Assembly: GCA_946886475.1 (NCBI GenBank)
Contig: CAMPIQ010000013.1
Span: 1 to 43,786 of the forward strand
DNA from: an uncultured Chitinophagales bacterium
GTDB taxonomy: Bacteria; Bacteroidota; Bacteroidia; Chitinophagales; Chitinophagaceae
Length of the DNA stretch: 43,786 nt
Direction of reading: 5' to 3'
This document shows positions 1 through 43,786 of this stretch, one piece after another. The notes beneath the pieces are model-generated. The model did no database searches. It saw only the letters and a program-made list of their open reading frames with translations, and was not told the DNA's origin. The position numbers and the translations under genes are program-made. Each line of letters opens with the position of its first letter. The stretch's first letter is position 1.

Positions 1-1269
1 ACCATATTCAAAAGCCACATTCACCCGGCTCAACTGGTATGGACTGTTTCTGCTAACGCGGATAGGAATGCCCAGTCCGAATGTGGCACCGAAAACAGGA
101 AGGTCGTTCTGAACCTTTATATAATCCTTACCTATATTAAATCCAAAGCGATAAACCAGTTTACTAAAGTAGCTGTTCCTTTCTCTCGGATAAAATTGTC
201 CGCCTACATTGATCATCCAGCTGTCCTGAACCGAATCAACCTGGTTAAAGAATTTATATTCACTCCATTTATCCTGCGTATAGTCTGCGCCAATCAGCCA
301 TCCACGGTCCGTTTTGCTTGACTGGATCACAAATCCAAACTTATAAGATGCAGGATAAACAACGGAGCCGGGTACTTCGGTCAATTGTTCAACACTATCG
401 AGCTGTAAAATTTCACCTGCAGCACCAGTAACTATAGTTCTTCTCAACCTGTCCTGGGAAGCATCAAGTGTTTGTTTCAGATTACCAGAAGCGCCCAGTC
501 GCAATACAACTGAATTACTGATCCTGGTTTCAAACTGAAGTCCTCCATTCATATAAAGGTCTCCGAAATGAGAACTTGTGTTGTGTTCGGCGGAATAGAA
601 CAATACTGAATCGTTATTAAAGTTTCTCAGTGTCTGGTTTTCTCTTCTTCCAAAAAGATACCCGAGATTAAAGCCTGCACTGATCATGGTTTTTTGTGAA
701 AGGTTAATACCAAAACCGGTTCCTATGCTGGGCAGATAACTACCACCGCTGCCTCTGAACTGGGTTGTAGCATTGCCAATAGAATCCTGTGTAATGGGAT
801 CCAAAAGAAACTCATTCCTGTTGATCTTATAGCTGATCCTGGAAAGTGGACGCAATCCGAAACTGAGTCCCCAGTTTTTTCTTAACGGAATGCCAACCTG
901 CATGTAGGAAAACAAGGCATCGGAAGACGTAAACCTGTTGGTTGTATTGGGCTCGATTAGTGTACGGCTGTTGATATTTACGCCTACATCAAAGATCACA
1001 CGTCCGGAGGCTAAACGTTTGGAACGAAGTTCCTGTGTTGCCTGAAAACGCGAATAAGAAGCGGGGTTGGTAAAATTTACAGAAAGGATGTCGGCATAAC
1101 CAGCCGATATGCCACCCATTCCCCTCGTTGTGATATTGGTGAGGGGTACTATATCACCCAAACCATAACGTGAATAAGGAGAATTATCCTGCGCTGTAGA
1201 AACGATAGAGATGAAAATGAAAATTGCGGAAAAAAAAACAGGTGCAGGTACTCTCAGATTCTTAAGCAT
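1..1269 (-). CDS. Outer-membrane barrel protein, 3' end cut by window edge
   Basis: Reading the minus strand from the ATG at 1267-1269 gives 423 open codons that run off the left edge, so the C-terminus is missing. The first ~26 residues form a signal peptide (hydrophobic FFSAIFIFIS, cleavage probably after STA/TAQ). The mature protein starts NSPYSRYGLGD, followed by an RGMGGISAGYAD segment and an NPASYS segment. This layout is typical of Bacteroidota outer-membrane proteins of the FadL/PorV-like fold. The rest alternates aromatic and polar residues as beta strands do (for example FGFVIQSS, GWLIGADY, WMINVGGQFYP). The start codon overlaps the last 8 bases of coaX, so the two are probably one operon and translationally coupled. 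The function is not known; the barrel assignment rests on sequence texture and the signal peptide. Confidence 0.7.
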   Translation of the reverse strand, partial: MLKNLRVPAPVFFSAIFIFISIVSTAQDNSPYSRYGLGDIVPLTNITTRGMGGISAGYADILSVNFTNPASYSRFQATQELRSKRLASGRVIFDVGVNINSRTLIEPNTTNRFTSSDALFSYMQVGIPLRKNWGLSFGLRPLSRISYKINRNEFLLDPITQDSIGNATTQFRGSGGSYLPSIGTGFGINLSQKTMISAGFNLGYLFGRRENQTLRNFNNDSVLFYSAEHNTSSHFGDLYMNGGLQFETRISNSVVLRLGASGNLKQTLDASQDRLRRTIVTGAAGEILQLDSVEQLTEVPGSVVYPASYKFGFVIQSSKTDRGWLIGADYTQDKWSEYKFFNQVDSVQDSWMINVGGQFYPRERNSYFSKLVYRFGFNIGKDYIKVQNDLPVFGATFGLGIPIRVSRNSPYQLSRVNVAFEYG

Positions 1270-1987
1270 TATTGATTTGGCTAATTGCATAAAGGCCTTT
1301 AAAAATTAAATCAGGGTCTGCAAATATCTTATTTTTCAAATGGGGCTCAAATATTCGAATATCCCCCCCGGTTAAAAGCACGTTAAAGTTCCCATATCTC
1401 TCGCTGTACGCATCAATGATCCCATCTATTTCCCTTGCCATACCCAGCACCACGCCTGATTGTAAATTGGTCCTGGTATCATAACCGATCAGCGGCACGT
1501 TCCAGTCTGCCTGCACTAAAGGAAGTCGGGCAGTAAAATGATTCATGGCCCTGAAGCGCATTTCCATTCCAGGTGAAATAGATCCACCCAGCCATTCGTG
1601 ATCCGTATTGATGAAATTATAGGTAATGCACGATCCAAGTCCAATGGCCAGATTATTCATCCGTGGAAAGAGAAAAACAGCTGCAGCTGCAATCGCAAGC
1701 CTGTCTGTTCCTACTGTTTCGGGTTTGCCTACCGGAATGGTGAATGGAAGACGCGACTGATGGGTTAGTTTATGAAACCTTGTATGTTGTTTTAATAAAG
1801 ATTCAATTTCAGGGTTGTGGTCAATTACAGAAGAGAGGATGGCTTTCGAAGGATTGTGTAGTTGAATGAACTGCAGAAGATCATGAACTCCGTCATCCTT
1901 CAGTACAAATACTTCCTGCAATTTATCCTGTTCAAAAACAGCCAGCTTTAATCTTGTATTTCCAAAATCGAGACAAATGGTGGTCAT
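1262..1987 (-). CDS. coaX: Type III pantothenate kinase
   Basis: This 241-residue protein would phosphorylate pantothenate, the first step of coenzyme A synthesis, in the cytoplasm. It shows the ASKHA-fold marks of the family: DFGNTRLK at residues 7-14 (phosphate loop), VGTDRLAIAAAA near residues 92-103 with the catalytic Asp of the GTDR motif, a GGSISPG motif, and TGGD near the C-terminus. Length is normal for type III enzymes. The motif usually written GTAxTxD reads GSCITYN here, with Asn where Asp is usual. The gene follows a LON-domain gene after 90 bases and overlaps the outer-membrane gene downstream by 8 bases. The ATG at 1985-1987 is the only sensible start. Confidence 0.93.
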   Translation of the reverse strand: MTTICLDFGNTRLKLAVFEQDKLQEVFVLKDDGVHDLLQFIQLHNPSKAILSSVIDHNPEIESLLKQHTRFHKLTHQSRLPFTIPVGKPETVGTDRLAIAAAAVFLFPRMNNLAIGLGSCITYNFINTDHEWLGGSISPGMEMRFRAMNHFTARLPLVQADWNVPLIGYDTRTNLQSGVVLGMAREIDGIIDAYSERYGNFNVLLTGGDIRIFEPHLKNKIFADPDLIFKGLYAISQINNA

Positions 1988-2077
1988 AGTGGGGAGGGAA
2001 ATTCAAAAGTCAAAAATCAAATTTGTTCTGGGTGGTGAAGGATCTATCAAAGATATGCTTCTGGTTTTTTAAACGTT

Positions 2078-2719
2078 CTAGATCTCGAGATCAAAACCAG
2101 AAAGGTTTTTAAAATGCCCATTCAGCTTTACTTTCTTTTTAAGTCCTTCCATTTCTACCATCATGGGTATCACTTTTGTAAGATGCCGCCTGATATATTC
2201 AAGTCTTTGTCTTTCCTGTAATAATCCGAGCAGTTCATATTCTTCCTGTAAGGAAAGTCCGATATGGTGCGCTATATCATAGCTTTTCAACTCCTCCTGT
2301 TTTTTGTGAAAATCTTTGTCAACCTTAAGGAGCTTATGCAATTCTTTGATTCCATTGATCACCTTGCGCATTACCTCTTCGCTGCCCTGGTGGTGGTTGG
2401 CGGGATAATTTACAATGGCCCCGCTGTATAGTTTACCGGGTATCTCTTTGATCACTTCAAGGATCCGGAATACCTGGTCGCCTTCCGTTTTAATATCCAT
2501 TTCACCGTTTTCATGCAGTTTTGAAATTTCTTTTATGCGCATCAGTGTTCCATAGTCCTGCATCCTGTTATCTATTACCGAAGGAATACCAAACAGTTTA
2601 TTTTCCGAATAGCACTCCGTTATCAACTGCTTATACCGCGGTTCAAAGATGTGTAAGTTCAATTCTTCCCCGGGATATACAACTATGCCTAATGGAAATA
2701 TGGGAATGAAATTGGTCAT
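2078..2719 (-). CDS. Stand-alone LON substrate-binding-domain protein
   Basis: The protein of 213 residues has the N-terminal (substrate-binding) domain of Lon protease with no ATPase or peptidase part. The family signature is visible at the start: IPIFPLGIVVYPGEELNLHIFEPRYKQL, given here as two motifs, FPLGIVVYPGE (residues 8-18) and HIFEPRYKQLI (residues 23-33). The C-terminal third is a charged helical region (LLGLLQERQRLEYIRRHL). Such proteins are widespread in bacteria, and their role is unclear; substrate selection or adaptor activity is only inferred from the Lon homology. It lies 36 bases after the O-antigen-ligase-like gene on the same strand. Confidence 0.85.
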   Translation of the reverse strand: MTNFIPIFPLGIVVYPGEELNLHIFEPRYKQLITECYSENKLFGIPSVIDNRMQDYGTLMRIKEISKLHENGEMDIKTEGDQVFRILEVIKEIPGKLYSGAIVNYPANHHQGSEEVMRKVINGIKELHKLLKVDKDFHKKQEELKSYDIAHHIGLSLQEEYELLGLLQERQRLEYIRRHLTKVIPMMVEMEGLKKKVKLNGHFKNLSGFDLEI

Positions 2720-2755
2720 GTTTTTTCAAAAACAAATTTGAATCAAATTAGCAGA

Positions 2756-3997
2756 TCAGGGTAATGGTTTTTCTTCTGAAGCATTAAACCATTTCCACCA
2801 CCACAGTACCATAAACACATAAATGAATATGCCGAACTGCACCTCCAGCCCGATATCAAAAATAAAACTGAAAGCAGTAATGGCATTCAGGGAGATCCAG
2901 AAAAAACGGCCCGACCGGGGCATATATAAAAACGGAATGCACATAACCACGGTGAACAGGATCAAACCCGGCCAGCCGGCAGCTGCGCCATACATCAGCC
3001 ATTCACTGCTGGGATAGATCTTGTCCGAATCAAGCATTCCATGGATATGTTCATCATACCAGGCATGGGTGGCTTTCATTACATCACCGCTTCCTGTTCC
3101 AAATGGATGCCGGTTCAGGATATCCCATCCTGCTTTTATTGACAACATGCGGTTGCCATCATTGGCTCCCGGCAGGTAAGTTTCCTGTCTTATGTAGGAC
3201 AGGTCATAAATGAAATACCGTATGCGGTTTTGAAATGTTGGTGCCAGAAACCAGGAGGCCACGGGCATTACTATAGCTAAAATGCCAAACAACATGATCC
3301 ATTTTACTTTCGCGGATGTAAGTATCAGGTAGGCCGCGCCTAAGAACAGGATCAGGTAAAGGGATAAAAGACCCGTTCGTGCAGAAAGGATATGAAGAAA
3401 AACTGCAAAAAAAACAGATAAAAAGATCAATACGGTTCTTGCAATCCTGCCGGCATTTTTTACAATAAGATATAACGAGCAAAGTAAGGCCATGCATACC
3501 ACCAGGCTAAAACGCACATGGTCGTTTTCAAATGGTGTGGGTATTACTTTAGCTTTTAGATAAGCATCATGAATGGCTTTCATATTTGGCGCATATTGCC
3601 ATAAGCTCCAGCAGCAACCAGCAAAAACCAGCCATAAAAAGAACCAGGCAATCCATTTCCATTGTTTTGTAGAAAGTTGCCAGGGCCCTGCAAAAGCAAG
3701 TGGAAAGAAAAATAAGGGGAGCTTGATCCGCACAAACCTCCACCATGTTTCCTTATCCTCACTCCAGAACCAGGTAAGCAACGGAATAAAAAACAACAAT
3801 GAAATGCCCACCAGTAAGGGATGACGGATGAAGGCCCTCAGCTGAATGGAAAAATCCTTATGAACAAAACAGAAGGCTAAAAAAAGCACCATACTGATGG
3901 AAAGCAGGGCTCTTGAAACAAAAAGGCCGGTCAACATGAAGATGATAGTAAAGAAAATGAACTGTTGCCTCAAAGTCCTGTCTGTACTAATACCCAT
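2756..3997 (-). CDS. O-antigen ligase/polymerase-like membrane protein
   Basis: This 413-residue protein is almost entirely hydrophobic, with about ten to twelve membrane segments and one long hydrophilic loop near residues 280-330 (GNRMLSIKAGWDIL, RHPFGTGSGD, then YPSSEWLMYGAAAGWPG). That pattern is the Wzy_C/WaaL type, in which the periplasmic loop carries the glycan transfer chemistry. The strict His often found in that loop is not obvious here; His residues lie a little upstream (THAWYDEHIHG). The position beside a small glycosyltransferase cluster on the other strand supports a role in joining or polymerising a surface polysaccharide. The start ATG at 3995-3997 sits on top of the predicted -7 box of the divergent meaB gene. 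Confidence 0.75.
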   Translation of the reverse strand: MGISTDRTLRQQFIFFTIIFMLTGLFVSRALLSISMVLFLAFCFVHKDFSIQLRAFIRHPLLVGISLLFFIPLLTWFWSEDKETWWRFVRIKLPLFFFPLAFAGPWQLSTKQWKWIAWFFLWLVFAGCCWSLWQYAPNMKAIHDAYLKAKVIPTPFENDHVRFSLVVCMALLCSLYLIVKNAGRIARTVLIFLSVFFAVFLHILSARTGLLSLYLILFLGAAYLILTSAKVKWIMLFGILAIVMPVASWFLAPTFQNRIRYFIYDLSYIRQETYLPGANDGNRMLSIKAGWDILNRHPFGTGSGDVMKATHAWYDEHIHGMLDSDKIYPSSEWLMYGAAAGWPGLILFTVVMCIPFLYMPRSGRFFWISLNAITAFSFIFDIGLEVQFGIFIYVFMVLWWWKWFNASEEKPLP

Positions 3998-4004
3998 ATT
4001 TTTG
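3997..4004 (+). promoter_or_regulatory. -7 promoter box for meaB
   Basis: TATTTTTG matches the Bacteroidota -7 consensus TAnnTTTG and lies 23 bases before the meaB ATG. No TTTG is seen at the usual -33 spacing, so only the -7 half is supported. It overlaps the start codon of the divergent gene. Confidence 0.45.
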
Positions 4005-4027
4005 TAAACCTACAACATTCATCTTTC

Positions 4028-4936
4028 ATGTGGCAGCAACTGCTTAAGCAAATACGTAAAGGAGATATCAGGTCTTTATCAAAAGCAATTTCATTTGTTG
4101 AAAATGAACAGGAAGGTTATGAAAACCTGCTTGAACAATTGCCGCCTTCAAACGCAATTATAATTGGCATTACGGGACCACCGGGTGCTGGAAAAAGTAC
4201 GCTGACAGATGGATTGATAAAAGAAATTATTGATGAGGGGAAAAAACTGGCTGTGTTATGTGTGGATCCTTCTTCACCTTTTCATGCTGGTGCAGTGCTG
4301 GGCGACCGCATCAGGATGAGCAGCTGGTATACGCATCCCGGTGTTTTCATCAGGTCTCTGGCTACAAGAGGTTCTATGGGCGGCCTGCATCCCAGGATCG
4401 TAGAGATCACTGAACTGGCAAAAGCCACAGGGTTTGATTACATTATTATTGAAACGGTTGGTGTGGGCCAGAGCGAGGTGGAGATCGCAGGCCTGGCAGA
4501 TACAACGGTAGTGGTAATGGTGCCTGAGGCAGGAGATGACGTGCAGGCAATGAAGGCTGGCCTGATGGAGATAGCTGATATTTTTGTGGTGAATAAAAGT
4601 GACAGACCCGGAGCCGATACATTTGTAAAAAATCTAAGGTTGATGTTGTCCCCGGTTTTTTCAGCCAAAAAAAATGAAGCACCCATTATCAAAACCATAA
4701 GTACGGAACACCAGGGTATCAGCGAACTTTTTACTGCCATCAAAAATCACCAGGTGCAGGGAAACTACAATGAAAGAAAGTACTGGTTGCTGGCTGAAAG
4801 AGCATGGAAGCTGGTGCAGCAGCACAGGATGAAGGATGTCCGCAAAGATGTTCTGGCCGCGGAAATAAAAAAAACAGATCCTGAAAGTTTTAATTTATAC
4901 AGGTTTGCCCGGCAGTATTATTCCAATAAGGAATAA
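4028..4936 (+). CDS. meaB: MeaB/ArgK-type GTPase, methylmalonyl-CoA mutase chaperone
   Basis: This G3E-family GTPase loads and protects the adenosylcobalamin cofactor of methylmalonyl-CoA mutase in the cytoplasm. Motifs seen are Walker A GPPGAGKST (residues 50-58), VDPSSPF, GDRIRM, RSLATRGSMGG, ETVGVGQSE (switch region) and the guanine-specificity motif NKSD. I chose the ATG at 4028 (302 residues, starting MWQQLLKQ). An upstream in-frame start would add 21 residues with no homology feel and would run back across the divergent gene's start. The mutase subunits are not in this window. The gene is followed after 32 bases by a GT2 gene on the same strand, so co-transcription with the glycan genes is likely even though the functions are unrelated. 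Confidence 0.92.
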   Translation: MWQQLLKQIRKGDIRSLSKAISFVENEQEGYENLLEQLPPSNAIIIGITGPPGAGKSTLTDGLIKEIIDEGKKLAVLCVDPSSPFHAGAVLGDRIRMSSWYTHPGVFIRSLATRGSMGGLHPRIVEITELAKATGFDYIIIETVGVGQSEVEIAGLADTTVVVMVPEAGDDVQAMKAGLMEIADIFVVNKSDRPGADTFVKNLRLMLSPVFSAKKNEAPIIKTISTEHQGISELFTAIKNHQVQGNYNERKYWLLAERAWKLVQQHRMKDVRKDVLAAEIKKTDPESFNLYRFARQYYSNKE

Positions 4937-4968
4937 CTTATTTTGCAACAATATCCAAGTTTTTCACA

Positions 4969-5766
4969 TTGCACACATCATCTCTCATCATTGCAACCTA
5001 CAACTGGCCAAAGGCTTTGGATCTTTGCCTTCAAAGTGTTTTGAATCAAAAGGTTTTGCCTGGTGAAGTGATCATTGCAGATGATGGGTCGGGAGAGGAA
5101 ACAAGACAGTTGATAGAAAAACATAAAAAGAATTTTCCCATTCCCTTGGTTCATGTATGGCATGAAGATGCAGGTTTCCGGCTTTCAGCCATCCGCAATA
5201 AAGCAATTGCCGTATCAGGTGGAGACTATATCATTCAGATAGATGGCGACCTCATACTTCATCCCTATTTTATTCACGACCATCTTGAAGCCAGGCGGGC
5301 GCACCATTTTGTTGCAGGCAGCAGGGTAATGCTTAATCCGTCCACCACTGAAAATTTACTTGAGCACCGGTCCATTGATATAAAAAAGTTCAGAACAAAA
5401 GGAATGAGTTTTAATGATATGCGTAATAAGGCACTCAGGAGATGGCTGGCTGAACGGTATAAAACCAGTGGCCGTTTCACCTATTATGTTAAGGGTTGCA
5501 ATATGGCTTTTTATAAATCGGACCTGATTATGGTGAATGGTTACAATGAAGCATTCCAGGGCTGGGGAAGTGAGGACAGGGAGATTGCCATACGACTGAT
5601 CAATGCAGGTGTAAGGAAGCGTTCTTTGAAAATGGGTGCGCTTTGTTACCATCTTTATCATAAAATACCTTCACGGGATAAAGCCAAAGAAAATGAAGCG
5701 CTGATGTACCATGCCATTCATCAAAAAATGGTGGTGGCCAGTGTTGGACTTAACCAATATTTTTGA
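4969..5766 (+). CDS. Family 2 glycosyltransferase with TTG start
   Basis: The 265-residue protein is an inverting GT-A fold enzyme that would transfer a nucleotide-activated sugar during surface glycan assembly. The nucleotide-binding N-terminus is LIIATYN (residues 6-12), with ADDGSG (38-42), AGFRLSAIRNKAI (68-80) and the metal-binding DxD as IDGD (91-94). FQGWGSEDREIAIRL near residues 195-210 is the galactosyltransferase-like acceptor motif seen in chondroitin-polymerase-type GT2 enzymes. No ATG precedes the first conserved beta strand. TTG at 4969 is the best start, because the frame upstream to the meaB stop has no ATG or GTG. It overlaps or nearly abuts the methyltransferase gene that follows. 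Confidence 0.87.
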   Translation: MHTSSLIIATYNWPKALDLCLQSVLNQKVLPGEVIIADDGSGEETRQLIEKHKKNFPIPLVHVWHEDAGFRLSAIRNKAIAVSGGDYIIQIDGDLILHPYFIHDHLEARRAHHFVAGSRVMLNPSTTENLLEHRSIDIKKFRTKGMSFNDMRNKALRRWLAERYKTSGRFTYYVKGCNMAFYKSDLIMVNGYNEAFQGWGSEDREIAIRLINAGVRKRSLKMGALCYHLYHKIPSRDKAKENEALMYHAIHQKMVVASVGLNQYF

Positions 5767-5768
5767 GT

Positions 5769-6488
5769 ATGTCGAGAAAGGAGAAATTACCCCGGATCAG
5801 TAACTGGCAGATCAGCAGCAAGCATCCTCATTACATTCATTATTATTTTCTGATCAGGGACATCAGGGAAGCCATTACCAATTATGCAAAAGGAGATTTT
5901 CTTGACCTCGGATGTGGTAACAAACCTTACGAACCGCTTTATGCTCCTTTAACCAGTTCCAGCATAGGATGTGATATCATTCAAAGCGATAAAAACCGGG
6001 TAGATGTGATCTGTCCTGTTACGGAGCTCAACTTCCCTGACCATCATTTTGATACCATATTTTGTACGCAGGTGCTGGAACATGTGTTTGAACATGATAA
6101 AATGATGCGGGAAATTTACCGGGTATTGAAGCCGGGCGGCAGGGTGATCCTTACGGTTCCCTTTGCTTGGGAACTTCATGAAGAGCCTTATGATTTTTTC
6201 AGATACACCAAACATGCATTAAAGGAGTTGTTTGTAAGATCCGGATTTGATATTGATTATATCAGGCCTAATGGTGGAAAATGGGCTGCTATTTACCAGT
6301 TAAGAAATAATATGCTTTATGATTCCTTTGCAAAGCACAAAACATTCCTGAATAAGATCAGGAAGATATTTTTTATGGAATTACGGTTTACGCAACTCAG
6401 AAATCATTTTGCCATATGGGTAGATAAAAAATTCCCCAATGAAGTATTCACGCTTAATTACATAGTAGTAGCACAAAAGCCTGGTTGA
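5769..6488 (+). CDS. Class I SAM-dependent methyltransferase
   Basis: This is a 239-residue protein with the Methyltransf_11 type of fold. Motif I is FLDLGCGNKPY (about residues 44-54), followed by IGCDIIQSD and then FCTQVLEHVFEHDKMM with the typical RVLKPGGRVILTVPF stretch. The ATG at 5769 lies 2 bases after the stop of the GT2 gene. A TTG two codons earlier overlaps that stop and cannot be excluded. Placed between two glycosyltransferases, it probably methylates a sugar or a lipid-linked glycan intermediate; this is inference from context, since the fold alone does not give the substrate. Confidence 0.85.
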   Translation: MSRKEKLPRISNWQISSKHPHYIHYYFLIRDIREAITNYAKGDFLDLGCGNKPYEPLYAPLTSSSIGCDIIQSDKNRVDVICPVTELNFPDHHFDTIFCTQVLEHVFEHDKMMREIYRVLKPGGRVILTVPFAWELHEEPYDFFRYTKHALKELFVRSGFDIDYIRPNGGKWAAIYQLRNNMLYDSFAKHKTFLNKIRKIFFMELRFTQLRNHFAIWVDKKFPNEVFTLNYIVVAQKPG

Positions 6489-6624
6489 CTTTTATTTTTT
6501 ACCCGATATAGCGGGGGTTTTATTGATTTTTTTCCCATTGATCAAACATCCATACGATAATTTTCTATTCAACGGATGGGAAAAAAAACATTAGTTATAA
6601 ATAAACCAGGAATAATTTTATTCA

Positions 6625-7758
6625 ATGTCAATCTTCTTTATAAGCCTGATGAGTGGAAGCCCCTGGGGCGGAAGTGAAGAACTCTGGTATGCTTCAGCAT
6701 TACGGGCAGCGCACAAAGGCCATAAGGTGGCAATTGCAGTTTACCACTGGCCTGAGAAGGAGATGAGAATGAAAGAACTGGCCGATGCCGGATGTGAAAT
6801 CCATTATTTACCCAATAAAGGAAGAAAAAAGAAGGGTATCCCAGATCTTGTGCAAAATAAGATCACCAAATGGTTCCGCATAAAAAAAGCCATCAATGCA
6901 TTACCTGTTGAATTATATGACCTGGTGGTAATTAACCAGGGATATTTTGAAGTAACAACCAATACCTGGAAAAGTTTTAACAGCAGGCTTAAAAATTATA
7001 TACTCCTCTTTCATAATTATAGTGAAAATGAAAAGATAAAACCTGATAAGGCACTTATTCTTCATACATGGATCAGGAATGCTTCTTTGAATTTATTTGC
7101 TTCTTCCAGGATCAGGGCCATACTTGAGGACAGGCTGAACATATCCATCACCAATGGAGATATCCTTTTAAATCCGGTAAGTTTTATTCCACCGGAAAAG
7201 CCAACTCCATTTCCGCCCTTACATAATGGCAATTTCCGCTTTGTTGTACTGGCTGCGCTTGATGTTGACCGTAAAGCACAGGACCAGCTGATCAGGGCGC
7301 TTTCAGCCAGTATCTGGAAAGAAAGAAACTGGACACTTCATTTATATGGTGATGGAAAGGATGAAAAAAAGCTAAGAAGACTGATTGAAAGAGCAGGCTT
7401 AAAAGAAAAGGTCTTTCTTGAAGGCCATGTTACCGGTGTAGAAAAAATTTTAAAAGAAGCACACCTTTTATTGCAGGTATCAAGAATAGATGCCATGCCA
7501 TTATCAGTTGTAGAAGCACTGGCCCTAAGCAGACCGGTGGTTGCCAGTAAAATTGGCGACATGCCCCAGTGGGTCCTGTTCAATGAAAATGGATGGATCT
7601 GTCATTCTGCAGATGCAACGGAAATTGAACGCATCCTGCACCTGGTGTGGGCTAACAGGAGTAGCTGGCATAAAATGGGCGAAAGGTCTTATGAGATTTT
7701 TAGAAAAAAATATCCCCCGTCCCCGGAAAATTATTTCCTTGAGCAGATAGGTTATTGA
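6625..7758 (+). CDS. Family 4 glycosyltransferase
   Basis: This retaining GT-B enzyme has 377 residues. The N-terminal domain opens with FISLMSGSPWGGSEELW, the glycine-rich acceptor-side loop common in GT4 enzymes. The C-terminal nucleotide-sugar domain contains FVVLAALDVDRKAQDQLI, LHLYGDGKDEKKLRRL, VFLEGHV and then SRIDAMPLSVVEALALSRPVV with the Glu of the EX7E-type motif. It follows the methyltransferase after 136 AT-rich bases and most likely belongs to the same surface-glycan set. Its end overlaps the convergent small membrane protein gene by 7 bases. Confidence 0.88.
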   Translation: MSIFFISLMSGSPWGGSEELWYASALRAAHKGHKVAIAVYHWPEKEMRMKELADAGCEIHYLPNKGRKKKGIPDLVQNKITKWFRIKKAINALPVELYDLVVINQGYFEVTTNTWKSFNSRLKNYILLFHNYSENEKIKPDKALILHTWIRNASLNLFASSRIRAILEDRLNISITNGDILLNPVSFIPPEKPTPFPPLHNGNFRFVVLAALDVDRKAQDQLIRALSASIWKERNWTLHLYGDGKDEKKLRRLIERAGLKEKVFLEGHVTGVEKILKEAHLLLQVSRIDAMPLSVVEALALSRPVVASKIGDMPQWVLFNENGWICHSADATEIERILHLVWANRSSWHKMGERSYEIFRKKYPPSPENYFLEQIGY

Positions 7759-7985
7759 TCTGATTGTTTATTCTTCTTCCACCATCTGAACCCGATCACA
7801 CCAATAATGGCCAGTGGGGTCATAGCAAGGTAGAGGATACCTGCGTTTAATCCCCTGGCAGGTTTTTCACCCATTTGTTCGGCAGTTCTTGTACAAATGG
7901 AACATTGTGCTTCTGCAATTTGAACAGTGAAAATGAAAGCAACCATGAAGAGCAGGGTGATGATTTTAAAGCCCGCGTTTTTCAT
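7752..7985 (-). CDS. Small exported membrane protein with a CxxC pair
   Basis: This 77-residue protein starts with a signal peptide (ITLLFMVAFIFTVQIAEA). A short external part CSICTRTAEQMGEKPARG follows, then one membrane segment (ILYLAMTPLAIIGVIGF) and a basic tail. The CSIC pair just after the predicted cleavage site could form a disulfide or bind a metal. I do not recognise a named family, though small proteins of this form occur in other Bacteroidota. The predicted -7 box ends 4 bases before the ATG, so the messenger may be leaderless. Confidence 0.7.
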   Translation of the reverse strand: MKNAGFKIITLLFMVAFIFTVQIAEAQCSICTRTAEQMGEKPARGLNAGILYLAMTPLAIIGVIGFRWWKKNKQSDQ

Positions 7986-7989
7986 GCTG

Positions 7990-7997
7990 CAAATGTA
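7990..7997 (-). promoter_or_regulatory. -7 promoter box for the small CxxC membrane protein
   Basis: On the minus strand this reads TACATTTG, an exact TAnnTTTG match, ending only 4 bases before the ATG at 7983-7985. A TTTC lies 21 bases upstream, near the expected -33 position. Transcription would start at or within a base or two of the start codon. Confidence 0.45.
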
Positions 7998-8076
7998 AGC
8001 CGGTTTAGAATAAGCACCGAAAGCAGTTGTTAATTCATGTTTAAAGCCTCGGTCATATCCGGATCATTCGGCCGTT

Positions 8077-8736
8077 TTACGGGTAAAAAAATTTTTCTTC
8101 CGGAATGTGCACCTTAGGTCCCAGAAATTTTGGTTCAGTATTGAAAATATAATCTAAAAACAGTTTTACCCTGGCCAGTTTTTCGCGGGCCTGTGTTTTC
8201 AACCCGGCTGAATTAGAAACATCCCGTGCATTGAAACCAATTGCAGTAATTCCTTCTTTTTTTGCAATGTACAGTGCTCTCTGGTTGTGGAATTCCTGGG
8301 AGATGATGGTTACAGCGTCCTGTGAAAAGATCTCCCTGAGCCTGATCATTGAATCGAAGGTTCTAAAGCCGGCGAAGTCCAGGTAGATCCTCGAAGAATC
8401 GATGCCTGCAGCAATCAGATCTCCTCTCATCATTTCAGGTTCATTATAATTAGCGCTGCTGTTATCACCACTAATGATCAGGTAATCGATCTTTCTTTCT
8501 TTCATCAGGATGATAGCCGCATCGATCCTGTATTTATAGTATGGATTAATGGAGCTGTCATTCAGAAATTTTCCTGTGCCAGGTAAAAGACCTACATGAT
8601 TGTAAGGCACCTTCCTAACATCCGAATAAATTTTGTCTTTGGAAGATGATGCAACCTGATTGTCGCAATAGAATATGAGCAGAGCAAGGATGCCCAAAAA
8701 AATAGAAAATATAATCAGGATGCGTTTTTTGGTCAT
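8077..8736 (-). CDS. SanA/YdcF-like (DUF218) membrane-anchored protein
   Basis: The 219-residue protein has one N-terminal membrane anchor (ILIIFSIFLGILALLIFYC) and a DUF218-type domain outside. Supporting motifs are GLLPGTGKFLNDSSINPYYKYRIDAAI, quoted as GLLPGTGKF and YKYRIDAA, then YLIISGDNSS, a MMRGDLIAAGI stretch, YLDFAGFRTFDSMIRL, and VTIISQEFHNQRALYIAK, all in the order known for SanA. SanA of enterobacteria affects the envelope barrier to vancomycin, and related ElyC acts in cell-wall carrier metabolism. A similar envelope role is inferred here. The gene appears to be a single transcription unit. Confidence 0.85.
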   Translation of the reverse strand: MTKKRILIIFSIFLGILALLIFYCDNQVASSSKDKIYSDVRKVPYNHVGLLPGTGKFLNDSSINPYYKYRIDAAIILMKERKIDYLIISGDNSSANYNEPEMMRGDLIAAGIDSSRIYLDFAGFRTFDSMIRLREIFSQDAVTIISQEFHNQRALYIAKKEGITAIGFNARDVSNSAGLKTQAREKLARVKLFLDYIFNTEPKFLGPKVHIPEEKFFYP

Positions 8737-8876
8737 GGTTATTTGAATGGTAAATATCGTTGAATCGATCTTACGAAATACTTCAATGTGATACGGCTAC
8801 TGAAATGGCGGTGGGCCTGCCCTGCCTGAAACATAACTTTATTGGCATCAGCATGATGGTTAGCTGGTCATATTTA

Positions 8877-9425
8877 TTATAATGAGTTGTATTTTAAAAT
8901 TACGCCGCCGGTTGTGAGTGGCTGTGAAGAAGTCAATGAAAGTTTTCTTACCGGCAGTCCTGTTGAAAACAAATACCTTCCCTTTCCTGCAATAACAGGA
9001 GCAATGCAAATCCTGTATTCATCAATGAGGTTTTCTTTGATAAGGGTTTCAGACAGGTTGGCGCTGCCAAATACATACATATCTTTCTTGCCCTTAGCCT
9101 TTAATTTATTGATTTCGTTGGCTGCATTTTCTTTAATCAGGATGGAGTTATTCCAATCTGCGGAGTCCAGCGTTCTGGAACAAACTATCTTGGGGAGTTT
9201 ATTCATAAGATCAGCGATTTCGCCTTTGGCGGATTTCCAATGCTCGGCCATGCCCTGGTAGGTAACCCGGCCAAATAGGAGATAGTCTGTGGAATACAAT
9301 TGTTCCAGGCTGAAGCGTTCCATTTCACTACCCCAAACGGATTCATGAAAACCCAGTTCCCAATTTTTCTCTCCTTCAAAATAACCATCAAGCGTAATGA
9401 TATTCCACATAATTAGTTTGCTCAT
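8877..9425 (-). CDS. Dihydrofolate reductase-like (RibD C-terminal) reductase
   Basis: The protein of 182 residues belongs to the RibD_C/DHFR-like group. It starts LIMWNIITLDGYFEG, typical of the family's first strand. It continues with a YLLFGRVTYQGMAEHW segment (the FGRxTY nucleotide-binding motif), KIVCSRTL, KDMYVFGSANLSETLI and a closing IDEYRICIAPVIAGKGRYLF stretch. An NADPH-dependent reductase activity is expected, but the substrate is unknown because many members are neither folate nor riboflavin enzymes. I took the ATG at 9423-9425; an in-frame TTG two codons earlier is less likely. Confidence 0.85.
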   Translation of the reverse strand: MSKLIMWNIITLDGYFEGEKNWELGFHESVWGSEMERFSLEQLYSTDYLLFGRVTYQGMAEHWKSAKGEIADLMNKLPKIVCSRTLDSADWNNSILIKENAANEINKLKAKGKKDMYVFGSANLSETLIKENLIDEYRICIAPVIAGKGRYLFSTGLPVRKLSLTSSQPLTTGGVILKYNSL

Positions 9426-9632
9426 CTTCAAAAATTTAAATGGTTTTTAAAAGCTGGTGTCAAAAAAAAATTCCTAAAACTGATTGCCTCATTCCTGCAG
9501 GTTGTCAGCCTTGTTTTTTTATAATTGATGATGAAAAATTAAACTTCAATAATTATTCTCCGATCATCATTGTGCAGCTGTTCCTGCAGACACAAAAGTC
9601 TTAGAGGTCTGGCCTGATCAATCAATTGGCGG

Positions 9633-10223
9633 TTATTCACCTGCAATTTCATTATTCAAATGTTTTTCAATCCTTGTATCCGGAATGAACCATATGATGG
9701 CTACAATTATATAAAGCAAAACCCCTGCTATGGGTTGGAAAAAGGAAAGACCCACTCCCAGCGCATAAAGTATTATGGACAGCCAACTTTTTTTATCATT
9801 ATGATAAGCTTTCAGCAAATTTGATTGAGCTCCTTCGTTTTTGATAATCTGGAAGACTAAAAATTTCCAGGCAAGAGCGCTAAACAGCAATACAATTCCG
9901 TAAAATGCAACCGGGTTTTTTTGAAAATGATTTTCCCCCATCCAGCCTGTGGCAAAGGGTAGTAATGAAAGCCAGAACAAAAGGTGCAAATTGGCCCAAA
10001 GCACATTACCGTTTATTTTATTTGTAATGTGCATTAAATGATGATGGTTGTTCCAGTAAATGCCCAGATAAATAAAGCTGAATAAGTAGGTCAGAAATAC
10101 AGGCAACAATGGTTTTATATGGCTAAAGCTGGCTCCTTCCGGAACTTTTAGTTCCAAAACCATAATGGTTATAATAATCGCCAAAACGCCATCGCTGAAT
10201 GCTTCAACCCTGTTTGTAGTCAT
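9633..10223 (-). CDS. TMEM175-family potassium channel-like protein
   Basis: The 196-residue membrane protein begins RVEAFSDGVLAIIITIMVLEL, which contains the family's R-x3-FSDG-x2-AI signature in the first helix, the pore-lining element of bacterial TMEM175. About six hydrophobic segments follow, matching the bacterial six-helix subunit that assembles as a tetramer. The conserved NHHHLMH after the second segment is also typical. It starts 33 bases after the methyltransferase gene and is probably in the same operon. A K+-conducting role is inferred from the family. Confidence 0.85.
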   Translation of the reverse strand: MTTNRVEAFSDGVLAIIITIMVLELKVPEGASFSHIKPLLPVFLTYLFSFIYLGIYWNNHHHLMHITNKINGNVLWANLHLLFWLSLLPFATGWMGENHFQKNPVAFYGIVLLFSALAWKFLVFQIIKNEGAQSNLLKAYHNDKKSWLSIILYALGVGLSFFQPIAGVLLYIIVAIIWFIPDTRIEKHLNNEIAGE

Positions 10224-10256
10224 ATGAATGATTAATGTCAGTGCCTTTTTTATCGA

Positions 10257-10859
10257 TCATTTCCTTGCTTTTATATAATGTCCTTTTTCCAGGTACTGCT
10301 CCACAATACCAAAACCCACCGATTTCAGCGCTTCCGCCACCTCCGCAGTGGAATAAAAATTAAATACACTGCCGGGTGCTTTTTTTTCGATTAAGGTGGA
10401 ACTGTCGGCCATATAAATATAAAAGGATCCTCCTTTTTTCAGCACGGAAAACACTTTTGCAAAAGGTTCTTTCAGTTCATTCCAGAAATAAACAACATTT
10501 AGGCAAAACACTTTATCGTAATGGTTTTCAGCAACGGGCAACTTTAAGAAATCGCCATGCTGCAAAAGCACATTGCCTTTTTGTATAGAAGCCTTGTTGT
10601 ACGCAGTAGCTCTTTTATACATCAACGATGAAAAGTCAATGCCATGTATGGTGCAGGTAGGGCAGGTTTCAGCGATGGTGTAAATACCCCTGCCGGGACC
10701 ATAGCCGATCTCCAGCAATTTATCATGGGGTTGCAGGTCCAGATCATTGATAAGTCTGTCGTAGTGCTTCCGGTTTCCTTTGATCATTTTGTTGGAAGAC
10801 CAGATGCCCAGCCATCCCGAAGGCTTTTTAAATTGTAAAGCAATAAATTTCCGGAGCAT
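10257..10859 (-). CDS. Class I SAM-dependent methyltransferase
   Basis: The 200-residue enzyme has motif I as LLEIGYGPGRGIYTIAE (near residues 49-65), an acidic residue after the second strand in IHGIDFSSLM, and the post-motif segments YDKVFCLNVVYFW and VLKKGGSFYIYMAD. The layout resembles Methyltransf_11/25 proteins. The target (lipid, small molecule or protein) cannot be read from the sequence. The start ATG at 10857-10859 gives MLRKFIALQF. It is followed by the TMEM175-like gene after 33 bases. A 230-base region without other features separates it from the M48 gene. Confidence 0.83.
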   Translation of the reverse strand: MLRKFIALQFKKPSGWLGIWSSNKMIKGNRKHYDRLINDLDLQPHDKLLEIGYGPGRGIYTIAETCPTCTIHGIDFSSLMYKRATAYNKASIQKGNVLLQHGDFLKLPVAENHYDKVFCLNVVYFWNELKEPFAKVFSVLKKGGSFYIYMADSSTLIEKKAPGSVFNFYSTAEVAEALKSVGFGIVEQYLEKGHYIKARK

Positions 10860-11089
10860 AGCAACAAGTTGTGAAGTATGGCCTAAGCCTTACAGTTACT
10901 AATTTACTAAAACTTTTATTTGCCGGTATTCCATGCCTGAGTCAAGGAATCCAAATAGAAGGAGTATGGCGCAACAGTTCCTTAATTGGAAAAAAAATTT
11001 TAAGCGCTATGTGCCTTTGGCCATGTGCTTTGCCTTCATAATAAATTACAGCTGCATCTGTGTCAATTGAAAACCCGCCGATCCATCCA

Positions 11090-11944
11090 CTATTTCAGCA
11101 TGGCAGTTGTTCCCGCCTGGCAGTTCCGGTTAAAGTTCTTTTCAATATGCGTTTGTAAGCATTGTGCCCGTAGTGAAGAAAAAGGGTGCGACCTGAAGAA
11201 ATCCTCCATCCTGTTATATTGATTTTCCTGTTCGGACATTTCTCTCCAGAATAAAACCGCCGCACATACATCCTCATTAAGATTATACGTGAGGTCTGTT
11301 CCATAATAATCCGCTTCCAGTTCATTTTTTTGATTAAAGGATCCCGTGAGGGTTCTGATCACCTGGAAGGCCGTCATTCCATTTTGCTCTCCAAATACTT
11401 TATTGGCCACCATCATGTCCTGGATGGTTTTTTTGATATGGCCTTTTTCAGAATGGCCGATCTCATGACCAATTATGGCATACAATAGAGCGGTTTTCCC
11501 TTTACATTTTTCATACATAGCCCTGGTAACATAGATCCTTCCGCCAAAAGTAAATGCATTGACATTGGCATCATCCAATGCATAAATCTTATACACAATA
11601 GCAGAGGGGTTTTCGCGTACCTGTAAAAGCTCATTCATCACCGTGGTGAGTGCCGTGTTGATCTTTACATCATTCAGCAGGTTGAAGGTGTTGGATTCAA
11701 TGGCATCGCGGTGAAAGGCTTCTCCATATTCACTTTGTACCTGATCGGTTATGGCATCCTCATTAACAGTAATATCACGGATAATATCACCTGCTTTTTC
11801 TAAGGTTTTGTTCAATTCACTCCCACTTACCGTACTGTCAAGACAGGCAAACGAATAGGTCATATCGTTCTTCTCATTCTGGCCGGATTCGCAGCCTGAC
11901 AAAATGAATGCAGCTAAAAAGAAAATAAGGATTGATTTAAGCAT
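11090..11944 (-). CDS. M48-family metalloprotease lipoprotein
   Basis: The 284-residue protein has a lipoprotein signal with lipobox LSGC (Cys at about residue 18), so it should be anchored to a membrane on the periplasmic side. The zinc-binding helix is IIGHEIGHSEKGH near residues 156-168 (HExxH plus a downstream Glu in NELEADYYGTDL). RIYVTRAMYEKC and FTFGGRIYV before it are typical of the M48 BepA/Loi-like group. It probably takes part in outer-membrane protein quality control, by analogy with BepA; it has no TPR domain. I chose the ATG at 11944 because it directly precedes the signal peptide; an upstream in-frame ATG at 11983 adds 13 residues unlike a signal. Confidence 0.87.
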   Translation of the reverse strand: MLKSILIFFLAAFILSGCESGQNEKNDMTYSFACLDSTVSGSELNKTLEKAGDIIRDITVNEDAITDQVQSEYGEAFHRDAIESNTFNLLNDVKINTALTTVMNELLQVRENPSAIVYKIYALDDANVNAFTFGGRIYVTRAMYEKCKGKTALLYAIIGHEIGHSEKGHIKKTIQDMMVANKVFGEQNGMTAFQVIRTLTGSFNQKNELEADYYGTDLTYNLNEDVCAAVLFWREMSEQENQYNRMEDFFRSHPFSSLRAQCLQTHIEKNFNRNCQAGTTAMLK

Positions 11945-12120
11945 ATGGTTATAGTTGCAAAGGTTCTGCCAGATTGATGGCAACCATGGTGCAAGTTATG
12001 AAAGGGCAGGCATGTCGTTATCGCCGGCGGTTTCAATTTACATCCAGGCAAAGATGTAACCCTCGAAACAAGCACTTGAATTTGTTTAGCCCGATTTAAA
12101 ATCTTTGTTTGTATCAGGAG

Positions 12121-12154
12121 AAAATAAAAAAACCACCAGCAAAGGCTGGTGGTT
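12121..12154 (-). terminator. Intrinsic terminator of typA
   Basis: Arms 12131-12140 and 12145-12154 form a perfect 10-base-pair stem (AACCACCAGC with GCTGGTGGTT) around a 4-base loop. On the minus strand the stem is followed by a T-rich tail. It lies 27 bases after the typA stop. Confidence 0.88.
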
Positions 12155-12181
12155 TATACCTATAATTTCTTTTTATTAGGA

Positions 12182-13993
12182 TCAAACAGCTTCCGCGCTC
12201 ATCCTCTTTTGTACTTTCTTTCTTTCATCTTCATCCAGTATCACCTTACGCATACGAATATTGTTTGGCGTTACCTCAATGCACTCGTCCTGCTGAATGT
12301 ATTCCATGCATTCTTCCAGCGTCATCTCGCGTTTTGGCTGGATGTTGGTAGCTGCATCACTTCCGCTTGCACGGTGGTTGGTCAGTTTTTTACCTTCATT
12401 GGAATTCACTACAATATCGCCTGGCTTATTGTTCTCACCTATGATCATTCCCCTGTAAACTTCTTCTCCCGGATCCACAAAGAAATAACCGCGGTCCTGT
12501 AATTTATCAAGCGAATAACCGGTGGTGGTTCCATTATCTTTTGCAATCAATACGCCATTATTACGGCCGGGGATAGGCCCTTTCCATGGCTTGTATTCGC
12601 TGAAGCGATGGTTCATTACCGCTTCGCCTGCAGTGCTGGTGAGCATTTGCGTACGTAAACCAAGCAATCCACGGGAAGGGATATCAAATTCCAGGTGCTG
12701 CATATCACCTTTTGTTTCCATCACATGCATTTCACCCTTACGGCGTGTAACCAGGTCAATAACTTTAGATGCATAATCCTGGGGTACGTCAACAACCAGG
12801 GTTTCAAATGGTTCACATTTTTTTCCATCCACCTCTTTCACAATAACCTGAGGTTGTCCTATGGTAAGTTCATATCCTTCGCGGCGCATGGTTTCAATTA
12901 ATACGCCCAGGTGAAGAATACCACGGCCATATACCATAAAGCTATCGGCACTGTCTGTATCATATACCCTGAGGGCAAGGTTCTTTTCAGTTTCCTTCAT
13001 CAGCCTGTCGCGCAGGTGACGGGAGGTCACAAATTTTCCATCTCTTCCAAAGAAAGGAGAGTTGTTGATACCAAATTGCATGTTCATGGTTGGTTCATCA
13101 ACACTGATCACAGCAAGTGCTTCAGGATTATCAACGTCAGCGATCGTATCGCCGATATTAAAATCTTCAAGACCTACAACAGCACAAAGATCACCTGCAA
13201 CCACTTCTGTAACTTTTCTCTTACCCATTCCTTCAAAAACATAAAGCTCTCTCACTTTTTGTTTTTTGATCACCCCATCGGTCTGCATCAAAGCGATCTG
13301 CTGGTTTTCTCTGATAATGCCCCGTGCAACACTTCCAATGGCAATACGCCCAAGGAAAGAAGAATAATCAAGTGAAGTGATCTGCATTTGCAGCGGACCT
13401 TCAGATACTTTTGGCGGCGGAACGTGCTTGAGGATACCATCCAGTAAAGGGGTAATGTCTTCACTCTGGGTCAGGCTGTCGTTGAACCAGCCGTTTTTAC
13501 CCGAACCATAATAAGTTGGGAAATCAAGTTGTTCTTCTGACGCATCCAGGTTAAAGAAAAGTTCAAAAACCGCATCATGCACTTCGTCTGGACGACAGTT
13601 TGGTTTGTCAACTTTATTTATGATCACAATTGGTTTCAGGTTTAACTGAAGCGCTTTTTGTAATACAAAACGTGTTTGGGGCATGGGACCTTCAAAAGCA
13701 TCCACCAGTAAACAAACACCATCTGCCATTTTCAATACGCGTTCCACTTCACCACCAAAATCGGCGTGACCAGGGGTATCGATTACATTTATTTTAACAC
13801 CTTTGTAGGTTACTGCTGCGTTCTTACTGAAGATGGTAATTCCTCTTTCTCTTTCAAGGTCGTTACTATCCATGATGAGTTCGCCGGTTTCCTGGTTATC
13901 CCTGAAAACCTTTGTGGCATGCAGGATTTTGTCAACCAGTGTTGTTTTTCCATGGTCAACGTGGGCAATGATAGCTATGTTTCTGATTTCCAT
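12182..13993 (-). CDS. typA: Ribosome-associated GTPase TypA/BipA
   Basis: This translational GTPase of 603 residues has the EF-G-like domain order: G domain, domain II, domain III, domain V and the BipA-specific C-terminal domain. G motifs are [11 protein letters not shown] (10-20), the switch I region with [28 protein letters not shown] (G3) and INKVDKP (G4). The C-terminal part contains the conserved [12 protein letters not shown] and the [19 protein letters not shown] stretch, quoted as [10 protein letters not shown] and FVDPGEEVY. The protein works on ribosome assembly and stress-related translation in the cytoplasm. It is a single-gene unit with its own -7 box upstream and a strong terminator downstream. 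Confidence 0.97.
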
Positions 13994-14083
13994 ATAATAA
14001 TAATACTTCTGCTACGAGTTTCCAGCCTGAGCCGGTAAACCCGCAACTCATAACCCACAGCTCGTAACTGTTTTTAAGGAGCG

Positions 14084-14091
14084 CAAAGGTA
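14084..14091 (-). promoter_or_regulatory. -7 promoter box for typA
   Basis: The minus strand reads TACCTTTG, an exact TAnnTTTG match, about 90 bases before the typA ATG. No clear TTTG appears at the -33 position. Confidence 0.4.
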
Positions 14092-14253
14092 AATTAAATT
14101 AAACGGGGAAACGAGTTTAAGTGCAATCTTTATAATACTATTATCATTTTTGAAAGGAACAGAGTGCGCTTCGTTTTACGCTTGATGAATAATGGGGAAA
14201 AATGAAAAATCCCCGGCTCCCTACCGGCTCCTGACGCTCTACCCCCGACTGTC

Positions 14254-15606
14254 TCACACAATCGCCTCTGCGGCTTCTTCCCCGCTTTGGATGGCCCCTT
14301 CCATGAAGCCCTGCCAGTCTGCAAGATGTTCACCGGCAAAATAAGTATTCATAAAATGTTTTTTCAGCACCGGCATGATAGTGAACCATTGTCCGATGCC
14401 ATATAAAGCATAGGCTCCTCTGGAAAATTCATCATTGCCCCAATAGTAGTTCCAATGATGTTGCATTTTGCTGGTAATGTCTCCAAAAGCAGGTTCTAAG
14501 GCCTGGGATATGATGGTTCTGTGGAATCCTTCTTCCTGGTTGGCAATCACTGCGGCCTTGTCGCCAATGGTGTAGGAGATCAAAACACCTTTATCTCCAG
14601 GTTGATTTTTGGTAGCATGATAAAAATAATGCGCTGGCAGGTCTGTTGCCATGTCAAAATCTTCAGGCCAGAATCTTTCACTGAACAAAACCGGATGCTT
14701 GTTGATCCTTGCATATTGAAGTGCATTGATGGCATTTACTTTTTCAGGGGGCAGGCCTGGCAACCACTGGATCTTTTTCACGGAGAAAGTTGGCAGGCAA
14801 CAAATGATCCTGTCTGCCGTAAAAACTTTGCCATTACTGCAATGAACCTTTACCTTGTTGACACCCTGTTCAATTTTTGTAACAGCATGTTCCATTAAAA
14901 TATGCTCATGTCCGATATCTGTTGCCATTTTATTTGCAAGCTGAATGTTCCCTCCTCTGATCTTAAAATCCATTTCATTCTTCTCACTGCTTTCTGCATA
15001 TTCTGCAAGCGCCGCAAAAGCGGATACATGCCTGATGCTTTCACCAAAATCAGTGCTGTCGAGTAATTCCCGGATCTCAAGGTCCCTGCCTTCACAACCA
15101 TGATTCACCAGATACCTCCACCAGTCATATTTGTCGATGGATCTTTTCTGGGCGTCGGTCATGCTCTGATATTTCTTCAACATATCCTTCCATTTCAGAT
15201 CCCAGTCTTCAGAATATTTCCACTCACCTTTTCCATAATATTTACCCTTGTATACGAGGTGCGATTCAAACTGGTTGTTGAATAGTTCAAGTTGATATTC
15301 TTCACACATGGTCAATATCCGTTCGTGCGATTTACCCACCCATTCCGCACCTAATTCCACCACGAGATCTTCATTGGGAATATTAAATGAATGAACCCTG
15401 CCGCCTATGCGGTTCCTGGCTTCAAGCACGGTAACCTTGATTTTTTTCTTCCTGAGATAGTTGGCGGCTGCAAGTCCGGCGAATCCTGCACCGATCACAA
15501 TTACAGAAGATGGCTTGCGGATAAACGTTTTAAATTGGTTGATGTTCAACAGCGCGCCTGCTGTGATGATGCCTGAATTTTTTAAGAAATCACGACGGGT
15601 GGTCAT
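14254..15606 (-). CDS. Flavin monoamine oxidase-like FAD oxidoreductase (Tat signal)
   Basis: The protein has 450 residues and begins TTRRDFLKNSG followed by a short hydrophobic stretch, a twin-arginine signal suggesting export with bound cofactor. FAD-binding motifs are VIVIGAGFAGLAAANYL (near 34-50), VLEARNRIGGRVHSF (the second flavin motif, near 59-73) and the C-terminal FAGEHLADWQGFMEGAIQSGE, quoted as FAGEHLADWQ and GFMEGAIQSGEEAA. This matches the amino-oxidase group (MAO, tryptophan 2-monooxygenase, spermine oxidase). The substrate amine is not predictable from the sequence. The gene has no close partner on either side; the 162 bases upstream hold no other gene. Confidence 0.88.
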   Translation of the reverse strand: MTTRRDFLKNSGIITAGALLNINQFKTFIRKPSSVIVIGAGFAGLAAANYLRKKKIKVTVLEARNRIGGRVHSFNIPNEDLVVELGAEWVGKSHERILTMCEEYQLELFNNQFESHLVYKGKYYGKGEWKYSEDWDLKWKDMLKKYQSMTDAQKRSIDKYDWWRYLVNHGCEGRDLEIRELLDSTDFGESIRHVSAFAALAEYAESSEKNEMDFKIRGGNIQLANKMATDIGHEHILMEHAVTKIEQGVNKVKVHCSNGKVFTADRIICCLPTFSVKKIQWLPGLPPEKVNAINALQYARINKHPVLFSERFWPEDFDMATDLPAHYFYHATKNQPGDKGVLISYTIGDKAAVIANQEEGFHRTIISQALEPAFGDITSKMQHHWNYYWGNDEFSRGAYALYGIGQWFTIMPVLKKHFMNTYFAGEHLADWQGFMEGAIQSGEEAAEAIV

Positions 15607-15768
15607 GCAGTTGGAGTTGGTTAACTAAATATATGATATTAAGTAAAAAAGTTAACCTTCTAACCATGAGGAATATCGAATAATGAACAAGGATGTTGAT
15701 TGTTGAAGTTGGGAGGTCTGATAGTTTTTTGATTCTTTTTAGCCCGTACAACCTTTTTGTGTCCTTAT

Positions 15769-15993
15769 TTAAAAAATTTTCCGGATCACATTTACTACAA
15801 GCGTGATCAATATACTGAAGATTATCATTGTTGTTATCGGAAAATAAAACCTTGAGTTTTCTTTTTCGATCCTTATATCTCCAGGCAGCCGGCCTACCCA
15901 GTGTAATTTATCATGAAAAAAATAGACCAATACGCCAATCACAAGAATTAGGATACCAAAACCAATGATATATTTCCCGGTGTGCTGATCCAT
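15769..15993 (-). CDS. DUF2905 small membrane protein
   Basis: This 74-residue protein has two membrane helices. The first is IIGFGILILVIGVLVYFF and the second MIIFSILITLVVNVI, joined by a loop with the family hallmark GRLPGDIRIE followed by a Phe/Tyr-rich FYFPI. The hallmark identifies DUF2905, a conserved small inner-membrane protein of unknown function. I took the ATG at 15993 (MDQHTGKY); a TTG six codons upstream is also possible. Confidence 0.87.
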   Translation of the reverse strand: MDQHTGKYIIGFGILILVIGVLVYFFHDKLHWVGRLPGDIRIEKENSRFYFPITTMIIFSILITLVVNVIRKIF

Positions 15994-16060
15994 AGTTAAA
16001 GTTATTGCCAAATCATATTTTTAATGCGCTCAAGGTTTTATATTTATTCAAACGATTGTT

Positions 16061-17107
16061 ATGCCAGGATCATTTATAGCCGGAATTGGAATGTATGTTC
16101 CCGAACAGGTGATGACCAACGAAGAACTTACTCAATATATGGATACCAGCGACGCATGGATCCAGGAAAGAACCGGCATCAAAGAAAGACGTTATGCACA
16201 CCGCACAAAAGAAACAACCGCTACCATGGGAGTGGAAGCGGCAAAGATCGCCATTGAAAGAGCGGGCATCACACCGCAGGATATAGATTTTATTGTGTTT
16301 GCAACACTGTCCCCCGATTATTATTTTCCCGGTTGTGGCGTATTGGTACAAAGAGCTTTAAAAATGAAAGAGATCGGCGCGCTGGATGTGCGGAACCAGT
16401 GCAGTGGGTTTATCTATGCGCTCAGTGTTGCCGACCAGTTCATTAAATCAGGTATGTATAAAAACATTCTTGTGATAGGAAGTGAAAAGCATTCTTTCGG
16501 ACTGGACTTCAGCACAAGAGGGCGAAACGTTACGGTGATATTTGGCGATGGGGCAGGAGCAGTTGTGTTGCAACCTTCAGATGATGATAATAAAGGTATA
16601 CTCAGCACTCATTTACATAGCGACGGAAGTGAAGCGGAAGTGCTGGCGATGTATAACCCGGGATCGCACGCTAATTACTGGAAGGAAGGGCTTGCCAGCT
16701 TTGACAATGCCGAAATGGGACAGATGTTTTTAAGTCATGCCATCATTGACAATGCGCAGGTTTTTCCTAATATGGATGGACAGGCTGTTTTTAAAAAAGC
16801 AGTTGTGAAATTTCCTGAAGTGATCATGGAAGCCCTGAATAAAAACGGATATAAACCTTCAGATATAAAACTACTGGTGCCCCACCAGGCCAATCTTCGC
16901 ATCAGCCAGTTCATACAGCATACAATGAAGTTGAAGGATGAACAGGTATACAATAATATTCAGCGTTATGGCAATACAACCGCCGCTTCCATTCCTATTG
17001 CTTTATGTGAAGCCTGGCAGGAAGGAAAAATTCAAAAAGGAGATCTTGTATGTCTCGCTGCTTTTGGAAGTGGATTTACATGGGCCAGCGCGCTGATGAA
17101 GTGGTAG
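16061..17107 (+). CDS. fabH: 3-oxoacyl-ACP synthase III (KAS III)
   Basis: This enzyme of 348 residues condenses an acyl-CoA with malonyl-ACP to begin fatty-acid synthesis. The catalytic triad can be placed: Cys114 in NQCSGFIYA, His275 in PHQANLRI and Asn305 in YGNTTAASIPIAL. The N-terminal MPGSFIAGIGMYVPEQVMTN and the DAWIQERTGIKER motif are family signatures, quoted as GIGMYVPEQV and WIQERTGIKERR. It is slightly longer than the ~320-residue housekeeping form, and the insertion near residues 185-230 (NYWKEGLASF) suggests a variant with a different acyl preference. The context (a lipid kinase gene follows on the same strand) fits lipid metabolism. The genome's main fabH may be elsewhere. Confidence 0.9.
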   Translation: MPGSFIAGIGMYVPEQVMTNEELTQYMDTSDAWIQERTGIKERRYAHRTKETTATMGVEAAKIAIERAGITPQDIDFIVFATLSPDYYFPGCGVLVQRALKMKEIGALDVRNQCSGFIYALSVADQFIKSGMYKNILVIGSEKHSFGLDFSTRGRNVTVIFGDGAGAVVLQPSDDDNKGILSTHLHSDGSEAEVLAMYNPGSHANYWKEGLASFDNAEMGQMFLSHAIIDNAQVFPNMDGQAVFKKAVVKFPEVIMEALNKNGYKPSDIKLLVPHQANLRISQFIQHTMKLKDEQVYNNIQRYGNTTAASIPIALCEAWQEGKIQKGDLVCLAAFGSGFTWASALMKW

Positions 17108-17180
17108 CGGCTGAAGGGGTACTTTGGTCAAATAAGTTATTGATGGTCTAATTTTGAATTTTTCAGAGAACTTGAATCAA

Positions 17181-18149
17181 ATGAATGATGGAACTGATAA
17201 AGGAAACATGGATCTGCATTCCCTAAATAAGAGGGCAGAAGGCCGCAAACTTCTCTATATCATCAATCCCATTTCAGGAACAAAAAACAAATCTTCCCTG
17301 CAGGTATTGATTGAAAGCAAAACAAAGCATGCGGGGATCGATTTCGCATTTTATCCTTCAGTTGCCGGTGGCGATTATTCTTTTTTATTTCCTGTAATAA
17401 AAGAGCAGGGATTCACTGATATCATAATAGCTGGCGGTGATGGTACCATTAACCAGGCTGTAAATAGTTTGCGGGTACTTGGCCTGCCATTTGGGATCAT
17501 ACCCTGCGGCTCAGGAAACGGTCTTGCATTCAGCGCCGGGATTCCCAAAAACCCTTCCCGGGCATTGGATATTATTTTCAGTGGACAGGGCCGGCACATT
17601 GATGCCTTCATGATCAATGACAGTTTTGCCTGCATGCTTTGTGGATTGGGTTTTGATGCACAGGTGGCGCATGATTTTGCCAACGACCCCAAAAGAGGTT
17701 TGCTCACCTATGTGCGGAAAACAGTCGCTCATTTTTTCACCGCCGGAACCTATTCTTTTATTATGGAAATAAATGGAAAGGAAATTAAAACCGATGCGTT
17801 CTTTATTTCCATTGCCAACAGTAATCAGTTTGGTAATCATTTTACCATTGCACCAAAGGCAAGTCTGGAGGATGGCTTGCTCGACATTGTTGTAATGACG
17901 AAACAAAATAAACTGAATGTATTATTACAGGCCTGTTTGCAGGTGGGCGGTTATAATAAATTGCAGGAAACGGATGTGTTGAATGAAAAAGCCAGCGTGC
18001 TTTATTTTCAGACCCCTTCCATAAAAATTTCGAACCCGCAACATGCACCCATGCATATTGATGGAGACCCGCTGGAAACAATGGAACATCTGGAAATCCG
18101 GATGATTCCTAAATGCTTTGAGCTGTTGCAATCAGCCAGTGGTATTTAA
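17181..18149 (+). CDS. Diacylglycerol kinase-like lipid kinase
   Basis: This is a DAGK-catalytic-domain protein of the YegS/DgkB/sphingosine-kinase type that phosphorylates a lipid alcohol with ATP. Seen are LLYIINPISGTKNK (the N-terminal NP-SG motif), IIAGGDGTINQAVN (the GGDGT nucleotide motif), IIPCGSGNGLAFSAG (the GSGNxxA motif), and the later CGLGFDAQVAH and SLEDGLLDIVVM motifs. The length of 322 residues from the ATG at 17181 is normal. Another ATG at 17208 has a better purine-rich upstream signal (AAAGGAAAC), and a TTG exists at 17154; the true start is uncertain by up to 18 residues. It follows fabH closely on the same strand, so a shared transcript is likely. Confidence 0.87.
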   Translation: MNDGTDKGNMDLHSLNKRAEGRKLLYIINPISGTKNKSSLQVLIESKTKHAGIDFAFYPSVAGGDYSFLFPVIKEQGFTDIIIAGGDGTINQAVNSLRVLGLPFGIIPCGSGNGLAFSAGIPKNPSRALDIIFSGQGRHIDAFMINDSFACMLCGLGFDAQVAHDFANDPKRGLLTYVRKTVAHFFTAGTYSFIMEINGKEIKTDAFFISIANSNQFGNHFTIAPKASLEDGLLDIVVMTKQNKLNVLLQACLQVGGYNKLQETDVLNEKASVLYFQTPSIKISNPQHAPMHIDGDPLETMEHLEIRMIPKCFELLQSASGI

Positions 18150-18164
18150 CAGGCACCCACCGGT

Positions 18165-20423
18165 TCACTTATTCTCTGCCAGTCTTCCATTTGTACTCAA
18201 CAGATTGATGAGCCGGTTAAAATTTTCCTGATTGTGTTTTGAATTCAATGAAGTTCTGATATCTTTTTTTTCTCTCTGGGATAAATGAAAGCTCAGCGCG
18301 GCTTTGTCCTCTTCCTTGTTTGGAATGTACTGGAACGAGATCTTGTGAATGGGATATTTGCTATTATTCACAAAATAGGTTTCCATATCGCTCTGAAAAT
18401 AATCCATCATCTTATACCAGTTATGTTGCAGCAGAAAGAAAGGCTTGGTAGCATTACCCGTAAGATTATCATATTCATATGGATTTTCCCAGCCACCATC
18501 CATCCTGTCGCGGATCTGGATGATCAGAACACCACTGGTATTCTGTTCAATCCAATTTTCCATGTGCGCCAAAAACCTCAATGAATTTTCCACACCGTAA
18601 TTATCTCTCAGCCCTCCATCCATTACATCTATTACAGGCCTGGATGGCATCCAGACGTTTGGTAAAACCACCGGGAATGTTGCATTCATTCTTAAAATGG
18701 TAAGCAACCGAAGATTATACGGATCCTGGTTAGCAAAGAAACTGGTGAAATCAATAGCATCAGCCGACAATTGCAGGTCATTGGAGTCTGAAGGTGGCTG
18801 CATCATAAACCTCAGGTGCTGGGTACTGATGATCATCATCTTTCCATCTCTTGTTATAACGGTATGATAAAACATCAGCGGAATATTTGCTGAAAATTCA
18901 TCTCCATAATAATCCGTAAGTCTTTTGTTCAAAAAACCATTGGTATTATCATCCAGAGCAGATTCAAAGGCAAAACCGCGATCGCGCAAATAGGTATAGG
19001 GGCCTACAGAAAATTTTTGTTCGGGTGCAAAAAGGTCTCTTGCAATGAATGAGGTAAAGGTAGGATTGAGCAGATCCTGGGCTATATCATCTACATATTG
19101 ATAAGACCGTGGATTAATGTTTGGATTGCTAAGACTTTGTCTGTACAATTCCCTGAAATAAGTTGCCCCGATCATGCCTCCGGATGCTCCGGTTATCAGA
19201 AATGTTTTTTTCATGATCTCACCATTGGTGAGACTGTCAAGTCTTTGAAGCACGTTCATGGTAAAAGTGGCACTTCTGGTTCCTCCACCGCTGGTGGTCA
19301 TCAGAACAAGCAGTGGTTTATCATTGTTTTGCTTTGCTTTCCACCGGCCAAGAATGGCCTCCATATTTTTTTTATCTATATTTCCTGAATCAATATTACC
19401 CAGCTTTTCCAGTGCTTCCTGTGAATACTCCGGGTGATTTTCTTCATTTTCATAACTCAGGCCGTAAGCTTTGTTACGCGGATCAATAAATTCTATCTGG
19501 TAAAGTAAATTCAGTCCTAAAATAAAGATCAGGAAGGCCGGAACACTCCAGCTCTGGAAAAAATAAACCACGGCACCACTAACACCTATCAGTATCGCAA
19601 ATAATAGTGTAATGCTGGCGCCAGCGGGAAGCTGGAAAAATTTATGATCGAGAAAAAAACCTATGACTATGAGAAACAGATAGGCTATCAGCAAACTGAC
19701 CACAGCGGCAAAGTGGTGACGTTTAAAGATCTTTTCCATCAGTTCTTTTGAATAATGCGAAACATCGCGGCAGCGCCTGATCCTGAAAAAAGAATCCAGG
19801 AACCACTCAGAATAAATAAGCGACCTGACCGTGGCCGGATGCGGCTCCGGTTGGAAATGGTAGATCGCATTTTTAGCTCCTTCAAAAGCCGGATGGATTT
19901 TTTTCAGTATGGCTTTGTCGGCACGGAAGAAATAAAAGAACGATATGGAAATAATAAGTAAGAGCCCCGCTACAAATCCTACCGTTAAAAAAATGATCTC
20001 TACATTGCTGATCAATTCTTTGTAATGTGCAAACTGGTAGGCTTTAAAAAGATAAAATATCAGGAACAGCAGTGGAATGACACTGTTGTTGATGCAAAAT
20101 TTCAAAAAAGGATATTGGGTAGCTGCAAGAAAGGTAAAATGACGGCTGAATAAAATGAATGTGGTAATGTTCCAGCACATGATAAAAACGCCAATGGCCA
20201 TGCCCATGATGGCAGCGCTGATGGAATTGACATTCCCAAGGTATTCTGGTGCCAGGAATAGTGCATCTGCACCAAAGCTTTTCATAAAGCTGCTGTTCAC
20301 TATGCTGAACATGATGATCCAGAAGGCAAGCAACACCTGGTATTTCCTGAAATGAAGAAATATCAATTGAAGTGGTAAGGAGTAAAATATACCCCGCAAA
20401 TATTCTTTAAGCGGTGTTTTCAT
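18165..20423 (-). CDS. Patatin-like phospholipase with N-terminal membrane domain
   Basis: This large protein of 752 residues joins about seven or eight N-terminal membrane helices (residues ~15-320) to a C-terminal patatin domain. Patatin elements are the oxyanion loop SGGGTRSATF (near 374), the nucleophile elbow GASGGMIG (Ser near 410, GxSxG form) and the catalytic Asp in DGGLRDNYG (near 599). A lipid acyl hydrolase acting at the inner membrane is expected. Between elbow and Asp are other conserved stretches such as FTSFFANQDPYNLRLLTILRMNATFP, quoted as DPYNLRLLTILRMNATFPVV. It ends 15 bases from the convergent lipid kinase gene. The membrane part is unusual compared with plain patatins. 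Confidence 0.87.
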   Translation of the reverse strand: MKTPLKEYLRGIFYSLPLQLIFLHFRKYQVLLAFWIIMFSIVNSSFMKSFGADALFLAPEYLGNVNSISAAIMGMAIGVFIMCWNITTFILFSRHFTFLAATQYPFLKFCINNSVIPLLFLIFYLFKAYQFAHYKELISNVEIIFLTVGFVAGLLLIISISFFYFFRADKAILKKIHPAFEGAKNAIYHFQPEPHPATVRSLIYSEWFLDSFFRIRRCRDVSHYSKELMEKIFKRHHFAAVVSLLIAYLFLIVIGFFLDHKFFQLPAGASITLLFAILIGVSGAVVYFFQSWSVPAFLIFILGLNLLYQIEFIDPRNKAYGLSYENEENHPEYSQEALEKLGNIDSGNIDKKNMEAILGRWKAKQNNDKPLLVLMTTSGGGTRSATFTMNVLQRLDSLTNGEIMKKTFLITGASGGMIGATYFRELYRQSLSNPNINPRSYQYVDDIAQDLLNPTFTSFIARDLFAPEQKFSVGPYTYLRDRGFAFESALDDNTNGFLNKRLTDYYGDEFSANIPLMFYHTVITRDGKMMIISTQHLRFMMQPPSDSNDLQLSADAIDFTSFFANQDPYNLRLLTILRMNATFPVVLPNVWMPSRPVIDVMDGGLRDNYGVENSLRFLAHMENWIEQNTSGVLIIQIRDRMDGGWENPYEYDNLTGNATKPFFLLQHNWYKMMDYFQSDMETYFVNNSKYPIHKISFQYIPNKEEDKAALSFHLSQREKKDIRTSLNSKHNQENFNRLINLLSTNGRLAENK

Positions 20424-20468
20424 GCCCCCTCAAAATACTATGAATTCAGTGGAAGAGAAAGAATTGTT

Positions 20469-21554
20469 TCAGGAATTAAGGTTTTGTTTTGGAGTTAATA
20501 AAAAGAGTGCATGTACAAGAGACATTAAAAGAAACAATGCTACCAGCTGATGCAGTTGTGCCATCCATTCAAAATAATTCCATTTATAAGCCCTGATACC
20601 CGTGCTGCTTAATACCGTGAGTATTCCTAAAACGGCCTGAATTAAAACAAAGATTAACGGCAGCCACCTGATCTTCCGGAATGCTGAGGTCAGCTTTAAC
20701 CTGAATGCCATGATGGTCCAGGCCATCACAGATATCAGGAGCAGATATGCAAGATTGCGGTGAATGAAATGAGTGGTGATGATAGCTTTTCTTTCACTGA
20801 AATACCTGGCATCCGCTGCATTCATGCCGTCCTGAAGCGGTTCAGAAATTGTAGAAGGGATCCATTCTCCATTTATTGTTGGCCAGGTGGGTGCATAAAC
20901 CGCTGCTTTGTAGCCGGCCATCATGGCGCCATAAAATAATTGAACAAAGAGTATTACCAGTATCACCCAGATAAAACCGCTGAGTTTTTTGTGGTGGCTG
21001 AGGTCACCGGGTTTTACAAAGAATTTTAAAGTGAACCAGTACGTGTAGGCCAGTAAAATCAGGGCAAGCACAAAATGAAGACCCAGTTTCGCAGGTCTTA
21101 CATATACCGCATCTCCCGTTAATCCGCTGGCAACCATTATCCATCCAACGGCTCCCTGTAAAGCACCCAGTAAAAAAAGAATTACCAGAGGCCATACCAT
21201 TTCTTTTTTGAATCTGCGTTGAATTAAAAAAATGATAAATGGGATTGCAAACACCACTCCTATCAGCCTTCCCCATAACCTGTGAAACCATTCCCAGAAA
21301 AAAATGAATTTAAAATCCGGAAGCGTAAATCCTGAATTGAGCTGTTTGAATTGCTCCGTTTGTTTATACTTATCAAATGCAACAAGCCATTGTTCATGGT
21401 TTAAAGGTGGCAGGGTTCCGCTACCCAGGTCCCATTCGGTAATGGATAAACCTGATCCTGTGAGCCGGGTTATTCCTCCAAGTACAATTTGTATAATGAT
21501 CATTATTACTCCAATCAAAAGCCAGTTGGCAACTGCCTTATTGTTTCTCTTCAT
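20469..21554 (-). CDS. ctaA: Heme A synthase (COX15/CtaA family)
   Basis: This integral membrane enzyme of 361 residues converts heme O to heme A for cytochrome c oxidase. It has about eight helices. The conserved Glu/His sites appear as GGITRLTGSGLSITEW (residues ~23-38), FWEWFHRLWGRLIG, KLGLHFVLALILLAYT, TTHFIHRNLAYLLL and MAQLHQLVALFLL, which give the pairs of heme-ligand histidines. The Cys pair typical of Gram-positive CtaA is absent, so it is of the COX15 type. The ATG at 21554 is chosen since it directly precedes the first helix. A -7 box lies 21 bases upstream. No other cytochrome oxidase assembly gene is in this window. Confidence 0.93.
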   Translation of the reverse strand: MKRNNKAVANWLLIGVIMIIIQIVLGGITRLTGSGLSITEWDLGSGTLPPLNHEQWLVAFDKYKQTEQFKQLNSGFTLPDFKFIFFWEWFHRLWGRLIGVVFAIPFIIFLIQRRFKKEMVWPLVILFLLGALQGAVGWIMVASGLTGDAVYVRPAKLGLHFVLALILLAYTYWFTLKFFVKPGDLSHHKKLSGFIWVILVILFVQLFYGAMMAGYKAAVYAPTWPTINGEWIPSTISEPLQDGMNAADARYFSERKAIITTHFIHRNLAYLLLISVMAWTIMAFRLKLTSAFRKIRWLPLIFVLIQAVLGILTVLSSTGIRAYKWNYFEWMAQLHQLVALFLLMSLVHALFLLTPKQNLNS

Positions 21555-21575
21555 TATCTTTTGCTTATTGGGATG

Positions 21576-21583
21576 CAAAGGTA
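21576..21583 (-). promoter_or_regulatory. -7 promoter box for ctaA
   Basis: The minus strand reads TACCTTTG, an exact TAnnTTTG match, ending 21 bases before the ctaA ATG and giving a short leader. No -33 TTTG is seen at the usual spacing. Confidence 0.45.
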
Positions 21584-21680
21584 GGCCTGTGAAGATGGAG
21601 GAAGATGATTTAGAACAAAAAATGTGCATAGTGAATAAAATGATGAAGCTCTAAATTGGTTGAAACCTTATTTTCGTTGC

Positions 21681-22295
21681 ATGCTGCAGGCATATTACCA
21701 AAATCAACTCACAGAGGCAGGATGCGATGAAGCAGGCCGGGGATGCCTTGCCGGTCCGGTGTTTGCGGCTGCAGTTATTCTACCACTCGACTTTTATCAT
21801 CCTTTGTTAAATGATTCAAAGCAATTAACGGAAGAAGAGCGATATGAATTAAGACCTGTAATACAGGAACAGGCTATCAGCTTTGCTGTGGCCAGTTGTT
21901 GCAATAAACAGATCGACAGGATCAATATTCTCTGGGCAGCTGTAAAGAGCATGCACCTGGCGGTTAAACAACTTAATCCACAGCCACAGTTATTACTTAT
22001 TGACGGCAACCGGTTTAAACCATTTAAAAAAATACCCCATAAATGCATCGTCCAGGGCGATGGACTTTATGCATCTATTGCCGCTGCAAGCATCCTTGCT
22101 AAAACGTACAGGGATGATTTTATGAAGACACTTCATAAAAAATACCCGAAATACAATTGGGCACAGAATAAGGGATATGCTACTAAAGAACATCAGGCAG
22201 CATTAGATAAATATGGTCCCTGCAGGTATCATCGACAGTCTTTCAGGCTCAGTTATGCAGAACAGGATCTGGAAACTTCTGTACTGTCCCATTAA
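21681..22295 (+). CDS. rnhB: Ribonuclease HII
   Basis: This enzyme removes ribonucleotides and RNA from RNA-DNA hybrids. It has 204 residues from the ATG at 21681; a TTG seven codons upstream is less likely. The catalytic motif AGCDEAGRGCLAGPV places Asp16 and Glu17, the acid LLIDGN further on is the third metal ligand, and GDGLYASIAAASILAKTYRD supplies the fourth Asp region. The C-terminal HKKYPKYNWAQNKGYATKEH is the standard family ending, quoted as KYPKYNWAQNKGY. The gene is divergent from ctaA and ends before an intrinsic terminator. Confidence 0.96.
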   Translation: MLQAYYQNQLTEAGCDEAGRGCLAGPVFAAAVILPLDFYHPLLNDSKQLTEEERYELRPVIQEQAISFAVASCCNKQIDRINILWAAVKSMHLAVKQLNPQPQLLLIDGNRFKPFKKIPHKCIVQGDGLYASIAAASILAKTYRDDFMKTLHKKYPKYNWAQNKGYATKEHQAALDKYGPCRYHRQSFRLSYAEQDLETSVLSH

Positions 22296-22385
22296 ACCCA
22301 TGCAGCGTTTTAACGTCTTAAGCTTGTCTTTTTCATGTGCTGCTCCCGATAATATCGGGCTAAAAGAATGGTTGAAGGTTAAAGG

Positions 22386-22414
22386 AGCCCTGATTTTATG
22401 CAGGGCTTTTTTTC
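22386..22414 (+). terminator. Intrinsic terminator after rnhB
   Basis: Arms 22386-22392 and 22401-22407 (AGCCCTG with CAGGGCT) form a 7-base-pair stem with an 8-base loop, followed by a run of T. A second short inverted repeat, CCCGAT with ATCGGG at 22345-22359, lies upstream of it and has no T run. Confidence 0.8.
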
Positions 22415-22502
22415 AATCTGTGATAGCAGATCAGAGACGCAATAAAGGCTATGCAGGTTTTTGAAATTTTCCTGAAAGCAATTTGATTTTCCTGGCCCGG
22501 TC

Positions 22503-23105
22503 TCAAAATGCACCCGCTCCTTCACGCACCACTGATGCTTCTCCACTTGTAAAATCAATGATGGTTGATGGAATGGTACCTCCAATGCCACCGTCTATTA
22601 CCAGGTCCACCAGGTTTCCGAAATTATCAGAAATGATTTCAGGATCGGTATAATCTTCAACATTTTCACCGGGCAGGCTTGCACTTAAAATTGGGTTGCC
22701 TAATTCTTTTACAATGCAACGGGCAATAGTATTGTTGGGTACGCGGATGCCAACAGTGTCTTTTTTTGTTTTGAGTATTTTGGGAACTTCTTTACTTGCC
22801 GGTAAGATAAAAGTGTAAGGCCCGGGCAAATATTGTTTCAATGTACGATAAACGGGTGTAGATAATTGTTTTGCATAATGGCTCAGGTCTGCCAGGTTGT
22901 AACAAACAAATGAAAGTTGTGCTTTTTCAGGTTGAATATTCTTGATCCGGCATATTCTTTCTACTGCTTTGTGATGAAATATATCGCAACCCAAACCATA
23001 GATGGTGTCTGTGGGATACACAATGATACCACCACTTTTCAGTATGCCGGCCACCTGTTTTATTAACCTGTCCTGCGGATTTACCGGGTGAATGTGAATA
23101 AGCAT
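22503..23105 (-). CDS. tsaC: Threonylcarbamoyl-AMP synthase (YrdC/Sua5)
   Basis: The enzyme makes threonylcarbamoyl-AMP for the t6A37 modification of ANN-reading tRNAs. It has 200 residues from the ATG at 23105. The family's signature is seen as GGIIVYPTDTIYGLGCD (residues ~25-41), followed by RICRIKNIQPEKAQLSF (the KxR-rich nucleotide site), YLPGPYTFIL and KKDTVGIRVPNNTIA, with ILSASLPGENVEDYTDP at the end. It lacks the extra C-terminal Sua5 domain, so it is the short TsaC type. Upstream of the start is an AT-rich region with inverted repeats. Confidence 0.94.
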   Translation of the reverse strand: MLIHIHPVNPQDRLIKQVAGILKSGGIIVYPTDTIYGLGCDIFHHKAVERICRIKNIQPEKAQLSFVCYNLADLSHYAKQLSTPVYRTLKQYLPGPYTFILPASKEVPKILKTKKDTVGIRVPNNTIARCIVKELGNPILSASLPGENVEDYTDPEIISDNFGNLVDLVIDGGIGGTIPSTIIDFTSGEASVVREGAGAF

Positions 23106-23109
23106 AATT

Positions 23110-23275
23110 GAAGTCAAATTCAAAATTCAAAATGAAAAATTCAAAAAAAATGAAAATTAAAAATGTAAAAGACGGAGCTGGTAAGTGATCTGTGGTCAGG
23201 TTACTGGTACAACCTGTTAATGAGTTTGATGAACCAGGTTTTTTACATTTTGAATTTTTAATTTTGAATTCTTCT
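23110..23275 (-). repeat. AT-rich imperfect inverted repeat flanking a short hairpin
   Basis: The left part (about 23112-23170) is built of repeated ATTCAAAA/TGAAAA-like words. The right part (about 23240-23271) is nearly its inverse (TTTTACATTTTGAATTTT onward). In between is a perfect 6-base-pair hairpin, CAGGTT at 23197-23202 with AACCTG at 23211-23216. It separates tsaC from korB. A role as terminator or a remnant of slippage are both possible. Confidence 0.4.
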
Positions 23276-23285
23276 TCTCATCCGG

Positions 23286-24326
23286 CTAAGCAATCGTCCA
23301 TGTTTCATTACCCTTCAATAACTTATTCAGGTCAGCTGCTTTTTTTTCTTTAGCGTATTCGATCTGTTGTTTCAGCATGTCTTCGTATGTGGGCCTGATT
23401 GCCTGGTAAAAAACACCAAAAGGCCTGGGCAGGTGCTTATCTGCTTTTGGATCATCAAACATCCTGGTAAGAATCTGAGCCTTGTACAGGTCCGATTCAT
23501 CGTGTACCCAGAGGTCACTGGTACTATACCCTTCATTTAAATGAACGGCTACGGGATTAAATCCATCAAGTTTGATCCCTTTGTCCCTGTTGGACCCAAA
23601 TACCAGTGGTTGTCCGTTTTCAAGGAACAATGCTTCGTCGCTTTTAGATGATTTCTCTGTAAATATTTCAAATGCACCATCATTGAAAATGTTGCAATTC
23701 TGGTAGATTTCAAGGAAGGAAGCCCCGTGGTGTGCATAGGAGCGGAGCAGCATGGCCTGTAAATGTTTCGGATCGCGGTCCATGCTTCTTGCAATAAAAG
23801 TGGCATCTGCTCCCATGGCAAGTGCCAGTGGATTAAAAGGATGGTCAATACTTCCAAAAGGGGTTGACTTGGTTACCTTATTTTCTTCTGATGTTGGAGA
23901 GTACTGTCCCTTGGTAAGTCCATAGATCTGGTTGTTGAACAAAAGCACATTCACATCAAAATTGCGACGAAGCAGATGGATGGTGTGGTTTCCGCCAATA
24001 CTTAAACTGTCACCATCACCTGTAACAATCCAAACGCTTAGGTCGGGACGTGAAGCTTTCAGCCCGCTGGCAATAGCCGTTGCACGTCCGTGAATGGAAT
24101 GCATTCCGTATACATTCATGTAATAAGGAAACCTGGAAGAACAACCAATCCCTGAAATGATAGCAATATTTTCACGGGGTATTCCAAGTGTGGGCATCAC
24201 TTTCTGCACCTGGGCAAGAATTGAATAGTCGCCACAACCGGGGCACCAGCGTACTTCCTGATCGGTTGCAAAATCTTTGGCGGTTAAGGCAGGGATCACA
24301 GGAGTATTGGGGCTGATAGTTTCCAT
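23286..24326 (-). CDS. korB: 2-oxoacid:ferredoxin oxidoreductase beta subunit
   Basis: This 346-residue subunit would carry thiamine diphosphate and one [4Fe-4S] cluster for oxidation of a 2-oxoacid (2-oxoglutarate or a related acid) to an acyl-CoA with ferredoxin. Cluster cysteines are Cys28 and Cys31 in WCPGCGDYS, one in GIGCSSRFPYY and one in YQNCNIFND. The TPP motif is GDGDSLSIGGNHTIHLL... ending in NN as VLLFNNQIYGL, with the usual spacing. The C-terminal domain containing GVFYQAIRPTYED is also typical. The alpha subunit, which holds the pyruvate-type domains I and II, is not adjacent: the gene upstream is a CMD-family protein. It must be encoded elsewhere. Confidence 0.92.
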   Translation of the reverse strand: METISPNTPVIPALTAKDFATDQEVRWCPGCGDYSILAQVQKVMPTLGIPRENIAIISGIGCSSRFPYYMNVYGMHSIHGRATAIASGLKASRPDLSVWIVTGDGDSLSIGGNHTIHLLRRNFDVNVLLFNNQIYGLTKGQYSPTSEENKVTKSTPFGSIDHPFNPLALAMGADATFIARSMDRDPKHLQAMLLRSYAHHGASFLEIYQNCNIFNDGAFEIFTEKSSKSDEALFLENGQPLVFGSNRDKGIKLDGFNPVAVHLNEGYSTSDLWVHDESDLYKAQILTRMFDDPKADKHLPRPFGVFYQAIRPTYEDMLKQQIEYAKEKKAADLNKLLKGNETWTIA

Positions 24327-24475
24327 TTTATATAAAGTTCTTGAGTTTGAAATAGGTCAATCAATAACGGGCGATCGTCAAAAGCCGGTCCCGGGCTAAA
24401 CAAAAGATGAGCTGTCAAGCCTAAGTTAATGAATTCAATTTTTTAATTCAACAGGTACTGAAAGAATCCAGGAAT

Positions 24476-24832
24476 TTACTTTGATTGTTCATGATTCGTC
24501 AGCGCTTCCCAATATTCGGCTGCTCTTCTTGTATGAGGTATCACAATGGTTCCTCCTACAATATTGGCCACAGCAAAAATTTCATAAACTTCTTCAGTAG
24601 AAATGCCTGATTCATAACATTTGCCGAGGTGGTATTTGATACAGTCATCACATCTTAAAACCATGCTGGCCACCAGTCCCAGCATTTCCTTTGTTCTTGA
24701 GTCAAGTGCTCCCTCTTCATAAGTGTTAGTATCAAGATTCCAGAGTCTTTTCATTACCAGATTATTCTTACTAAGGATCACTTCATTCATTTTCTCCCTG
24801 TAATCATTGAACTCTTTTACCAGTACCGACAT
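24476..24832 (-). CDS. Carboxymuconolactone decarboxylase/AhpD-like protein
   Basis: This 118-residue protein is mostly helical and holds the CMD family's redox motif in MVLRCDDCIKYHLGKCYESG, that is CxxC followed by a His three residues on (near residues 58-65), as in AhpD. The rest, including VYEIFAVANIVGGTIVIPHTRRA, is the standard helical end. Either a peroxide-linked thiol reductase role or a ring-opening decarboxylase role is possible; the CxxC supports the former. It has a clear -7 box 18 bases before the ATG and reads away from the divergent cytochrome gene. Confidence 0.87.
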   Translation of the reverse strand: MSVLVKEFNDYREKMNEVILSKNNLVMKRLWNLDTNTYEEGALDSRTKEMLGLVASMVLRCDDCIKYHLGKCYESGISTEEVYEIFAVANIVGGTIVIPHTRRAAEYWEALTNHEQSK

Positions 24833-24850
24833 GTATTGATTTTAATACCG

Positions 24851-24858
24851 CAAAAATA
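24851..24858 (-). promoter_or_regulatory. -7 promoter box for the CMD/AhpD-like gene
   Basis: The minus strand reads TATTTTTG, an exact TAnnTTTG match, 18 bases before the ATG. No good -33 element is seen. Confidence 0.45.
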
Positions 24859-24936
24859 CATATCATAGCGTTGGTAATTGATGAAGAACTGCCATGGGCG
24901 GAAATTTGTCTAAATTCAAAGAAAATTTTAACGAAT

Positions 24937-25353
24937 ATGACACGTTCTTTTCTGGTTATTATGATCCTGTTCTGCATGATTATTGTTTCACTTGCATTTT
25001 CCAGGAAAGAAGACCCCTTTAAAAACCTGAAGATCCTGCCCAAAGACATTACAAAGAAACAACTGGACAGTGTGATGGACCATTTCTCGGTTTCGTTGAA
25101 TGTGGGTTGCGACTTCTGCCATGTGGAGAACAAGGAAAAAACCGACATGGATTTTGCTTCAGATGATAACAAGCATAAGCTGATAGCAAGAGATATGCTT
25201 GAAATGACCTATGCCATCAATGATAAATATTTTGATTACACGGGTGCAAAAAGAAACCTCAGCACACAGTTAATGATCACCTGCTACACCTGTCATAATG
25301 GTGAAAAAATGCCGGCCACCCACCCCGTGAAGGAAGGAATAAAAAAACAATGA
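24937..25353 (+). CDS. Exported c-type cytochrome
   Basis: The 138-residue protein has an N-terminal signal or anchor (SFLVIMILFCMIIVSLAFS) and two CxxCH heme-binding sites, CDFCH near residue 60 and CYTCH near residue 117. The stretch FKNLKILPKDITKKQLDSVM and the general length match a Bacteroidota group annotated as photosynthetic-reaction-center-cytochrome-c-subunit-like, which has nothing to do with photosynthesis here. It should carry electrons on the periplasmic side. I chose the ATG at 24937 because it begins the signal; an upstream in-frame start adds 22 residues that do not look like a signal peptide. Its stop overlaps the gnd start (ATGA). Confidence 0.87.
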   Translation: MTRSFLVIMILFCMIIVSLAFSRKEDPFKNLKILPKDITKKQLDSVMDHFSVSLNVGCDFCHVENKEKTDMDFASDDNKHKLIARDMLEMTYAINDKYFDYTGAKRNLSTQLMITCYTCHNGEKMPATHPVKEGIKKQ

Positions 25354-26792
25354 CCATGAAAGGAAATTTTGATTTCGGGATGATTGGAATTGGAGTAATG
25401 GGTAGCAACCTTTTGCTTAATATGGCCGATCATGGATATGCCGTTATTGGTTTTGACCTGAAACAGGAAAGAGCCGATAAGCTGGAAGCCGCTGCAGAAC
25501 CGGGCACAAAAGTAAAAGGCACCACAAAAGTGGAAGAAATGGTAGCGGCATTAAAAACGCCTAGAAAGATCATGATGCTTGTGCCTGCGGGCAAACCGGT
25601 GGATAATGTAATTGAGAACATCCTGCCTTATCTCGAAAAAGATGATATTCTTATTGATGGCGGGAATTCCTATTTTAAGGATACCATTAAACGCATTAAT
25701 TACCTGCAGGATAAAGGAATTCATTTTTTTGGCATGGGTGTTTCCGGAGGAGAGATGGGAGCAAGACTTGGTCCAAGCATGATGCCCGGTGGCGACCGTT
25801 CAGCTTGGCAATACCTGCAACCTGTTCTGGAATCTATTGCAGCCAAAGCCGATGGCAAACCCTGTGTGGCATACATGGGAAATAATGCAGCCGGCCACTA
25901 TGTAAAAATGGTGCACAATGGAATTGAGTACGCTATGATGCAAATGATAAGTGAGGTGTATGACCTGTTGCACAGGAGCGGAAAATTTTCAAATGAAGCA
26001 CTGCACGATGTTTTTGACAGATGGAATGAAGGTCAATTGCAGTCATTTTTGATACAGGTTACCGCAGAAGTATTTAATACACTCGACAACGAAACAGATG
26101 ATCCGCACGATTTTCTGATCGATAAGATACTTGACCAGGCCGGGTCAAAAGGAACGGGGAAATGGACCTCACAGGAAGCCATGGACCTGCCTGTTGCTGT
26201 TCCCTCTATTGATATGGCGGTTTGCATGCGTGACCTTTCAGTATACAAACAACAGCGGGTAAAGGCAGCGGGCCTGTACAAACCTGAGATTGGAACCACC
26301 CGGATTGATGAACAAGTTCTCGCTGAAATTGAAAATGGACTTACATTTTGTTTTGCTATTGCCTACGTACAGGGATTGAATATGCTGGCCATGGCATCAA
26401 AGGTTCATAACATGGATATATCACTGCCTTCCGTTATTGATGTATGGAAAGCCGGTTGCATCATCCGTTCAGCACTCCTGGGTAATTTTGAAAATGCCTT
26501 TAATAAAGATCGCACTCTTGAAAATGTGTTACTTGATAAGGCATTTGCAAATATGATGAAGAACCGCGAACAGGCCTGCAGACGGTTACTGAGCCTTGGC
26601 GTGCAGGCCCGCATACCAATGGCCTGCATTGGAAGCGCACTTGCGTATTATGATGCATTCCTCAGCGAAAAAATGCCCATTAACCTTGTGCAGGCGCAAA
26701 GGGATTATTTTGGAGCACATACTTACAGACGTACAGACAGGGAAGGGGTTTTCCATACTGAATGGACTGTTGGCACAAATGAAAAACCATGA
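25350..26792 (+). CDS. gnd: 6-phosphogluconate dehydrogenase, decarboxylating
   Basis: The oxidative pentose-phosphate pathway enzyme (480 residues) turns 6-phosphogluconate into ribulose 5-phosphate with NADP+. Seen are the Rossmann motif GMIGIGVMGSNLLLN (residues 10-24), DGGNSYFKDT, GMGVSGGEMGARLGPSMMPGG (the 6PG-binding loop, quoted as VSGGEMGARLGPSMMPGG) and the catalytic lysine segment KMVHNGIEYAMMQ (near 186). The C-terminal QRDYFGAHTYRR is also typical. The start overlaps the stop of the cytochrome gene (ATGA), and its own stop overlaps the zwf start in the same way. A second ATG two codons in is an alternative. Confidence 0.97.
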   Translation: MTMKGNFDFGMIGIGVMGSNLLLNMADHGYAVIGFDLKQERADKLEAAAEPGTKVKGTTKVEEMVAALKTPRKIMMLVPAGKPVDNVIENILPYLEKDDILIDGGNSYFKDTIKRINYLQDKGIHFFGMGVSGGEMGARLGPSMMPGGDRSAWQYLQPVLESIAAKADGKPCVAYMGNNAAGHYVKMVHNGIEYAMMQMISEVYDLLHRSGKFSNEALHDVFDRWNEGQLQSFLIQVTAEVFNTLDNETDDPHDFLIDKILDQAGSKGTGKWTSQEAMDLPVAVPSIDMAVCMRDLSVYKQQRVKAAGLYKPEIGTTRIDEQVLAEIENGLTFCFAIAYVQGLNMLAMASKVHNMDISLPSVIDVWKAGCIIRSALLGNFENAFNKDRTLENVLLDKAFANMMKNREQACRRLLSLGVQARIPMACIGSALAYYDAFLSEKMPINLVQAQRDYFGAHTYRRTDREGVFHTEWTVGTNEKP

Positions 26793-28282
26793 ACACACAA
26801 CCAGCTATCATTGTGATATTCGGCGGCAGTGGCGACCTTGCCTATCGTAAATTATTACCTGCACTCTATAATTTATACCTGGATAATTACCTGCCTCCGG
26901 AATTCCTTATCATTGGACTGGCAAGGACTGAATATTCCAACACTGATTACAGGAAGTATATCAGGAAAGGCCTGGTTGAACATTCCAGAAGAAAAGAAAG
27001 AATTACCGAAGGATGGAAAGCCTTTTCTTCAAGGATAGAATATGTAAAGGCCGATCTTGAAAGCGACAGAACCTACCGTTCACTTGCTGCAAGAATAAAA
27101 AAACAGGAAGAAAGCTGGAAAACCAGGGCAACGGTTATTTTTTATATGTCCGTGGCCCCACAACTCGCGCCTGTTATAGCCGAAAAGCTTCATCATGCTA
27201 AACTCACTAATAATGCATCCAGATCGCGAATGGTTTTTGAAAAACCTTTCGGACACGATCTTCAAAGCGCCACCGAACTAAATGTAAGGCTCGGACAGTT
27301 ATTCAAAGAAAGCCAGATCTACCGTATTGATCATTACCTGGGAAAAGAAACTGTTCAGAATATACTTGCACTAAGATTTGCCAATGCACTGTTCGAGCCC
27401 ATATGGAACAGTCATTATATTGATCATGTGCAGATCACAGCTTCTGAAAGTATTGGTGTGGAAGAGAGAGGAGGCTATTATGAAAAGTCGGGTGCGTTAA
27501 AAGATATGGTGCAAAATCACATCCTTCAATTATTGTGCATGGTGGCCATGGAAGCTCCTGTATCATTTGAGGCTGATGAGATCAGGAATAAAAAACTGGA
27601 TGTTCTGAATGCAATAAGGAAACTGGATATAGATCATGTGCATGAAAATGCCGTTCGCGGTCAGTATGGGAAAGGCTGGATGAAGGGTAAGGAAATGAAA
27701 TCGTACAGGGAGGAAAAGAATGTATCACCCCAGTCAAACATCGAAACTTTTGCTGCCGTAAAATTTTTTGTTGACAACTGGAGGTGGAAGGATGTTCCCT
27801 TTTATGTAAGAACAGGAAAAGCAATGGCATCAAAATCCACACTGATCACCATTAAATTCAAGGAGGCGCCGCACTATGCATTTCCTGCTGAATCAGCTCA
27901 CACCTGGAGGTCAAATAATTTAACCATCAGCATACAGCCACAGATGGATATCAGGCTCCGGTTCCAGACAAAGATACCTGGCCCGCATATGACCCTTCAA
28001 CCTGTTGACATGATCTTTAGTTATGCAGATGCTTATGGCGATGATCATCCTGAAGCTTATGAAACCCTGCTTGAGGATGTAATTGAAGGGAATCCAACCC
28101 TATTCATGCGTGCCGACCAGATTGAAGCGGCATGGAGAGTAATTCAACCCATACAACAATCCTGGCAAACACGCCAGCCCGTTGGGTTTCCGAATTATGA
28201 ACCAGGAACCTGGGGACCTGAAGATGCAGAGGCATTGATAGCAAAGGACGGACACCACTGGGTAAGCCAGATGGAAGAATAA
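26789..28282 (+). CDS. zwf: Glucose-6-phosphate 1-dehydrogenase
   Basis: The first enzyme of the oxidative pentose-phosphate pathway has 497 residues here, the usual length. The NADP-binding N-terminus IVIFGGSGDLAYRKLLPAL shows the GxSGDLxxRK motif (residues 8-17). FEKPFGHDL and the active-site motif YRIDHYLGKETVQN (near 178-190) follow, and FYVRTGKAM is in the second domain. It overlaps gnd by ATGA. The 6-phosphogluconolactonase gene that often completes the set is not next to them. Confidence 0.97.
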   Translation: MNTQPAIIVIFGGSGDLAYRKLLPALYNLYLDNYLPPEFLIIGLARTEYSNTDYRKYIRKGLVEHSRRKERITEGWKAFSSRIEYVKADLESDRTYRSLAARIKKQEESWKTRATVIFYMSVAPQLAPVIAEKLHHAKLTNNASRSRMVFEKPFGHDLQSATELNVRLGQLFKESQIYRIDHYLGKETVQNILALRFANALFEPIWNSHYIDHVQITASESIGVEERGGYYEKSGALKDMVQNHILQLLCMVAMEAPVSFEADEIRNKKLDVLNAIRKLDIDHVHENAVRGQYGKGWMKGKEMKSYREEKNVSPQSNIETFAAVKFFVDNWRWKDVPFYVRTGKAMASKSTLITIKFKEAPHYAFPAESAHTWRSNNLTISIQPQMDIRLRFQTKIPGPHMTLQPVDMIFSYADAYGDDHPEAYETLLEDVIEGNPTLFMRADQIEAAWRVIQPIQQSWQTRQPVGFPNYEPGTWGPEDAEALIAKDGHHWVSQMEE

Positions 28283-28401
28283 CGCACTAATGAAAACAGA
28301 AGAAAAATGAAAGAGAAAAACAACTGTTGTTTGAATTGAGTTTCAGGCTTTGTGATGATGACCAATGGCCTTCTTTCCTTTAAATTCCTTATTTTTTCGC
28401 C

Positions 28402-29028
28402 ATGAAATATATCTGGGGATTATTATTACTTGTTGGATTTGCCTGTAATGACAAAGCGGAAACTACGGGCCCCTCATCTCCAAGGCCGAAAATACTTACG
28501 GACAGTAATAAGCCGGTTGCGCATGCCCGCAATCCCTATGTAGAGGTTGATGTGTCACCCATGGACATGAGCTATTTGCCTGCTGATTATCCCAAATTGC
28601 TCGTGAAAAAAAATATGCCGGTTGCAAGAGTTATTTATAGCCGTCCTCATAAACAGGGAAGAACCATATTTGGCAATCTTATTAAATATGGTGAACCATG
28701 GCGGTTGGGCGCGAATGAAGCTACCGAGATCGAATTCTTTCAGCCTGTTCAGATACTGGGAAAAAATATTGCTAAAGGGCGATATATTATCTACAGTATA
28801 CCTCATGAAAAAGAGTGGAATATTGTTTTGAATACAAATCTGAACAGCTGGGGATTGAACCTGGACAGCACAAAAGACGTGCACAGGTTTACCATCCCGG
28901 TGCAAAAAAAGGATCAGTCGGTTGAGTTCTTTTCCATGATTTTCCGCAATTCAAACACAGGAGCGGATCTAATAATTGCGTGGGATAGCCTGGAAGCCCG
29001 TTTACCAATTCAATTCAGGGAGCCATAA
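28402..29028 (+). CDS. DUF2911 lipoprotein
   Basis: The 208-residue protein has a lipoprotein-like signal (WGLLLLVGFAC, Cys near residue 15) and a DUF2911 domain. The family hallmarks are visible: ARVIYSRPHKQGRTIFG (near 74-90), YGEPWRLGANEATEIEF (near 95-111), LGKNIAKGRYIIYSIP and EWNIVLN. The biochemical role of the family is unknown; it is common in secreted proteins of Bacteroidota. It sits 119 bases after zwf and 3 bases before asnB on the same strand. Confidence 0.88.
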   Translation: MKYIWGLLLLVGFACNDKAETTGPSSPRPKILTDSNKPVAHARNPYVEVDVSPMDMSYLPADYPKLLVKKNMPVARVIYSRPHKQGRTIFGNLIKYGEPWRLGANEATEIEFFQPVQILGKNIAKGRYIIYSIPHEKEWNIVLNTNLNSWGLNLDSTKDVHRFTIPVQKKDQSVEFFSMIFRNSNTGADLIIAWDSLEARLPIQFREP

Positions 29029-29031
29029 TGC

Positions 29032-30873
29032 ATGTGTGGTATTGCCGGCATAGCCAGTAAAAATAGTGGGCTGATATCGCAACAAAGGATTTCAGCGGGA
29101 ACATCCTGCCTGAAGCACCGTGGGCCGGATGCCCATCATATTTGGCTGAATGAAGAAAGATCAATCGCACTTGGCCATAACAGATTGTCGGTAATTGATC
29201 TTACTCCTGCAGCTGCGCAACCCATGCATGTTGCTGACCGGTATACCATTGTTCATAATGGGGAGATCTATAATTTTTCCGGTATAAAAAAGGAATTAGG
29301 GGACAAGGGATATCGTTTTTTTTCCAATTCCGATACTGAGGTTATTGTTGCGGCCTATGCTGAATGGGGCGTTGAATGTATCCGGCATTTTGAAGGAATG
29401 TTTGCCTTTGCCATTTGGGATGAAAAGGAAAAAATCTTATTTGTTGCCAGAGACAGGTTTGGAGAAAAGCCCTTGTATTTTTTTTACGACGATGAACAAT
29501 TTGCATTTGGCTCTGAAATGAAAACATTATGGAGTTTTGGTTTACCAAAAGAAGTAAACCAAAGCATGTTGTACAATTTTCTGACCATTGGTTATTCTTC
29601 AAATCCTTCGCAGCCGGAAGAAACATTCTACATGAATATCAGCAAGCTTCCTGCTGCCAGTTTTGCATTGTATAATGTGCAAACACATGAATTGCAGGTT
29701 GAAAAATACTGGCAGGTGTATCCGGAATTGGATCATCGAATCAAAGAAGAAGAAGCCGTTGAAATATTTGATGGCTTATTGAATTCATCGGTCCGGAAAA
29801 AACTAATAAGTGATGTTCCTGTTGGCACCAGCTTGAGCGGTGGGCTTGATAGTTCTGCTATTGTAGCGTTTTGCGATCAGCAATCAGCCAATCAGTACAG
29901 CCATAAATGTTTTACCGCAGCTTTCAGTGGATTTGAAAAAAACGAATTGCAGTACGCTTCAGCCGTGGCGAAACAATTTGAACTCGATCACATTGTTGTG
30001 GAAATAGAGGAAGCCTCTGTGGCTGATTTAATGGAAGAGGTAATGCAGTTTCAGGAAGAACCATTCAGTTCGGCGAGTGTACTTGCCCAGTATAAAGTGT
30101 ATGAGGCTGCAAAGAAAAATGGTGTTACAGTTTTACTGGATGGACAGGGAGCAGATGAAGTGCTTGGCGGATATGCCAAATACTATAAATGGTATTGGCA
30201 GGAGTTATTCAGGAACAAACAACTTGGCAAATCAGGAGAGATCAGGGCTGCACGTGACCTTGGTGTTCATGAAGGTTTCGGGTTGAAAAATAAGCTGGCT
30301 GCTTTACTTCCTGAATTCAGTGCAGGTATTCTCCAGTCGGCAAAATCCAAAGCAGCTTTTAATCATCCCGGTTTAAACCGTGACTTTGCCTTTGCACACA
30401 AACGAGAGCTCTACTATTCAACTCCAACCAGGTTTGATCTGAACGGAGCATTATATTTCAATAGTTTTGTGTACGGACTTGAAGAATTGCTGCGGCTGGC
30501 GGACCGCAACAGTATGGCCCATGCTACCGAAGTAAGGCTCCCTTATCTTGATCATCATCTGGTAGAGTTTCTTTTTACCCTGCCACCGGGTTTTAAAATA
30601 AAACATGGGTGGACCAAGTGGTTATTGAGAAGATCAGCGGAAAAGATGTTACCTGCATCCATTGCATGGAGAAAAGATAAGATCGGCTTTGAACCACCCC
30701 AGGAATTATGGATGAATAACAAACTGGTGCAGGAATCAATAAGAAAAGGGAAAGAAAAACTGGTTAATCATGGGATACTTGACAAGTCGGTATTAAAAAA
30801 AATACAGCCGCACACAGCATATGCGGCTGAAGGGGTGGATTGGAAATACTGGTCATCTTCATTTCTGTTCTGA
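29032..30873 (+). CDS. asnB: Asparagine synthase (glutamine-hydrolysing)
   Basis: The enzyme of 613 residues has an N-terminal class II glutamine amidotransferase domain with the nucleophile Cys2 in MCGIAGIAS, plus HRGPDAHH, LGHNRLSVID and HNGEIYNF. The C-terminal synthetase domain has the PP-loop SLSGGLDSSAIVAF near residue 266. The later EVRLPYLDHHLVEFL and WRKDKIGFEPP segments are typical of the asnB group. It makes asparagine or, in some clusters, amidates a glycan or peptide; no neighbour points to the latter. It ends one base before the convergent PepSY-like gene. Confidence 0.93.
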   Translation: MCGIAGIASKNSGLISQQRISAGTSCLKHRGPDAHHIWLNEERSIALGHNRLSVIDLTPAAAQPMHVADRYTIVHNGEIYNFSGIKKELGDKGYRFFSNSDTEVIVAAYAEWGVECIRHFEGMFAFAIWDEKEKILFVARDRFGEKPLYFFYDDEQFAFGSEMKTLWSFGLPKEVNQSMLYNFLTIGYSSNPSQPEETFYMNISKLPAASFALYNVQTHELQVEKYWQVYPELDHRIKEEEAVEIFDGLLNSSVRKKLISDVPVGTSLSGGLDSSAIVAFCDQQSANQYSHKCFTAAFSGFEKNELQYASAVAKQFELDHIVVEIEEASVADLMEEVMQFQEEPFSSASVLAQYKVYEAAKKNGVTVLLDGQGADEVLGGYAKYYKWYWQELFRNKQLGKSGEIRAARDLGVHEGFGLKNKLAALLPEFSAGILQSAKSKAAFNHPGLNRDFAFAHKRELYYSTPTRFDLNGALYFNSFVYGLEELLRLADRNSMAHATEVRLPYLDHHLVEFLFTLPPGFKIKHGWTKWLLRRSAEKMLPASIAWRKDKIGFEPPQELWMNNKLVQESIRKGKEKLVNHGILDKSVLKKIQPHTAYAAEGVDWKYWSSSFLF

Positions 30874-30874
30874 G

Positions 30875-31312
30875 TCAGGCTTTTTTGAATTTTTTCTCAA
30901 CCCTGATCGAACCATAGCTATCAACCCTCACTTCCATCCAATGTGTTTTATCTTCCAGCATTATATAATAGTAAGTTCCATTGTCTGAAGAAACCTCTGT
31001 TACACCAAAGATCTTTTTACTGGTGTATTTTGATTTTACTTTTGTCATTACAAGTAATGGAAGGCTTTCTTCATTATAGTAGCGGTAGGTTTTGAGGATA
31101 TGACCCTCCCTGTCATAATATACTTTTGAAGCAATTTCGTTCTGGGTAAATTTTACCTGGTAATTATCACCCAGTACAGACCAGCTTACATCTTCGGCCG
31201 ATTGAAATGTTTTATTGAACGCTTCCAATACTTTTTCATCTACTACCGGGTCAAAGGCAAATACAGCTAAACTGGAAACCAGGGCGAACGCTGCTAAAAA
31301 GAACTTTTTCAT
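30875..31312 (-). CDS. Exported PepSY-like small protein
   Basis: This 145-residue protein has a clear signal peptide (FFLAAFALVSSLAVFAF). The mature part follows the beta-lactamase-inhibitor-like, PepSY-like pattern of Bacteroidota, with FNKTFQSAEDVSWSVLGDNYQVKF quoted as FNKTFQSAEDVSW and NYQVKF, then a KVYYDREGHILKTYRYY stretch. It ends VEKKF. The function is unknown; such proteins are periplasmic and may bind peptides or proteases. It stands alone, with about 300 bases upstream before the next gene. Confidence 0.72.
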   Translation of the reverse strand: MKKFFLAAFALVSSLAVFAFDPVVDEKVLEAFNKTFQSAEDVSWSVLGDNYQVKFTQNEIASKVYYDREGHILKTYRYYNEESLPLLVMTKVKSKYTSKKIFGVTEVSSDNGTYYYIMLEDKTHWMEVRVDSYGSIRVEKKFKKA

Positions 31313-31613
31313 AATTGTGGTTTTAAAGGTTTTCTCGAATCGTTAACCATACGAATGTATTCGTAAATAATGTCGTTTGGATTTGTTTTACACCACAGGC
31401 ATTAACATTTGCTTTTCATTGGGTCAGTTTTGCATCATATTGAAACAAAGAGGAAAATTTAAAGGATGAATGGATGCTAATGGTTATGAACTGCTATGCC
31501 AATATTGTTTTTCTGAATTTAATATGTTGTTAATGTGGAATAGTGGCAATTAAAACACCTTTCAGAAACTTATTGAAATGTATTCTTCATCTTTGCTTAC
31601 TTAAATTCTAATT
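31313..31613. other. Intergenic region between divergent genes
   Basis: The 301 bases between the PepSY-like gene (minus) and the cystathionine gene (plus) are AT-rich and hold no supportable gene. The right part has CATCTTTG about 23 bases before the plus-strand ATG, one mismatch from TAnnTTTG, so a promoter for the plus-strand gene is likely here. I see no repeat or RNA structure of note. Confidence 0.5.
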
Positions 31614-32753
31614 ATGAAGCCAGGAACAAAATTTATACATGCAGGAGTGGAACCAGATCCTACAACCGGAGCTATAATGACGCCCATCTATCAGACTTCG
31701 ACCTATGTACAGGAGGCACCCGCCCAGCATAAAGGTTATGAATATGCACGAAGCCAGAATCCAACAAGAACTGTATTGGAGTCAGCATTTGCCGTTATAG
31801 AGAATGGTAAATATGGACTTGCTTTCAGCAGTGGTGTGGCGGCAACAGATGCCGTAATAAAATTGTTGAATCCCGGTGATGAAGTGATTGCTACCAACGA
31901 TATGTATGGCGGTTCTTACAGGCTTTTTTCAAAAGTGTTCGAAAGGTTTGGAATTAAATTCCATTACGTGAATATGCAGGATGCCGACAATATCACCTCT
32001 TACATCAATTCAAATACAAAGCTCATATGGACGGAAACGCCAACCAATCCATTGATGAATATCTGTGACATTGAGGCAATTGCCGTTATTGCCAAAAAGC
32101 ACAACGTGCTTCTTTGTGTTGACAATACCTTTGCTTCTCCTTATTTACAAAATCCGCTTGACCTTGGCGCCGATATAGTAATGCACTCTGTTACAAAATA
32201 TCTCGGTGGGCATAGCGATGTGATCCAGGGATGCCTGGTTATGAATGATAAAGAACTAAGGGAAAAATTATATTTTATCCAGAAATCGTGCGGTGCCGTT
32301 CCAGGTCCTATGGATTGCTTTCTTGTTTTACGTGGTATCAAAACACTGCATGTGCGCATGCAGCGGCATTGTGAGAACGGAGAGAAAATAGCTCATTTCC
32401 TTCGCAATCATCCAAAGGTTGGAAAAGTTTACTGGTGTGGTTTTGAAGATCATCCTAACTATGCCATTGCAAAAAAGCAAATGCGTGGCTTCGGCGGCAT
32501 GATGAGCTTTACTTTAAAGGATGATAGTGTAGATACTGCAAAAAAATTATTGTCTTCAACCAATGTATTCGCTCTGGCTGAAAGTCTGGGTGGAGTGGAA
32601 TCATTGATCAATCACCCGGCAACCATGACCCATGCTTCCATTCCAAGGGAAGAAAGGATTAAAAATGGTTTATCAGATTCCCTGATCAGGCTGAGTGTGG
32701 GCATTGAAGATGTGGACGACCTGATAGAAGACCTTAAACAGGCCATAGGATAA
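31614..32753 (+). CDS. Cystathionine gamma-synthase/lyase-type PLP enzyme
   Basis: This Cys/Met-metabolism PLP enzyme of 379 residues has the pyridoxal-binding lysine at about Lys195 in MHSVTKYLGGHSD, the phosphate-binding SSGVAATDAV region, YARSQNPTR near the N-terminus, TPTNPLMNICDI and the C-terminal SLGGVESLINHPATMTH. It could be cystathionine gamma-synthase (MetB) or cystathionine gamma-lyase, which cannot be told apart by eye; both use the same fold. A perfect terminator follows immediately and begins inside the stop codon. Confidence 0.9.
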   Translation: MKPGTKFIHAGVEPDPTTGAIMTPIYQTSTYVQEAPAQHKGYEYARSQNPTRTVLESAFAVIENGKYGLAFSSGVAATDAVIKLLNPGDEVIATNDMYGGSYRLFSKVFERFGIKFHYVNMQDADNITSYINSNTKLIWTETPTNPLMNICDIEAIAVIAKKHNVLLCVDNTFASPYLQNPLDLGADIVMHSVTKYLGGHSDVIQGCLVMNDKELREKLYFIQKSCGAVPGPMDCFLVLRGIKTLHVRMQRHCENGEKIAHFLRNHPKVGKVYWCGFEDHPNYAIAKKQMRGFGGMMSFTLKDDSVDTAKKLLSSTNVFALAESLGGVESLINHPATMTHASIPREERIKNGLSDSLIRLSVGIEDVDDLIEDLKQAIG

Positions 32754-32788
32754 AAAATGATTCCGGCTTTTGGCCGGAATCATTTTTT
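32752..32788 (+). terminator. Long intrinsic terminator overlapping the metB-like stop codon
   Basis: Arms 32752-32767 and 32773-32788 are fully complementary over 16 base pairs, including A and T tails, with a 5-base loop. The left arm begins with the last two bases of the TAA stop. It can act in both directions, but only the plus strand has a gene upstream. Confidence 0.92.
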
Positions 32789-32841
32789 AATCACAACCTT
32801 TTGCTTTCATTTGCAGTCCTGATTTAGAAACCTTTCCACAC

Positions 32842-33759
32842 ATGAAGAAATTGTTCTTGTCTCTCATTGTATTTTTTGCTGTGAACAGCGTACAGGCAAA
32901 AGACTCCGTTTTTTATTTTAAAACCTCTGACAATGTAAACCTCTATGTTCGCATTGCCGGGCAGGGAAAACCCTGCCTGTTTGTGCACGGCGGTCCGGGT
33001 TCCACCAGTTATTATTTTGAGGCCATGCCATCGGCCGTTCTGGTTGAAAAGAAATTACAAATGATCTATTTTGATCAGCGCGGATCCGGCCGGTCCGATT
33101 CAGCTTTAAATAATGATTATTCACTGGGCCGTATGGAAAAGGACATGGAAGAGATCCGCAGGGCCCTGAAGATCAAAAACTGGATGGTAATGGGACATTC
33201 ATTTGGTGGGATACTCTTGACCAATTATGCCGGTCATTACCCTAATGCAATAAAAGGACTGATGATCATTCATGGAACACTTAATATGGAAGCTTCCATG
33301 AAAAGCCATCTGGAGTTTGGACTGGCCGAACTGGACATCCGTGATAAGAGAGCCTATGTAGATAGTTCAAAACCCCTGATTGAAAGGGTAGGTATGGTGC
33401 ATGAACTTTTAAGTGAACGGAATCTCTGGTATAAGCTTATGTACCGGAATGCCTTTGAAAAGAAGTTCAATGATTCTGTTACGCTTTCTTCGGGGAAATT
33501 CAACCGGCATTTTGCATCTGTTATCTGGAGCGTGCCAGATTACTGGGAAGACTTCACTCCTTTATCAGCAAAGATCAAATGTCCTGTATTGGTAATGAGA
33601 GGTGAAAAGGATTATGCAATAGGTGTGGATCATTATAAAAGCTTCCGTTTTCCCAACCAGGCAACTGTGCATTATATAGGCGGGCACGCTCCATTCCAGG
33701 AAGAGCCGCAATGGTTTGCAGAAAAGATCCTCGATTTCGTAAAAACAAGTTACCGTTGA
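32842..33759 (+). CDS. Exported alpha/beta hydrolase, proline iminopeptidase-like
   Basis: The protein of 305 residues has a signal peptide (LFLSLIVFFAVNSVQA) and an alpha/beta hydrolase domain. FVHGGPGSTSYYF (near 47-59) is the oxyanion HGGPG motif of peptidase family S33; MGHSFGGIL gives the nucleophile Ser (GxSxG). MRGEKDYAIG probably has the Asp, and GGHAPFQEEP the His. YFDQRGSGRSDSA after the HGGP motif is also typical. A peptidase or esterase in the periplasm is expected. The next gene begins at its stop codon (TTGA). Confidence 0.87.
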   Translation: MKKLFLSLIVFFAVNSVQAKDSVFYFKTSDNVNLYVRIAGQGKPCLFVHGGPGSTSYYFEAMPSAVLVEKKLQMIYFDQRGSGRSDSALNNDYSLGRMEKDMEEIRRALKIKNWMVMGHSFGGILLTNYAGHYPNAIKGLMIIHGTLNMEASMKSHLEFGLAELDIRDKRAYVDSSKPLIERVGMVHELLSERNLWYKLMYRNAFEKKFNDSVTLSSGKFNRHFASVIWSVPDYWEDFTPLSAKIKCPVLVMRGEKDYAIGVDHYKSFRFPNQATVHYIGGHAPFQEEPQWFAEKILDFVKTSYR

Positions 33760-34496
33760 AAGCATTTTTGCAAATATCCAGAAGGACCGCTTTATTAATA
33801 GTGGCGCTGGCCGTTGCCGGATCCTCAATAATGTCACAAACAAAGGTTGTATTGATACCTACCATACATGGCCTTCACCGTATCAACCATCAATACAGTT
33901 ATGATTCATTAAAACATATTGTTTCAGCAATTCAACCATCGGTGATTGCTGTAGAGATACGGGACGAAGATGTGAATGCCGATACAGGCTATCTGAAGAT
34001 CAATTATCCTTATGAAATGTGGATGATGCGTTATTGGTTTCCGAATACTGCCATTGAGGGCTTTGACTGGCTGGGTGCTGACATTGAAAAGAAAACCATT
34101 CCCGGAAACTATTGGAAGGAGATATCGGCAGTAAAACAAATGGAAAAACAGTTGGCAGCTGATAGTTTGAATAATGCCGCAGCAGGCCTTTGCAATGAAT
34201 ACAATGACCAGAGATTGTCCATATTGAAAGCATCATCCCTTTCATCAATTTTACAATCAAAGGATACCCTGTTAATAAAAGCCTATTACAATTGCCTGCA
34301 AACCCGCTTAGGTGATACCAGGTATGCGGCCATGTTGGAATTTTACAGGGAAAGAAATCAAAAAATGATGGAACGCATTAAAGCTGTGGTGGATAAGCAC
34401 CAGGGAAAAACGATCGCTATACTCACAGGGGATGATCATTATCCCTTTCTTTTAAATTACCTGCGCACATTAAACATTGTATTATTGCATCCATAG
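33756..34496 (+). CDS. TraB/GumN/ChaN-superfamily-like exported protein
   Basis: The 246-residue product begins after a hydrophobic signal (TALLIVALAVAGSSIMSQ). I chose the TTG at 33756, which overlaps the upstream stop codon as TTGA; an earlier ATG at 33711 lies inside the hydrolase gene, and nothing before the signal seems conserved. VVLIPTIHGLHR with the later IVSAIQPSVIAVEIRDEDVN (quoted as IQPSVIAVEIRDED) resembles the N-terminal strand and 'HG...ELD' part of the TraB/GumN fold. RNQKMMERIKAVVDKHQGK and IAILTGDDHYPFLLNYL match the C-terminal RN-x2-M and G-x-x-H part. A metal-dependent hydrolase or heme-binding role is possible. The identification is by fold pattern only. Confidence 0.55.
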   Translation: MKAFLQISRRTALLIVALAVAGSSIMSQTKVVLIPTIHGLHRINHQYSYDSLKHIVSAIQPSVIAVEIRDEDVNADTGYLKINYPYEMWMMRYWFPNTAIEGFDWLGADIEKKTIPGNYWKEISAVKQMEKQLAADSLNNAAAGLCNEYNDQRLSILKASSLSSILQSKDTLLIKAYYNCLQTRLGDTRYAAMLEFYRERNQKMMERIKAVVDKHQGKTIAILTGDDHYPFLLNYLRTLNIVLLHP

Positions 34497-34497
34497 T

Positions 34498-35277
34498 ATG
34501 GCCATGCTGAAGCATGATTTAAAAAATTTTCTGGATAGAAAGACCGTTGAGTACAATCAGCCATCATTTATTTTACATGATCCGGTTTCCATACCTCATT
34601 CTTTTCAAAAAAAGCAGGACATAGAAATTGCAGGTTTTTTCGCAGCCATCTTTGCCTGGGGCAACCGTACCATTATTATTAGAAAAAGCCGTGAGCTTAT
34701 TCAGATGATGGATAATGCTCCTTATGATTTTTGTTTGCATCATAATACAACCGATCTGAAAAGATTGCTTCCTTTCTGTCATCGCACCTTCAATGCAACC
34801 GACCTGTTGTACTTCATTGAATTTTTTAAATATCATTACAGTTATCATCAGAGTCTTGAAACAGCATTTACCAGGTGGATGGATGACAATGACCAGAATG
34901 TAGAAAAAGCGCTGACAGGATTTCATCAATATTTTTTTTCCTTACCGGATGCACCTCCAAGAACCAGGAAACATATAGCCTCGCCTCAGAAAAATTCAAC
35001 CTGCAAAAGGCTGAACATGTTCTTAAGATGGATGGTTAGAAAAGATAACTGTGGAGTTGATTTCGGGATCTGGGAAAACATCCGGCCTTCCCAGTTAATT
35101 TGCCCGGTTGATCTTCACGTTGCCCGCGTGGCCAAACGGTTCGGCCTGATCAAAAGAAAACAGCCTGACTGGCTAACGGCAGTTGAATTAACCGGCAACC
35201 TTAAAAAATTCGATCCCAACGACCCCGCTAAATATGACTTTGCGCTATTTGGACTGGGCGTAGTGGAAAAATATTAA
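34498..35277 (+). CDS. TIGR02757 family protein (DUF2400)
   Basis: The 259-residue protein is recognised by DIEIAGFFAAIFAWGNRTII (near residues 40-60), the HRTFNATDLLYFIEF segment, the KRLNMFLRWMVRKDNCGVDFGIW segment, quoted as MFLRWMVRKDNCGVDFG, and CPVDLHVARVAKRFGL near the C-terminus. The last part resembles the helix-hairpin-helix DNA glycosylase fold (endonuclease III-like), so a DNA-repair role is often suspected but is not established. It starts 1 base after the TraB-like gene; another ATG two codons later is equally possible. Confidence 0.88.
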   Translation: MAMLKHDLKNFLDRKTVEYNQPSFILHDPVSIPHSFQKKQDIEIAGFFAAIFAWGNRTIIIRKSRELIQMMDNAPYDFCLHHNTTDLKRLLPFCHRTFNATDLLYFIEFFKYHYSYHQSLETAFTRWMDDNDQNVEKALTGFHQYFFSLPDAPPRTRKHIASPQKNSTCKRLNMFLRWMVRKDNCGVDFGIWENIRPSQLICPVDLHVARVAKRFGLIKRKQPDWLTAVELTGNLKKFDPNDPAKYDFALFGLGVVEKY

Positions 35278-35341
35278 ATTCAACAAAGATTAACCAGTGT
35301 CAATTGTTGAAAGAGAAATGTTACCCTTAAAACAACAATAT

Positions 35342-38131
35342 TCAGAACAAAAACAACCTGTCCCTGCCACCCACTTTTTTAGGTGCTCCCATGTTCCTTA
35401 TATTATAGGTGAAGGAGAGGTGGGCATAACGCTTTAATACATTAGTCTGGCTGTCTATGATCTGGTTCAGGTATGCATAGCGGTAAACGCCGTTGTTGCG
35501 GTCAAGCAGGTCATATACACTTAGTTTCAGTAAACCCACATCGCCTTTCATCATCATCAGTGTAACAGCGGCATTCCACAGCACATTTGTTTTTGGTATG
35601 CCCGGTGCCATCTGGTTGCTGTTGCGGTAGGCAATGTTGGTTTCCCAGATCAGTTTCTTTGGCCAGCGCACGATCAGCTCTGCTTCCAGATAATGATTGA
35701 TGATCTTTATATCATTAAATGCAGCATCGGTGTAGGTTGTTTTACTGATGCCCGGACTATACACGGGCCGGAATTCAACAATGTCGTTCCAGTTCAGACC
35801 AAAATTCAGATTGGGCCCAAATCCAAAAGTACTTGCAGTACCGGTGTTATTGTTAACTATGATCTGCCTTCTGTTGAAATTTACATAAGGGCTGAAGCGG
35901 AATGAAAAAATGAACTTCTGGTTATTTTTGAATTCCTTTCCAAAGCCAACACTGGAATAAAACTGAACGGATCCGTTGGCATTTACAGCCGAATCAACCT
36001 GTGTTCCATTTGCATTAACGGTTCTTTTCATCACAACATCGTTGTCCGTAAAGCTTCCGTTGATAAAGAAGTTTATGCTGGTGCCACTCGCCTGGAAAAA
36101 ATTAAAATTACTGATATAAAACTGGTGTTGTCTTAAAGGTTTCAGATAGGGATTACCTACTCTCACCATAAATGGGTTGGTACTGTCAGGAACCGGCACC
36201 AGGTATTGGCTCTGTGGGGCATTTACATTCAAATTGTAATGACCCGATAATTGTTTCCATTGAATGGAAGCGCCTGGAACAAAATCGAAGAGGTGAAAGT
36301 TAACGGGATAAGGTATGTTCTTAAACGCATTATCAATATCCTGCCACTGCGCACTCAAACCGGCAGTTAGCGTTAGTTTTTTGATCTTGTATGAAAGCCC
36401 TGCATAAGTGCTGAATTTTTTCAGTGTCCTTGTTAAGCCTGTACTTTGTGCAAAATCGAGTAACTCATATTTGGATGTTGCCATGTCCTTGTCATAAATG
36501 CCAATATCCTGCTGGTCTCTTGCAAAATCATAACGCAAAGTAAACCTGGCCGTAAATTTTTTCCCAATTGGTTCAGCTATGCTGGCACTGCTGTTTATAG
36601 AGAGGTTAGGATTATCCTGTCGCCTTAGCCTGTCATATTCTTCTAACCTGTGCAAAGGCAGGAAGTATTCCAGGTCGGTTTCGGTAAGATAACGGTTAAG
36701 GTTATTATTATAAGTTACAAAATTATTGATGTTCAGCGATCTGCCTTTTTTGGCCCCGAAACGCCTTGTCAGGAATAATGAATGATTATACCTGTTCGAA
36801 TAAAAATTATTGAACCTGTTCCCAGTTCCCTGGCTAATGAGCCCTGCATGGTTATTTTCCATCCGGGAGATGGCATCAATATCTTCATCAGTTGTTGAAT
36901 AGGTGTAGCCCGACCTGAAGTTGATGTCCGTTAAACTGTCTGGCTTAAAACTACCTCCGGCACTTACCGTATGGTTGAAGATCCTTTTTTGACTTGCCGT
37001 GACCGATCTGTTGTTCAGAATGGTATCATTAAAAAACTGCTGGTTATTTGTAGTCTGGTCAACAAAATTTCTGACGTTGCCAAAAAAGTACTGGAGAAAA
37101 AATGACTTTTTTCTGTCAGGTGCATGGTTAAGATTGAAACCAATTCCTGAAGTGGTTGTAATACCCTGCTCGGTTCCTCCAAAATTAATTCCATTGATAG
37201 CGAAACCGGTCTGGCCGCCCCGGCTTATCACCATCATTGAGTTGGTTCCGCTTCTGTTGAATCCACCAAGGTCCTGCACCTCCTTCATGGAAAAACCACT
37301 CCTGTTTATATTGTTGCTGAAACCTATCAGGCTTAGTTGCATGGTATCGCGATAGATATTTGCGATACCGCCTATTTCATATCTTTCTTTTGTTCCTGCA
37401 CCCGCGTACAGTTTTCCAAACCAGCCTTTCTTCACTCCTTTTTTTAGCGTAAGGTTGATCACCTGTCCAATATCTGTAAGATCTCCAGTGATATTCCTGT
37501 TTTCCTCATCCTTATCGGTGGTCACCTGCACTTTGTCAATAACATTGGCCGGAAGATTCCGTGTTGCCATTTTTGGATCATCTCCGAAAAACGCTTTTCC
37601 ATCAACCAGTATCCTGTTCACTCTTTTTCCATTGGCGAAAATATTTCCATCAGGATCGATCTGGATACCTGGTAATTTTTTCAAAAGATCCTCAACAAGT
37701 GAAGTGGGTAATGTTTTGAATGATGATGCATTGAATTCAATGGTATCGCTTTTAACGGTTACAGGTGGCCGTTCGGCTATTACCAGGATCTCTTCCAGGG
37801 AACTTGTGCTGGTTGTCATGGCAATGGTGCCGAAATCAACTGTTTCCTGATTGATCAAAGTGAATTCCTTTCTATAGGCTTCAAACCCCGAATAAGAAAT
37901 CACTGCTCTCAGTTCCACATTCAATGGCAGGTTGGGAACTTTGAATTCTCCATCGGGGTTGCTGAGCCTGTAAGTTACCAATGCCGTATCTGCAGCTTTA
38001 AAAATGGTAACCGTTGCCAGTCCTAATGCCTGTCTGGAAGCGGTATCCATTAATTTTCCTTTTATGCTCCCCTGTGCCAAACCCAGCATGGAAATGGCCG
38101 AAAAGAGGGCGATAATAGATATTTTCTTCAT
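35342..38131 (-). CDS. TonB-dependent-type outer-membrane beta-barrel protein
   Basis: At 929 residues it is the largest protein of the window. A signal peptide (IIALFSAISMLGLAQG) is followed by a carboxypeptidase-regulatory-like domain (residues ~22-100; KGKLMDTASRQALGLATVTI), a plug region (~125-215; SFKTLPTSLVEDLLKKLPG, NRILVDGKAFFGDDPKMATRNLP) and a barrel of the OMP_b-brl_3 type with many FRF/YNLN-like strands. It is a TonB-linked type of outer-membrane receptor or translocator, but not of the SusC type and with no SusD partner nearby. The substrate is not predictable; I see no siderophore or B12 signature. It is convergent with the TIGR02757 gene, 64 bases apart. Confidence 0.87.
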   Translation of the reverse strand: MKKISIIALFSAISMLGLAQGSIKGKLMDTASRQALGLATVTIFKAADTALVTYRLSNPDGEFKVPNLPLNVELRAVISYSGFEAYRKEFTLINQETVDFGTIAMTTSTSSLEEILVIAERPPVTVKSDTIEFNASSFKTLPTSLVEDLLKKLPGIQIDPDGNIFANGKRVNRILVDGKAFFGDDPKMATRNLPANVIDKVQVTTDKDEENRNITGDLTDIGQVINLTLKKGVKKGWFGKLYAGAGTKERYEIGGIANIYRDTMQLSLIGFSNNINRSGFSMKEVQDLGGFNRSGTNSMMVISRGGQTGFAINGINFGGTEQGITTTSGIGFNLNHAPDRKKSFFLQYFFGNVRNFVDQTTNNQQFFNDTILNNRSVTASQKRIFNHTVSAGGSFKPDSLTDINFRSGYTYSTTDEDIDAISRMENNHAGLISQGTGNRFNNFYSNRYNHSLFLTRRFGAKKGRSLNINNFVTYNNNLNRYLTETDLEYFLPLHRLEEYDRLRRQDNPNLSINSSASIAEPIGKKFTARFTLRYDFARDQQDIGIYDKDMATSKYELLDFAQSTGLTRTLKKFSTYAGLSYKIKKLTLTAGLSAQWQDIDNAFKNIPYPVNFHLFDFVPGASIQWKQLSGHYNLNVNAPQSQYLVPVPDSTNPFMVRVGNPYLKPLRQHQFYISNFNFFQASGTSINFFINGSFTDNDVVMKRTVNANGTQVDSAVNANGSVQFYSSVGFGKEFKNNQKFIFSFRFSPYVNFNRRQIIVNNNTGTASTFGFGPNLNFGLNWNDIVEFRPVYSPGISKTTYTDAAFNDIKIINHYLEAELIVRWPKKLIWETNIAYRNSNQMAPGIPKTNVLWNAAVTLMMMKGDVGLLKLSVYDLLDRNNGVYRYAYLNQIIDSQTNVLKRYAHLSFTYNIRNMGAPKKVGGRDRLFLF

Positions 38132-38229
38132 AGCGTTGGTGTAATCAGAACAAGTATACGATGGTATTCGTAGGTGTTTTGGTTCTTTGGGATTAGTGGT
38201 TATTTACGAGGATAAATTGATATTTGCCA

Positions 38230-38550
38230 ATGACTGAGAAAGATCCTCCACTAGATTCCGTTCTGTCAGCCATTGTAAAGGAATCAGACATTTTTGAAAA
38301 ATCCAGGCTCAAAGATCATTTGATATTTTATATTAATCATTTATTGCTGAATGATTTTAACAAGCTTATCCAATTGCTTTATAAAGTGGATGTAGATGAA
38401 GTGAAACTAAAAGGTTATTTGTCTGAACATCCTGATGAAGATGCCGCCATTCTTATTGCCGGTATGTTGATAGCCCGGCAGGTGCAAAAAGAGAAAGATA
38501 AGATTTCAGCACCTCCGGATGATTCCATTTCTGACGAGGATAAATGGTAG
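38230..38550 (+). CDS. Small conserved acidic protein, function unknown
   Basis: The 106-residue cytoplasmic protein (no signal or membrane segment) is mostly helical and acidic. Visible parts are LIFYINHLLLNDFNKLIQLLYKVDVDE, quoted as INHLLLNDFNKLIQLLYKVD, then KGYLSEHPDEDAAILIAGMLIARQVQ. This pattern recurs in short Bacteroidota proteins without assigned function. A TTG two codons upstream is the other start. A near-match to the -7 box (GATATTTG) ends only 3 bases before the ATG, so a leaderless messenger is possible. Confidence 0.75.
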   Translation: MTEKDPPLDSVLSAIVKESDIFEKSRLKDHLIFYINHLLLNDFNKLIQLLYKVDVDEVKLKGYLSEHPDEDAAILIAGMLIARQVQKEKDKISAPPDDSISDEDKW

Positions 38551-38593
38551 CCACCTATAGCCATTGGCTAAGGGCTGTGAAGCCGGATAATAG

Positions 38594-38968
38594 CTATTGC
38601 TTCCTCCTGAGGTAAACCATTTCTCCTTTTGCCGAACTGAAAATTTCGGGTCTTGATCCATCGAACAACTGCCATTGCAAAAGGTCTTTATTCACCATTA
38701 AAAAGAGACTTTTCAATGCAATGGTATCGGAGTTGCCCTGGAGGTGAAAGTCGAACCAGCAAGGGCTGGTTGAAAAATTAAAACTGAATTCACTTAATTT
38801 TTTCTTTTGATTACCCTGGAACAGGAAAATAGTAGTGCTATCCATGATCTCAAGACCGGTTCCATTTGGGTTTTCCCACCGGCCTACAAGTTCTTCGAAT
38901 GAAATTTGCGCCGTTGATGTTGAATGCAGGGAAGTAAAGAATAGAAGAAAGATTATTATTTTTTTCAT
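38594..38968 (-). CDS. Small exported protein, lipocalin-like
   Basis: This 124-residue protein has a signal peptide (IIIFLLFFTSLHSTSTAQ). FEELVGRWENPNGTGLEIMD (near 26-45) and later DTIALKSLFLMVNKDLLQW look like the first and middle strands of a lipocalin-like small barrel, in which GxW near the start is usual. No closer family is recognised. I took the ATG at 38968 over a GTG two codons upstream. It is convergent with the small acidic protein gene. Confidence 0.68.
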   Translation of the reverse strand: MKKIIIFLLFFTSLHSTSTAQISFEELVGRWENPNGTGLEIMDSTTIFLFQGNQKKKLSEFSFNFSTSPCWFDFHLQGNSDTIALKSLFLMVNKDLLQWQLFDGSRPEIFSSAKGEMVYLRRKQ

Positions 38969-39066
38969 AGTCACGATTTTTCTCAGCCTCCGTAGTTTTT
39001 TATCATAAGCTATGCCACCCTTTACTTCAGGGCATTATTTTTTAGCTACTCTTTCAAATAGATTTT

Positions 39067-40605
39067 ATGAAACGAGATGGAGCTCAAACAAGCTTGTGGC
39101 AGTCTGAATTACCGGACTATTCACCAAAGCCCCGGGACATAACCGGACGGAACTTTGATGTTTTGATCGTTGGTGGCGGAGTAACCGGGCTTGCCACGGC
39201 GCTTCAATTGCAAAAAGCTGGTAAGCAGTGCCTGGTTGCTGAAGCCTATAACCTGTGTTTTGGTACAACAGGTGGAACCACGGCGCACCTCAATACTTTT
39301 TTTGATAATTCCTATCATACTATCGCAAAGGATTTTGGGGAGGATAATGCACATCTGGTTGCCAGAGCCACCAGTCTGTCTCTCGATCTTTACAGGAGCA
39401 ATATTGAACAATATGCCATAGAATGCGATTATGCACAAAAGGATGGTTTTGTTTATGCCCAGGATGATAAGCAGGCCGGTGAACTAGAGAAGATCTATGA
39501 GGATTCAAAAAAAGCAGGCGTTGAAGTAGCTTATACGGATCGCATCCCGGTTCCCATTCCTTTTCAAAAGGCACTGGTGTTTCATGAGCAGGCACAGGTG
39601 CATCCTTCAAAATATGTGTATGCACTGGCCGGGGCGTTTGAAGAAGCAGGAGGTGTAATAGCACAGGATTGCAGGGTAAAGAATTTTAAAGGAGATGACC
39701 TGTTAGAGATTGAAACATCCAAAGGAACTGTACAGGCTGGATGCCTGATCTGGGCCACGCATATCCCCCCCGGGGTTAACCTGCTTCATTTCCGTTGTGC
39801 ACCTTACCGGAGTTATGCCCTTGCTGTTACATTAATGGATGATGCATACCCCGACGGACTCGCTTACGATATGTATGATCCTTATCATTATTTCCGCACC
39901 CAGGAAATTAATGGAAAAAAATACCTGATCGCCGGTGGAGAAGATCACAAAACAGCACATGAAGAAAATACGGATGCATGCTTTACAAAACTTGAGGCCT
40001 ATGTACGTGAACATTTTGAGGTAGATGCTATTGAGTTCAAATGGTCCTCGCAATTTTTTGAACCTGCTGATGGATTGGCCTATATCGGACACCTTCCGGG
40101 GAATCCACCCAACGTTTTAGTAGCCACCGGTTTTGGTGGAAATGGAATGACCTATAGTCATATTGCTGCAATCACGCTATCGGATTTAATTACTAAAGGA
40201 GAAAGTGAGTTCGCTAAATTGTTTGATCCTGACAGGTTAAAACCCGTTGCAGGCTTCAGCAATTTTGTAAAGGAAAATGCAGACGTGGTAAAAGAATTTA
40301 TTGGGAAAACTTTTTTCAGGGACAAGATCAGTGAGCTGGCTGAACTGGCAAACGGTGAAGCCAGGGTAGTAAAATATGAAGGCAAATCAATGGCGTTGTA
40401 TAAGGATGAAACAGGCCGGTATCATGCGGTGAGTCCTGTTTGTCCGCATGCAAAATGTTCTGTAGCCTGGAATAGCGCGGAAAAAAGCTGGGATTGTCCC
40501 TGCCATGGTTCCAGGTTTGCTATTGATGGGGAGGTAATGACCGGACCTGCAAGAGAAGGGTTGGAACTAATAAAGATCATGGACCTCGTAGAGAAAAAAG
40601 ATTAA
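39067..40605 (+). CDS. FAD-dependent oxidoreductase with C-terminal Rieske domain
   Basis: The fusion protein of 512 residues begins with a DAO-type FAD domain: VLIVGGGVTGLATALQL (near 31-47), VAEAYNLCFGTTGGTTAHLN, and the closing ATGFGGNGMTYSHIAA (near 350). The C-terminal ~100 residues are a Rieske [2Fe-2S] domain with both halves of the ligand motif, CPHAKC (Cys and His) and CPCHGSRF (Cys and His). Members of this arrangement couple an FAD dehydrogenase to a Rieske centre; the substrate is not known. No signal peptide is seen, so it probably acts in the cytoplasm. It is the last gene of its unit, ending at a bidirectional terminator. Confidence 0.9.
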   Translation: MKRDGAQTSLWQSELPDYSPKPRDITGRNFDVLIVGGGVTGLATALQLQKAGKQCLVAEAYNLCFGTTGGTTAHLNTFFDNSYHTIAKDFGEDNAHLVARATSLSLDLYRSNIEQYAIECDYAQKDGFVYAQDDKQAGELEKIYEDSKKAGVEVAYTDRIPVPIPFQKALVFHEQAQVHPSKYVYALAGAFEEAGGVIAQDCRVKNFKGDDLLEIETSKGTVQAGCLIWATHIPPGVNLLHFRCAPYRSYALAVTLMDDAYPDGLAYDMYDPYHYFRTQEINGKKYLIAGGEDHKTAHEENTDACFTKLEAYVREHFEVDAIEFKWSSQFFEPADGLAYIGHLPGNPPNVLVATGFGGNGMTYSHIAAITLSDLITKGESEFAKLFDPDRLKPVAGFSNFVKENADVVKEFIGKTFFRDKISELAELANGEARVVKYEGKSMALYKDETGRYHAVSPVCPHAKCSVAWNSAEKSWDCPCHGSRFAIDGEVMTGPAREGLELIKIMDLVEKKD

Positions 40606-40616
40606 GTTCTTAAAAT

Positions 40617-40644
40617 AAAAAAGCTCCCATTATGGAGCTTTTTT
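40617..40644. terminator. Bidirectional intrinsic terminator
   Basis: Arms 40617-40627 (AAAAAAGCTCC) and 40634-40644 (GGAGCTTTTTT) form an 11-base-pair stem with a 6-base loop. A T-rich tail on each strand serves both the Rieske gene and the convergent esterase gene. Confidence 0.9.
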
Positions 40645-40661
40645 ATTTTCTTGAGATCTGA

Positions 40662-41975
40662 CTATTGTTTGATGATCTTGATTGTTTCAGAAGTATTTTC
40701 TTCATCACGATAACGCAAATAATAAGAACCGGGTTTCAGCATGGAAAGGTCAAGCGTGGTTTGCTGTGTGCCTTCACTGGCTGTATAGGACCGAATCATT
40801 CTTCCATCAGGACCATGTAATAGAAGGCTGCCCGTATTATTACCTGCAGGATGCTGCACCGTGATCTCGTTTTGTGCTGGTGATGGGAAGGCTTTCATTA
40901 CAATTGATGTGCCGCCTGCGTTGTAACGCACAACTGTACTGTATGTATACTTCCCGTCGTGGTCAATACTTTTGATTCTGTAATAAGCAGCAGGTAAGCC
41001 ATATTCGGTAAAGCTGTAAACTTCCTTTCCCCCTGCTTCCACTTCACCAGCTTTAGTAAAGCTTTTTCCATCTTTGCTTTTTTCAACTTCGTAAAGCGAC
41101 ACATTTATTTCATCACCCACCTTCCAGGTTATATTGATGGCATTGCCCTGTTTGAAAACATCAACGGTCCTGAAGTTTACAGGCAGGACCCTGGATTCTT
41201 CCTTTGTGTTCATCAGCATCCATTCCCAAACTGATCTATTGGTTGCGGGATCTTTCCAACTGATGTTGTAATAGGTATTCCAGCAGCAATGACCACCTGA
41301 ATATATATTCAGTTTACTGGAACCGGGGTAGGCCATGTTGCATTGAGATGAATAAGTAGTGGCATTTACAGTATAGTTTCCATCGGTATTGCCTGAAAAA
41401 AACCAGGTTTCAATTTTATTCTGTTCAATCAGTACAGGATCATAGTCTGAAACATTTGCAGGACTCATTGGAACGGCTGCAGCAACAAGACGGCTTACAT
41501 TATCATCGTTGGAGGCAGCCCTGAAACTTTGTTGTCCACCGGCGCTCATACCAGTAACATACACCCTGTTGGTATCAATCCTGTAGTTGGCTGTCATCCA
41601 TTTTACCTGATAGGGCAGCCAGGCAGGATCCGGGCTCCATGACCAGTGTTGAACAGATAATACAATAAAAGAATATTTTTTTCCATCAACAGGGTTGGTG
41701 ATATTATCGGGGCGCATGCCGGCCGCAATCAGTTTGGGAATGCCATTTGTAAGCAGTTTATTGGGGTCGGTACCTGCTTCGCCTAAACCATGGTAAAAGA
41801 TCACCAGCGGATAATTTTTAGTTCCTGTAGTATAATCTTCAGGCAGGTATAACCATCCTTTAACCTTGGCGCTTGACCAGGTATTGTAAGGAACGGTAAC
41901 AAGTTGTTGCGGGCCCTGGGCCTTCGTGAAATATGCAAATAGCAGAAAGCTAAACAGCAGTAGGGTGTTTTTCAT
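40662..41975 (-). CDS. Secreted esterase/peptidase-like hydrolase with T9SS signal
   Basis: The 437-residue protein has a signal peptide (LLLFSFLLFAYFTKAQ), then an alpha/beta hydrolase of the prolyl-oligopeptidase/feruloyl-esterase type (about residues 22-245). YPLVIFYHGLGEAG gives the oxyanion loop, VYVTGMSAGGQQSF (near 141-153) the nucleophile Ser, and YSGGHCCWN the probable His. A fibronectin/CBM-like stretch follows (~265-355), then the type IX secretion sorting domain at the end (KAFPSPAQNEITVQHPA, then LSMLKPGSYYLRY and IIKQ), which sends it across the outer membrane. It is expected to act on a polymer or ester outside the cell. No PUL or SusCD genes are next to it. Confidence 0.87.
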   Translation of the reverse strand: MKNTLLLFSFLLFAYFTKAQGPQQLVTVPYNTWSSAKVKGWLYLPEDYTTGTKNYPLVIFYHGLGEAGTDPNKLLTNGIPKLIAAGMRPDNITNPVDGKKYSFIVLSVQHWSWSPDPAWLPYQVKWMTANYRIDTNRVYVTGMSAGGQQSFRAASNDDNVSRLVAAAVPMSPANVSDYDPVLIEQNKIETWFFSGNTDGNYTVNATTYSSQCNMAYPGSSKLNIYSGGHCCWNTYYNISWKDPATNRSVWEWMLMNTKEESRVLPVNFRTVDVFKQGNAINITWKVGDEINVSLYEVEKSKDGKSFTKAGEVEAGGKEVYSFTEYGLPAAYYRIKSIDHDGKYTYSTVVRYNAGGTSIVMKAFPSPAQNEITVQHPAGNNTGSLLLHGPDGRMIRSYTASEGTQQTTLDLSMLKPGSYYLRYRDEENTSETIKIIKQ

Positions 41976-42222
41976 AGGTTATGGTTGGATTAAAAAAAGT
42001 GTTTGGTTAGCCAGCAAATAAATGCTTCAACTAATGTATGGTGTTGTACATGGTTTTTATAACAATTCGAAATTTTTCAGGAAAGAAAAAGTAGTAATGA
42101 TAATTTTAAGTAGGTAGATGTACTTAGGAAAGGCTGAAAAAAGTTTCGGTTATTACCAGGGTATAAGAATTAGAAGTTAATTATAGAGGTTCCTCAGTCG
42201 ATAAAGATTTCTAACTTTCCAA
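41976..42222. other. Gap part 1: AT-rich sequence without genes
   Basis: About 250 AT-rich bases upstream of the esterase gene. I find no coding pattern or hairpin here. The esterase's promoter should lie in it, but no exact TAnnTTTG box is seen; TTTATTTG on the minus strand is a one-mismatch candidate. Confidence 0.45.
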
Positions 42223-42348
42223 TTAACGCTCAGCTTTCGCAGCTTTAACCAGCAATTCTTTGGGGATATTCAATAAATCAATTGGTGGAAACTTATTGGG
42301 AATAAAACAATCATAACCAAGTTGATGTTTTACGGTTTGACCTATCAT
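42223..42348 (-). pseudogene. Possible decayed Fic protein N-terminal fragment
   Basis: An ATG at 42348 opens 41 codons ending at TAA (42223-42225). The translation contains YDCFIPNKFPPIDLLNIPKE and then LLVKAAKAER, which resembles the N-terminal domain of Fic-family proteins (aromatic-x-F-I/L-P, PP, ell, then an A-x-x-LG-L segment). Right after the stop the reading frames still give the residues expected next (IGKLE in the +1 frame), consistent with a nonsense change plus a one-base deletion. No HPFxxGNGR catalytic motif follows, so it cannot be active. The match is short and may be coincidence. Confidence 0.38.
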
Positions 42349-42579
42349 AAATTCAGGTTATCCCAGTTGGCGCAAATTGCGGTTTGGTACCTGTTGTGAA
42401 TTACGAAGCTAACTAAAGTGAGAAAAATTGCATCAGAACAGCATATTTCATAATTAAACATGAGGAGGTATGGATAAAAAAAGGAATTATTCAACTCTAC
42501 TCCTTTTCATTTATTGGAAAAATGAATAATAAAAGCCAATGAAAGAATTCTGGTGGTTTTTGGTCTGACCCCAATGCAT
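42349..42579. other. Gap part 2: no gene found
   Basis: About 230 bases between the Fic-like fragment and the RNA gene's terminator. No coding potential is seen except for very short frames (a 19-codon plus-strand frame starting at 42471 with AGGAGGT too close to its ATG). I do not support it as a gene. Confidence 0.4.
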
Positions 42580-42623
42580 AAAAAAACCCTGTAAACACAA
42601 GCGCAGGCGGCCGGTTTACAGGG
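42580..42623 (-). terminator. Intrinsic terminator of the minus-strand RNA gene
   Basis: Arms 42587-42596 (CCCTGTAAAC) and 42614-42623 (GTTTACAGGG) form a perfect 10-base-pair stem. Seven T follow on the minus strand (A at 42580-42586). The 17-base loop contains CGCAGGCGG-type GC-rich sequence. It lies 30 bases past the T-arm/acceptor-like end of the RNA. Confidence 0.87.
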
Positions 42624-42940
42624 CAAGTACACACATGAAAAGTAAGAGACAAGCTGTAGGGGGAGGAGTCGAACCTCCACGGGGCAGTTAGCTGCAACAC
42701 ATGCTTCGACTTCGTTTAGTTCAGCATGAAGCAGAAGCAAAAGTGGTCAACCCTGGACGGGCCTCCCGGTTGTAGCCGGGACGTCGGCACTATGTTGCGT
42801 TTATCCTGTGATCCCCACCCTCGAGACAAGAGGGCATGTCTGCCTAAGGTTTCATCACCCCACAATGTTAGAGCGGAGAAAGAGTGCGGGAGCGAGGAAA
42901 GATCCTGGCTGCTTTCAATCTTCCGTTCTTTCAAATAACT
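42580..42940 (-). ncRNA. Structured non-coding RNA with tRNA-like T arm, family not recognised
   Basis: About 360 bases are transcribed on the minus strand from a full-consensus promoter (42945-42975) to an intrinsic terminator. The section is visibly richer in G and C than the flanks and holds no supportable protein. Structure: a 5' hairpin (42896-42903 with 42918-42924), a TCCCGG/CCGGGA hairpin (42764-42769, 42776-42781) extended by GACG/CGTC, and GTGAT/ATCAC (42808-42812 with 42854-42858). It also has the long-range pairs GCAACA/TGTTGC (42694-42699 with 42793-42798) and, crossing that one, ACATGC/GCATGT (42699-42704 with 42834-42839). The last feature is a T arm with a 5-base-pair stem and TTCGACT loop (42662-42678), followed by an acceptor-like CCCTACA that could pair with TGTGGGG at 42858-42864 with one G-U. 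No RNase P, SRP or 6S landmark and no tmRNA tag or TTCGAC 5' element is seen. A divergent tmRNA-like molecule is one possibility. Confidence 0.6.
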
Positions 42941-42944
42941 AAAA

Positions 42945-42975
42945 CAAAAATAGGAATGGTTAAACAATATTCAAA
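42945..42975 (-). promoter_or_regulatory. Full-consensus Bacteroidota promoter of the RNA gene
   Basis: On the minus strand TTTG (42972-42975) is separated by exactly 19 bases from TATTTTTG (42945-42952). This fits the -33 TTTG/-7 TAnnTTTG consensus of the Bacteroidota sigma factor completely, the only site in the window where I found both halves. The start of transcription is expected near 42940. Confidence 0.75.
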
Positions 42976-43034
42976 CACTGTGCAAAATATTTAGAATCTG
43001 TTCAATATCTTTATGTATCATTGAATAATATCTA

Positions 43035-43049
43035 AAACCAACCTGGTTT
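43035..43049 (+). promoter_or_regulatory. Palindrome abutting the Lrp/AsnC regulator start
   Basis: AAACCA (43035-43040) and TGGTTT (43044-43049) form a perfect 6-base inverted repeat with a 3-base spacer. The right arm ends directly before the ATG. It is a candidate operator for the regulator itself, or a translation-blocking hairpin. Confidence 0.35.
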
Positions 43050-43517
43050 ATGGCGGCAATTTTGAATATTGACAAATTAGATCTGAAGATCATCCAGCAA
43101 TTAATGCAGGATGCCAGCATGTCCTATGCGGAAATGGGAAAAAAATTGTTTGTTTCTGCAGGCACCATTCACGTACGTATTAAAAAAATGCAGGAATCGG
43201 GTATCATAAGCGGCATGAAATACCAGGTGGATCTTAAAAAAATGGGATACGATGTGATCGCATTCATTGGTATCTACCTTGAAAAAAGTTCTTTGTATGA
43301 TACTGTGGCCAGAGAGCTGAAAAAAATTCCCGAGATCGTACGCATGAATTATACTACAGGCAATTACAGCATTTTCGCAGAGATCGTGTGCAGGGATATT
43401 GGTCAACTTCGTGCTATATTACACGACGAACTGCAAAAAATAAAAGGCATTGAACGGACCGAGACCTTTATCTCATTGGAAGAAAGCCTGAACCGCAGTG
43501 TTACTGTAGCCCCATAG
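43050..43517 (+). CDS. Lrp/AsnC family transcriptional regulator
   Basis: The 155-residue protein has the Lrp/AsnC plan. The N-terminal helix-turn-helix is LDLKIIQQLMQDASMSYAEMGKKL, quoted as LDLKIIQQLMQDAS, followed by VSAGTIHVRIKKMQESGII. The C-terminal RAM ligand-binding domain follows (about 72-145; YDVIAFIGIYLEKS, RMNYTTGNYSIFAEIVC). Such proteins bind an amino acid or other small ligand and regulate transcription as octamers or dimers. The ligand and targets cannot be read from the sequence. A palindrome just before the ATG and the divergent RNA promoter 75 bases upstream are the nearest possible targets. Confidence 0.92.
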   Translation: MAAILNIDKLDLKIIQQLMQDASMSYAEMGKKLFVSAGTIHVRIKKMQESGIISGMKYQVDLKKMGYDVIAFIGIYLEKSSLYDTVARELKKIPEIVRMNYTTGNYSIFAEIVCRDIGQLRAILHDELQKIKGIERTETFISLEESLNRSVTVAP

Positions 43518-43521
43518 AACG

Positions 43522-43786
43522 ATGAAATCTTTGTCATTTTTTAAAGGACTCTCCTGGCTGATCGTTTTAAATCTCCTGGTTAAACCTGTATGGATCTTTT
43601 TTATTGACCGCCAGGTGCAGAATATTGTGGGCCATGAATTATATGGTAAATACTTTGCGCTGCTTAATCTTTCCTACGTTCTTTATTTTCTTTCTGATGC
43701 AGGATTAAGTTCCATGCTTAACCAGAGGATGGCCTCCAGCAAAAGGATCAATATAAAACTTTTCATCGGCATTAAGTTATTTCTGA
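43522..43786 (+). CDS. Polysaccharide/oligosaccharide flippase, 5' part, cut by window edge
   Basis: The 88 codons from the ATG at 43522 run off the right edge. The translation MKSLSFFKGLSWLIVLNLLV opens with a hydrophobic helix. It continues with KPVWIFFIDRQVQNIVG, ELYGKYFALLNLSYVLYFLSD and AGLSSMLNQRMAS, in the manner of Wzx/MATE-like flippases, where 'G--YG-Y--L-N---' follows the first helix. The gene starts 4 bases after the AsnC stop. It probably exports lipid-linked glycan units across the inner membrane. Confidence 0.75.
   Translation, partial: MKSLSFFKGLSWLIVLNLLVKPVWIFFIDRQVQNIVGHELYGKYFALLNLSYVLYFLSDAGLSSMLNQRMASSKRINIKLFIGIKLFL

Follow-up and report, generated by a model that had tools for sequence, protein, structure and literature searches.

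What is encoded on the minus strand between positions 42580 and 42975 of this DNA (hereafter the window, meaning the whole stretch of 43,786 nucleotides that was analyzed)? An earlier note, made from the sequence alone, had proposed a structured RNA gene equipped with a perfect promoter, a tRNA-type T arm and a strong terminator, perhaps related to tmRNA. On the comparative evidence given below, the locus encodes a previously unannotated, tRNA-derived noncoding RNA, that is, a cloverleaf with an Asp-type anticodon and a giant extra arm. The Bacteroidota-type promoter, TTTG-N19-TATTTTTG, occupies positions 42945..42975 of the minus strand. When the whole window was scanned on both strands, TTTG-N19-TANNTTTG occurred a single time, at 42975-42945, which confirmed that this is the sole full-consensus promoter of the window. 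A TANNTTTG box lies at a comparable distance in the closest relatives (L001, L002 and L012), and the motif TANNTT(T)G was present within 110 nt in 38 of 76 loci, a weak excess over the mean of 24 and maximum of 35 obtained in 50 shuffles. A 5′ leader of approximately 70 nt (42866..42938, minus strand), whose start we infer from the promoter and which would be removed by RNase P, precedes the RNA core. Downstream, the predicted intrinsic terminator of 10 bp plus seven T was confirmed on the same strand (42580..42623; stem 42587-42596/42614-42623, T7 at 42586-42580); its 74-nt stretch yields −18.9 kcal/mol, and 63 of 72 loci have a terminator-like hairpin in the 90 nt that follow the RNA, a count made without a shuffled control. 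The minimum free energy of the transcript is only mildly unusual (z-score −2.27, with 4 of 100 shuffles equally good), and the strong evidence for an RNA gene is comparative rather than thermodynamic.

The Rfam search that the earlier note had proposed brought no family to its gathering score in the window, and at the same score the RNA was missed in five host loci. The best Rfam match at E values up to 10 within 42400-43050 was NmsRb (RF02877), which was rejected at an E value of 0.061 and 26.4 bits versus a cut-off of 52 bits; it covered the T arm and the terminator. ARAGORN made no call at the window RNA and none in 12 host loci. A search of the literature, including passages of a 2010 motif survey (PMC2864571), returned nothing describing this RNA; reports that are not open or are worded differently may exist.

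To collect homologues, we retrieved 80 loci through the neighboring gene (43050-43517), with titles naming Chitinophagaceae genera, Chitinophagales, Sphingobacteriales or Bacteroidetes bacteria. An RNA homologue lay beside the AsnC-type gene in 75 of these loci; of the five exceptions, two (L039 and L040) carry the gene no more than 100 bases from a contig end, whereas three (L033, L069 and L075) gave no match although their flanks are complete. In total, 91 members of 121 to 213 nt were cut from these loci and the window, with a second partial copy in L051 omitted, and removal of rows at least 96% alike left 65, of which 57 long ones constitute alignment A1 and 8 short ones were kept apart. 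Counting the window, 15 of 76 loci have two tandem copies, and in 12 of those a short copy (121-137 nt) is followed by a long one. Other repeats were seen in L041 (Sediminibacterium goheungense; 4900-5720, minus strand), where the 3′ part and terminator are repeated eight more times, 91-100 nt apart, downstream of one full copy, and in L108, where two partial copies comprising only the variable and T arms (946-1059 and 1264-1377) sit beside a full one.

Model R1, which scores 151 bits on the window core (itself one of its 57 training rows), found matches at an E value of 0.001 in 74 of the 97 genomes sampled from one family; 70 of these genomes scored 123 bits or more and four were weak (about 45 bits or less). 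In a 296-genome sample, 165 genomes matched, a number that overstates the family; judged by length, most of these matches are probably ordinary class II tRNAs (about 73-88 nt, up to 60.5 bits), and 31 genomes matched at 79 bits or more. A broader model, R2, found the RNA at an E value of 1e-14 in 40 of 395 genomes sampled from the phylum Bacteroidota and in 50 of 295 sampled from the class, both of which are lower bounds because the filters were strict; the two samples overlap, and the genome of L002 (G001, Flavisolibacter longurius) is in both. No blastn match was obtained in plasmids. Collectively, the model searches, which covered genomes of the window's own phylum, show the predicted RNA to be conserved across part of the Bacteroidota and support the proposed conserved structured RNA gene with its promoter, T arm and terminator.

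How this RNA is folded emerged from pair counts in the alignments, which show a complete tRNA cloverleaf of class II type with a Leu-like D arm and variable-arm base. In the window, the core runs from position −1 to C74 (42653..42865, minus strand). The acceptor-like CCCTACA of the earlier note is present, but its partner had been missed: UGUGGGG (42858..42864) pairs with 42655-42661 to give a 7-bp acceptor stem, whose 3′ strand CCCUACA is followed by G73 (42654) and C74 (42653; 3′ segment 42653..42661). The D arm (42836..42855) has the stem AUG/CAU and a loop with GG..AGA; the anticodon arm CCCUC-UUGUCUC-GAGGG (42818..42834) places the anticodon GUC at 42827-42825 and C38 at 42823; and the T arm, with the 5-bp stem and TTCGACT loop that had been recognized before, reads GGAGG-UUCGACU-CCUCC (42662..42678). 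All four stems (7-bp acceptor, D, 5-bp/7-nt anticodon and 5-bp/7-nt T) show compensatory changes and have at least 91% of cells paired in every one of four sets. In A1, built without fitting to the model, 95.7% of cells are paired and double-sided changes occur in 18 of 41 pairs, while none of 500 shuffles reached as high and slid versions fell to 45-57% paired. A1 hardly varies in the D and anticodon stems and hence carries little information on either; in more distant members reached by R1, however, changes in the anticodon stem come with matching partners. In the mixed alignment A4, double-sided changes are found in 30 of 41 pairs, and again 0 of 500 shuffles were as high, although this count leans towards the structure since A4 was fitted to R1. 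The acceptor helix has double-sided changes in two pairs of A1 and five of A4. The D stem occurs as AUG/CAU, UUG/CAA, GUG/CAC, ACG/CGU and, once, GCG/CGC, and the T stem as GGAGG/CCUCC, GUAGG/CCUAC, GAAGG/CCUUC and others. The covariation check on related genomes that had been suggested thus yielded compensatory changes, as judged by pair counts against shuffles. Two other pairings were discarded: the first hairpins given by RNAalifold in the D-arm region were replaced by the tRNA D stem, because the latter covaries and position 26 alternates between G and A, and a GACA/UGUC loop pairing failed in that members with GCCG still keep GUC.

Between the anticodon and T arms lies the giant variable arm, defined from A1 and its pair counts (42679..42817, minus strand). 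With 139 nt in the window it is the longest seen; its length is 88-139 nt in A1, 39-106 nt in more distant host members (39-139 nt in hosts overall), 47-64 nt in short tandem copies and 21-83 nt in viral members. A 4-bp base stem (42816-42813/42684-42681) is followed by helix P3 (42798-42791/42701-42694), by a variable hairpin in the P4 region (about 42785-42759), where the window's own P4 fits the common register poorly, and by P5 around GGUUGACCA (42755-42753/42743-42741), whose hairpin loop, GGUYGACCA, is conserved. P3 is the long-range GCAACA/TGTTGC helix described earlier; it stands as a position and covaries, though of the 57 rows only the window has precisely these letters. The pseudoknot proposed from a crossing ACATGC/GCATGT pair did not survive comparison, because GCATGT is present in 1 of 57 rows, namely, the window itself. 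In the window's member, P5 and P3 are also separated by an insertion of 32 nt (42707-42738), in columns that no more than 3 of 57 rows occupy, and L059 carries a different insertion at this site.

The tRNA-like ends, together with the T arm, around an inserted structured RNA recall tmRNA (RF00023), and a divergent tmRNA relative had indeed been suspected. We give practically no credence to a divergent or second tmRNA. A canonical tmRNA scored above the Rfam cut-off in all 13 genomes of relatives searched, which argues that the present RNA is not the tmRNA. Moreover, the window RNA has an anticodon arm, gives no RF00023 match and contains no conserved tag reading frame. A 15-codon AUG frame is found in 41 of 57 A1 rows, but its AUG is D-stem sequence that is lost elsewhere with compensatory D-stem changes, and core lengths are evenly spread over the three classes modulo 3. 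Y RNAs, too, contain tRNA-like modules, YrlA among them, and a noncoding RNA bound by a Ro60 orthologue would be a bacterial counterpart. This reading is highly improbable, given that the full acceptor and anticodon arms are present and that the RNA does not generally occur together with a Ro/TROVE protein: of 18 genomes, 5 have a TROVE/Ro domain, and among the 14 RNA-bearing ones, 4 had it and 10 did not.

The family extends to viral contigs whose records give no host. A pattern scan identified 24 viral contigs, of which 23 hold a full member and the other a truncated one. A further full member came from a 636-kb phage record that had initially surfaced as a weak blastn match, which brings the viral records with full members to 24. 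Several viral members sit within tRNA arrays; in L131, for example, gaps of 4 nt and 6 nt separate the RNA gene from a preceding tRNA-Ser and a following tRNA-Leu, respectively. ARAGORN called seven short viral forms (91-98 nt) tRNA-Asp(gtc), which points to a continuum from near-normal tRNA to giant-armed RNA. The host forms tried escape ARAGORN, and Rfam misses the family.

Conserved residues were tallied in a census of 122 members, consisting of the 57 A1 rows, 33 of 35 A2 rows, 24 of 46 A3 rows and the 8 short copies; the A2 rows dropped were two fragments, and the A3 rows dropped were weaker matches (ordinary tRNAs, a second phage RNA set described below and the cut member L140). All but L017, an A1 row, were parsed. 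The tertiary residues U8, A14, U54, U55, C56 and A58 occur without exception in the 121 parsed members; so do G18 and G19, but these were a condition of parsing. Equally invariant are U1:A72, G2:C71, G73, C74, U35, C36 and C38, and G34 is found in 120 members, the remaining one having C34. It should be noted that the viral members other than L124 were found by a pattern fixing positions 34-38 and therefore give no independent support for those positions. Position 33 is U in 105 members, including all 24 viral ones, C in 12, A in 3 and G in 1. Position 37 is normally a purine in decoding tRNAs; here it is U in 115, C in 4 and G in 2 members and never A, so that 119 of 121 lack a purine, although U37 was part of the search pattern for 23 viral members. 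According to PMC9976931, the strong Asp determinants are G73, G34, U35, C36 and C38, and bacterial tRNA-Asp further conserves G1-C72, a pair described as crucial. The five strong determinants are complete in 120 of 121 parsed members, whereas all 121 have U1-A72 in place of G1-C72.

One alternative explanation is an ordinary, though bulky, tRNA-Asp(GUC) that reads GAC and GAU. The intact cloverleaf with its GUC anticodon, the frequent U33, the viral forms called tRNA-Asp(gtc) and the otherwise ordinary tRNA content of the phage arrays all argue for it, and the RNA shares G34, U35, C36, C38, G73 and G2:C71 with tRNA-Asp(GUC). It differs from that tRNA in U1:A72, in the U, C or G at position 37, in its class II body and in its giant arm; furthermore, an ordinary tRNA-Asp is also encoded in G001 and in the viral L131, L146, L147 and L148. 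We regard a decoding tRNA-Asp as unlikely, albeit the most serious of the alternatives.

The body of the RNA resembles another tRNA. It shares with tRNA-Leu the D-arm sequence (host tRNA-Leu UGGUGAAAUUGGUAGACACG), the layout of the variable-arm base (one base, stem, two bases), the 7-bp acceptor and the 5-bp T stem; it differs in having G73 rather than A73, a GUC anticodon loop and an internally structured arm that is several-fold longer. The long arm and G73 are also shared with tRNA-Sec, from which the RNA is set apart by its anticodon, GUC (120 of 121) instead of UCA, and by a −1:73 pair that is only partly kept. SerRS ignores the anticodon. According to PMC7609411, it reads the long variable arm plus G73 in tRNA-Ser and tRNA-Sec, and because the RNA has both, SerRS is a fair alternative as the cognate enzyme: a class II body of Leu type that combines G73 with a long arm might be a SerRS-like substrate with a serine-dependent or nonribosomal function. 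We nevertheless consider serine charging rather improbable, since it would leave the near-invariant GUC and C38 unexplained and since the D arm and arm base resemble those of host tRNA-Leu, the class II host tRNA with which they were compared.

The 3′ end of the RNA, an invariant G73-C74 followed by variable sequence, conforms to the tRNA genes of G001. In that genome, 45 tRNA matches, 30 of which were examined, gave 31 distinct ARAGORN tRNA genes, all with C74; 25 end there, 3 have CC and 3 have full CCA. This pattern suggests that the CCA of the RNA would be completed by the same enzyme as that of the G001 tRNAs. As for the synthetase, exactly one AspRS over the family cut-off was found in each of 18 genomes, further matches being weaker, so a second AspRS as a dedicated partner was dropped and no special synthetase is in sight.

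A further clue comes from the neighbor. The gene at 43050..43517 (plus strand), arranged head-to-head with the RNA, encodes an AsnC/Lrp-family regulator (Pfam PF01037 and PF13404); its best solved relative is 2CG4, AsnC (E value of 2.8e-33), and it scores 164 bits against NF008384 AsnC, under the cut-off of 227 bits. When 38 loci were chosen by the RNA alone, an AsnC-like gene was present in the flank of 27, all 27 head-to-head; 11 showed none in the flank examined, among them L086, cut by a contig end. Some genomes of these RNA-chosen loci had also supplied the 80 gene-chosen ones, so the sets are not fully independent. An AsnC-like gene was also found at 5 of 7 further RNA loci and at 0 of 35 tRNA and tmRNA control loci. 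The shared intergenic region (42866..43049) contains TTGAA boxes, the window pair beginning at 43005 and 42974 on the RNA strand, 31 bp apart. Upstream of the RNA, TTGAA boxes recur 31 bp apart: the 76 loci together have 33 pairs spaced by 28-32 bp, while 200 mononucleotide shuffles gave 0.2 on average and never more than 3, a test that overstates significance because the loci are related. We infer that these boxes may be a candidate AsnC operator. The association between the RNA and an AsnC-type gene points towards a regulatory circuit.

Taken together, we lean towards a tRNA-derived, possibly aspartylated RNA that is probably no normal decoder and that more likely has a regulatory or buffering role. 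Transcription of the RNA would start at its own promoter, RNase P and a 3′ tRNA nuclease would trim the ends, nucleotidyltransferase would complete the CCA, and aspartyl-tRNA synthetase would recognize and perhaps charge the product. It might then report or buffer Asp/Asn charging under the control of the head-to-head AsnC-type regulator, a putative link to Asp/Asn physiology, and the giant arm could provide an additional binding surface. Retention of the Asp identity residues along with a position 37 unlike that of decoders fits a synthetase-facing RNA; U33, mostly kept, adds nothing to that and, like the invariant U1:A72, counts against the reading. AspRS approaches the tRNA from the variable-arm side, so the giant arm could block it, and U1:A72 and the bulky arm speak against efficient charging by AspRS. 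The more specific proposal, that of a nondecoding, aspartylated regulatory tRNA that is charged by AspRS, coupled to AsnC as a sensor of Asp/Asn charge and captured by phages, and that would thereby stand alongside tmRNA and Y RNA as a functional class of its own, is put forward only tentatively, as a possible but doubtful extension. Because the residues read by AspRS are kept while position 37 departs from that of decoders, the RNA offers a direct test of tRNAs outside translation.

One more alternative is that the RNA is an uncharged tRNA mimic, a decoy or sponge for a hypothetical enzyme acting on tRNA-Asp-type anticodons, such as a modification enzyme or an anticodon nuclease, and as such useful to host and phage alike. 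Its occurrence in phage tRNA arrays, to which a giant-armed RNA is an unusual addition, and the conservation of GUC and C38 next to a position 37 that is not decoder-like would be in keeping with this. The invariant U1:A72, G2:C71, G73 and C74, however, suggest that the acceptor end matters too, and such a decoy is quite unlikely in our view.

The phage loci also contain a second set of RNAs, with tRNA-Leu-like ends (AGTCAGG..TGGCGGAATTGGTAGACG ... ACAGGTTCGAATCCTGTCCTGACTA) and A73, whose middles are nearly all different and show no anticodon arm by eye. In L130 they lie on the minus strand at 5129-5277, 6477-6617, 7682-7831, 7946-8053 and 8136-8252, and ARAGORN calls none of these five; others are found in L131, L141, L143, L144, L145, L187 and elsewhere. 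In the retrieved loci there were at least 172 matches to the 24-nt tail, at least 133 of them with a matching 5′ end within 260 nt; among those 133, at least 88 are longer than 95 nt and at least 81 have distinct middles, while the shorter ones may include ordinary tRNAs. Finally, the viral contigs L134 and L135 carry ARAGORN-predicted tmRNA genes alongside their members of the family.
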